Part shown: piece after piece, positions 1 through 42,344 of the stretch | Layout: each line of letters begins with the position of its first letter | How positions within the stretch are numbered: the first letter of the stretch is position 1 | From: Nanobdellota archaeon | GTDB taxonomy: Archaea > Nanobdellota > Nanobdellia > Pacearchaeales > GW2011-AR1 | Direction of reading: 5' to 3' | Assembly (NCBI GenBank): GCA_022703705.1 | Contig: JAKLDD010000004.1 | Span: forward strand, 1-42,344 | Length of the DNA: 42,344 bases | The notes under the pieces: model-generated | Told to the model about the DNA's origin: nothing | The model's database searches: none | The model's input: the letters and a program-made list of their open reading frames with translations, nothing else | Translations under genes and position numbers: made by a program

Positions 1-1461
1 CCAAATACTTGTGTAAATAATGCTTGTCAAGCTTGTACTGTTACAAGTTATACTCCTGCTTTGAATACATTTTGTGGAAGTAGAAGTGTTACAACTAATT
101 GTGGTACAACAGTTACAATGACAGGAACATTACCTTGTGCTGCTCCAAATACTTGTGTAAATAATGCTTGCGATGGAGGTTCAACATTAACAGGAGTTGA
201 AATTTTATATACTAGTGGAGGAAGAGAAATAATTCTTCCGAAAACAGGCATAACTGCTGCAGAATTGGCTGTTATTATTAATGATAATGATCCTCTCTCT
301 GTCCAGATTGGAAATTATTATGTAACTGCCCGTGGAATTCCATCAGCAAATGTTATACACATAAGCATGCCTACTGGTGTAAGATATATGAATGGTCCAA
401 GTTTTAATCTTTTAAAACAGCAACAAATAGATTCAGAACTTCAAGAAAGAAATGATATTCAAGCAATTGCAATAACTTGGGTAGAACCATTTGCTACCGA
501 TCATGATGGTTCAAGTGATGTTTCTATAACGAGTGCAATATCTTTTGGGTGGAAGAATACAGGAACAGGAAGTGGAAATTGTTATAATACTAACGTAACA
601 TCGGGCACTACAAACCCTTATGTTAACAACTACAATTCAGTCTCACCCTGGACTGATTTAAATTTTCGTCCAACAATGATGATTGCAGCTACAAATCTTG
701 CTGATGCACAAGAATTAATTAATCGTGGTATTAATTCAGATAAAACATTTCCTTCTGGAACAGCATACCTGATGATAACAGGAGATTCAGGTGGACGAGA
801 TATGCGTTGTACTAGTGCTGGACAATGTCAATGGCTCGTAAGTAATTTTAATGTTGCAGATACTAAAATTAATCCGCTCATAGTAAGTGCAACATCTATT
901 AGTAACAAAAATGATGTGCTTTTCTATTTTACAGGTTTGCCAAGCGTATCAAATATTTATACAAACACATATATCCCTGGAACTATTGCTGATCACCTAA
1001 CTTCCTGTGCTGGAATGATTACTAATGCTGAATCTGGTTGTGGACAAATGAGCGCAATAGAATGGCTACGTGCAGGGGCGACTGCAAGTTCTGGAACAGT
1101 GACAGAACCGTGTGCAATATTAGAAAAATTTCCGAATGCAACAATAGATGTTCCAAATTATTTTCGAGGAAATACTGTAATAGAAGCGTATTGGAAGTCT
1201 GTTAAATGGCCTGCAGAAACAAATTTTATTGGAGAACCGCTTGCAAAACCATATGGACACAGAGTGTATGAAAATGCAGGGATATTAACAATTGAGACAA
1301 CTTGGTTGAAGCCAGGAAATACATATGTTCTTGAAGCAGCAGACAATGAAGCAGGACCATTTACAACTGTGCAGTCTGAAATCAGCGTTCCAACTTATCA
1401 GATAAAGAATATAACTGTCTCTTCTCCTCTAAGAAATGTCTATCGTTTAAGACAGAATTAA
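1..1461 (+). CDS. TIGR03790-like secreted protein, 5' end missing
   Basis: The reading frame is open from the first base, so the start lies outside the window and 486 codons are visible. The first 58 codons are Cys/Thr/Asn-rich and hold two copies of PNTCVNNAC 48 residues apart; the underlying 26 bases are identical at 1-26 and 145-170. The rest resembles the TIGR03790 family, with a NDNDPLS...YYVTARGIP segment near codons 93-117 and a TGDSGGRDMRC stretch near 260-270. The function of that family is unknown. It is probably exported and displayed on the surface, with the Cys-rich repeats as a stalk; no C-terminal membrane segment is present. The next gene starts 142 bases downstream with its own promoter. 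The family call rests on remembered motif shape. Confidence 0.65.
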   Translation, partial: PNTCVNNACQACTVTSYTPALNTFCGSRSVTTNCGTTVTMTGTLPCAAPNTCVNNACDGGSTLTGVEILYTSGGREIILPKTGITAAELAVIINDNDPLSVQIGNYYVTARGIPSANVIHISMPTGVRYMNGPSFNLLKQQQIDSELQERNDIQAIAITWVEPFATDHDGSSDVSITSAISFGWKNTGTGSGNCYNTNVTSGTTNPYVNNYNSVSPWTDLNFRPTMMIAATNLADAQELINRGINSDKTFPSGTAYLMITGDSGGRDMRCTSAGQCQWLVSNFNVADTKINPLIVSATSISNKNDVLFYFTGLPSVSNIYTNTYIPGTIADHLTSCAGMITNAESGCGQMSAIEWLRAGATASSGTVTEPCAILEKFPNATIDVPNYFRGNTVIEAYWKSVKWPAETNFIGEPLAKPYGHRVYENAGILTIETTWLKPGNTYVLEAADNEAGPFTTVQSEISVPTYQIKNITVSSPLRNVYRLRQN

Positions 1462-1603
1462 AATAAAAACTTATTTAAAATGAAACTCTAAGAAGAGAAA
1501 ATATGCTTTTAAAAAAACTTTTAAATATTCAAGAAGAAAAAGGGAAGATTAAACCTCTAAAAATTTCGAAATCTATTTAAATTGAGTTATGTAATTAATA
1601 TAT

Positions 1604-1990
1604 ATGCCAAAAAAGAAAGAGGTGCTTATTTGGAGTTTAATTGCTATTACAGTTCTTATATGCATAATTGCAGGAATAGTTTACAGTAAAAATTTACAAC
1701 TTAAAAAACAAAACGATGCCTTAGAATCAATTCTGGATAATGTAAGAGAGCTTAAAAATCAGGCTGTTGAAGATATGGAACAATGTCAAACAGATAAGGA
1801 AGTATTATCCACAGAATTAATTATGTTAAATGAAGATGTTTCTAAAATAAAAAAAGGATGCATAGAAGATAATGCATGCAAGGGGCATTTCCCAGATATA
1901 AGGTGGATTTGTAATATAAATGGTGACGCAGTCAATGATGGAGATAAAACCTGCGTTTGTGACTCTAATTGTAACTTGAAATTTGTTTAG
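1604..1990 (+). CDS. Small membrane-anchored coiled-coil protein, Cys-rich C-terminus
   Basis: This 128-residue protein has a basic start, one membrane segment at about residues 8-28, a charged helical stretch (about 30-85) with coiled-coil character, and a C-terminal tail holding six cysteines (about 87-126) that could form disulfides outside the cell. A TATA-like CTATTTAAATTG lies about 25 bases before the ATG, which fits a leaderless transcript. It converges with the barrel-like gene on the opposite strand, leaving six bases between the stop codons. No family is recognised. The cysteine tail suggests an extracytoplasmic location. Confidence 0.65.
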   Translation: MPKKKEVLIWSLIAITVLICIIAGIVYSKNLQLKKQNDALESILDNVRELKNQAVEDMEQCQTDKEVLSTELIMLNEDVSKIKKGCIEDNACKGHFPDIRWICNINGDAVNDGDKTCVCDSNCNLKFV

Positions 1991-1996
1991 AAATAA

Positions 1997-2608
1997 TTAA
2001 AATTTTATTCCTGCAACCATAAGAAATTTATCTCTTATTATTTTAGGATTTTTAGGATAATTTTTAGACTTTTTAGCAAAGGATAAATTGTACCCGAACT
2101 CCAAATAACCTCTAATTTTTCTGTAGGGTAAAGGTTTAATTTCTGTTCCTAATTTTAATTCCAACCCAACTCCTCTTTGAACAGGGTCTTTATTTTGATT
2201 TGCTATAAAAAGAGTTTCATCTTCATATTTTACTTCTGAACCAATATATGGTTTAATTTTCTTTATTTCAATAGGAAAATATTCTATTTCCATTCCAACC
2301 TTGCCTAAATCTATTGAATTCCCTGAAAAATCTCCTTCCTTATCTTTTCTATTAATTTCTGCTATATAACCCACTTGAAATTTATTATTATGAACATAAA
2401 TCCCAAGGGTTATCCCACGAGTGTTTTCAAAGTTTAAATCTACAATATTATTTTGTATTGTTTTATTAATAACATATCCAACTTCAAATCCAGGGTAAAA
2501 TCCTGTATGGCCAATTTCATTTTCTGGATTTTCCTGAGAAAACGTTTTGTTAGGAGATGCAAGTAAAGCACATAATCCTACACCAAGAAAAAGTTTTCTT
2601 AATTTCAT
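1997..2608 (-). CDS. Secreted protein resembling an outer-membrane beta-barrel
   Basis: The 203-residue protein begins with a typical signal peptide (basic MKLRK, hydrophobic core to about residue 19, predicted cut near residue 24). The mature part is a run of alternating polar/hydrophobic strands with many Gly and aromatic residues (GFYPGFEVGYVI, GYLEFGYNLSF). It ends in FLMVAGIKF, a terminal strand closing on Phe as in bacterial outer-membrane barrels. Eight or so amphipathic strands would suit a small barrel. No specific family is recognised. Such a protein is unexpected beside archaeal genes: it may be a transferred gene, or a secreted beta-sandwich that only looks like a barrel. Confidence 0.6.
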   Translation of the reverse strand: MKLRKLFLGVGLCALLASPNKTFSQENPENEIGHTGFYPGFEVGYVINKTIQNNIVDLNFENTRGITLGIYVHNNKFQVGYIAEINRKDKEGDFSGNSIDLGKVGMEIEYFPIEIKKIKPYIGSEVKYEDETLFIANQNKDPVQRGVGLELKLGTEIKPLPYRKIRGYLEFGYNLSFAKKSKNYPKNPKIIRDKFLMVAGIKF

Positions 2609-2744
2609 AGTAATTACATAAAAATGGTTGTTTAAAAGGATTGTTACAATAAATTATTTATTTTAAAATTAATTTTCCTAGACATTTTTAATAAACACTA
2701 AAGAGCATTATTGGATATTCTGATAAAATACTTATCTAAAAAAA

Positions 2745-4115
2745 TTATTTTGGTCTTGATGAATAATTGGATATTGCTCCAAAAAGAGATTCAAATTTTT
2801 GCCTTATTTCGAATGATATAGCCAAGGGCCCTTTATCAACTGGGCGAACCTCTTTTAATTTTGATCCTATAAGTATTGATGGAACTAATCTTAAAATAAA
2901 GCTTATTAAAAAAACCAAAAGTATGCCATTTAATCCAAATAAAGATAATGAAGTGAAATTTAAAATCTGACCTCCAATTACTCCCCCAAAAAAAGCTCCA
3001 ACTGCATTAAGAAAACTAAAATATGTAAAACATAGGATTATCTTCGGTTTTGTAACAGCATCATAAATAAAATTACTATGTGCCAAATTAAAGGCAGCCC
3101 AAACAAAACCTGAAAAAAGTTCTATAATAAAAAGATATGAAACTAAAATAATCGGGTTAAATTTAATAAGGTAAATTGAAAAAATCCAGAGCAAAGGAAC
3201 AAATGCAATTAAAAAACCGGATAATTTCATAATTCTAACTGTCCCAAATCTATCTGAAATCTTTCCTATTAAAGGCAGAAAAATTATAGGGGATATCAAA
3301 GAACTCAAATTTATTATTGTAAAAGCAAAATAAGAAAGATTTAACTCTTTTAGCATGTATACTGAAAAAAACGGTGATGCTATTGCCACAGCAAAAGAAG
3401 TTATAGAAACAAAGATAACAAATCTCCCAAAATTATTAGAGGGCATTTTTTTTATAAATTTAAAAAAACTAAAATAAGCTTTCTCATCTTTGACAGCTTT
3501 TGGTTCGTATTGTTTTTTAAGAAAATAAAAAGAGATATGCCTTCCAATAGAAGCAATGCAAAAGATTATCGCAAATCCAAAAAAAAGATTTTTACCTTCA
3601 AAAGAATCTAGAATTAATCCTGCTGATAACATAGAAATTAACAAAAAAATACCTGTTATCCTATTTCTTTTACTAAAATATTCCCCCCGATTAGTTTCAA
3701 CTAAATCTTGCATCCAAGAAGTCCAAGCAGGACTTGCTAAAACTCCTGCAATAATAATAACTGAATAACAAGCAATTAAGAGAATTGATGCTGTAACCAA
3801 TTTAAGTCCTAAGAAAAAATAAGCTGCACCCACTAAAATAAGAGGGATCCAGAAAAATGCTTGGGTAAATACAAAAGGTAAAACAATTTTTTTTCTTTCA
3901 TTTTTATAATAAAATTTATTTAAAGAAATCCTAAGAAGATTTCCAATTAAAGTAGGGAAAACAGCCAAAAATCCTATTAAACTATTGGAAAGGCCAATTG
4001 AAAGGGCATAAGGCGTAATATAACGGACCCCCATTCCTTCCATTACATTGTAAAAAGAGCCCTCTTTTACACTAATTCTCTTTGCTTCTTCTTTTAATTT
4101 CTCCTCTTTTTCCAT
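2745..4115 (-). CDS. Major facilitator superfamily (MFS) transporter
   Basis: The 456-residue protein has about twelve hydrophobic segments in two halves separated by a charged cytoplasmic loop near residues 200-225, the usual MFS plan. A GKISDRFGTVRIMKLSG stretch near residue 285 matches the conserved cytoplasmic loop of the family (G-x-x-x-D-R-x-G). The N-terminus is soluble and charged. It would move a small solute across the membrane by proton coupling or facilitated diffusion; the substrate cannot be read from the sequence. The start is the ATG at 4115, preceded by a TTAAAAATA box. It stands alone, with DTD2 on the same strand about 120 bases upstream. Confidence 0.88.
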   Translation of the reverse strand: MEKEEKLKEEAKRISVKEGSFYNVMEGMGVRYITPYALSIGLSNSLIGFLAVFPTLIGNLLRISLNKFYYKNERKKIVLPFVFTQAFFWIPLILVGAAYFFLGLKLVTASILLIACYSVIIIAGVLASPAWTSWMQDLVETNRGEYFSKRNRITGIFLLISMLSAGLILDSFEGKNLFFGFAIIFCIASIGRHISFYFLKKQYEPKAVKDEKAYFSFFKFIKKMPSNNFGRFVIFVSITSFAVAIASPFFSVYMLKELNLSYFAFTIINLSSLISPIIFLPLIGKISDRFGTVRIMKLSGFLIAFVPLLWIFSIYLIKFNPIILVSYLFIIELFSGFVWAAFNLAHSNFIYDAVTKPKIILCFTYFSFLNAVGAFFGGVIGGQILNFTSLSLFGLNGILLVFLISFILRLVPSILIGSKLKEVRPVDKGPLAISFEIRQKFESLFGAISNYSSRPK

Positions 4116-4235
4116 TCTTACCCGATTTTATTTTTAATAATAACAAAATTATTTAGAAATTTAAAAACTTATTCTTATTTTTAATTTATCAAAAAACTTT
4201 AAAAATAAAAATCAAAAATTTTTTTAAATTAAATA

Positions 4236-5060
4236 TTATCTATCAATGTCACTTGTTTTTTTCCATTGAATATTATTCTCTTCAAGAATATCGATTAAAT
4301 CCTGCCTTTGCTCACTTTTCCCTGCTCCTTTCCAATCTAATACAACAAAATCTACTGATTCAACTGTTTTTTTTATTACTTCAAGAATAATTTTTTCTGT
4401 TATAGGCATTACATATTGAGGAATTATATGAGAAAATGCAACATTTGATTTTAATTGCAATTTATTAAAACCTGGACAATAATGGGGTCCTCCAATACCG
4501 ATAGCGATTTCCCTATATTTATCTTCTTTAAATTGTTCGATTGTCTCTTGAATTGTTTTTGCTATGATAAATCCTGCACGTCTGTCAATCCATTCTGTTT
4601 CTGTAGAACCGATTTCAATAAAAACGCAGGGTTTTGAAATTAATGGTCCATGATGAGTGCATTCAAGAGTTACATTATAATCTATTTTAGAATTTTTTGC
4701 ATTTTCTTCTAATTTTGTAAAAATAAATTTATTAAATAATGCTGAAGAAGGGCAAACTTTTTCTTTTTCTCCCCCTAAATCTGCTGTTCTAAAATTCCCT
4801 GGAGAATGAACTGAAAGTGTTTTTTCCTTTTTTTCTGATTTATGTTTTGATGCAAAAATTATAAAATCATATTCATTTATTTTCTTTAAATCTAAATTTT
4901 CTGTATAAATAATTTCATCTTCAACAAGATAAAAATCAAAATTTGGTTTATTTCCTAATGAAGAAAGTATTGGATTTTTTCTGAATTGTGAAAGCTGAGA
5001 GGAGATATTCATTCCAGCTTTATCCTTTTTGCTTGCAATTATTAAATATTTTTGAAACAT
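4236..5060 (-). CDS. dtdA: D-aminoacyl-tRNA deacylase, archaeal type (DTD2)
   Basis: This enzyme removes D-amino acids wrongly attached to tRNA and so protects translation. The 274-residue length fits the archaeal/plant DTD2 (GEK1-like) family. Visible signatures are SVHSPGNF near residue 83, ECTHHGPLISKPCVFIEIGS at 133-152 with the paired histidines, and IGGPHYCPGF near 189-198, all conserved in this zinc-dependent family. The N-terminus (YLIIASKKDKAGMNI) is also typical. It is a single gene with its own upstream AT-rich promoter, divergent from the DedA gene. The protein looks complete. Confidence 0.93.
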   Translation of the reverse strand: MFQKYLIIASKKDKAGMNISSQLSQFRKNPILSSLGNKPNFDFYLVEDEIIYTENLDLKKINEYDFIIFASKHKSEKKEKTLSVHSPGNFRTADLGGEKEKVCPSSALFNKFIFTKLEENAKNSKIDYNVTLECTHHGPLISKPCVFIEIGSTETEWIDRRAGFIIAKTIQETIEQFKEDKYREIAIGIGGPHYCPGFNKLQLKSNVAFSHIIPQYVMPITEKIILEVIKKTVESVDFVVLDWKGAGKSEQRQDLIDILEENNIQWKKTSDIDR

Positions 5061-5219
5061 TAAACTAATATTAACAATTTATTTAAATGGTTTTTGCTCA
5101 CAAATAATATAGATTTATAATAATCAACCTAAATAAAGAGGTTTACAAAAAAATAATTAAATATGAGGGATAATTTTTTATCCTAAAAAATATAAAAACT
5201 AAATTTAATTCAAATAAAT

Positions 5220-5882
5220 ATGGATATTTTATCAAACTTGCTTGGACAAATTGCCTTGTTTTGCATTGAAGCAATTTCTTTACTTGGATATTTTGGAGTA
5301 TTTTTCTTAATGATTCTTGAAAGTATGATTTTCCCTATTCCCTCTGAATTAGTTCTTCCTTTTGCAGGTTTTTTAATTGCAAAGCAAGAGATGACTTTTT
5401 TGCTTGTTGCAATATCTTCAACTCTTGGGAGTTTAATCGGTTCATTACTTTCTTACTACCTTGGAAAATATGGTGGAAATAAATTTGTACTAAAATATGG
5501 AAAATATTTTCTTTTAAATAAAAAGCATCTGATTAATGCAGAAAAATGGTTTTCTAAAAAAGGAGAATTAACTATTTTTATCGGAAGATTTATTCCTGTT
5601 GTGAGGCATATTATTTCTATTCCTGCCGGGATTGGAAAAATGAATCTTAAAAAATTTATCTTTTATACTATTCTTGGTGCAGGAATTTGGAACTCCTTTT
5701 TAATTTATTTTGGGATGATTTTGGGAAATAACTGGGAGACAATAAGAAAATATTCAGAACATATTTCCTGGGGAATTATTGCAATAATAATACTGCTTGT
5801 AGTTTATTTTTTATGGAAAGAAGTTAAGAGAAAAAATATTAGAAATAGGAATAGAAAAGAAAATATTAATAATAAATCCTAA
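5220..5882 (+). CDS. DedA family membrane protein (VTT/SNARE-associated domain)
   Basis: The 220-residue protein has about five hydrophobic segments and the DedA hallmarks: an early ESMIFPIPSELVLPFAG segment (about 34-50), a GSLIGSLLSYYLGKYGG segment (about 72-88), and FIGRFIPVVRHIISIPAG (about 120-137) with the Arg residues that are functional in the family. DedA proteins are linked to lipid scrambling or flipping and to proton-motive-force balance. It ends in a basic, Asn-rich cytoplasmic tail. The ATG at 5220 lacks a Shine-Dalgarno, like most genes here. The next gene follows after 33 bases with its own TATA-like box. Confidence 0.92.
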   Translation: MDILSNLLGQIALFCIEAISLLGYFGVFFLMILESMIFPIPSELVLPFAGFLIAKQEMTFLLVAISSTLGSLIGSLLSYYLGKYGGNKFVLKYGKYFLLNKKHLINAEKWFSKKGELTIFIGRFIPVVRHIISIPAGIGKMNLKKFIFYTILGAGIWNSFLIYFGMILGNNWETIRKYSEHISWGIIAIIILLVVYFLWKEVKRKNIRNRNRKENINNKS

Positions 5883-5915
5883 CAATCCTTAAATACCCTT
5901 ATAATATAAAATTTT

Positions 5916-6164
5916 ATGCCAGGAGTTTTAATATATCAAACACCATCTAGATGCTGTTATAGCTTTGTAATTGCAGATGATGATTTATATAATGCTGAAA
6001 TAAAAGAAATACCTAAAAGAAGGGATAAAATTCTTTGGGAAAAAGGAAATGTAAGTTTTGAGCAAATAGAAAAATCCAGAAAAACAAAAAATTGTCTTGT
6101 AGCAAGATTAAACAATGGCGAGAAAGTCGATCTAGAAAAAGAACTGGATATATTTTTTATTTAA
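5916..6164 (+). CDS. Hypothetical small soluble protein
   Basis: I do not recognise this 82-residue protein. It is soluble, with two adjacent cysteines (SRCCYSF, residues 11-17) and a mixed alpha/beta pattern, ending in a VDLEKELDIFFI strand. A TTAAATACCC box about 25 bases before the ATG supports the start and leaderless transcription. Its gene density and codon use match the neighbours, which argues for a real gene. Confidence 0.55.
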   Translation: MPGVLIYQTPSRCCYSFVIADDDLYNAEIKEIPKRRDKILWEKGNVSFEQIEKSRKTKNCLVARLNNGEKVDLEKELDIFFI

Positions 6165-6221
6165 AGAGATTAAAAAAAGAAGATTAAAAAACTATAAAAA
6201 CTCTTTTTTATTCATTTTTTT

Positions 6222-6497
6222 ATGCAAGAGATACTAAAAATAATACTTGGAATTTGTGTGCTTGCTTTAGGCATTCCAATTGGAAATCTTCTTGCAAAAA
6301 ATACTAAGGAAGAATTAAAAAAAGGAAGAAAATGGTTTTTAATTCTAATTTTTCTTTGCGGTATTGGAGCAATACTAAATCTTATTTTTAAAAATGATGC
6401 ACTTCTTTTAACTTTTCTATTTATTGCAATTGTAACTTCAATGAGCTTAAAAGGAAAATCCAATAAAGAAAATAAAAAGAAAGAGTCTTTAAAATAA
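6222..6497 (+). CDS. Small integral membrane protein, unknown function
   Basis: The 91-residue protein has three hydrophobic stretches (about residues 4-24, 38-56 and 61-76) separated by short charged loops, and a Lys/Asn-rich cytoplasmic tail. No catalytic or binding motif is visible. An ACTATAAAAAC box about 25 bases upstream of the ATG supports the start. The opposite strand also has an open frame over the same bases, but its composition is that of a shadow. Confidence 0.6.
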   Translation: MQEILKIILGICVLALGIPIGNLLAKNTKEELKKGRKWFLILIFLCGIGAILNLIFKNDALLLTFLFIAIVTSMSLKGKSNKENKKKESLK

Positions 6498-6576
6498 AAC
6501 TAATAGATAAGCTTAAAAATAACAATTCTTGAAAAAAAAATATGGAAGAAGAAAATAATAAAGAACTTGAAAAATA

Positions 6577-6822
6577 ATGGAGGAGGTTTCAAAGAATTTC
6601 TCTGACAAACCCTATAAGAATAAATTAGCAGAGATATTTAATAAAGACAATAATGCGGTAAAAAATCCACATACAACAACAAATGATATATGTACATTTT
6701 ATACAGAATGGGGAAAAAAATATGTTGAATTTTACGGAGAATTTAAGCAAAAAGCACGTTCTATTTCTGAGTTAAAACCCCTTATCGATTACCTGGATAG
6801 AGAAGGATATCAATGGATATAA
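6577..6822 (+). CDS. Hypothetical protein with possible coupled mini-leader
   Basis: This 81-residue soluble protein (aromatic-rich middle, YTEWGKKYVEFYGEF) is unrecognised. Its ATG overlaps the TAA of an eleven-codon frame that starts at 6542 (MEEENNKELEK), as TAATG. The TATA-like GCTTAAAAATAA lies about 25 bases before 6542, so ribosomes would first meet the mini-frame and could reach this gene by coupling. A GGAGGAGG run sits just inside the gene rather than before it. The alternative is that 6542 is the true start and a frameshift has occurred. Confidence 0.5.
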   Translation: MEEVSKNFSDKPYKNKLAEIFNKDNNAVKNPHTTTNDICTFYTEWGKKYVEFYGEFKQKARSISELKPLIDYLDREGYQWI

Positions 6823-6826
6823 ATTA

Positions 6827-7066
6827 TTATTCTCCAAATAAATTATCTATCATTTCTGCAAGAGAATAATCTTTATATGTAAGTTTGTTTTCTGAATGCG
6901 TAAAAAGCATAATTTTAACTTTGTTTTCAGAATGAATTAAAACATCTGGGTGGTGGTCTATATTTTCTGCAAGAGAAGAAACTTTATTAACAAATTCAAT
7001 TGCTTCAATAAAACTTCCAAATTCAAATTCTCTTGTTAGAAGTTTTTTTTCTATTTTCCACTTCAT
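6827..7066 (-). CDS. Pterin-4-alpha-carbinolamine dehydratase family protein
   Basis: The 79-residue protein matches the short PCD/DCoH fold. It has FEFGSFIEAIEFVNKVSSLA, then AENIDHHPDVLIH with the active-site His-His-Pro, then FTHSENKLTYKDYSLA, the family's THd...LT..D..lA pattern. The enzyme dehydrates 4a-hydroxytetrahydropterin; in archaea without aromatic amino acid hydroxylases its role is unclear, perhaps in pterin or molybdopterin metabolism. It is divergent from the endonuclease gene with a 48-base shared promoter region. It is short but complete for the family. Confidence 0.88.
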   Translation of the reverse strand: MKWKIEKKLLTREFEFGSFIEAIEFVNKVSSLAENIDHHPDVLIHSENKVKIMLFTHSENKLTYKDYSLAEMIDNLFGE

Positions 7067-7114
7067 TTTTAAACCTCAATTAAAAATATAAACTGGTTTA
7101 AACTTTATATAATT

Positions 7115-7891
7115 ATGGGGATTATAAAAATAGGGCCTTCTGGTATGGGAGGTGTGAAAGAAGCTGAAGAAATCTTAGAGGAATTTAATCGAGTGAAGTT
7201 TGGAAACTGTGAAGTTGCATTTACTCATTCAGTTTATATGAATAAAGAACAAGCTGAAAAAATTGGAAAGCTAGCAAAAAAAAATAAAATTGAATTGAGC
7301 ATTCATGCACCCTATTTTGTCAATTTAAACTCAGAAGAAAAAGCAAAGATTCATGCAAGCATGCAAAGGATTTTGAAATGTTGTGAAATCGGGCATTATC
7401 TTGAAGCAAAAAACATTGTATTTCATCCTGGATACTATGGAAAATCCAAAGATAAAGAAGAAACTTTTCAGAACATAAAGAAAAGAATTCTTGAGATGAT
7501 GGAAATTATAAAAGAAAAAAAATGGGAAGTTGAATTATGCCCTGAAACAATGGGAAAAATAAACGTGTTTGGAAGCATTGAGGAAATATCAAGATTGTCA
7601 AAAGAAACAGGGTGCAGTTTTTGCATTGATTTTGCACATATTTTAGCAAGAGATAAAAAAGTGGATTATGAAAAAATAAAAAAGCTATTTTCACAGAAAA
7701 ATTGGCATTGCCATTTTTCTGGAATTGAATATACAGAAAAAGGAGAAAGAAACCATATTAATCTGAAAAAAGAACAATGGAAGGAATTATTTGACAATAT
7801 TCCTAAAGACAAAAACATTACAATTGTCTGTGAAAGTCCAAATAGAGTTGAGGACTGCATTGAAGGGCTGGAAGTATTGAAGGGAAGATAA
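7115..7891 (+). CDS. Endonuclease IV-like AP endonuclease (TIM barrel)
   Basis: The 258-residue protein looks like the archaeal branch of deoxyribonuclease IV, which cuts DNA at abasic sites. Probable metal ligands follow the Nfo order: H64 in IHAPY, H104 in FHPG, E144 in CPETMG, D172 and H175 in IDFAH, a His in WHCHFSG (198/200), H214 in ERNHINL, and E240. The usual Asp-His pair near the end of the barrel appears as Asn213-His214, a small departure. The start ATG follows closely on an AT-rich promoter. No partner gene is adjacent, so general base-excision repair is the likely role. Confidence 0.87.
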   Translation: MGIIKIGPSGMGGVKEAEEILEEFNRVKFGNCEVAFTHSVYMNKEQAEKIGKLAKKNKIELSIHAPYFVNLNSEEKAKIHASMQRILKCCEIGHYLEAKNIVFHPGYYGKSKDKEETFQNIKKRILEMMEIIKEKKWEVELCPETMGKINVFGSIEEISRLSKETGCSFCIDFAHILARDKKVDYEKIKKLFSQKNWHCHFSGIEYTEKGERNHINLKKEQWKELFDNIPKDKNITIVCESPNRVEDCIEGLEVLKGR

Positions 7892-8004
7892 TTATTATCT
7901 ATGTAAAATCATGCGGGGTTAATATATTACCACAATAAGTTAAGCATAATAAATGAACTGTGAGGGATAATTAATAGATTAAAGAGAGGTATGAGTAATT
8001 AATT

Positions 8005-8757
8005 TCAAGCAATCTCAATCAAAGTCAGCCCATACATTATCAATATACCCAATAAGATTCCTATAAGATTTTTGAATGGAAATGCTTTATCCTGCTTCTT
8101 ATGTATCTCGGGTATTAAATCGCTTCCAGCAATATATAGAAACCCCCCGACTGCAATAGGCATAACAATATATGCAAATACTGTTGATTTAGCTGAGAAG
8201 ATTATTCCTACAAGTGCTCCAAGAATTGCTGTTAGTGCTGAAAGGAAGTTAAAGAAAAGTGCTTTCTTTTTGGAATATCCTGCATAAAGCAAAACACCGA
8301 AATCCCCTATTTCTTGAGGTATTTCATGGAGTATTACTGCAAGAGTTGTGGCTATTCCTACTGGAATACCTATAAAATATGAAGCTGCAATTATTAAACC
8401 ATCAGTAAAGTTATGAATTCCATCTCCTATTATATTCATTGCCCCTAATGAATGCGGATGTTGGTTAGAAGTTGGAATGTGACAATGTCTCCAATGAATA
8501 AAGTTTTCAATTGCAAAAAAGAGTATTATTCCTCCAAGAATTAGGAGAGAAATACTGAAAGTGAATCCTGTTCCATCAATTATTTCTGGAATTAAATGCA
8601 AAAATGCCCCTCCAAGCAATGAACCTGCTGCAAGAGAAACAAGAAAAATAAGTAGATTGTTGAGTTTGTCTTTCTTTAAAAAAATGAATAATATCCCAAT
8701 AAGAGAAATCAAAGAAATTATTATTACACTTAAAATTGAGTATACACCTGCATTCAT
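8005..8757 (-). CDS. ZIP family divalent metal transporter
   Basis: The 250-residue protein has about eight membrane segments and the two ZIP signatures: GDGIHNFTDGLIIAASYF in segment 4 and ILHEIPQEIGDFGVLLYAG in segment 5, which supply the His, Asp and Glu metal ligands. A His-rich loop lies before segment 4 (HWRHCHIP and a nearby HPH). It would import zinc, iron or manganese. Complete and typical in length. The region 7892-8004 between it and the convergent endonuclease gene shows nothing coding. Confidence 0.92.
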   Translation of the reverse strand: MNAGVYSILSVIIISLISLIGILFIFLKKDKLNNLLIFLVSLAAGSLLGGAFLHLIPEIIDGTGFTFSISLLILGGIILFFAIENFIHWRHCHIPTSNQHPHSLGAMNIIGDGIHNFTDGLIIAASYFIGIPVGIATTLAVILHEIPQEIGDFGVLLYAGYSKKKALFFNFLSALTAILGALVGIIFSAKSTVFAYIVMPIAVGGFLYIAGSDLIPEIHKKQDKAFPFKNLIGILLGILIMYGLTLIEIA

Positions 8758-8793
8758 GGATGTAATATGGAGAGGAGGTTTTTAAGATTAATC

Positions 8794-9333
8794 TTATTTA
8801 GTAATTGGATTCTTGAAATGTTCTTCTAGAAGAGATATGCATTTTTTCAGGTTATTTGATATTTCTGGTCTAAATTTACTTAGATTATTAAGATAAAATT
8901 TAATATCTTCTATGATAAAAGGAGATTTTAATTCTGGCCATCCTCCACCAACTCCAAATCCAGGAGAATCAAATCCGGAAGGTTCATGTTCATTATTAAA
9001 GAAAAATCTTTCAGAATCATCAGTACTACCTTTCCTATTAGCATGGTAATGCTCTCCGATATAACTAATGTTAGTAGAGTTTCTTATACCTAAATTCAAT
9101 TGCGTTATAATATAATTGCCTTCTTGAATATTTAATCTAATTGTTAAGGGTTCAACTTCATCTAATTTTGTTTCAATTTTTGAAATTGGCTTTTCAAAAA
9201 AACTTGCACCAATCTCTTGAATTTCTCCTTTATTTAATTGAATTGGATTTGAAAGATTCCATTTTTTCCCATCTTTATAAAAAATATCTGCATTTAAAAA
9301 ATAACATTTTGATTCTGAAATCCATTCGCTCAT
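8794..9333 (-). CDS. Hypothetical protein
   Basis: I do not recognise this 179-residue soluble protein. It looks beta-rich in its first half, has a His/Asn/Arg-containing loop (GEHYHANRKGS, about 93-103) and a Gly/Pro-rich stretch (GFDSPGFGVGGGWP, about 119-132), then two helices. There is no signal peptide or membrane segment. It follows on the same strand upstream of the ZIP gene, separated by 36 bases, so co-transcription is possible. Confidence 0.6.
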   Translation of the reverse strand: MSEWISESKCYFLNADIFYKDGKKWNLSNPIQLNKGEIQEIGASFFEKPISKIETKLDEVEPLTIRLNIQEGNYIITQLNLGIRNSTNISYIGEHYHANRKGSTDDSERFFFNNEHEPSGFDSPGFGVGGGWPELKSPFIIEDIKFYLNNLSKFRPEISNNLKKCISLLEEHFKNPITK

Positions 9334-9438
9334 TGTAAAAATGAATAAGCTGTTTTACTTTTAAGTATAATTGTAGCAGAATATATCTATTAAAGAAGAT
9401 AGAGGTAAATTAATAAACCAAATTTACTATTTTTTTTC

Positions 9439-10155
9439 ATGCTATACTTAATTGGTTTAGGATTAAATGAAAGAAACATTTCAAAAGAAGCTATTGAGAT
9501 ATTAAAGAGATGCAAACGTGTTTATCTTGATACATACACTGTTGATTTTCCCTACACAAATCAAGCTTTAATTGATGAAATTGGTAAAAAGTTTACACCA
9601 GCAAACAGAGAAAAAGTTGAGAGTCTTGAAATAGTTGATGAAGCTAAGAAGATGGATGTTGCTTTGCTCGTTTATGGAAGCCCATTAACTGCTACAACAC
9701 ATATAACACTCATTCAAGAAGCAATTGCCTCTGGTATTAAGTACAGAGTAATGAATAATGCATCCATACTTGATGCTATAGCTGAGACAGGTCTTCAACT
9801 TTACAAGTTTGGAAAAATAACTTCAATGCCTTATTGGAAACAATCTTATGAACCTGATAGCTTTATGGAAATTGTACGCGACAATTTATCTATAAAAGCA
9901 CACACTCTAATTCTTATTGATATTGGACTTGATATAAAAAAAGCAATTGAACAGCTTGAAAAATCAGCAAAAAAGCACGAAGTTAAATTAAAAAAATTAG
10001 TTGTCTGCCAATGTTTAGGAACAAAAAGACAGAAAATAATGTATAGAGATTTAGATGAAATTAGAGAATTTTCTGGTGTGCAAAAACCTTACTGCATAAT
10101 AATTCCTGGAGAATTGCACTTCTTGGAGAAAGAATTTCTAAAAATCTTTGAGTAA
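9439..10155 (+). CDS. dphB: Diphthine synthase
   Basis: This SAM-dependent methyltransferase of the tetrapyrrole-methylase fold trimethylates the precursor of diphthamide on a His of elongation factor 2. The 238 residues start with MLYLIGLGLNERNIS, the family hallmark, followed by VYLDTYTVDF (about 31-40), LVYGSPLTATTH (about 76-87) and MPYWKQSYEPDSF (about 130-142). The C-terminal CIIIPGELHFLEKEFL is also typical. It looks complete. The start ATG is preceded only by an AT-rich leader. Confidence 0.95.
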   Translation: MLYLIGLGLNERNISKEAIEILKRCKRVYLDTYTVDFPYTNQALIDEIGKKFTPANREKVESLEIVDEAKKMDVALLVYGSPLTATTHITLIQEAIASGIKYRVMNNASILDAIAETGLQLYKFGKITSMPYWKQSYEPDSFMEIVRDNLSIKAHTLILIDIGLDIKKAIEQLEKSAKKHEVKLKKLVVCQCLGTKRQKIMYRDLDEIREFSGVQKPYCIIIPGELHFLEKEFLKIFE

Positions 10156-10164
10156 GATATAAAT

Positions 10165-10383
10165 TTAATTTCTTATTGGATTCTTTTTTCCAAACAGTTC
10201 GTTGTAAATTTTTTCTTCTGCTTCAGAAACTTTTTCTGGATTTAGGGTGTTATAATCTTCTTCACTCATCCCATATCTAACAGCAAAATCTCTATCATTA
10301 AGCATATTCTCTTTATATTCAGCAAACTTTTTTCTGTCCAACCAGGGGAGTTCATTTAGTTTATTCACTAAATCTGCATTCAT
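10165..10383 (-). CDS. Hypothetical small helical protein
   Basis: This 72-residue protein is unrecognised; it is charged and helical (ELPWLDRKKFAEYKENML, then EKVSEAEEKIYNELFGKK). A longer frame begins at 10422 with TTG, but the ATG at 10383 is preferred because a CTTAAAAACTA box lies about 23 bases upstream, the spacing seen across this window. It converges with diphthine synthase, the stop codons lying nine bases apart. Confidence 0.5.
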   Translation of the reverse strand: MNADLVNKLNELPWLDRKKFAEYKENMLNDRDFAVRYGMSEEDYNTLNPEKVSEAEEKIYNELFGKKNPIRN

Positions 10384-10504
10384 AAGGTAATGAAGGAAAA
10401 AATAGTTTTTAAGAATTTCCAATATTAAATAGGCATTATTTGTATTAATTTAATAAAAGTAACAAATACAAATGTTTTTAAATATCTGATTATAAAAAAT
10501 TGTT

Positions 10505-11041
10505 ATGATAAACGATGTCGAACCAAAAAAATACACAGAGCATTCAATGTATACCCAATCATTTGCAAAAAGAGATGTGTTAAAATACAGTTTTATCCCA
10601 AACTTCTATAGGGATAGAAATGGGCAGAGAGAATTCCTTATTATATGTGATGGACTCACATTACAACTTGGAATATGTAATGATGTAACAAATGGTCTTG
10701 GTTTTATAAAAATAAGAGAATCAGGAGAGACAGAAACTGAAACAGAAGAGCAATTACAAAATCATCTTGAGATTATGGATGAGACAAGCAATTTTTTTGA
10801 TAGAGAAAAATATGGAGTTGTAATTAATGGATTATGGGATATGGCTAACGAATATAAATCTGCTCTTGAAACTATTAAAGAACATGTTAATAAAACATAT
10901 GAAACTGCTATAGAAATTCTTCCAACAGAAAGATTAATGCTAAATACTTATAAGACGCAACTTAAAGAAAAAGATGCAGAGATTGAAAGTTTGAAGAAAA
11001 AAATTAAAAAAAACAGTCTTTTGACAAAGATTTTTGGATAA
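10505..11041 (+). CDS. Hypothetical protein with C-terminal coiled coil
   Basis: The 178-residue protein is soluble and unrecognised. The first 90 residues look like a mixed alpha/beta domain (REFLIICDGLTLQLGI). The last 60 are strongly heptad-like and end in a Lys-rich tail (LKEKDAEIESLKKKIKKN). A TTTTTAAATATC box about 25-30 bases before the ATG supports the start. The next gene begins two bases after the stop, so the two are probably one operon. Confidence 0.6.
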   Translation: MINDVEPKKYTEHSMYTQSFAKRDVLKYSFIPNFYRDRNGQREFLIICDGLTLQLGICNDVTNGLGFIKIRESGETETETEEQLQNHLEIMDETSNFFDREKYGVVINGLWDMANEYKSALETIKEHVNKTYETAIEILPTERLMLNTYKTQLKEKDAEIESLKKKIKKNSLLTKIFG

Positions 11042-11043
11042 AG

Positions 11044-11469
11044 ATGACATCTAGAGATAACTTATCAAAATTAGAAGTTGATTTATATAATGCAACAAGA
11101 AGATTTGCAAATATTAAAAATAGAGAAAAAGGTAAAAAAATATTCTTTGCAAAAATGGAAGACCAAATAAGTAACGGAGCAAATTCAACAATATTTACAT
11201 TAGAATGTCTTGGAGATTTAAAGACAAATGGTTTTGTAAGAACAATTTATTCATTTGACCCCTATGATAAAGAGGACTGGAAAATAAAAATAGAGGGACA
11301 AATGATTTATGATAAAATTACAAATAAGCATATTGCTCATAAGATAGTTGGAGAATATAAAGATTTTATAATCAAGGAAATCTATGGTGTTAAAAAAGGG
11401 ATTGCTGAAAATCATCAAACTAATTGTCCTAGTAGCAATTATTCTTTTAACAACAAAAACCGATTTTAA
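11044..11469 (+). CDS. Hypothetical protein, second gene of a pair
   Basis: This 141-residue protein follows the coiled-coil gene after two bases, which implies a shared transcript and perhaps a shared function. It has a beta-rich centre (NSTIFTLECLGDL, GFVRTIYSFDPYD, WKIKIEGQMIYDK). There is no membrane segment, signal peptide or known motif. Function unknown. Confidence 0.6.
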   Translation: MTSRDNLSKLEVDLYNATRRFANIKNREKGKKIFFAKMEDQISNGANSTIFTLECLGDLKTNGFVRTIYSFDPYDKEDWKIKIEGQMIYDKITNKHIAHKIVGEYKDFIIKEIYGVKKGIAENHQTNCPSSNYSFNNKNRF

Positions 11470-11519
11470 ACAAATTTTAAAAACATATATTTTCAGTGCA
11501 TACTTTTTCATTTCCAAAA

Positions 11520-11550
11520 TCTTAAAAACTAGTTATTCTATTGAATTTTA
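11520..11550 (+). promoter_or_regulatory. ileS promoter, near-identical to the SRP RNA promoter
   Basis: A TTAAAAA box is followed by TAGTTATTCTATTGAATTTT at 11530-11549. The SRP RNA gene has TAGCTATTCTATTGAATTTT at the same place (40675-40694), one base different. By analogy with the SRP RNA 5' end, transcription would start near 11550, five bases before the ileS ATG. Confidence 0.6.
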
Positions 11551-11554
11551 GAAA

Positions 11555-14371
11555 ATGTATAACTTTAAGGAAGTAGAAAAAGTTGCAAGAGAAATATGGA
11601 AGAAGCACAAGAAAGAGATAAAACAATCTGTTTTAGACAATCCAAAAAAACCTCTTTTCAGTTTTTTAGAGGGGCCCCCAACAGCAAATGCTCCCCCTGG
11701 ATTGCATCATCTTGAAGCAAGAACATTTAAGGATATAATATGCAAATTTAGATATATGAATGGTTTTTCTGTTCCCAGAAAAGGAGGATGGGATTGCCAT
11801 GGATTACCTGTAGAAGTGCAAGTTGAAAAAAAACTCAAACTTGAGTCTAAAAAAGAAGTTGAAAAATATGGGATTGATAAATTCATTAAACAATGCAGAG
11901 AAGATGTTTTCTCAAATATAGAAGATTGGAACAAATCCACAGAAGAATTAAACTACTTAATTGACTTGGAGAATCCTTACATCACATTAGACAATAATTA
12001 TATTGAAAGCGTATGGTGGAGTCTAAAAGAATTGTATAATAAAAAATTATTATATGAAGGATATAAAGTTCTTCCTTTTTGCACTCGTTGTGGGACCCCT
12101 TTATCAAGCCACGAAGTTGCACAGGGATATAAAGAAGTTCAAGAAGAATCAGTTTATATTGCTTTTAAAGTGAAAGGAAAAAAAGATGAGTATATTCTTG
12201 CATGGACAACTACTCCTTGGACTCTTCCAGGAAATGTTGCTCTTGCAGTCGGCGAAAAAATAGATTATGTTAAGGTAAAACTTTCTGATGGAGATAAATT
12301 AATCCTTGGGAAAGAAAAAATTGGTTTATTAAAAGGACAATGCGAAGTAATAGAAAAATTAAAAGGAAAAAATTTAGTGGGATTAGAATATGAACCTCTT
12401 TATGAGATAAAAGAATTACAATCAGAGAATTCCTATAAAATTGTTGGGGCAGACTTTGTAACAACAGAAGATGGAACAGGCATTGTTCATACAGCGGTTA
12501 TGTATGGTGAAGATGATTATAATCTTGGGAAAAAAATTGGTTTACCTGAAGTCCATACTGTTGGACAGGATGGAAAATTCTTAGATAACACTCCTGAATT
12601 TATAAGGGGAAAATATGTCAAATCAGCAGAAAAAGATATTAAAGAGGATTTAAAGAAAAGACACCTTTTATTCAAGGTTGAAAGAATAAGTCACGATTAT
12701 CCTTTTTGTTGGAGATGTGATTCTCCCTTGCTATATTATGGAATTAATTCATGGTTTATTGATGTAAGTTCAATTAGAGAAAAATTAATGAAATTAAATC
12801 AAGAAATTAACTGGTATCCATCACATATTCAAGAAGGAAGATTTGGAAAATGGCTAGAAGGGGCAAAAGATTGGGCTTTATCTAGATTTAAATTTTGGGG
12901 CACCCCCCTGCCCATATGGAAATGTGAATGTGGCAAAGAAAAAGCAATTGGAAGCATTGAAGAATTAAAAAAAGAGGCGATTAAATTTCCAAAAGAAAAA
13001 TTAGACTTGCATAAACCTTGGATTGATAAAATAAAATTAAAATGCTCTTGTGGAAAAGAAATGAAAAGAATTCCTGATGTGATTGATTGCTGGTATGATT
13101 CTGGAAGCTCCTCGTTTGCACAATTCCATTATCCGTTTGAGAATAAAAAAGAATTCGAAAAAAGATACCCCTATGATTATATTGCAGAAGCGATTGATCA
13201 AACAAGAGGATGGTTTTATACTTTACATGTACTTGGAGCTATTTTATTTGACAAGCCTGCGTACAAAAATGTAATTTGTATGGGGCATATTGTTGATGAA
13301 AAAGGGGAGAAAATGTCAAAATCAAAAGGAAATATAATCAAACCTAGAGAAATAATTGACCAGGCAGGAGTTGATGCTGTAAGATTGCAATTTTTTACAT
13401 CAGATGTTGGAAATCAAAAAAGATTTTCCTATGAATTGATGAAAGAAAATGTTTTAGGGTTTCTAAATGTTCTATATAATTGTCATAGCTATTACAAACA
13501 ATTAGAATCAAAAAAAGGCCCTCAAAAAATTGAAGATAAATGGATATTGAGTAAATTAAATAATTTAATAAAAGAAGTTACAATTGATTTAAATAATTAT
13601 GAATTAAACAAACCTTTTGAAAAAATAAATAATTTTATTGTAAATAATTTTTCAAGAGGGTATATTAAAATAACCAGAGAAAGAGAAGACACTAAAGAAA
13701 TTTTAAAAGAAGTCCTTGAAAAAATTGCACTTTTGCTTGCGCCTTTTGCACCATACATTTCTGAGTATGTTAACAAAGAATTCTCAAAAAAATCTGTTCA
13801 TCTTTCAAACTGGCCAAAACAAGAAGAAAATAAAATAAATTTAGAACTTGAAAAAGAAATGGAATTAGCAATGAAATTAATTGAACTTGGATTGGCAGAG
13901 AGAGATAAATCTCAAATTGGATTGAAATGGCCTTTACAAAAAGCAATAATACACGGAAAACAAATCGATTTTAATACAGAAATAATTGAAATATTAAAAT
14001 CACAATTAAATGTAAAAGAGATTTTAATTAATGATGAAGGAGAATTAAAGGTTGAACTTGATAAAAATATAACTCCAGAACTGGAATCAGAAGGATATTC
14101 AAGAGAGATATCCAGACAAGTTCAAGCATTTAGAAAAAAATTAGGATTAGTGAAGAAAAATAAAATTGAATTATTTATAAAAACTGAAGACAAGGAACTT
14201 CAAAAAATCCTCGAATATAAAAAAGAATTTATAAAAGAAAGAACAAATTCAAAAAAATTGAACTTTGTTACAACTGGCAAGGAAACATTTAAAAATAAAG
14301 AGAACTTTAAAATAAAAGATAAAGGGGGAGAGATTGGAATTATTTATCAAAAAATGACTACCGATAAGTAA
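11555..14371 (+). CDS. ileS: Isoleucyl-tRNA synthetase with GXHH signature
   Basis: This enzyme charges tRNA-Ile. The 938 residues carry the Rossmann start (FLEGPPTANAPPGLHH, with G49-L50-H51-H52 in place of the usual HXGH), the GWDCHGLPVE segment, the CP1 editing domain entry (AWTTTPWTLPGN), Cys pairs that probably bind zinc (CTRCG near residue 173; C-E-C and C-S-C later), and the KMSKS loop at 586-590. The C-terminal anticodon-binding part is present. The GXHH order is known from some type 2 IleRS enzymes. It stands alone, with a TrmB-type regulator downstream. Confidence 0.96.
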   Translation: MYNFKEVEKVAREIWKKHKKEIKQSVLDNPKKPLFSFLEGPPTANAPPGLHHLEARTFKDIICKFRYMNGFSVPRKGGWDCHGLPVEVQVEKKLKLESKKEVEKYGIDKFIKQCREDVFSNIEDWNKSTEELNYLIDLENPYITLDNNYIESVWWSLKELYNKKLLYEGYKVLPFCTRCGTPLSSHEVAQGYKEVQEESVYIAFKVKGKKDEYILAWTTTPWTLPGNVALAVGEKIDYVKVKLSDGDKLILGKEKIGLLKGQCEVIEKLKGKNLVGLEYEPLYEIKELQSENSYKIVGADFVTTEDGTGIVHTAVMYGEDDYNLGKKIGLPEVHTVGQDGKFLDNTPEFIRGKYVKSAEKDIKEDLKKRHLLFKVERISHDYPFCWRCDSPLLYYGINSWFIDVSSIREKLMKLNQEINWYPSHIQEGRFGKWLEGAKDWALSRFKFWGTPLPIWKCECGKEKAIGSIEELKKEAIKFPKEKLDLHKPWIDKIKLKCSCGKEMKRIPDVIDCWYDSGSSSFAQFHYPFENKKEFEKRYPYDYIAEAIDQTRGWFYTLHVLGAILFDKPAYKNVICMGHIVDEKGEKMSKSKGNIIKPREIIDQAGVDAVRLQFFTSDVGNQKRFSYELMKENVLGFLNVLYNCHSYYKQLESKKGPQKIEDKWILSKLNNLIKEVTIDLNNYELNKPFEKINNFIVNNFSRGYIKITREREDTKEILKEVLEKIALLLAPFAPYISEYVNKEFSKKSVHLSNWPKQEENKINLELEKEMELAMKLIELGLAERDKSQIGLKWPLQKAIIHGKQIDFNTEIIEILKSQLNVKEILINDEGELKVELDKNITPELESEGYSREISRQVQAFRKKLGLVKKNKIELFIKTEDKELQKILEYKKEFIKERTNSKKLNFVTTGKETFKNKENFKIKDKGGEIGIIYQKMTTDK

Positions 14372-14438
14372 TTCAATCAATTTACTCTTTTATTATAACA
14401 AACTTTAAAAGGGAGAGGCTCCAATAAAAAATATCAAA

Positions 14439-15245
14439 ATGATAGTTAAAGATGAATTCCTAAGCAGATTAAGAAAGATTTTTGATTTAAATCTATATGA
14501 AGTAAAAGTTTGGACTGCATTGTTATCAAGGGGAACTTCAACAGCAGGAGAATTGAGCAATATTTCAGATGTTCCTCGTTCAAGAACTTATGATATTTTA
14601 GAAAGCCTTGAAAAAAAAGGTTTTATTGTAATGAAATTAGGAAAACCAATAAAATTTGTTGCTTTAAAACCTGAAGAAGTTGTTGAGAGGGTAAAGAAAA
14701 ATCTTGTAAAATATGCTCAAGAAAGAACAAAAAGACTTGAAACATTAAAAGATGATGAGGTTTTGGAAGAATTAAATGGATTATTCACAAAGGGAATAAA
14801 ATTTGTCGAACCAAGTGAATTATCTGGAAGTTTAAAAGGAAGGCAAAATTTGTACAATCATCTAGATATGATGATTAGAGATGCTGAAAAAACAGTCACA
14901 ATTGTTACAACTGCAGAAGGATTGAATAGAAAATTGGAAGCTTTAATGCCTGTTCTTGAAAAATCAAAAAAGAGGGGAGTTAGAATAAGAATTGCTGCAC
15001 CCGTAAATAATAACAATATAAAAGTTGCAAGAGAATTGAAGAAAGTTGCAGAAGTTAGAAATATGGAAAAGATAAAGGCAAGATTTACAATTGTAGATTC
15101 AAATCAAATAATGTTTATGCTTTTGGATGATGAAAAATTCCATCCAAATTATGACATAGGAGTTTGGATTAATACAGAGTTCTTTGCTCAATCACTTGAA
15201 CAAATGTTTGAATTAGCTTGGAAAGAAATGAAGCAGGTTAAGTAA
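14439..15245 (+). CDS. TrmB family transcriptional regulator
   Basis: The 268-residue protein has the TrmB layout: an N-terminal winged helix-turn-helix (about residues 8-75; LYEVKVWTALLSRGTSTAGE then DVPRSRTYDILESLEKKGF), a helical linker (about 75-105), and a C-terminal effector domain resembling a phospholipase-D-like fold (about 120-265). Members bind promoter DNA and sense sugars or other small molecules. No transporter or sugar gene is adjacent, so the target is unknown. A single-gene unit with its own upstream region. Confidence 0.88.
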   Translation: MIVKDEFLSRLRKIFDLNLYEVKVWTALLSRGTSTAGELSNISDVPRSRTYDILESLEKKGFIVMKLGKPIKFVALKPEEVVERVKKNLVKYAQERTKRLETLKDDEVLEELNGLFTKGIKFVEPSELSGSLKGRQNLYNHLDMMIRDAEKTVTIVTTAEGLNRKLEALMPVLEKSKKRGVRIRIAAPVNNNNIKVARELKKVAEVRNMEKIKARFTIVDSNQIMFMLLDDEKFHPNYDIGVWINTEFFAQSLEQMFELAWKEMKQVK

Positions 15246-15340
15246 TTAATTCTTTAAAAACAAAAACCTATAAAAACTAAGAATTATTTTATAGAATATA
15301 TTTTGAAATACTTTTATTAATATATGAAAGGGGGTGAAAA

Positions 15341-15577
15341 ATGGCAAAAAAGAGAAAGGCTGTAATTAAAAAATCTTGTGAGGATCACAATTGTGATTGT
15401 AGCAATGCAATGATTCGTATAGATGCTATGGCATTTATTATGTTTATAGTTACTGTCTGGAGCGCAGTTGGAAATTGGCTTTTAAAAGTTCCATGGTGGG
15501 TATATCTTATAATATGGATATTATTTTGTGGTTCGGCTATTGGAGTAAGAAATAAATGCTGGTGCAATAAAAAGTAA
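15341..15577 (+). CDS. Small membrane protein with Cys/His ends
   Basis: The 78-residue protein has a cluster CEDHNCDC near residues 13-20, two membrane segments (about 29-47 and 51-66), and a second cluster CWCNKK at the end. The two cysteine clusters would lie on the same side of the membrane and could bind metal together. An unusually strong Shine-Dalgarno (GGGGGTGA) lies just before the ATG, in contrast to the leaderless genes around it. Function unknown. Confidence 0.65.
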   Translation: MAKKRKAVIKKSCEDHNCDCSNAMIRIDAMAFIMFIVTVWSAVGNWLLKVPWWVYLIIWILFCGSAIGVRNKCWCNKK

Positions 15578-15581
15578 TTAA

Positions 15582-15608
15582 CTTATTTTTATTTTTTTCA
15601 ATTCTTTT
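15582..15608 (+). terminator. T-rich terminator after the small membrane protein gene
   Basis: A run of T-rich sequence (TTATTTTTATTTTTTTC) starts a few bases after the stop codon at 15577, the usual archaeal termination signal. It is followed by the hairpin repeat cluster. Confidence 0.45.
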
Positions 15609-15609
15609 A

Positions 15610-15786
15610 TATTTTAGTTTTCTTTTACATTGTAGCTTTTCTTTTTCTAAAAGAAAAACCCATTTTCTACCATTGTAGGTTCTTTCTTCTTTGCCATCGT
15701 AGGATTTTTTAAATCCCCGTTTCTAAAGAACCCTCATTTCTTTTTATTCTTTCTACCATTGTAGGTTCTTTTCTAAAGAACCCCAT
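15610..15786 (+). repeat. Cluster of header-plus-hairpin repeat units, one nested
   Basis: This gene-free stretch holds four related units. Each has a header like CTACCATTGTAG followed at once by a stem-loop. Unit 1 (15626-15661) has stem TTTTCTTTT/AAAAGAAAA with a TCT loop. Unit 2 (15667-15733) is split: GGTTCTTT at 15679-15686, and its partner AAAGAACC follows only after unit 3 (15693-15718; header GCCATCGTAG, stem GGATTT/AAATCC, loop TTT). Unit 4 (15753-15784) has stem GGTTCTTT/AAAGAACC with a TCT loop. Stems differ yet stay paired. Further copies lie at 28303, 29212 and 31349. Confidence 0.8.
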
Positions 15787-15859
15787 TTTTCTAATTCTTT
15801 TATATTTTATTTAAAAAATTAACAAAAAAATTTATAAATACAACTCAGATGAAAATCTG

Positions 15860-16192
15860 ATGATTAAAGAAAAAGATAATAAGGCGAATAATTTAATTGT
15901 TAAGGATGAAGGAAAAAAATATTTCAAAAAAGCGTTTATATATGGGAATATTGGTGTAGGAATTGGCATTGTTGATTATATCTTATCCAGTAAATTGGGC
16001 GTTGATTCTATCTTTAAATCTTTTAATGAAATGAATCCCCATGAAGTTATAACTAACTTATACTCTGGATTATCCTCAATTGTTGCATTGAGTGGAGGAG
16101 TTATGTATTGTATTTCATGCTTATTTGAACCGGAAGAAAAAAACTTTTCCAAGAAAGAAGTAAAAGAACTTGAAAAAAAATTAAAGTATTAA
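15860..16192 (+). CDS. Small membrane protein, unknown function
   Basis: The 110-residue protein has a charged N-terminus, two hydrophobic segments (about residues 27-45 and 70-88) and a Lys/Glu-rich tail. No family is recognised. A TTTATAAATA box about 25 bases before the ATG supports the start. Its stop overlaps the end of the convergent dihydrouridine synthase gene by four bases. Confidence 0.6.
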   Translation: MIKEKDNKANNLIVKDEGKKYFKKAFIYGNIGVGIGIVDYILSSKLGVDSIFKSFNEMNPHEVITNLYSGLSSIVALSGGVMYCISCLFEPEEKNFSKKEVKELEKKLKY

Positions 16193-17025
16193 GTCATTAT
16201 TCTTTCTAATTCTTTTATATTTTTAATTCTAGCAATTTTATCTCTTATTTTTGCTGAGTTCTTTACACCTTTAGTAAAATTGCTTGCTTGTAATTTAATC
16301 TGACGAAAAGGTATTTGATACTTTTTTGCAAGATTTAGGTATTCTTCAAAAGATTTTTCGAATTTTGTTCCCATTATTTTTGAAAATATCTCTGGTCTTC
16401 CTATTGCTTCTCTTCCAATCATAACATAATCAAAAGTTTCCAAAAAATATTTGCAATTTTTTTCATTTACATCCCCAGAATAAATTATTGGCAACTTTGT
16501 TCTTGATTTTATTTTTTTTGCAAAGTCTATGTCTGGTTTTCCGGAGTAACCCTGTCCATAAGTTCTTGGGTGAATACAAATCGCATCACAATATTTTTCT
16601 GCAAGTTCAAGAAGATTAAATGCTATCGGAGATTTTCTAATTTTTATTGTAACTGGTTTTTTTGTATTCTCTCTGATTGTCTTTAAAATATCTTCAATTA
16701 TTTTTAAATCTTTAAGAAAACTTCCAAAACAATGTTTCTTCGCTGTTTTTGCAGGGCATCCAAGATTAAAATCCCAAAGTGAAACTTGAGAATCATATTT
16801 TATTATAAAATTTTTTATACATTTATTGCTGGTGCAAAATAATTGTAAAGCTGGTTTGTCATTCAAATAAATTTTTTGTTTTGTTTGAGGATTTATCATC
16901 CCAGTATAAGTTAATCCGCATCCTGCTTTTTTACATAGAATTCTGAATGCAATATCATTTATTCTTTCCATCGGTGCTAAAAAAATTCTATTCTTTAAAT
17001 TTAAGGTTTTTATTTTAAAATTCAT
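16189..17025 (-). CDS. tRNA-dihydrouridine synthase
   Basis: This FMN enzyme reduces uridines in tRNA to dihydrouridine. The protein begins NLKNRIFLAPMERINDIAFR, then has FNLGCPAKTAKKHCFGSFL with the conserved Cys acid, VTIKIR, a CIHPRTYGQGYSG segment (family H-x-R-T) and IYSGDVN...GREAIGRPEIF for phosphate binding. A frame open to 17067 adds 14 residues, but the ATG at 17025 is preferred: a TTTAAATA box lies about 25 bases before it and homology begins there. The 278 residues are on the short side for the family, mainly at the C-terminal helical domain. Confidence 0.9.
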   Translation of the reverse strand: MNFKIKTLNLKNRIFLAPMERINDIAFRILCKKAGCGLTYTGMINPQTKQKIYLNDKPALQLFCTSNKCIKNFIIKYDSQVSLWDFNLGCPAKTAKKHCFGSFLKDLKIIEDILKTIRENTKKPVTIKIRKSPIAFNLLELAEKYCDAICIHPRTYGQGYSGKPDIDFAKKIKSRTKLPIIYSGDVNEKNCKYFLETFDYVMIGREAIGRPEIFSKIMGTKFEKSFEEYLNLAKKYQIPFRQIKLQASNFTKGVKNSAKIRDKIARIKNIKELERIMT

Positions 17026-17073
17026 ATAATTAAAAATAAAAAAGTATTTAAATGCCTTATTCTTCATTTTTTC

Positions 17074-19197
17074 ATGAATTTAAAAAGAGGAAAAAAAGGT
17101 CTTTCTACAATTGTCGCAACATTAATAATAGTTTTGTTGGTGTTGGTTGCAACTGGAATTATTTGGGTTGTTATAAAAGAAGTTATTTTAAAGGATTCTG
17201 AAAAAGTTTCTTTGAATAGTTTAACTATTAATTTAGATATTAAAAATGTGAAGATGTCTTGTGATGAAGTTTATGTTACAGTAAAAAGAAATGTTGGTGA
17301 AGGAGATTTTATTGGATTATTATTTGTAATGGAAGGAGAAGAAGTGTCTGATACTTTTAAGGAATATGTTTCTATGAAAGAACTTGAAGTTAGGGTATTT
17401 AATTTTTTATTGGAAAATTTAACTTCAGATAAAATAAAATTCATAAAAGTCTCTCCAATATTTGTAACAGGCTCTGGAGAAGAATTTATTGGAGATATCA
17501 AAGATGTTTATACAATATCAGATGAGGAAGTTGGAGAAGGGGGAGTGTGCATTGTTAATTGTAGTATTTCTTCTCCGATTGCACTTTATGCAACAGATAT
17601 AACTAATAATAGTTTTGTTGCAAACTGGGAATCGGTTCCTTCAGCTGAAGGATATTATCTGGAAGTTGCAAGAGATATTAGTTTTACTAACCTTGTTGTG
17701 GATAATGTAGATTTAAACGCAACCAGTTATGAAGTTAATGGGGTAGAATTAGGAAATACCTATTATTATAGAGTTCGTGCTTATAGTGATTGCATAAGTG
17801 AAGAATCAAATGTTGTTAGTGTTCAAATAATTGTGCCTATTGAAATCTCTTCATGCATGACCCTCTCTGAATCTGGAGAGGCATATATTTTAACACAAAA
17901 TGTAACATCAACAGGAACTTGTTTTAATATATCTGCATCAAATGTTACCTTGGACTGTCAAAATAGTTGGATAATTTATTCTACAGGTGGAGCTACAAAT
18001 ACATATGGAATATATACCAATCCTGGGCTAGATAGTATTATAATAAAGAATTGTAATATTCTTGATGGAAATTTTGCTTCTTCGCAAACAACAAGGTATG
18101 GGATTTATTTTTATTCAACCAGCAATTCAGTTATTTTAAATAGTTTTATAAATACTTCCAATTCCAATGCAATTTATTTGCTAGCTCCAGTTAAGAGGAA
18201 TAATATAATTTCAAATGTAATTGCGATTTCTAACACAGGTATTGGATTAAGTACAAGGAGTGTGTTAAGTAACTTTTCAAATATAATTGCAATTTCAAAT
18301 ACCAAGCAGGGAATGTATATTGGAAATGGTGAAAAAAACACTTTTTCAGATATAACTGCAAGTTCTAATACCGGTGCGGGTTTAGAGAATGATGGTGATT
18401 CAAGCAATTTTTCAAACATAATTGCACGTTCTAACACCAATACTGGAATGAATTTACAAGGCGGGGATAACAATTTTTCAAATGTAATTTCAAGCTCGAA
18501 TACACATTGGGGGATGGTTTTCTTTGGCGGTCAAAACAACATTTTTTCAAACATAACTGCAAGTTCTGATCAAGAGATTGGATTAAATATTCAGATGCAG
18601 GGTTATTCAAACAACACTTTTTCAAACATAACTGCAAGTTCTAACACTAGTTTTGGATTAAATATTGAAAATAGTTTAAAAAACACCTTTTTAGATATAA
18701 CTGCAAGTTCTAATGCAAATGCGGGATTGTATTTAAATTCTGTTTCAAACAACACTCTTTCAAATATAAATATAATTTCCAATGCTAAAAGAAATGAAAT
18801 ATCAGTTTTTGGTTTAACTGATTCCGATTTTAATTCAATAAGTAATTCTACTTTTATATCTTTATACAAAAATGTAACTCTTGTGTATTTAACTTCTGAT
18901 TGTAATTCAAATACATTTTATGGAAATAATTTTACTGAAACATCTGGATATTATGTTGAGGATTTGAATGGTTTAAATTATTATAACACAACAATAAATG
19001 GGGTTGGAGAGGGAAATATTTGGTATAATGTTATGAATGGGCAAGTTGAAATCAAAGGAAGTGTCTTTTCTACACTAAATCCTTCATTATACATTGGGGA
19101 TTCTGGAACAGGATATCCTTATAATAGTATAAATTCATTTAATAAAATAAGTGAAAATGTTGTTGATTATGCTCCTCTGACAAATGTATATGGTTAG
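17074..19197 (+). CDS. Surface protein: pilin-like head, Fn3 domain, beta-helix
   Basis: The N-terminus (RGKKGLSTIVATLIIVLL) is an archaeal class III signal peptide, probably cut after Gly9, followed by a hydrophobic helix. After a beta-rich domain (about 45-155) comes a fibronectin type III domain (about 167-250; FVANWESVPSAEGYYLEVAR). From about 280 to 640 it is a right-handed beta-helix of NosD type with repeats of the form N-x-F-S-N-I-T-A-S-S-N-T. Many Asn-x-Ser/Thr sequons suggest N-glycosylation. The head would allow membrane insertion or pilus-like assembly, with the helix displayed outside. The following gene is a paralogue in its first 250 residues. Confidence 0.85.
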   Translation: MNLKRGKKGLSTIVATLIIVLLVLVATGIIWVVIKEVILKDSEKVSLNSLTINLDIKNVKMSCDEVYVTVKRNVGEGDFIGLLFVMEGEEVSDTFKEYVSMKELEVRVFNFLLENLTSDKIKFIKVSPIFVTGSGEEFIGDIKDVYTISDEEVGEGGVCIVNCSISSPIALYATDITNNSFVANWESVPSAEGYYLEVARDISFTNLVVDNVDLNATSYEVNGVELGNTYYYRVRAYSDCISEESNVVSVQIIVPIEISSCMTLSESGEAYILTQNVTSTGTCFNISASNVTLDCQNSWIIYSTGGATNTYGIYTNPGLDSIIIKNCNILDGNFASSQTTRYGIYFYSTSNSVILNSFINTSNSNAIYLLAPVKRNNIISNVIAISNTGIGLSTRSVLSNFSNIIAISNTKQGMYIGNGEKNTFSDITASSNTGAGLENDGDSSNFSNIIARSNTNTGMNLQGGDNNFSNVISSSNTHWGMVFFGGQNNIFSNITASSDQEIGLNIQMQGYSNNTFSNITASSNTSFGLNIENSLKNTFLDITASSNANAGLYLNSVSNNTLSNINIISNAKRNEISVFGLTDSDFNSISNSTFISLYKNVTLVYLTSDCNSNTFYGNNFTETSGYYVEDLNGLNYYNTTINGVGEGNIWYNVMNGQVEIKGSVFSTLNPSLYIGDSGTGYPYNSINSFNKISENVVDYAPLTNVYG
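18210..18790 (+). repeat. Intragenic repeats coding the beta-helix coils
   Basis: About nine imperfect units of 60-80 bases contain variants of TTTTTCAAACATAACTGCAA followed by AGTTCTAA and encode successive F-S-N-I-x-A-x-S-N coils. They are in frame throughout, so length changes by slippage or recombination would keep the protein readable. Confidence 0.75.
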
Positions 19198-19272
19198 TTA
19201 TATGAATTATCTCCTAAAACTTTTTATAGCAATTAAGATTAAATATTTAAATTATCCTTCATTAACTAATCT

Positions 19273-20727
19273 ATGATTTTAAAAGGGGGTAAGATAATTA
19301 AAAAAAGAAATAAAAAAGGATTATCTGCTATTGTTGCAACACTAATAATTATTTTATTAACTATCGTGGCTGTAACAGTAGTTTGGGTTGTTATAAAAGA
19401 AGTTGTTGTTAAGAATTCTGAAAAGAATTTTTTAAATAGTTTAAATCTTAATTTAAAAATACAAAAAGTTCAAATTACCTGTGATGAAGTTAACATAAAT
19501 CTTAAAAGAAATGCAGGTGAAGGAGAATTTATTGGGTTAAATTTTGTAGTGGAGGGGGAAGAGAATTCAGATGTATTTACAGTATATGCCCATATGAATG
19601 AACTTGAATCCAGAATCTTTAATTTTGTATCAGATAATGTTACTTCGGGAAATATTTCAAGGATAAAAGTTATTCCAATATTCGAAACAAAATCTGGAAA
19701 AGAATTTATTGGAGAGGTTAAGGATACATATATTCTTTCTAGTTTAAAAACAGAGGTGATATGCATGCTAGGATGTGGTTTACCTGCTCCTAATGCCCTT
19801 AATGCAATAAATATTACTAATGATGGTTTTATTGCCTCTTGGAATTCTGTACCCCTTATTGAAGAATATTATCTTGATGTTGCGAGGGATAGTACTTTTG
19901 TTAATCTTGTTTTTGATAATTTAAGTGTTGGGGATGTTCTAGAATACACAATAACTGGTTTAGATAGTGGCACTCTTTATTATTATCGTATAAGAGGGTA
20001 TAATGGGACTTGTTTTAGTACTAATTCTAATACAATCTCAGTTCTAGTATCAATTAGATATGGTTTATTGTATAATTGGTTTGCATCAAATGATTCACGG
20101 GGGATTGCTAACGATGGATGGCACATGCCAACAATATCGGATTTTTATACTTTAATGAAAACTCTTGATTCTTCTGGAGAGTATAATAATAATTTTGCTG
20201 GGGGAGGAATGAAAGAAACAGGATTTACTTACTGGAATAGCCCAAATACAAATGCAAGTGATTTCTCTGGATTTAATGGAAGAGGTGCAGGAAGACTTTC
20301 ATGTCTCCCAGGATATAGTTGTGGGGCGTTTTCTTATTTGAAATCAAGAGAATATTTTTGGAATAAAGAAGAATCTTCTGCAGATACTAGTTTAAGCTGG
20401 ATTTCATATCTAAGCTATAATAGTGAAATATTCCAAACATCTGGAATTAATATTGGCCCCAGCATAAACAAACATTCTGGATTATCCATTCGCCTGATTA
20501 ATGATACTTCTTGCACAGTTCCAGGACAAACAGGAATTTATACTGGAAATGATGGGAAAATTTATCGAACAATTTGCATTGGAAATCAAGAATGGCTGGC
20601 TGACAATCTAGCTGAAACTAAATATAGAAATGGGGATATTATACCAGAAGTTACAGATAGTAACTCGTGGGGAAGTTTAAGCACAGGTGCATTATGTGCA
20701 TACAATAATAATTGGGATTATGTATAA
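19273..20727 (+). CDS. Surface protein: pilin-like head, Fn3, permuted FISUMP domain
   Basis: The 484-residue protein has a class III signal (NKKGLSAIVATLIIILL, cut after Gly16), the same beta domain and Fn3 domain as its upstream neighbour, then a domain of the Fibrobacter major paralogous type (FISUMP, TIGR02145). The halves are in swapped order: YGLLYNWFA...GWHMPT...GLSIRLIN at 263-410 comes first, and GKIYRTICIGNQEWLADNL...YRNGDIIP...CAYNNNWDYV at 428-484 comes last. Normally the IGNQ/ENL half leads into YGLLYNW. A TATTTAAA box about 25 bases upstream supports the ATG at 19273. Role unknown; probably surface display. Confidence 0.85.
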   Translation: MILKGGKIIKKRNKKGLSAIVATLIIILLTIVAVTVVWVVIKEVVVKNSEKNFLNSLNLNLKIQKVQITCDEVNINLKRNAGEGEFIGLNFVVEGEENSDVFTVYAHMNELESRIFNFVSDNVTSGNISRIKVIPIFETKSGKEFIGEVKDTYILSSLKTEVICMLGCGLPAPNALNAINITNDGFIASWNSVPLIEEYYLDVARDSTFVNLVFDNLSVGDVLEYTITGLDSGTLYYYRIRGYNGTCFSTNSNTISVLVSIRYGLLYNWFASNDSRGIANDGWHMPTISDFYTLMKTLDSSGEYNNNFAGGGMKETGFTYWNSPNTNASDFSGFNGRGAGRLSCLPGYSCGAFSYLKSREYFWNKEESSADTSLSWISYLSYNSEIFQTSGINIGPSINKHSGLSIRLINDTSCTVPGQTGIYTGNDGKIYRTICIGNQEWLADNLAETKYRNGDIIPEVTDSNSWGSLSTGALCAYNNNWDYV

Positions 20728-20732
20728 TAAAA

Positions 20733-20945
20733 TTAATTCTTACTTAAAAATTTTAAAATACCAAGTATAAAACCAATCAAAGTTGTTGCAACAACAATCC
20801 ATCCAAAAACAACTAGGATAGATTGGGGAATAAACCTTATTGAAAGAATTCCATCAATCATGCCAAATGCAACTGCAAGAGAAACAAAAACCCCTGTAAG
20901 CCAGGCAATAAATTCCAATATTTTACTAAAAATTCCTTTTTTCAT
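20733..20945 (-). CDS. Small two-segment membrane protein
   Basis: The 70-residue protein has two hydrophobic segments (about residues 8-28 and 42-62) and a short Lys-rich end. No motif is recognised. It lies 10 bases downstream of argS on the same strand and may be co-transcribed with it. Its 3' end nearly meets the convergent surface-protein gene. Confidence 0.6.
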   Translation of the reverse strand: MKKGIFSKILEFIAWLTGVFVSLAVAFGMIDGILSIRFIPQSILVVFGWIVVATTLIGFILGILKFLSKN

Positions 20946-20955
20946 TTTATATTAT

Positions 20956-22659
20956 TTACATTTTTTCCAAAGGTTCTATTCCAAGCAAATAAAGAGAATT
21001 TCCTAAAATTTGCCTAAAAGCTTTCACTAATTCTATTCTAAATGCTTCTTTTTCTGAACCAATTACAGGACAAGCATGATAAAATTCATTAAAAATTTGG
21101 GAAAGTTGATATGCATAAACAGATAAAAAGGAAGGATTAAGCCCAGCATAAGTTTTATGAATTGTCTCTATAAATTCTGAAAGTTTTTTTATTAAAAATG
21201 TTTCTTTATCTTCAAGAGAGTTAAGGGACGATTTTTTTGCTTTTCCAGAATATTTTTGAAGTATGCTTGAAGCACGTGCATAGCTATATAAGAGATAAGA
21301 GCCAGTATCTCCTTCAAAATTAACTGATTCTTTTGGATTGAAAATCATATTTTTCCTTATATCCACCTTCAGTAAAAAATATTTTACTGCTGCAAGTGCG
21401 ATTTTAAGACTTCTTTCTTCAAGCTGAATTTTTGAAAGTTTATATCTTTGCTGCAATTCTTTTTTAACTAACCCTTGTATTTTTTCAATTAAATCATCTC
21501 CATCAACAACTGTTCCTTCTCTGGATTTCATCCTTCCTTCAGGAAGATTAACCATCCCGTATGAAAGATGCTTAATTCCAGGATAATTCAATCCAAGTTT
21601 TTTAAGAATTGTAAATAAAACATCAAAATGATAATTCTGCTCATTTGCAACAACATAAATTGAATTATTTAATTTGTATTTATCATATTTCAATTTTGCA
21701 AGATATAAATCGGAGGTTATGTAAACTGCTGTTCCATCCATCCTAAGAAGAATTTTCTCTCCTAAATTTTCATTGTTTAAATCAGCAAGAACTGCTCCGT
21801 TTTTATCTTTCTTAAAAATATTTCTTTTTAATCCATCTGCAATAATCTCTTTGCCTTTTTGATATATTCCGCTCTCAAAAAATTCCACATCATGCTTTAT
21901 ACCAAATGTTTTGTAAGTTTGTTTAAATCCTTTAAATGCCCAATCATTCATCTTTTTCCAGAGAGCAAGAGTCTCTTTATCTCCACTCTCCCACCTTTCA
22001 AGCATTCTATGCGATTCAATCTCTAATTTTTTATTTTTCTTGCTTTTTTCATTAAACATAACATAAAAATCCCCCACAAAATGGTCTGTTTTCTTTTTTA
22101 CATTTTCAGGAGTTTTATTTTTCCCAAACATTTTATATGCAGCCATTGACTGGCAAATATGAATTCCCCTATCATTGTTCAAATTTGCACGAATAACTTC
22201 TTCCCCATTAAACTCTAAAATTCTTGAAATGCTCTCACCTATAGCCATATTTCTTAAATGTCCAAGATGAAGAGGTTTATTCGTATTTGGCGAAGGAAAT
22301 TCCACCATTGTTTTTACTTTTGTTTTTTTAAGTTTTCCAAAATTTTCTTTTTCAGAATTTATTGCTTTAATCAAACTTAAAGCAAGCATTTTTCGGTCAA
22401 TAAAAAAATTAACATATGGGCCTTTTGTTTGAATATCCTCAATCCCCGCTGGAAGCTTTTTTATTTGTTTTCTCAATTCAAGCGCAATCTGTGGGGGGTT
22501 TTCCTTAATAATATTTTCAAGAAAAAAACAAGGGAAAGCATAATCTCCCATATCATAAGACGGAGGTGTTGTTATAAATTCAGAAATTTTTTCTTTTGTA
22601 ATTTTAACTGACATCTTCCTTAAAGAGTCTACAATTAAATTGATTATCACATCTTTCAT
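20956..22659 (-). CDS. argS: Arginyl-tRNA synthetase
   Basis: This class I enzyme charges tRNA-Arg. The 567 residues begin with the ArgRS additional N-terminal domain (about 1-110), then VEFPSPNTNKPLHLGHLRN (about 119-137; HLGH is the HIGH motif), a conserved YITSDLYLAKLKYDKY segment (about 313-328), GRMKSREGTVV in the KMSK position (about 375-385; the degenerate loop is normal for ArgRS), and a C-terminal anticodon-binding DALR domain with SYARASSILQKY. It looks complete. It is divergent from the reductase gene. Confidence 0.96.
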   Translation of the reverse strand: MKDVIINLIVDSLRKMSVKITKEKISEFITTPPSYDMGDYAFPCFFLENIIKENPPQIALELRKQIKKLPAGIEDIQTKGPYVNFFIDRKMLALSLIKAINSEKENFGKLKKTKVKTMVEFPSPNTNKPLHLGHLRNMAIGESISRILEFNGEEVIRANLNNDRGIHICQSMAAYKMFGKNKTPENVKKKTDHFVGDFYVMFNEKSKKNKKLEIESHRMLERWESGDKETLALWKKMNDWAFKGFKQTYKTFGIKHDVEFFESGIYQKGKEIIADGLKRNIFKKDKNGAVLADLNNENLGEKILLRMDGTAVYITSDLYLAKLKYDKYKLNNSIYVVANEQNYHFDVLFTILKKLGLNYPGIKHLSYGMVNLPEGRMKSREGTVVDGDDLIEKIQGLVKKELQQRYKLSKIQLEERSLKIALAAVKYFLLKVDIRKNMIFNPKESVNFEGDTGSYLLYSYARASSILQKYSGKAKKSSLNSLEDKETFLIKKLSEFIETIHKTYAGLNPSFLSVYAYQLSQIFNEFYHACPVIGSEKEAFRIELVKAFRQILGNSLYLLGIEPLEKM

Positions 22660-22753
22660 TTGATTTCCTTATTCAATTCGTTTGAAAAACGGATGAATAC
22701 AAGTTTATCTTTGCTTTCATAACATTTATAATATATTTCTGTTTTTATATCTT

Positions 22754-23653
22754 ATGAAATGGGATGTTGCGATTATAGGTGCGGGTCCTGCTGGACTTAC
22801 TGCAGGAATTTATGCTGCAAGAAGTGGATTAAAAACAATAATTATATCCAAGGACATTGGGGGAACAGCTAATTCTATTGTTGCCATTGAAAATTGGCCA
22901 GGATATAAAGGAAGTGGAGCAGAATTAATGAAAAGATTTTATGAGCATGCTAGAGATTACGATATTCATTTTGCAGTTTCTGAAGTCAATTCATTAAAGA
23001 AAAAAAACAATTTATTCATAATAAAAACCCCGAAAGAAGATATTGAATGCAAGACAATCATTATTGCTACAGGGAGTGAAAGAAAGAAATTAAAAATTCC
23101 TGGAGAAGAGGAATTACTTGGAAGGGGGGTTAGTTATTGCGCTACTTGTGATTCATTTTTCTTCAAAAATAAAATAGTGGGAGTTATTGGGGGAAGTGAT
23201 TGTGCTACAGGTTCTGCGCTTGCATTATCTGATATTGCAAAAAAAGTATATCTTATCTATAGAGGGGAAAAATTAAAGTGCGAGGATATAAATATGAAAA
23301 ATCTTGAAAAAAAAGAAAATGTTCAAATATTTTATAATTCTTTTCCAATTAAGGTTATAGGCAAAGAAAAAGTTGAAGGAATTGAAATAGTTAAAATAAA
23401 AGAAAAAAGTAAAATAGACTTAGATGGAATTTTTATAGAAATAGGTTCTACCCCATTAACAGAATTTACAAAAGAACTTAAAATAAAAATAAATTCTGAT
23501 AATTTTATTGAAGTTAATTCGGATATGGAAACCTCTGTAAAAGGGGTTTTTGCCTGCGGGGATGTAACCAATTTTAAACTTAAACAAGTTGTTATTTCAG
23601 CATCACAGGGAGCAATTGCTGCAAAAAGTGCTGGAGAATTTCTTAACAAATAA
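22754..23653 (+). CDS. trxB: Thioredoxin-reductase-like flavoprotein
   Basis: The 299-residue protein has the FAD motif IIGAGPAGLTAGIYAARSG (8-26), the redox pair C129-A-T-C132, the second nucleotide motif GVIGGSDCATGSALALSDIA and the C-terminal FAD motif GVFACGDVTN. This is the low-molecular-weight TrxR fold that reduces thioredoxin or a glutaredoxin-like partner. The segment that normally reads HRRxxxR and binds the NADPH phosphate is YRGEKLK here (169-175), so cofactor choice may differ. No thioredoxin gene lies in the window. Start at 22754, preceded by an AT-rich box. Confidence 0.9.
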   Translation: MKWDVAIIGAGPAGLTAGIYAARSGLKTIIISKDIGGTANSIVAIENWPGYKGSGAELMKRFYEHARDYDIHFAVSEVNSLKKKNNLFIIKTPKEDIECKTIIIATGSERKKLKIPGEEELLGRGVSYCATCDSFFFKNKIVGVIGGSDCATGSALALSDIAKKVYLIYRGEKLKCEDINMKNLEKKENVQIFYNSFPIKVIGKEKVEGIEIVKIKEKSKIDLDGIFIEIGSTPLTEFTKELKIKINSDNFIEVNSDMETSVKGVFACGDVTNFKLKQVVISASQGAIAAKSAGEFLNK

Positions 23654-23691
23654 TTCAAAAGGTTTATAATTGAAGTATTTTTAAATTTCTA

Positions 23692-23931
23692 ATGGTAGAT
23701 AAAAAAATAAGCAAAGAAAATCTTGAGAAAGCACTTTCAAAAAAAGACAATCCTGAAATGCCAAAAGAAGTTGAAATAGGATTTCATCAGGGTTCAATTA
23801 ATACTCTTCTAAATGAAAGAATAGGATTAATAAAAATGATTTCTCAAATAGAACAAATAATTCAAGCCCATGTAAAAAGACTTGAAGAATTGGGTGTAAA
23901 AGTAAGAACAAATCCTGAAAAAAAAGAGTAA
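23692..23931 (+). CDS. Hypothetical small helical protein
   Basis: The 79-residue protein is highly charged and largely helical; LNERIGLIKMISQIEQIIQA suggests a coiled coil. It has no known family. It is followed after three bases by a membrane-anchored protein gene, so the two probably form an operon. A TTTTTAAATTT box precedes the ATG. Confidence 0.6.
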   Translation: MVDKKISKENLEKALSKKDNPEMPKEVEIGFHQGSINTLLNERIGLIKMISQIEQIIQAHVKRLEELGVKVRTNPEKKE

Positions 23932-23934
23932 AAA

Positions 23935-24540
23935 ATGACAGCAAATAAAAGGCATCCTATTTTGATAGTTTTTCTATTAGCATTATTAATATTTTTATTT
24001 GCTTTAATTCTTAAAAATAATATTGTTTCTTTCCCAAATTGGGAATATTCTGGGGAAGATACAGAAAAAATCATGCAAGTTTATTCTCAAAAAAATAATT
24101 CAAATGCAGAAACAGATTCAAATTCTTCTAAGGATAATTCAGATTTACCTTCTACTACAAAATATATAATTCAAAAAACTTCCCTTAATGAAGAAGAAAT
24201 AAGCAAAGTAAGAACTGCAATTTTATCAAGCGAATTTATAGGGAGCTTGCCCGAAAATGGAGTTATTTCTCTTCAGTTTTTTAATTTTGAAAATGGGCAA
24301 AGAGTTTTGTTGGATAAATTTCTTATAGGGAAAGATCAAATTTTAACAAGTGGAACTCCGGAAATTTTTATAACACTACACTACAAATATATTTCTTCAT
24401 TAACCCCTTCAAATTTATGTGAAATAATTCAAACTGCAAATGCAAACGGGGATTTAGGGGCTTGGAGTGATTTAAGCGATACAAAACTAGCTTTAAAATA
24501 TGCAAGTGTGATAAAGTATCGGGATTGTTTTGGGATTTAA
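23935..24540 (+). CDS. Membrane-anchored protein of unknown function
   Basis: The 201-residue protein has one N-terminal membrane segment (about residues 9-28), then a low-complexity Asn/Ser linker (about 52-75), and an extracytoplasmic domain of about 120 residues with two cysteines (in SNLCEII and YRDCFGI). The pattern is of a single-pass anchored protein facing outside. No family is recognised. Confidence 0.6.
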   Translation: MTANKRHPILIVFLLALLIFLFALILKNNIVSFPNWEYSGEDTEKIMQVYSQKNNSNAETDSNSSKDNSDLPSTTKYIIQKTSLNEEEISKVRTAILSSEFIGSLPENGVISLQFFNFENGQRVLLDKFLIGKDQILTSGTPEIFITLHYKYISSLTPSNLCEIIQTANANGDLGAWSDLSDTKLALKYASVIKYRDCFGI

Positions 24541-24600
24541 AAGTCTTAATTAAAGCATTTCAATAAGTTTTTAAGTTAAGATATTTTGTAATTTTATGAT

Positions 24601-24737
24601 GCGGGTGTGCCGGAGTGGTCAAACGGGCTGGACTTAAGTGTAAGGAACCAAGGTTCCTTGACAATCAACTTCCTTTAATTAGGACTAAGAAATCCAGTAG
24701 CTTAGTGCTTGCGAAGGTTCGAACCCTTTCACCCGCA
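24601..24737 (+). tRNA. tRNA-Leu (anticodon UAA) with 53-base intron
   Basis: Acceptor arms GCGGGTG (24601-24607) and CACCCGC (24730-24736) pair fully, followed by the discriminator A. The anticodon stem is CTGGA (24628-24632) with TCCAG (24693-24697). The loop reads C-T-TAA-G, then an intron of about 53 bases (24639-24691) at the canonical position after base 37. A long variable arm marks a class II tRNA, consistent with Leu, and the T arm GAAGG-TTCGAAC-CCTTT is intact. CCA is not encoded. The intron contains an AAGGAACC/GGTTCCTT stem. A TTTTTAAGTT box lies about 30 bases upstream. Confidence 0.93.
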
Positions 24738-24878
24738 TTCTTAGTTCGAATCGAGCCTGATGGAATTTTGTTAAAAATTCTTGACCGAAGGTTCGAACCC
24801 TTTCACCCGCATAAAAATCTTTTAGGGGGATGAATTAGAAATTTCCAAATTCAAGGGTAAGTTTCTTTTCACCCGCAT
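24712..24878 (+). repeat. Repeated copies of the tRNA-Leu 3' end
   Basis: The last 27 bases of the tRNA region (CGAAGGTTCGAACC plus CTTTCACCCGCAT, 24712-24738) recur exactly at 24786-24812. A shorter copy, TTTCACCCGCAT, lies at 24867-24878. The spacers are 47 and 54 bases. Such copies are what repeated integration and loss of elements at a tRNA 3' end, or local duplication, would leave. The stretch 24738-25034 has no gene. Confidence 0.85.
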
Positions 24879-24885
24879 ATAAAAT

Positions 24886-24956
24886 AAACCCGTTGGTTTC
24901 TTTTAACTTCCTCTAATCACTGAACGACGATTTCTAATTGCCTCCGATGAAATCGT
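24886..24956 (+). ncRNA. Two-hairpin element A, related to the one after SRP RNA
   Basis: Hairpin 1 is AAACC-CGTT-GGTTT (24886-24899). A linker TTTTAACTTCCTCTAATCAC follows. Hairpin 2 is ACGATTTC/GAAATCGT (24927-24934 with 24949-24956) around a 14-base loop TAATTGCCTCCGAT. The same layout and most of the sequence recur at 40958-41036, with a base-pair swap in the stem. It may be an RNA processing or termination element of stable RNA genes; function unknown. Confidence 0.6.
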
Positions 24957-25034
24957 ACTTGAACCCAATCTATATAAAACAAATATTTTATAAATAGTAA
25001 TTTCTTAATAAAAATATAATTTAAGAGGTGGAGA

Positions 25035-25502
25035 ATGCCTAAAACAGAAAAAGCAAAGATAAAAAAATCCGAAGATAAAACAATTAAAGAATCTAGAAAA
25101 ATTCCTGTTGGAGTTCAAATAATTTCTGTCTTATATTATATAATGACTGCCCTATTAATTGTTTCAGGATTATTTATTATATTATTTTCTGGGATAATTG
25201 TATCTACAATAATTTCAATTGATGCAAATTTATCCTCTATTATAACTTCCCAGATGATTATTTGGATTGGAATATCCTTCCTTATTTTAGGGGGTTTGAT
25301 ATTTTTTGTTGGAAGAGGATTATGGAAATTAAAACTCTGGGCAAAAATAACTGCAATACTTATTTCTGGATTAATGATTATTTATTATATTTATTCACTT
25401 ACCCTTGGATTTAAACCCATGCAATTGATTCAACTTCTAATTTATGTTGCTATAGCTGTTTATTTAATATTTGACAGGAAAGCTAAAAAATCATTTAATT
25501 AA
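25035..25502 (+). CDS. Four-segment membrane protein, first of a tandem pair
   Basis: The 155-residue protein has a basic soluble start, then IPVGVQIISVLYY and four hydrophobic segments (about 28-52, 66-90, 96-117 and 125-147). It shares the PVGV...ISVLYY start, segment spacing and LKLWAKITAI loop with the next gene, so the two are duplicates. A GAGGTGGAG Shine-Dalgarno lies six bases before the ATG, unlike most genes here. Function unknown. Confidence 0.65.
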   Translation: MPKTEKAKIKKSEDKTIKESRKIPVGVQIISVLYYIMTALLIVSGLFIILFSGIIVSTIISIDANLSSIITSQMIIWIGISFLILGGLIFFVGRGLWKLKLWAKITAILISGLMIIYYIYSLTLGFKPMQLIQLLIYVAIAVYLIFDRKAKKSFN

Positions 25503-25561
25503 AATAAAAAGTATTTATAAAGAGTTATCTCTTATAAGTATAATAAACAAAGAGGCGAAGA

Positions 25562-26005
25562 ATGACTAAAACAAAAAAAGTCAAAAGAAATTTTAAATCA
25601 AAAGGAAAAGAACTTCCTGTTGGAGTAGAACTGGTTTCCATACTTTATTATGTAGTAAGCATTTTTTTACTTTTTATAGGATTATTATCTATAGTTCTTG
25701 CTTCAAGTAATATAGAAATTATTGTAATGAACATGGGAGATTTCGGACCAATGATAATTATTCTTATGGGAGCTCTTTTCTTAGGAATTGGAATATTAGG
25801 AGTATTTGTTGGCTCAGGACTTCGCCAAAGAAAACCCTGGTCAAGAATAACAGCAATAGTTTTGCTGTGTTTAACAACATTAATGTCAATGTACAACTTA
25901 TACCAAAAAGGGGATGTTGAAACAAATGTTATATTTATAATAGTCAGTGTTCTTATAGGATTATACCTAGTATTTAGCAAAGAAGTAGAAGATGTATTCT
26001 CATAA
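25562..26005 (+). CDS. Four-segment membrane protein, second of a tandem pair
   Basis: The 147-residue protein is a diverged copy of its upstream neighbour: LPVGVELVSILYYVVS at the start, four hydrophobic segments, and a RKPWSRITAIVLL loop in the same place. It has its own TATA-like box (GTATTTATAAAG) and a GAGGCGAAG Shine-Dalgarno, so it is probably transcribed separately. Function unknown. Confidence 0.65.
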   Translation: MTKTKKVKRNFKSKGKELPVGVELVSILYYVVSIFLLFIGLLSIVLASSNIEIIVMNMGDFGPMIIILMGALFLGIGILGVFVGSGLRQRKPWSRITAIVLLCLTTLMSMYNLYQKGDVETNVIFIIVSVLIGLYLVFSKEVEDVFS

Positions 26006-26018
26006 TTTTTTATTTTAT

Positions 26019-27020
26019 TTAATCAAATAACTTGGAAACAGATAAACCTTCATGAGCTCTATAAATTGATTCTGCAAATGTTGGAGCCATATCAATTACT
26101 TTTATTCCATTGTCTTTATTTTTCTTAGGAGCATAATGAGTATTGCTTGTCATTACCACATCGTATGCTTTTAAGATTTTATCAGTTCCTTCTGTAAATA
26201 AACCATGAGTTGCATAATATAATAAACCACTTGCTCCATTTTTTTTCAATATCTCGCTGGCTTTAATAGCTGAACCCCCAGAGTCTATAATATCATCTAC
26301 CAATAGAACATTTTTTTTATCAACATCACCTATTAAGCTCATACTTTCTATATTTCCTGCTTTATCTCTTATTTTACTCATTATTGCAAGTGTATAATTT
26401 GGTTTATCTGGATTATAATTAATTTCTCCTTTTATGAGTCTTTTAGAAAGAGAATTTGCCCTCCCTGCTCCCCCTATATCTGGAGAAGCTATAACAAGGT
26501 TTTCAAAATAAGAAGAATAATTTTTTGTCAAATATTTTACAAGTTCCGGGAAACTCTGAAGATTATCTAAAGGGACATTTGCAGGATAAGCATTTTCTAT
26601 TTGAGGAGAGTGCAAGTCCATTGTTATTATTCTTTTTACTCCACCCGAAATTGAATCTGCAACTGCAAGTGTTGAAATTGGAACTCTAGACATATGTTTC
26701 CTATCTTGCCGTGCATATCTTAAGTAAGGCAAAACAAGACTTATGCTATTAACATCTGCCTTAAGGCAAAGGTTTTTTACAAAAATAATCTCTGCAAGCC
26801 AATCATTAGGGTTCTTATTTGAAGACTGGATAAAATAAACATTTTTTTTCCTTATATTCTCGGGATCATGAGGAAGGATTTCTTTATCTCCAAAGACCTT
26901 CATCTCCAAATTATGCAATTGAACATCTCTTTCATTCACATTTTTTATGTATGATTTAATCTTTTGTGCAAATTCCCAAGCAGGAGTTTTTGAAACGGCA
27001 AGCAAGACTACATCTTTCAT
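26019..27020 (-). CDS. prs: Ribose-phosphate pyrophosphokinase (PRPP synthetase)
   Basis: This enzyme makes PRPP from ribose 5-phosphate and ATP for nucleotide synthesis and salvage. The 333 residues carry LRYARQDRKHMSRVPISTLA (catalytic loop region), TMDLHSPQIENAYPANVPLDNL, SPDIGGAGRANSLSKRL and the PRPP-binding loop LLVDDIIDSGGSAIKASEIL. The C-terminus is complete. It lies opposite the twin membrane protein genes and is divergent from a secreted nuclease gene, a pairing that suits nucleotide scavenging. Confidence 0.94.
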   Translation of the reverse strand: MKDVVLLAVSKTPAWEFAQKIKSYIKNVNERDVQLHNLEMKVFGDKEILPHDPENIRKKNVYFIQSSNKNPNDWLAEIIFVKNLCLKADVNSISLVLPYLRYARQDRKHMSRVPISTLAVADSISGGVKRIITMDLHSPQIENAYPANVPLDNLQSFPELVKYLTKNYSSYFENLVIASPDIGGAGRANSLSKRLIKGEINYNPDKPNYTLAIMSKIRDKAGNIESMSLIGDVDKKNVLLVDDIIDSGGSAIKASEILKKNGASGLLYYATHGLFTEGTDKILKAYDVVMTSNTHYAPKKNKDNGIKVIDMAPTFAESIYRAHEGLSVSKLFD

Positions 27021-27110
27021 ATTAAAAAAAATATAAATTATTTTATAAAGATAATTATTATGTAATATATGAAATATATTAAAAAAGGGAGGAATATTGT
27101 ATTCTAATAT

Positions 27111-27854
27111 ATGAAAAAGACTTGGAATTTAATTTGGTTAATTTTAATTATTATAATTTTTATTGCTGTTAATTATAGTTCTTTAGACACTTTTGTTACA
27201 AAAACATTTTCTAATGAAGAGTATGTAGTTATAGACAGAGTTATTGATGGAGATACTGTTGTTGTTAATGGAACTTCTGTAAGAATGTTGGGGATAAACA
27301 CTCCTGAAAAAGGAGAGAAATATTATTCTGATGCTAAAGCATATACAGAAAGTTTAGTTATGAACAAAACAATACTCATTGAAAGAAGAGGAAAAGACTT
27401 GTATGATAGAGATTTAGCATATTTATTTTACAATGAAGAAAACATTAATTCAAAATTAGTGGAAAAAGGATATGCAAATTATTATTTCCCAGAAGGAGAA
27501 GATAATTATTATAATTTTTTTGTTAATTCTTGGGAAAAATGCATTGCAAAAAATGAGAATTTGTGTAAAAAGTCTTCTGATAAATGTGCTAATTGCATTT
27601 TAGTTAAAAATTTTGGATATGATGAAAATCTAATTTTATACAATTCCTGCGATTTTGACTGTAATATTACTGGGTGGAATGTTAAAGATGAAGGAAGAAA
27701 AAGATTTGTTTTTGATGAATTTATTTTAAAAAGGAATTCACAAGTAACTCTTACACCAGAAGATTTTGGTCAAAAGTATGTTTGGACAAATACAGGAGAT
27801 ACAATGTTTTTAAGAGACTCAAAAGGAGAACTTGTTATCTGGGAAGAATATTAA
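27111..27854 (+). CDS. Anchored SNase-like nuclease with lamin-tail domain
   Basis: The 247-residue protein has an N-terminal membrane segment (about 5-22), a staphylococcal-nuclease domain (about 34-165) and a C-terminal lamin-tail-type beta domain (about 175-247; NLILYNSCDFDCNITGWNVKD). The nuclease motifs are VIDGDTVVV, VRMLGINTPEKG and RDLAYLF. The Asp of the usual DTPE is Asn here, which many homologues share. It would cut nucleic acids outside the membrane, with calcium. A second SNase gene lies 1 kb away on the other strand. Confidence 0.88.
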   Translation: MKKTWNLIWLILIIIIFIAVNYSSLDTFVTKTFSNEEYVVIDRVIDGDTVVVNGTSVRMLGINTPEKGEKYYSDAKAYTESLVMNKTILIERRGKDLYDRDLAYLFYNEENINSKLVEKGYANYYFPEGEDNYYNFFVNSWEKCIAKNENLCKKSSDKCANCILVKNFGYDENLILYNSCDFDCNITGWNVKDEGRKRFVFDEFILKRNSQVTLTPEDFGQKYVWTNTGDTMFLRDSKGELVIWEEY

Positions 27855-27900
27855 GATTATTTTTATTAAACTTTAAAAACCTGCCAAACGAATTATAATT

Positions 27901-28302
27901 ATGGCAGGATTATTAACTCATTTAATTATTTCTTTAGTTGGATTCTTTATTGCTCTTTTGGTATTAAAAAATTGGAAATATGGGATTGCTTTTATTTTTG
28001 GACATCTTGCTCCTGATTTGATAAGTTTTGGAATTGCAGGAATAAAGCAGATGTCTTTAAATCCATCAGTTATAATGGTTAATCCTTGGTTTTATCCTCT
28101 CGCTATGTTTGGACACAATTTTCTCCATTGGATAATATTTGTGGTTATACTATGGGTAATTGCACTGTTTTTATACAATTTTAAGAAATTGTCCAAAAAG
28201 AATTTTGGGATAATAATTTTACTATTGGTTTGCCTAATTATTGGGGTGGCATTACATTTATTATTTGATATTTTGGTGCAGGAAGCAAATTATTGGATTT
28301 AA
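27901..28302 (+). CDS. Small membrane protein resembling YdjM/DUF457 hydrolases
   Basis: The 133-residue protein has four hydrophobic segments. His residues sit at membrane borders (LLTHLIISLV, FGHLAPDLISFG, FGHNFLHWIIF, ALHLLFDILV), the pattern of the YdjM-type membrane-bound metal-dependent hydrolases. It is shorter than typical members. It lies between the two nuclease genes. A CTTTAAAAACC box precedes the ATG. The family call is tentative. Confidence 0.6.
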   Translation: MAGLLTHLIISLVGFFIALLVLKNWKYGIAFIFGHLAPDLISFGIAGIKQMSLNPSVIMVNPWFYPLAMFGHNFLHWIIFVVILWVIALFLYNFKKLSKKNFGIIILLLVCLIIGVALHLLFDILVQEANYWI

Positions 28303-28339
28303 ATGGGGTTCTTTAGAAAAGAACCTACAATGGTAGAAA
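28303..28339 (-). repeat. Hairpin repeat unit, exact inverted copy of unit 4
   Basis: These 37 bases are the exact reverse complement of 15750-15786 and begin directly after the stop codon at 28302. They form GGTTCTTT-TCT-AAAGAACC with the CTACCATTGTAG header, read on the minus strand. In that orientation the unit also lies about 20 bases after the stop of the minus-strand nuclease gene. Confidence 0.9.
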
Positions 28340-28357
28340 AGAGAAGATAAAAGAATT

Positions 28358-28807
28358 TTAATCAACTACAATCTCTGTGATTTCCTGGCATGTTTCAGGG
28401 GGGATAATCATTAATTCTCCGTAACCTTCATCAATGATGAGTTTATTTATTAATATCTGTTCCCCTGTTTCATCTTCAATATAAACCCATCGCAATAATC
28501 TTCCATAAGCATCTGTATCATTGCTGTAATCTGAAGATTTTAGGGTGATAGTTTTTTCAAACAACAAATTATCGAGAAAATCTTTTGCTTCTTCATACCC
28601 TTCATCTCCTTCTTCAGGGGTGTCAACGCAAAGCAATCTAATTACTTGCCCTTCAGAAGATAACTCAAAGGTATCTCCATCTATAACCCTAATTAAATTA
28701 TTAACAGGATAATTTGGAGCAACTATTCCCTTGTAAATTATTAATATAATTGTTGCAATAATCAGCAATGCAAATATAGAAATCATCCAAATTCCCACCT
28801 TCTTCAT
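28358..28807 (-). CDS. Anchored SNase-like nuclease
   Basis: This thermonuclease-type protein of 149 residues has a membrane segment (about residues 5-27) and a compact nuclease domain with RVIDGDTFEL, IRLLCVDTPEEGDEG and DAYGRLLRWVYIE, keeping the Asp-Thr-x-Glu and Arg active-site residues. A longer frame starts at 28852, but the ATG at 28807 gives a clean basic MKKVG start to the membrane helix and lies after TATA-like sequence. It differs from the other SNase in lacking the lamin-tail domain. Confidence 0.88.
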   Translation of the reverse strand: MKKVGIWMISIFALLIIATIILIIYKGIVAPNYPVNNLIRVIDGDTFELSSEGQVIRLLCVDTPEEGDEGYEEAKDFLDNLLFEKTITLKSSDYSNDTDAYGRLLRWVYIEDETGEQILINKLIIDEGYGELMIIPPETCQEITEIVVD

Positions 28808-28910
28808 AAATAATTTAAAAGTCCAAGGTATAAATATATTTATAAAACACATTTCACTTTATATTTCAGAGGTTGATGCCTTTAAAAGAGGTATCAAAGA
28901 AAGAGGTGAA

Positions 28911-29213
28911 ATGGTTTCAGAGCAATTAGCAAATGTACTTTATCCTGCGCTTTTAGGAGGGTTGGGGGGAGTAACAAGAGGCATTGTTGGATTGTTGAAA
29001 GCTATTTCCTTAAGAAGAAAAATCTTATGGGGATATTATGCTGTTACTGTGCTTGTTGCTTTAGTGATTGGAATGTTTACCGGGATAATCTTCAATTTTG
29101 ATTATCGACTTTCACTCCTTGCAGGATATGCTGGAACAGACATCCTTGAAGGAATTTACAAAAGCTTTAAAGTTGAAAAAGTTTACATCGGAACAAAAAA
29201 ATTGGGAAAATGA
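28911..29213 (+). CDS. Small membrane protein with strong Shine-Dalgarno
   Basis: The 100-residue protein is Gly-rich at the start (LLGGLGGVTRGIVGLL), has a membrane segment at about 41-62, a further hydrophobic stretch and a Lys-rich end. AGAGGTGAA lies just before the ATG; the same AGAGGT word occurs 18 bases further upstream. A hairpin repeat unit starts at its stop codon. No family is recognised. Confidence 0.6.
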   Translation: MVSEQLANVLYPALLGGLGGVTRGIVGLLKAISLRRKILWGYYAVTVLVALVIGMFTGIIFNFDYRLSLLAGYAGTDILEGIYKSFKVEKVYIGTKKLGK

Positions 29214-29269
29214 AAATGGGTTTTTCTTTTAGAAAAAGAAAAGCTACAATGTAAAAGAAAACTAAAATA
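29212..29269 (-). repeat. Hairpin repeat unit, exact inverted copy of unit 1
   Basis: These 58 bases are the exact reverse complement of 15610-15667, including the TACATTGTAG header and TTTTCTTTT/AAAAGAAAA stem. The copy overlaps the TGA of the preceding gene and ends seven bases before the next ATG. Confidence 0.9.
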
Positions 29270-29276
29270 GAAAAAA

Positions 29277-29744
29277 ATGAAAATAACAGGATACGCTGAA
29301 TATATAGAAGAAGCAAGAAAAAGAGGATTTAGTGATTTAGCAATTAGAAATTCTCTTCTTGAAAAAGGATGGCCATTAAATGAAATTAATTTAGCATTTA
29401 ATTATCTTCAAACCATGGATATCGAAAAAATGAAAGAAGATATAAAAAAACACCCTTCAGAAAAGAATAAGGTAGTTATTTATCTTGACGATGAAATCTT
29501 ATTTATGCTTGAAAAAAGAGCGAAGAAAAATATGCTTACACTTCCACAACAAATTGAAGATGTTTTAAGAAGAAGCACATTAAATCAAAAAGGCAAAAAA
29601 AATACAAAAAGTGAAAAATTAGATGACAATTTGGTCGGGCTTTTTTCAAGAAAAAAACAGGACCAAAAAAGAAGAAAAAAAATAATTCAAAAAAGGAAGA
29701 AAAGAAGAAAATTAGAAGGGCAAAAAGACATAAAAGAAAAATAA
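29277..29744 (+). CDS. Basic protein with UBA-like and ribbon-helix-helix-like parts
   Basis: The 155-residue protein starts with a helical domain resembling UBA-type or similar three-helix folds (YAEYIEEARKRGFSDLAIRN, about 5-24). A segment like a ribbon-helix-helix DNA-binding unit follows (KVVIYLDDEILFMLEKRAKK, about 62-81, then TLPQQIEDVLRR), and then a long Lys/Arg tail (about 98-155). The parts suggest a nucleic-acid-binding protein. The gene begins right after a hairpin repeat. Function is inferred only from these patterns. Confidence 0.6.
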   Translation: MKITGYAEYIEEARKRGFSDLAIRNSLLEKGWPLNEINLAFNYLQTMDIEKMKEDIKKHPSEKNKVVIYLDDEILFMLEKRAKKNMLTLPQQIEDVLRRSTLNQKGKKNTKSEKLDDNLVGLFSRKKQDQKRRKKIIQKRKKRRKLEGQKDIKEK

Positions 29745-29830
29745 TAAAAGAATAAAAAAAGCTAAAAAATAAGAGTAAAAGATTCTAAAAAGATAATAAT
29801 CTTTTTATATTTCGTATAGTTCTGTAGATT

Positions 29831-30310
29831 ATGAAATTCCAAATTGATTTGAGTGGAACCGATTTATTAAAAAATAGAAGTGTTCTTGCAATTTCTAATT
29901 GCAATGGCTTAATAAGGGGATTTCAAATAAACCAAGAAATAATTAATGAATTATTAACTAATTGGGAAAAAGGAAAATATTTCTGCAGATATTCAAAAAG
30001 AGGCTTAGGATTTTTTAAGGCTATGGTTTATTCCTCCATAATTTGCTGTTTATTAGAATCTATTGTAAAACCTAAAGAGGTAGAATTAGAAATTTGCAGA
30101 GATTTAAGATTTCATGAAAATAATATTAGATAAAGATTGAATAAATTATTAAGAAAAAAGTTAATGATAACAGTCAATTCAATTATATTCAAATGCCTAA
30201 AAGGTTCTGATGTAGATAATTATGCTTACTTAATGGTTAAAGACAATTACAATCTTCTTCCAACATATGTTAATTTATCTTTAGAAGATATAGGAAAATT
30301 TTTAGTGTAA
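29831..30310 (+). pseudogene. Unknown gene interrupted by an in-frame TAA
   Basis: The first part (29831-30133, 100 residues) is soluble, with cysteines and a conserved-looking ELEICRDLRFHENNIR end. The TAA at 30131-30133 is followed in the same frame by RLNKLLRKKLMITVNSIIFK and on to DIGKFLV with a stop at 30308-30310. An ATG at 30164 would allow the second part (48 residues) to be made separately. Composition is coding-like on both sides of the stop. It may be a fresh nonsense mutation, two separate proteins, or readthrough. No family is recognised. Confidence 0.55.
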
Positions 30311-30317
30311 GAAAATT

Positions 30318-30399
30318 TATCGCATTACGGGCTTTTTACACCGACACCTAGTCCGCCTCCTATTTTTAATTCGGCAAGCTCGCTAGCATCAATGCGATA
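30318..30399. ncRNA. GC-rich structured island, candidate RNA
   Basis: In a surrounding of roughly 25% GC this stretch is near 50% GC and folds by nested pairing. The outer stem is TATCGCATT-type (30318-30326 with 30391-30399, 9 bp). An inner stem pairs CGGGCTT (30328-30334) with AAGCTCG (30376-30382), and CCGA (30341-30344) pairs with TCGG (30371-30374). The plus-strand loop exposes CCGCCTCCTA. On the minus strand about 25 codons are open (YRIDASELAELKIGGGLGVG) but without an ATG. It matches no RNA family I know. Confidence 0.5.
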
Positions 30400-30501
30400 T
30401 TTTATTAAAAAAATAAATGTTTTTATATGTTTCTATTCTTTACTTTTTATAATAAAAACTAATTTAGTAAATTTTAAATAATCCCCCTACTTAATTATAA
30501 A

Positions 30502-31011
30502 ATGAAAAAGAGCGTATCAACATTTGTTTTTATATTGCTAGTTGTTGTAGTTGCAGGAATATTCACTCAATTGAGAAGTTTAAGAGAAGAGAGTTTAAAT
30601 AATCAAATTTTGGGTTTGGTAGTTGAAGAGCAGTATTCTTCAGAATTAAAATATGATATGAATTTTATAATTGACGAAACATTAATTGAAGTAAATAATG
30701 AACCAGCGATTTTGGAATTTATTTCACAGTCAAGATATCAATCAGTTGAAATAATAATAGGGGATAAAAGATATTATCTTGAATATAACTCTGAAGAAGG
30801 TAAAATTATACAAACTCAAGAAAAAGAAACTGATTTTAAAATAAAGGCAAGTGAAAAAGAAGTGAATAAGATGATTGAACTATATGAAGCAATGGAATAT
30901 CGGGCACTTGGAATGAAAATCCTGAAAAAGATACCTTGGAAAGTGAAGATAACTCTTTTCAGAGAATGCAAGGCAACTGATTGGTGCAGAGATGAAGTCT
31001 TTGGGAGATAA
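30502..31011 (+). CDS. Membrane-anchored protein of unknown function
   Basis: The 169-residue protein has a membrane segment at about residues 7-24 and an extracytoplasmic or cytoplasmic domain of mixed structure, with two cysteines near the end (FRECKATDWCRDEVFG). No family is recognised. It stands alone, with the structured GC-rich island upstream. Confidence 0.6.
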   Translation: MKKSVSTFVFILLVVVVAGIFTQLRSLREESLNNQILGLVVEEQYSSELKYDMNFIIDETLIEVNNEPAILEFISQSRYQSVEIIIGDKRYYLEYNSEEGKIIQTQEKETDFKIKASEKEVNKMIELYEAMEYRALGMKILKKIPWKVKITLFRECKATDWCRDEVFGR

Positions 31012-31083
31012 ATATTTAGTTATCCATAAAGTTTAGATTAGCATAAATTATATTTATCTGATAGTTTATTTTTTGGGGTTTTA

Positions 31084-31278
31084 TTATTTCTTTTCCCGAT
31101 ATATTGAAAAACCAAATCTATTATCTTTCGGATAATATTGAATTTCAAGTTTAAGACCATGTTCATTTAGATAATAGTTTATATTATCCAGATTGAAAGT
31201 TCCATCTTGGTTTAATTTAAGGGGCCCTCCTGCAATATTTTCTAGTTTAGTTGGTTGTTCTTGTGTTTGGTTTGTCAT
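31084..31278 (-). CDS. Hypothetical small protein
   Basis: The 64-residue protein is soluble, with a polar Gln/Thr-rich start and a beta-rich second half (GLKLEIQYYPKDNRFGFSIY). No family is recognised. Its start codon lies about 70 bases from the hairpin unit at 31349. Confidence 0.5.
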   Translation of the reverse strand: MTNQTQEQPTKLENIAGGPLKLNQDGTFNLDNINYYLNEHGLKLEIQYYPKDNRFGFSIYREKK

Positions 31279-31348
31279 TTTATTTTTTGTTTTAGTTAAA
31301 TATTTTAGTGGGCATTTTGAGGTTGTTTTGTATTTTTTCTTTTACTTT

Positions 31349-31380
31349 TTACCATTGTAGGTTCTTTCTTAAAGGAACCC
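31349..31380 (+). repeat. Hairpin repeat unit, variant
   Basis: Header TTACCATTGTAG is followed by stem GGTTCTTT/AAGGAACC (31360-31367 with 31372-31379, one T-G pair) and loop CTTA. It belongs to the family at 15610-15786 but is diverged in one stem side and loop. Confidence 0.8.
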
Positions 31381-31441
31381 AACCACCTCAAATAAATAGG
31401 GGATAGGGTATTTATAAATCTTGGGTTTATTATGTAATTAA

Positions 31442-31454
31442 ATAGTGACACTAT
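31442..31454. promoter_or_regulatory. Perfect 13-base palindrome, possible operator
   Basis: ATAGTGACACTAT is a perfect dyad lying just upstream of a TTTTTAAAT box (31465-31473) and 60 bases before the ATG at 31514. It could bind a small dimeric regulator of the two genes downstream. Confidence 0.4.
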
Positions 31455-31513
31455 AATAATAATGTTTTTAAATGGGAGATGAGTGAGTGGGAGATGGAGC
31501 AAAATGAAGTAAA

Positions 31514-31780
31514 ATGTTAGATAAAATAATAGCGCAAGAATACAGCAATCCAGGAGAAATGGTTGCAAAAGAGTATATTAAAAAATTCATGAAAGATGTT
31601 CAGAAATGGAGTCCGGAAGGAATTGATTACATAAGACATCTTGAAGCAATTTCAAATTTCAATGTTAAGTATTCAAAAAACAAAAAGATGCCAATGAAAT
31701 ATGTTATACAAGGTATGAATGAAATAGATCTTGCAGTAATGCTTTATAATACAATAGAAACAAATGGAAGTTGCAATTAA
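31514..31780 (+). CDS. Hypothetical small protein
   Basis: The 88-residue soluble, helical protein (EYIKKFMKDVQKWSPEGIDY) is unrecognised. The ATG overlaps the end of a 13-codon frame starting at 31479, which may be chance. The next gene starts 54 bases on and may be in the same transcript. Confidence 0.55.
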   Translation: MLDKIIAQEYSNPGEMVAKEYIKKFMKDVQKWSPEGIDYIRHLEAISNFNVKYSKNKKMPMKYVIQGMNEIDLAVMLYNTIETNGSCN

Positions 31781-31834
31781 ATGAGATGCACATTAAAATC
31801 AACAAACAAATAAAATATCTGGAAAAATTGTAAA

Positions 31835-32230
31835 ATGAACTTAGAATCTAAAGCTGAATACAAAAATACATCATACAGATTAAAATCAAATCCAAAAAGA
31901 GAAATCATTTTACCTGAAACATATGCAAGAAAAGCAAAAGAAATGGTTGATATCTCAATGAATATTAAGAATGCAGATGATTTAGGAAAAGTTGTTAATC
32001 AAAATGCAGAATTCAAAAAAGGAGGGTATATTGCCCTTGTTCTTGATTTTCTTCATTTACAAGGAAAAAAAGAAGAAGGAGTTTATATAAAAGCAAGAGG
32101 GGAGGACAGGATTTATATAACCACTTGCCTTAACTTAGCTTATGATGATTTTAGTTCAAAAGAGGGTTTAGAAAAAGAAAATGCAATGAACAAAATCAGG
32201 TTTTTTGACAAGATTTTAGAAAGTTTATAA
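31835..32230 (+). CDS. Hypothetical protein
   Basis: The 131-residue soluble protein is unrecognised. It has a basic first 35 residues, a helical middle and a beta-containing segment (GGYIALVLDFLHLQGKKEEG, then YIKARGEDRIYITTCLN). It follows the 88-residue protein gene and could be its partner. Confidence 0.55.
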   Translation: MNLESKAEYKNTSYRLKSNPKREIILPETYARKAKEMVDISMNIKNADDLGKVVNQNAEFKKGGYIALVLDFLHLQGKKEEGVYIKARGEDRIYITTCLNLAYDDFSSKEGLEKENAMNKIRFFDKILESL

Positions 32231-32291
32231 AAAATGAAATAGAATAAAAAGAAAATAAATCTATAAATAATCTTAATACAAAGAATATATC

Positions 32292-32456
32292 ATGAAAATT
32301 GAATTTATTATCCTTTTTTTGCTTATAGTATTTATTCTTACACTTGTAACTATAATAACATTAATTCTTGTTTCTAGGAGAAGAAAAAAACTTGGAGCAG
32401 AAGTAAAACAGCTAAAAAAATTGAATGCGGCTGTTTCAGGAATTAATATACGATAA
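32292..32456 (+). CDS. Very small single-pass membrane protein
   Basis: This 54-codon gene encodes a hydrophobic helix (about residues 4-27; FIILFLLIVFILTLVTIITL) followed by SRRRKK and a short basic tail, a clear N-out or N-in single-pass layout. A CTATAAATAATC box about 25 bases before the ATG supports leaderless expression. An overlapping frame on the other strand is judged a shadow. Confidence 0.55.
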   Translation: MKIEFIILFLLIVFILTLVTIITLILVSRRRKKLGAEVKQLKKLNAAVSGINIR

Positions 32457-32601
32457 AAAATAAAAATGGGGGTTAATTCATTTGTTCGTAGTGATAACAA
32501 AAATGTATTTTCTCGACGACAATAATGCTTAAAAAGAAAATCTCCTAAAAATTGGTATGAGGTACAAAAAAAGAGAAACTTCTATTAGGTCGAATAACCT
32601 T

Positions 32602-32640
32602 AATTTATATCATAGTTATACGTATAACGGACTGTATAAC
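32602..32640 (+). promoter_or_regulatory. Promoter with 14-base palindromic operator for the PKD surface protein
   Basis: A TTTATATC box at about 32603-32610 is followed by the perfect palindrome GTTATACGTATAAC (32615-32628), and the half-site GTATAAC recurs at 32634-32640. The dyad sits between the box and the expected start of transcription, so a bound regulator would block or guide initiation. Confidence 0.55.
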
Positions 32641-32741
32641 AATAATTGGCGGGGTTTTGCCCTGCAACTGAGACCTTGCCCTGAATTAAAGTGGACGAGG
32701 GAATAAAGAATTGAAAGGAGGTTATAAAGAAAAATAATAAT
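32641..32741 (+). promoter_or_regulatory. Structured 5' leader of the surface-protein mRNA
   Basis: About 100 bases of transcribed leader precede the ATG, unusual in this window. It contains a GC-rich hairpin (GCGGGG-TTTT-GCCCTGC near 32651-32668), a second possible CCCT/AGGG pairing, and the Shine-Dalgarno AAAGGAGG about 20 bases before the ATG, farther than usual. Confidence 0.45.
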
Positions 32742-34856
32742 ATGAAAACTAAAAATTTAACATTAATTAGTTTGATGTTAGGTGTAATGATGTTGGTTAG
32801 TGTAAGTGGATTGGTGAGTGCTGAAACAGGAGAAGAATTACCTGCTCCTTGTGCAGTAACTGTATCTAAACCAACTGCTGATTGGTATAATGGAGATGTT
32901 CCAATTGAATGGGGTTATCCTGAAAGTTGTACTGTAGCAACACAGTTAATCCAGAGAAAAGATGGAAGCGACTTAGATGATATAAAATATATTGGAGATA
33001 ATCATCAAAGAACAGCTACATGGTTAACAGATGATCCTTTCTTTGAAGAAGGAGAATTTTCTCTCTGTGTTTATGTTGGACAATATGGACAGGTAGATCA
33101 AATTGGATGTTCAGCAGAATTTGGGGTTGATAGAACTAAACCAGTAATAACAACCTCTGATAAAACTTGTGACGAAGGTGAGACAATTACATTAACTGCA
33201 AGTGCAACAGATGCTCTTTCGGGAGTAAATAGTGGAAGCTGGGCATGGGATTTAGGTTCTGCTGAAGTATCAGGAGATTCTGTTTCATACACATGCTTAG
33301 ATGGCCCTGCTACAAAGACCGTTTCAGTAAGTGTTTCAGATAATGCTGAAAATGTTCAAACTGAAGATGTTGTAATAACAGTAAATAATGTTGCTCCAAG
33401 TGTTACAGGTGTATCAACTTCAGAAACTCTTTATGAAGGGGGTTCAGTAACATTGAGTGCAACTGCTTCAGACCCATCAAGTGATGGAGATACTCCTATA
33501 ACTTTTTCATGGGATATTGACAATAACGAAATATTTGGAGATTCAAATATTTTAAGTTGTTCTGAAGATGGAGAATTTGAAGTAGGTGTTAAAGCAACAG
33601 ATGCTGATGGAGATGAAGGTTCTGTTTACACAGCAACAATTGTATGTTATAATAAAGTTCCAGTAGTTAATAGTTTAAGTGTTTCACCTGCTTCAATTTA
33701 TGAAGAGGAAAGCACAACTTTAACCGCTACAGTTTCAGATGTCGGAGCTGATGATACAACTCTTAGTTATACAATTAACTGGGGAGATGGTTCAGCTTTT
33801 ACAACCGGCTCAACAAGCGATGGAACAATAGCTGCAACACACCAATATATGGATGATAATGCAGATGATGAGTATACAATCACATTAACTGTTACAGATA
33901 CAGATTCTGAATCTGGTTCGGATAATGTTGAGATTGAAGTGCTTAATAAAAATCCATGGAATGTTGATGCAGGAGTAGATCAAAATGCAGCAGAAGGAGA
34001 TTACATATGTTTTGAGGGAACAGCTACAGATGTTGAGGCTGATATACCTTTGACATATAATTGGGATTTTGGAAATGGAGGAAGTGCAACTGGTGGAAGC
34101 CATGCATGCACAACTTATACTGAAAAAGGACCATACACAGTTACAATGACTGTCTCTGACAAAGATGGAGGAAGTGCAACTGATACTTTAACAGTAACTG
34201 TCTATGAATACAAAATACATCTTAATGCAGGATGGAATTTAATTTCAATCCCATTAGTTCCTGAAGATACTTCAATAGATTTTGTATTTGCAACAATCTT
34301 AAACAAAGTAGCTTATGAAGCTGATGATATTGCTACAATATTGCAATATGATGCTGTTAATGATAGATGGTACAAAGCAAGACCAAGTGCAGAAGATAAT
34401 CCAACTGGATTTGTCTGGGATTCATCAGAAACTTATCTTGAAAATGTAGTTCCAGGTTATGGATATTACATAAAGATGGATGATGAGACTTATCTTTATC
34501 TAAATGGAAAAAAAAGCTATGATGTTGAGGGACAAAATACAAATCCTGTATTCGGAGTACCTCCAAGCGTAACGCTTGCTATGGATAGCTGGAATTTAAT
34601 TGGCGTCTATGGGAGAGGAAATCCTCTTGTCAACTTAGCTTTAAAAAGTTTAGAAGACGAAGAAGGAAACAAATACTATGATATTCTCATAGATAAATTT
34701 GGTGGACAATGGTATTACAATACCTGGTCTTCACTTCATTCAACAGACGGATACTGGATTTCAATAAAGAAAGCATTTGGTGGAGAACAAACTGTAGAGT
34801 ATAAATCAAATTATGCTCCAGATTGTTATAGCCACTATAGTCAAGTACCAGCATAA
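32742..34856 (+). CDS. Large secreted surface protein with PKD-like domains
   Basis: The 704-residue protein has a signal peptide (cut near residue 27), an N-terminal domain (about 36-130; VSKPTADWYNGDVPIEWGYP), four Ig/PKD-like domains (about 134-215, 217-303, 307-402 and 404-488) and a C-terminal region with two GWNLISIPL-type repeats (about 491-690). There is no C-terminal membrane anchor. The GC content and codon choice look slightly richer than the neighbours, which together with the leader suggests high expression, so an S-layer or abundant surface role is plausible. Its N-terminal half is paralogous to the gene at 37924. Confidence 0.85.
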   Translation: MKTKNLTLISLMLGVMMLVSVSGLVSAETGEELPAPCAVTVSKPTADWYNGDVPIEWGYPESCTVATQLIQRKDGSDLDDIKYIGDNHQRTATWLTDDPFFEEGEFSLCVYVGQYGQVDQIGCSAEFGVDRTKPVITTSDKTCDEGETITLTASATDALSGVNSGSWAWDLGSAEVSGDSVSYTCLDGPATKTVSVSVSDNAENVQTEDVVITVNNVAPSVTGVSTSETLYEGGSVTLSATASDPSSDGDTPITFSWDIDNNEIFGDSNILSCSEDGEFEVGVKATDADGDEGSVYTATIVCYNKVPVVNSLSVSPASIYEEESTTLTATVSDVGADDTTLSYTINWGDGSAFTTGSTSDGTIAATHQYMDDNADDEYTITLTVTDTDSESGSDNVEIEVLNKNPWNVDAGVDQNAAEGDYICFEGTATDVEADIPLTYNWDFGNGGSATGGSHACTTYTEKGPYTVTMTVSDKDGGSATDTLTVTVYEYKIHLNAGWNLISIPLVPEDTSIDFVFATILNKVAYEADDIATILQYDAVNDRWYKARPSAEDNPTGFVWDSSETYLENVVPGYGYYIKMDDETYLYLNGKKSYDVEGQNTNPVFGVPPSVTLAMDSWNLIGVYGRGNPLVNLALKSLEDEEGNKYYDILIDKFGGQWYYNTWSSLHSTDGYWISIKKAFGGEQTVEYKSNYAPDCYSHYSQVPA

Positions 34857-34859
34857 ACA

Positions 34860-34896
34860 AATTTATTTTTTATTTTTTTCTTTTTCTTTCTTTTTA
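34860..34896 (+). terminator. T-rich terminator after the surface protein gene
   Basis: A long T-rich run with only A and C interruptions begins three bases after the stop at 34856. It is the strongest such run in the window, as expected after an abundant transcript. Confidence 0.6.
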
Positions 34897-34955
34897 AACA
34901 TCCAGCCGGAGGTGACGAATAAGTTTAAATAAATCAAAATGTATTATCTTAATGC

Positions 34956-35630
34956 ATGAAAAAGAGTGTGAAAGAAGTTAATAAATATAAGAAAAAAACT
35001 TTATTTAGATTAATTATTAAAATACTTATTATTGTAATTATTTGCTTGTTTGTGATTTCTGCTGGACTTTGGTATCGTTCACATTATGTTTTTGCTGAAA
35101 AGCCAGCAATATATCTTTACCCAACAGAAGATTCTATTATTGATGTTCATCTGGATGTTAACGGGAGGATAACCAAAGATATTCCTGCTTATGGAAAGGA
35201 TGGATGGGAAGTATTTGCAACTAAAGAAGGAATTATTGATGGGGAATATGATTATTTATTCTATGAAGCAAGATTAAACAAACTGGATTTGCCTGAAGAA
35301 GGGTGGATTGTTGAGTATAATGAATTTAGCAATTGGTTTGATATTAACTTAAATAAATTAGGTTTAAATGAGAAAGAAAGCTATCAGTTCAAGGAATATT
35401 GGCTTGAAAGACTTTCTAAATCTAATTATTATGAAATAAAACTTCTGAGCAAAGAATATCTTGATGAGAACATGGCTCTTAATATTAATCCTGAACCAGA
35501 CACTATTATTAGACTTGAATTTTATTTTAAACCTTTAAAGGAATTTAAAAAAATCAATGAACCAACAATTGTTACCCCAATAAGACAAGGTTTTACTGTA
35601 GTTGAGTGGGGTGGAATTCTAAGAGGTTAA
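34956..35630 (+). CDS. Anchored protein with an IYLYP-type domain, unknown function
   Basis: The 224-residue protein has one membrane segment (about 20-40) and an outer domain starting EKPAIYLYPTEDSIIDVHLD, with YGKDGWEVFATKEGIIDGEY, DYLFYEARL and WLERLSKSNYYEIKL later. I have seen this KPxIYLYP...YLFYE pattern in bacterial secreted proteins of unknown function, and it may mark transfer. A TTTAAATAAATC box about 26 bases before the ATG fits a leaderless start. Confidence 0.7.
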   Translation: MKKSVKEVNKYKKKTLFRLIIKILIIVIICLFVISAGLWYRSHYVFAEKPAIYLYPTEDSIIDVHLDVNGRITKDIPAYGKDGWEVFATKEGIIDGEYDYLFYEARLNKLDLPEEGWIVEYNEFSNWFDINLNKLGLNEKESYQFKEYWLERLSKSNYYEIKLLSKEYLDENMALNINPEPDTIIRLEFYFKPLKEFKKINEPTIVTPIRQGFTVVEWGGILRG

Positions 35631-35695
35631 TATCAATTTCAAACTATTCTTTTTTAGACAATAATGCTTTTAAATGAATCCTCTATGAATAAATT

Positions 35696-36790
35696 ATGAA
35701 AAAGGAATTATTTATATTTTTATTTGGGGTAATTTTATTATCTAATTTTGTCTCTGCAGACAGCAATTGTATTCCAAACCTAAACACCAATGAATTTTAT
35801 GGAAAAGTATATGTTAATTCTCATGTATTAATTGGGAGTAATTATACTATTATTGCTATGATTGGAGATAAAATAGTAGGTGCTCAAAAAATTAATACTG
35901 ATGGAACTTACAGTATGGATATTTCTCCTTGCCCCGGTGTTTCTTCAGGAAAAATATATTTTTATGTGGGAGATGTTGAGGCGACTGAAAGCGGAGATTA
36001 TACCTATGATAATTCAGCACCAAGATTAATTAGTTTAAATTTAACATTAAATAAATATCCAAATTCTGTATGTGGTAATGAAGAGTTAAATAAAGGTGAA
36101 GAATGTGATGATGGAAATGCAAATGGGGGAGATGGATGTTCTGAATTTTGTGAAGTTGAATTAGGGTATTCATGTAAATGGGATTCGGGATTAGGAAGTA
36201 TATGTACTTCTGTTCCTTTTTGTGGAGATGGAACCTGCAATAATGGTGAAAGCTGTTCCACTTGTTCAGGAGATTGTGGTGCTTGCTCATCAGGGGGAGG
36301 TTCTTCTGGTGGAGGCGGAGGAGGAGGTGGTGGAAGCTCTTCTTCTAAACCTGTAATAAAACTTACAAATTCAACAAATACAACCAACTCTACAAATACA
36401 AGTTCAGCATTAGAAGGAATGGATATTAATAGTTTAAATGAACAAGATAGCGCAGAAACAAAAGAAGGATGGTTTTCATTTACAGGAAGAACAATTGAAG
36501 GAATTACAAACTTTGCAAAATCGAAAACAGGGATAGGAATAATAATTTTCATTGTCTTATTAATTTTGTTTGTTGTATTGACTTCTGATAAAAAATTAAG
36601 AGAAGAAAATAAGAAAAAGAAAAATATAAAGGTGGTTAAGCAAAGTGAAAAGATTAAAGAAATAAAAGAACAAAAAGAAAAAAGCAAATTGGAAAAACCA
36701 AAAACTGAGAAAAAAACAGAACCTTCAAAAGCAAAAGTAGAAACAAAAAAAGAAAGTACAGAAAATCCAAAAGAAGAAAATAAAAAATAA
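35696..36790 (+). CDS. Surface protein with DUF4215 motif and C-terminal anchor
   Basis: The 364-residue protein has a signal peptide (cut near 21), a beta domain (about 25-110), a DUF4215/Myxococcus-type Cys motif (about 126-155; CGNEELNKGEECDDGN), a second Cys cluster (CGDGTCNNGESCSTCSGDCG, about 176-195), a Gly/Ser run (about 198-220), an Asn/Thr linker rich in sequons, a membrane helix (about 277-295) and a Lys/Glu-rich cytoplasmic tail of about 65 residues. The protein is a stalked, disulfide-stabilised surface protein. The next genes share its Cys motifs. Confidence 0.82.
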   Translation: MKKELFIFLFGVILLSNFVSADSNCIPNLNTNEFYGKVYVNSHVLIGSNYTIIAMIGDKIVGAQKINTDGTYSMDISPCPGVSSGKIYFYVGDVEATESGDYTYDNSAPRLISLNLTLNKYPNSVCGNEELNKGEECDDGNANGGDGCSEFCEVELGYSCKWDSGLGSICTSVPFCGDGTCNNGESCSTCSGDCGACSSGGGSSGGGGGGGGGSSSSKPVIKLTNSTNTTNSTNTSSALEGMDINSLNEQDSAETKEGWFSFTGRTIEGITNFAKSKTGIGIIIFIVLLILFVVLTSDKKLREENKKKKNIKVVKQSEKIKEIKEQKEKSKLEKPKTEKKTEPSKAKVETKKESTENPKEENKK

Positions 36791-36800
36791 ATATTTATTC

Positions 36801-36844
36801 TATATGGGCACAAGAAGAAGGATTTATAAATGTGTGCCCACATA
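36801..36844. promoter_or_regulatory. Dyad operator over the Fic gene TATA box
   Basis: Arms TATATGGGCACA (36801-36812) and TGTGCCCACATA (36833-36844) are inverted repeats (one mismatch) separated by 20 bases that contain a TTTATAAAT box. The Fic ATG at 36852 lies about 26 bases after that box. A second dyad of the same arms and spacing lies at 37780-37823. Occupation would control the Fic promoter. Confidence 0.75.
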
Positions 36845-36851
36845 ATATTTC

Positions 36852-37772
36852 ATGGTTTATCATGAAATAAGAATTGTTAATGGACAGAAAATGAATTATC
36901 TTATTAACAATCAAAGAGAAGATAGAAGATGGAAGAAAACAGCAAAATTTATTGGGGCAGGTAAATTAGATGAAGAAGAAGTAAGAAAATTAAAAAAAGA
37001 ATTTGAGATTGAATTAAAACTTAATAAAAAATATAAATATCTTCAAAAAAAGAAAGTATTGGATGTTGAAAAATTAGTTAAAGGGTATGATGAGGGAATA
37101 AAAAAACTTTCAAAAGAAGAATTCATAAGATTTGAAAAATCATTTTTTACTGAATTAACTTATAATAGCAATGCAATAGAAGGAAATTCCCTTTCACTAG
37201 AAGAAACATCAATTGTTATAAATGAAGGGCTTTCTCCCGAAGGAAAAACACTAAGAGAAGTATATGAAGCAAAGAATCATATGAAAGCTCTTGAACTTAT
37301 AAGAAATTATAAGGGTGTACTTAATGAACAGTTTATATTAAAAATTCATTCAATTATATTAAATGATATTTCTGAAAGATTTGCTGGAAAATACAGAGAA
37401 AACCCCGTAAGAGTTATTGGAAGTGATTTTCATTTTCCTTCACCCGAGAAGATACCACAATTAATGGGGAATCTTATTTATTGGTATAATAAAAATAAAA
37501 AAAATATGCATCCATTGGAACTTGCAATTATATTCTCAATGAAATTTGTTTCAATACACCCTTTTATTGATGGAAATGGGAGAGTTTCAAGGTTGATTAT
37601 GAATTTCATACTGCAAAAGAAAAGATATCCTTGGATAAATATATATAATAAACAAAGACAAAAATACCTTAAGGCAGTAAGAAAGGCAAATAATGAAGAT
37701 TATAGCGAGATTATTAATTTTTTAATTGAAGTCATTAAAGAAAATATGAAAGATTTTGGATTTCTAGAGTAG
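36852..37772 (+). CDS. Fic family protein (probable AMP-transferase)
   Basis: Fic enzymes transfer AMP or related groups to hydroxyl side chains of target proteins. The 306-residue protein has the active-site loop HPFIDGNGRVSR (236-247) and, in the N-terminal part, S106-N-A-I-E110-G-N, the inhibitory helix motif (S/T-x-x-x-E-G/N) that blocks ATP, as in class II self-inhibited Fic proteins. The basic N-terminus and a C-terminal helical part fit the archaeal/bacterial two-domain form. No antitoxin gene is adjacent, consistent with internal inhibition. Matching dyads flank the gene on both sides. The targets are unknown. Confidence 0.92.
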   Translation: MVYHEIRIVNGQKMNYLINNQREDRRWKKTAKFIGAGKLDEEEVRKLKKEFEIELKLNKKYKYLQKKKVLDVEKLVKGYDEGIKKLSKEEFIRFEKSFFTELTYNSNAIEGNSLSLEETSIVINEGLSPEGKTLREVYEAKNHMKALELIRNYKGVLNEQFILKIHSIILNDISERFAGKYRENPVRVIGSDFHFPSPEKIPQLMGNLIYWYNKNKKNMHPLELAIIFSMKFVSIHPFIDGNGRVSRLIMNFILQKKRYPWINIYNKQRQKYLKAVRKANNEDYSEIINFLIEVIKENMKDFGFLE

Positions 37773-37779
37773 ATAAATC

Positions 37780-37823
37780 TATATGGGCACAAATTATTAT
37801 ATTTGGTTAAATGTGCCCACATA
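37780..37823. repeat. Second dyad, downstream of the Fic gene
   Basis: The same 12-base arms (TATATGGGCACA and TGTGCCCACATA) with a 20-base spacer of different sequence recur 979 bases downstream of the first. There is no gene start within 100 bases on the plus strand, so its purpose is unclear. Confidence 0.75.
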
Positions 37824-37923
37824 CACAAAATCTCAAACTAAAATTCATTTACCCTCAGTAATAAAATAAGATATACTTTTTATTATACTTATATTTTTAA
37901 AGGATTTTCACTAAAAAATTAGC

Positions 37924-39513
37924 ATGATTAAGCATGAAACAAAAAACATTTTGGTATTGTTTTTAGCATTAATATTAGTATTAATCTCTTTGGGATTTGC
38001 TAGTGCTTGTGAATGTGAAGTAACTGTATCAAAACCTGCTTCAGGATGGTATAATGGAAATGTTCCGATTGAATGGAGTTATTCTGATAACTGTAATGTT
38101 GCAACACAGTTAATTCAGAGAAAAAATGATATTATTTTGAAAGATATAAAATATATTGGGAATAATTACAGCAGAACAGCCACATGGTATACAACAGATA
38201 ATTGGTTTGTAGAAGGAAATTTTTCACTTTGCATTTATGCTGGAATGGCTGATATAACTAATGAATTAGGTTGCTCTACTGAATTTGGAATCGATTTAAC
38301 CCCCCCAACAATAACTGCGGAAAATAAAATATGTAATGAAGGTGAGACAATTACTTTAAGTGCAAGTGCAACAGATACTCTTTCGGGAGTTGATTTATCA
38401 ACTTGGAAATGGGATTTAAATAATGATGGAATATACGAAACTTTTGGACAAACAATTTCTTATCTTTGTGAAAATACAGGTAGTGAGATAGTTAAAGTAT
38501 CTGTTTATGATCATGCGGGAAATTCTGCTAATACAAATGTTATTATTACAATAAATACTCCAAAACCAACTTGTGACCACGAAATTGCTGTGAAATATAA
38601 TTATGCAGATACATTCAACACAGGAATTGGTGTAAGTGAAAATGAATTATGGATAGAAAACCCAATTGTTCTAACAAAAGGTGAAACTCATTCAATAAAA
38701 TACAGAATAGACAATATAAAAGATGAAGATGACAATGCCCTTATAACTGTAAAAATTAATGATGCTATTTTAACTGAATACAACAAATTAATAAATGAGT
38801 ATCATCCAAAAACACTTGATTTAGATATTTCAAATTTGCAATGCAATTCCACTTATACAATAACTCTTGAAATTGAAAGTGAGGGGTTTGAATGTAATTT
38901 AAATGATAATTATGCTGAAAGGGAAATTTATGTTAAATGTACAGAAGAACCTCCTACTCCTTTTTGTGGAGATGGAGTTTGTAATGAAAATGAAAATTGC
39001 TCAAATTGTCCAGGAGATTGTGGAGAATGTGAATGTCCTGATTGTCCAGAGTGCCCTACCTGGTGCCCAATATCTAACTGCTCTCTTGGATGTGCTGAAT
39101 TTAATTATAATTGTGGAAATGGGTTTTTAGATGAAGGTGAAGAATGTGATGATGGAAATTTAAAGAACTTTGATGGATGTTCCAGACTTTGTGGTCTAGA
39201 AGAAGAATATGAAGAGGATGATTGTGAGAGTGAGGATTGTGATGAAGATAATGATGCTCTATTCCTTAATTTCTGTGAACCAAACTGGAAATGCACAGGA
39301 TGGAGTGAATGTTCAAATGGGATTATGACAAGAGAATGCACTGATAAAAACTCGTGCAATTTGGCATATAATCAACCTACTGAAAGCACAGAGTGTGAGT
39401 CTCCTGTATTAAACAAAGTTTATGTTGAATCAAATACAAGCAAATCTTTTTGGATTTTAGGTAGCGTAATATTACTTATAATTTTAATTATAATTCTTGT
39501 TAATCTTCTTTAA
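37924..39513 (+). CDS. Anchored Cys-rich surface protein, paralogue of the PKD protein
   Basis: The 529-residue protein has a signal peptide (cut near 28), the same N-terminal domain (about 32-125; VSKPASGWYNGNVPIEWSYS) and Ig-like domain as the gene at 32742, then a CARDB-like segment (about 215-335), a Cys cluster (CGDGVCNENENCSNC), a DUF4215 motif (CGNGFLDEGEECDDGN), an acidic stretch, a thrombospondin-like Trp/Cys segment (NWKCTGWSECSNG) and a C-terminal membrane helix (about 507-528). The paralogous pair flanks the Fic and YLYP genes. A TTATATTTTTAAA box precedes the ATG. Confidence 0.85.
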   Translation: MIKHETKNILVLFLALILVLISLGFASACECEVTVSKPASGWYNGNVPIEWSYSDNCNVATQLIQRKNDIILKDIKYIGNNYSRTATWYTTDNWFVEGNFSLCIYAGMADITNELGCSTEFGIDLTPPTITAENKICNEGETITLSASATDTLSGVDLSTWKWDLNNDGIYETFGQTISYLCENTGSEIVKVSVYDHAGNSANTNVIITINTPKPTCDHEIAVKYNYADTFNTGIGVSENELWIENPIVLTKGETHSIKYRIDNIKDEDDNALITVKINDAILTEYNKLINEYHPKTLDLDISNLQCNSTYTITLEIESEGFECNLNDNYAEREIYVKCTEEPPTPFCGDGVCNENENCSNCPGDCGECECPDCPECPTWCPISNCSLGCAEFNYNCGNGFLDEGEECDDGNLKNFDGCSRLCGLEEEYEEDDCESEDCDEDNDALFLNFCEPNWKCTGWSECSNGIMTRECTDKNSCNLAYNQPTESTECESPVLNKVYVESNTSKSFWILGSVILLIILIIILVNLL

Positions 39514-39528
39514 ATTTTATTTAAGCAA

Positions 39529-39885
39529 TTAATTACAATTAGCTATTAAAGGGCTTGTATAATCAGAATTTTTAAAGGGGGGCATTTGAACTTTTATTTT
39601 GCTCCCACCATTATCAAACACTAAATTAATGAGCCAATTGTTTCTATAATTGTTACATTCAATGGATACATCTTTTACAGATTCTAGTATATTCTTAGTA
39701 ATCAAATCATTTAACAAAGAAAAAAATTCACTTGCATAAAATATCTCCATTCCAACAATATTTTTATCTTTGTTTATATCTAAATTTAAAAACTCCGAAA
39801 ATTCAATTGTCTCTGAAGGTTTATATTCACTATTATAAATTGTAAATATATCATCTTGTCTATCATAATGTATTTTTATTGCCAT
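39529..39885 (-). CDS. DUF2283 domain protein, possible antitoxin-like partner
   Basis: The 118-residue protein opens with IKIHYDRQDDIFTIYNSEY and goes on to FLNLDINKDKNIVGMEIFYA, the DUF2283 pattern (Y-D-x-x-x-D and D-x-x-x-x-I-V-G-I-E-I). DUF2283 proteins are often found beside toxin-like genes in archaea. It follows the 110-residue gene with a 15-base gap on the same strand. The C-terminal 50 residues go beyond the common domain. Confidence 0.75.
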   Translation of the reverse strand: MAIKIHYDRQDDIFTIYNSEYKPSETIEFSEFLNLDINKDKNIVGMEIFYASEFFSLLNDLITKNILESVKDVSIECNNYRNNWLINLVFDNGGSKIKVQMPPFKNSDYTSPLIANCN

Positions 39886-39900
39886 AATTATTAAGAGATT

Positions 39901-40233
39901 TTAGACTTTTTTAAACTTTCTTTTATAGTTTTTAAGAGTTTGTTTGCCCAAAGGATATACTGTAATTATTCTTATTTTTTCTGTAAATTTTAAAACGTAT
40001 ACTCTTCCTCTCTTAAAATCATAAACAAAATATATTTTATATCTTGTTTCTCCTGGCTCATTTTGTTTTTCAACAAATTCTATATTGGTATAATTTAAAA
40101 TCTCTCTTTCCATTTCTTCTTTAGAACAACCATTTCTAAATTCGAGATAATCAATGGGTTTTCCCCATTCAAAACCCCTATCTTTATACTTTTCAATTAA
40201 ATCCCTTAATTCTTCATCATAATTTTTACCCAT
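39901..40233 (-). CDS. Small basic protein resembling a DUF4258/RelE-like toxin
   Basis: The 110-residue protein has a C-terminal basic beta pattern (ETRYKIYFVYDFKRGRVYVL, then KIRIITVYPLGKQTLKNYKR) like small RNase-type toxins, after a helical N-terminal part. It is upstream of the DUF2283 gene, probably in one operon. Toxin activity is inferred from pattern and pairing alone. Confidence 0.5.
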   Translation of the reverse strand: MGKNYDEELRDLIEKYKDRGFEWGKPIDYLEFRNGCSKEEMEREILNYTNIEFVEKQNEPGETRYKIYFVYDFKRGRVYVLKFTEKIRIITVYPLGKQTLKNYKRKFKKV

Positions 40234-40330
40234 TTGAAATTAACTAATAAGAAGTTTTTATATTTTTAGAAGATTACTCTTATTAAATCAAAAAGGAAAG
40301 GGATAAATACTATAAAATCTAATTAAATTT

Positions 40331-40663
40331 ATGGCTAATGAGGCATATGAAAATATTCCTGATCCAGATTTTAGTCCAAAAGGAAGAAGATTAGAATACG
40401 CTCTTGTCAAAGAAGCAAAAAAAGCAATAATAGAATCAAATGAATTCTCTTATCAAGAAAAATTAAAAATAATTAAGTTTTGGGATAATTATCTTCTTGA
40501 TTATGAGCATTTATATAATCAAAAAAGGGAAGAGGAATTTTTCGAGGATTTGGAAAAAAATCTAAGAGAAACAGACATTCTAAAAAAAGATAATTTTGTA
40601 AATCAAAGCTGGAGAAGATATAATATTAGAAAAGAATTTAAAAAACAAAGGATGTTAAACTAA
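40331..40663 (+). CDS. Hypothetical helical protein
   Basis: The 110-residue protein is charged and almost all helical, with many Lys, Glu and aromatic residues (LKIIKFWDNYLLDYEHLYNQ). No family is recognised. The ATG lies after an AT-rich promoter and the SRP RNA gene begins 32 bases after the stop. Confidence 0.55.
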   Translation: MANEAYENIPDPDFSPKGRRLEYALVKEAKKAIIESNEFSYQEKLKIIKFWDNYLLDYEHLYNQKREEEFFEDLEKNLRETDILKKDNFVNQSWRRYNIRKEFKKQRMLN

Positions 40664-40665
40664 AA

Positions 40666-40694
40666 GTTTAAAAATAGCTATTCTATTGAATTTT
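40666..40694 (+). promoter_or_regulatory. SRP RNA promoter
   Basis: GTTTAAAAATAG (40666-40677) forms a TATA-like box about 25 bases before the predicted RNA start at 40695. The following TAGCTATTCTATTGAATTTT is nearly identical to the ileS promoter. Confidence 0.6.
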
Positions 40695-40955
40695 TGTAGA
40701 CTATGTTGGCGGGTTAGCCCTCCGCTACTTGCAAACGGGCTTCATGGCAGACTACGAGTGGGGCGTGATAAGCGCGTCAAAGAATCTTTGTTCCGACGTT
40801 GACGCTTTGTCCGTTTTGATTTCGTAGATGCGAACTGGGTCAGGCCTTGATCGGAGCAGCCCTAAACACCTATTGGAATGCTTAACGGGTTGCAGAGCCG
40901 AGAAAGAGTGAAGGTTACTTCTTTGGCATTCTTAGTAGCAAACCACTTGTCTACA
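40695..40955 (+). ncRNA. Signal recognition particle RNA (7S RNA)
   Basis: This is a GC-rich stretch of about 261 bases between AT-rich flanks. The ends pair (TGTAGAC at 40695-40701 with GTCTACA at 40949-40955), as in archaeal SRP RNA helix 1. The 5' part GGCGGGTTAGCCCTCCGC forms the Alu-type helices after a TGTTG motif. The helix 8 core GGGTCAGG...GGAGCAGCCC, the SRP54 binding site, is present near 40838-40863. It guides secretory and membrane proteins to the membrane, fitting the many such genes nearby. Confidence 0.9.
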
Positions 40956-40957
40956 CT

Positions 40958-41036
40958 AAAAGAAACTCTCTAGTTTCTTTTATAAACTTCCTCAAAACAC
41001 TGAAAGGCTATTTCTAATTGCCTCCGAGGAAATAGT
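40958..41036 (+). ncRNA. Two-hairpin element B after the SRP RNA
   Basis: Hairpin 1 is AAAAGAAACT-CTCT-AGTTTCTTTT (40958-40981). A linker ATAAACTTCCTCAAAACAC follows. Hairpin 2 is GCTATTTC/GAAATAGT (41007-41014 with 41029-41036) around loop TAATTGCCTCCGAG. It aligns base for base with the element at 24886-24956. Nothing else is seen in the gene-free part up to 41147. Confidence 0.6.
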
Positions 41037-41147
41037 GAAAACAGTTTAAAATTCATTCTAAATAATTATCGTGGTTTGTTAAGAATATTTTTAATATATA
41101 TTTTTTACAAGAACAATCGTTATAAATCTTCAAAAGATAAAATTCTC

Positions 41148-41429
41148 ATGAAAAGAAATATTTGTTATGATGAAAAAGAGGTTAGAGAAAATGTAAATGA
41201 TATTTATAATGAATTGAATGATATTACAGAAGATCTTGCAATGTTCTCTCAACAGTTTGACGGAGAAAGAGCAAATATAGATTCAAGCTACATAAAGAGC
41301 ACAGTAATGCCAAAAATAAACAGGATGGTAGATTTACTGAATGATTTTGGTTTGGGGGATAAAACTCCCTTAGACTTAGATGAAAAGAGAAAAAGCTTGT
41401 TAGATGCAATGAAAGAAGGCATCTATTAA
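41148..41429 (+). CDS. Hypothetical helical protein
   Basis: The 93-residue protein is helical and acidic (EKEVRENVNDIYNELNDITE); unrecognised. A frame open from a TTG at 41076 adds 24 residues, but the ATG at 41148 is preferred because TTATAAAT lies 25 bases before it. It lies between the SRP RNA and trpS. Confidence 0.55.
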   Translation: MKRNICYDEKEVRENVNDIYNELNDITEDLAMFSQQFDGERANIDSSYIKSTVMPKINRMVDLLNDFGLGDKTPLDLDEKRKSLLDAMKEGIY

Positions 41430-41483
41430 AACAAGATTTCTCCAAATAAAAACATTAATAAATTACTTTCTGTTCTTTAAATA

Positions 41484-42344
41484 ATGAATGAGAAAGAGAG
41501 AGATATGACAGTTAATCCTTATCAAGTTGAAGGAAAAGTTGATTATGAAAGACTTGTCAAAGAATTTGGTTTAGAGAAAATAAATGAAGATGTTCTTAAG
41601 AAAATAAAGAAATCAATTGGAAGAGAAGAACTACATTTTATGCTTAGAAGAGGCATATTTTTTGCTGGAAGAGACTTAAATTGGTTGTTGAATGAATATG
41701 AAAAAGGTAACAAGTTCTTTTTATACACTGGTTGTGGTCCTTCTGGACCTGTTCATATTGGACATTTAATGGTATGGTATTTCACAAAATGGTTGCAAGA
41801 TAAATTTGATGTTGAATTATATTTTCAGTTTACAGATGATGAAAAGTTTTTGTATAAAGATTTAAGTTATGAAGAGATACAAAAATGGACAGAAGAAAAT
41901 ATGCTTGATGTAATTGCAGTTGGATTTAATCCAAAAAAAACTCATTTTATTATTGATACAAAGCATGCTGGTTTAATGTACCCTCAAGCAATAAAAGTTG
42001 CAAAGAAATTAACATTCTCTACTATAAAAGCTAGTTTTGGATTTAATGAAAGCAATAATGTTGGAAGCATTTTCTACACAGCTATGCAAGCTGTTCCTGC
42101 ATTCTTACCTTCTGTATTAAAGAAAAAGAAAATGCCCTGTTTAATTCCACATGCAATTGACCAAGACCCCCACTTTAGAATAACACGCGATATACTTCCA
42201 AAATTAGGATATTATAAACCCGCAAGCATACAATGTTCTTTTTTGCCCCCTTTAACTGGAAGCGAAGGTAAAATGAGCAGCAGTTCAGAAGCATCTAAAG
42301 GAATATTATCAACTGATTCCCCTAATGAAGTTAAAAATAAAATA
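41484..42344 (+). CDS. trpS: Tryptophanyl-tRNA synthetase, 3' end missing
   Basis: The frame is open to the last base and 287 codons are visible. The archaeal/eukaryotic TrpRS signatures are present: TVNPYQVEGKVDYERLVKEF, RRGIFFAGRDL, FLYTGCGPSGPVHIGHLMVW (HIGH motif), FQFTDDEKFLYKDL, CLIPHAIDQDPHFRITRDI and SEGKMSSSSEASKG (KMSS loop). It charges tRNA-Trp. The ATG at 41484 is used here; the ATG at 41505 is equally possible because a TTTAAATA box lies about 25 bases before it and homology starts there. Confidence 0.95.
   Translation, partial: MNEKERDMTVNPYQVEGKVDYERLVKEFGLEKINEDVLKKIKKSIGREELHFMLRRGIFFAGRDLNWLLNEYEKGNKFFLYTGCGPSGPVHIGHLMVWYFTKWLQDKFDVELYFQFTDDEKFLYKDLSYEEIQKWTEENMLDVIAVGFNPKKTHFIIDTKHAGLMYPQAIKVAKKLTFSTIKASFGFNESNNVGSIFYTAMQAVPAFLPSVLKKKKMPCLIPHAIDQDPHFRITRDILPKLGYYKPASIQCSFLPPLTGSEGKMSSSSEASKGILSTDSPNEVKNKI

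Follow-up and report, generated by a model that had tools for sequence, protein, structure and literature searches.

A family of small hairpin repeats in a Pacearchaeota genome with properties of mobile elements and a place in predicted tRNA introns

The closest described systems come from three settings. In bacteria, GTAG-tagged REPs with RAYT transposases are palindromes of 20-40 bp, some of which are found inside genes, and no archaeal GTAG REP family is described in the main text of the paper that defines this background (Di Nocera et al. 2013, PMC3733652). Also small, palindromic and non-autonomous are MITEs and Rickettsia palindromic elements (RPE), some of which remain open through coding genes. 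In eukaryotes, mobile spliceosomal introns known as introners supply an intron by their own insertion and differ in presence or absence between close relatives. For archaea, the gain of tRNA introns is an old open question, for which a mobile source has been suggested: a 1.8-kb recombinase-coding element is proposed to have brought an intron in its attachment site to a disrupted tRNA gene of Caldiarchaeum (Sugahara et al. 2012, PMC3293823). The same source cites the transposition of tRNA introns in Thermoproteales (Fujishima et al. 2010, as cited in PMC3293823).

The window, that is, the whole stretch of 42,344 nucleotides analyzed here, is one contig (C34) of a 622,739-base (0.62 Mb) Pacearchaeota MAG (G000) that is 87.5% complete. 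It contains seven units, four of them at 15615-15784 (one nested) and the others at 28300 (-), 29213 (-) and 31345 (+). Every unit has three parts: a header whose last bases are GTAG, a stem closed by a short loop (in most cases 3 or 4 bases), and a CCC terminus. Scores are those of covariance model R1; features without a score were located by sequence.

15615-15662, + strand: unit 1, type C, TAGTTTTCTTTTACATTGTAGC header and CCCA end (53.2 bits)
15637-15645 and 15649-15657, + strand: unit 1 stem, TTTTCTTTT and AAAAGAAAA
15667-15734, + strand: unit 2, type A, interrupted, header at 15667-15678
15678-15685 and 15725-15732, + strand: unit 2 arms, GGTTCTTT and AAAGAACC
15690-15719, + strand: unit 3, type D, within unit 2, TTTGCCATCGTAG and CCCG (41.2 bits)
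15702-15707 and 15711-15716, + strand: unit 3 stem, GGATTT and AAATCC
15753-15784, + strand: unit 4, type A, header at 15753-15764 (63.9 bits), stem GGTTCTTT and AAAGAACC with loop TCT
28300-28340, - strand: type A unit directly 3' of the stop codon of the + strand ORF 27901-28302 (64.5 bits)
29213-29259, - strand: type C unit with ORF 28911-29213 on one side and the start codon of ORF 29277 on the other (53.2 bits)
29207-29217, + strand: left direct-repeat copy AAAATGAAAAT flanking the 29213 unit, from flank comparison
29274-29284, + strand: right direct-repeat copy AAAATGAAAAT, which includes the start codon of ORF 29277
31345-31385, + strand: type A unit, intergenic, one header mismatch (44.2 bits)

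All seven units reported in the initial annotation proved to be real. In a header search, CTACCATTGTAG with at most 2 mismatches gave 11 matches against 2.05 expected, a number reached in 0 of 100 shuffles. ACCATTGTAG occurs 17 times in the genome, and its reversed control 0 times. The header carries 0 or 1 mismatches at 15667, 15753, 28325 (-) and 31349, and a variant, TTTTACATTGTAGC, is found in unit 1 (15615-15662) and in the 29213 (-) unit. Four main stem types are observed: GGTTCTTT (A), TTTTCTTTT (C), GGATTT (D) and, outside the window, GTTTCTTTTT (B). A free-standing type D copy, like unit 3, adjoins G000:C9:2256 (L005). The earlier observation that stems differ while each is complementary to its own partner agrees with an alignment of 25 copies, in which 98.4% of stem cells are paired, 4 of 8 pairs have changed on both sides, and the covariation score is 0.282, versus 0.102 when shuffled and at most 0.095 in slid versions. 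From the alignment and pair counts, the GTAG tetranucleotide sits at the foot of a 6-12 bp short-looped stem; on the opposite strand the element reads GGG - hairpin - CTAC NN TGGTAG - AAAAACTA. The repeat AAAATGAAAAT around the 29213 unit corresponds to the start of the next gene. An Rfam search of 15200-16000 gave no match above the gathering score, and no description of these archaeal hairpin repeats was found in a literature search. The region 24581-24956 of the window is another dispersed repeat, which matches many places in G000, G001 and G002.

To support mobility, the initial annotation had looked to a covariance-model search for many copies at variable positions, with empty sites in relatives. 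Model R1 locates 27 copies in G000 and about 165 in 19 of roughly 200 relatives, most of which have none; 14-18 copies are present in each of G174, G175, G081 and G089, and 0 in seven relatives. At E≤1e-5, copies are carried by 18 of the 180 genomes of the order, all 18 in one family. When 84,980 species were searched for an exact 20-base match, the only hits were in Pacearchaeota/Nanoarchaeota MAGs, one contig of a Bdellovibrio MAG and one virus-labelled contig; all genomes compared are MAGs. The Bdellovibrio-MAG contig (L051) has runs of N inside genes beside the unit, and the scaffold is probably chimeric. The virus-labelled contig (L075, IMG/VR viral class) has a type A unit near its end. 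In G032 (L385-L399), the unit heads a repeat of ~118 bases with three hairpins, running from GGG to GATTCCC in about 20 copies; this longer repeat could be a more complete version of the element.

Empty sites were sought by comparing the flanks of sixteen units with 14 near genomes. In orthologous alignments, the L155 and L157 sites are occupied in G174 and empty in G018, the L182 site is occupied in G081 and empty in G082, G083 and G084, and the L174 site, which lies within a gene, is occupied in G081 and empty in G084. The intergenic alignments have diverged, so that exact junctions are blurred in several of them. A further empty site is found at tRNA-Lys: in G000, 15 duplicated tRNA bases and a unit lie behind the promoter region, whereas G002 shares the upstream gene and has a matching promoter region but carries no such duplication or unit. 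In having numerous scattered copies as well as empty sites, the units resemble MITEs, and the suggestion of small mobile stem-loops of REP or MITE type had named the right class. At L174:1350, the unit splits a G081 gene that is intact in G084: the upstream part of the gene stops just 5' of the unit, and a new frame starts at the unit's ATG.

Duplicated target sequence is observed on both sides of many units, exact over 14-19 bp in a dozen cases. Flanking direct repeats score at least 10 in 17 of 113 units, versus 4.4 in a control that gave each unit the right flank of another, with the reservations that a clear duplication is seen in a minority of units only and that the re-dealt control has tRNA sequence common to its members. 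In held-out genomes, 7 units score at least 11, versus 1.4 in the control. The length is not fixed, being 11-19 bp exact in most clear cases and at least 35 bp at L394. The cleanest duplications are 19 bp (L405), 17 bp (L388) and 16 bp (L402); among those of tRNA ends are 19 bp of a tRNA-Ser 3' end (L193) and 15 bp of a tRNA-Lys 5' end (L006). At L146:1534 and L199:1632, the 23 first bases of a GTPase-like gene are duplicated upstream, before the unit. Between the two genera this duplicate differs almost only at synonymous positions, and it opens a short frame whose end coincides with the real start codon, a hint of translational coupling.

The preferred reading, with a probability of roughly 0.85, is that the units are non-autonomous mobile DNA elements of ~45-55 bp, found in one Pacearchaeota family, which insert with target duplication by a putative trans-acting enzyme and persist where they do least harm, including predicted tRNA introns. 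Copy number, empty sites, duplications, nesting, the sense bias and an intron present or absent between sisters are seen directly in the sequence; one enzymatic process behind all insertion classes is inferred. The enzyme would place a unit where the transcript of a gene begins or ends, or close by, often duplicating the target on both sides. Surviving copies would be those beside a gene end, in the loop of another unit, or ahead of a start codon or tRNA that had regained its beginning through the duplication; copies in an anticodon loop are predicted to be removed as bulge-helix-bulge introns by the archaeal tRNA-splicing endonuclease. Because insertion at a start needs the duplication to restore that start, and insertion in an anticodon loop needs splicing out, the concentration of units at gene and tRNA ends may reflect survival rather than targeting. 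This suggests that tolerance through RNA processing shapes where units persist. Duplications of variable length speak against a fixed-stagger transposase. No autonomous long copy was found in any locus examined, nor any cargo between unit halves. The units resemble MITEs and RPE in being small, palindromic and non-autonomous and in staying open, in some cases, through coding genes; they differ from them in lacking long terminal inverted repeats, in their unfixed duplication length and in stems that vary between copies. Where MITEs have terminal inverted repeats that match an autonomous element, only the GGG/CCC ends of the long G032 form were observed.

In anatomy, the units are closest to GTAG-tagged REPs. 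Both have GTAG directly 5' of a short-looped stem, at its foot, stem subfamilies with paired changes, and some copies in genes (PMC3733652). This likeness raises the alternative that the units are such REPs, mobilised in trans through a single-stranded DNA route by a REP-associated Y1 (RAYT, IS200/IS605-type) transposase, with the CTAC...GTAG header as cleavage site and guide. Although Y1 genes are present in the unit-bearing genomes G204, G208 and G210, this alternative is unlikely: no units adjoin those genes, and Y1_Tnp was not found in G000 or six other unit-bearing genomes searched (G001, G002, G018 and those of L047, L050 and L067), all of them incomplete MAGs. Moreover, many units are flanked by 14-19 bp duplications, unlike IS200/IS605 elements, whose transposition is not known to make a target duplication. 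The units also differ from GTAG REPs in their archaeal host, in a longer header, CTAC-CANN-GTAG plus a T-rich lead, and in their strong tRNA association and introns. Since neither a RAYT association nor an absence of duplication was observed, they are not filed as GTAG REPs.

A strong orientation bias was observed when units were scored as RNA from the strand opposite to that of the initial annotation. All 23 of 23 tRNA-linked units lie in the tRNA sense (5 of 6 in held-out genomes), and the downstream gene is on the unit's strand in 47 of 52 cases; this second bias is weaker in held-out genomes (20 of 28), chiefly owing to G032. The tRNA-linked units occupy three kinds of position: introns, 5' leaders that adjoin a duplicated tRNA 5' end, and 3' trailers, where most units begin only a few bases from the end of the tRNA. 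In leader cases, a partial inverse copy of the duplicated target is found 3' of the unit, so that an outer stem forms. A bulge-helix-bulge was also considered for the leader copies; only one bulge fits, and they are not claimed as introns.

If a reverse transcriptase had retrotransposed a small RNA, both the sense bias and duplications of variable length would follow, and insertions are indeed mostly in transcript sense, with duplications from 11 to 19 bp and at least 35 bp at L394. This route is nevertheless improbable: RVT_1 had no match in seven incomplete MAGs searched (G000, which is the richest in copies, G001, G002, G018, G174, G175 and G181), reverse transcriptases are equally frequent in genomes without units, and no poly(A)-like tail is present.

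The sense orientation with tRNAs and downstream genes, the covarying stem and the placement upstream of start codons are also what a conserved structured RNA element under selection, for example a 5' UTR or processing signal, would display, with apparent mobility due to recombination between copies; the same site is even occupied across species (L047/L049/L050; L142/L026; L146/L199). As an explanation of the family this is very improbable, because units are absent from ~90% of the order's relatives, different stem types occur at one orthologous site, units lie within coding genes in different reading frames, and empty sites and target duplications are found. The conserved RNA structure that the initial annotation had offered as its second explanation may thus hold as an added property, in view of the orientation bias and predicted introns, but does not account for the empty sites and duplications. 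At L047, L049 and L050, units closed by an A/T-rich outer stem lie within one coding gene in three species and in different frames, and the gene stays open, as would fit either in-frame insertion or splicing. A peptide-coding role of the unit was rejected, as the open frames through it differ between copies.

The predicted introns are clearest at tRNA-Val(GAC). In G000 (C11:349-496), this gene contains a 77-nt intron that starts with a unit. Its counterpart in the sister G001 is intronless, with 70 of 70 exon bases identical and a related upstream gene, and the gene is also intronless in G002, G175 and G029. In another genus, a 62-nt unit intron is present at the same position of G089 tRNA-Val and none in G003. 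The junction lies between the two halves of the anticodon stem and can be read as a canonical bulge-helix-bulge, TTGA-CG^A ... TCAA-AA^T; in both G000 and G089 the intron is at 37/38, with two 3-nt bulges, a 4-bp helix and an intact exon tRNA. In minimum-energy folds, the unit hairpin forms and the four-base central helix does not as such. Splicing out of the unit intron is inferred, and gain is a simpler reading than loss in the sisters. No flanking duplication was found at the tRNA-Val introns. G018 tRNA-Arg(TCG) has a unit inside an intron that is present in G002 without the unit, and G174 has no intron there. Units thus both enter existing introns and, at tRNA-Val, form most of one that is absent from the sister. 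In G081, tRNA-Ser(GGA) contains a 59-base intron that begins with TGGG, and relatives have unrelated introns there, so that clean creation of an intron by a unit is limited to tRNA-Val.

As with introners, one mobile family is found at intron and non-intron sites, with an intronless orthologue; the difference is that the units lie in tRNA genes and are predicted to be removed by the bulge-helix-bulge endonuclease, not the spliceosome. The units can be described as REP/MITE-like hairpins able to act like archaeal introners. More tentatively, they could be the archaeal counterpart of introners proper, a hairpin transposon that gives rise to introns by inserting in tRNA genes, with the tRNA endonuclease splicing them out, and that possibly moves via RNA or transcription-exposed DNA; such movement would explain the sense bias. 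With the Caldiarchaeum and Thermoproteales cases the units share a mobile element as proposed intron source and a duplicated tRNA 5' fragment upstream of the tRNA; in contrast to the 1.8-kb Caldiarchaeum element, the 50-bp hairpin itself is most of the intron. A mobile family, an intron that is mostly one copy and an intronless sister with identical exons together make the origin of at least one intron directly testable, and would bring very small archaea with reduced genomes into the range of palindromic mobile repeats. That hairpins merely break or misjoin contigs is hardly credible, since, despite units at several contig ends, G001 contigs (C59 and C27) whose breaks coincide exactly with the orthologue of the window cluster and the chimeric look of L051, the same sites are occupied in independent assemblies (L048/L068, L072/L065, L181/L212) and exon identity is complete on both sides at tRNA-Val.

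The initial annotation had regarded unit 3 inside unit 2 as direct evidence of insertion. The nesting is real: unit 3 separates the unit 2 arms (15678-15685 and 15725-15732). By itself, however, it is weak as direct evidence, as the composite of units 2, 3 and 4 recurs at G000:C17:3708-3835 with 95% identity; the window nesting is therefore not a fresh event at its locus, and the composite has spread as a block. At the orthologous site, G001 has a single unit (L146:2776). Better evidence of nesting is a ~40-base insert in the loop of a G082 unit (L212), which the orthologous G081 unit (L181:2039) lacks. Other loop inserts are found in units of L048, L068, L145, L163 and L170. Several unrelated short hairpins, among them GCCCTCCAAGGG..., GTTTCGTTAGAAAC... 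and CGTTCG...CGAACG, also occur as inserts in unit loops (L170, L165, L172; L048, L068; L212, L213), and these may represent further mobile families.
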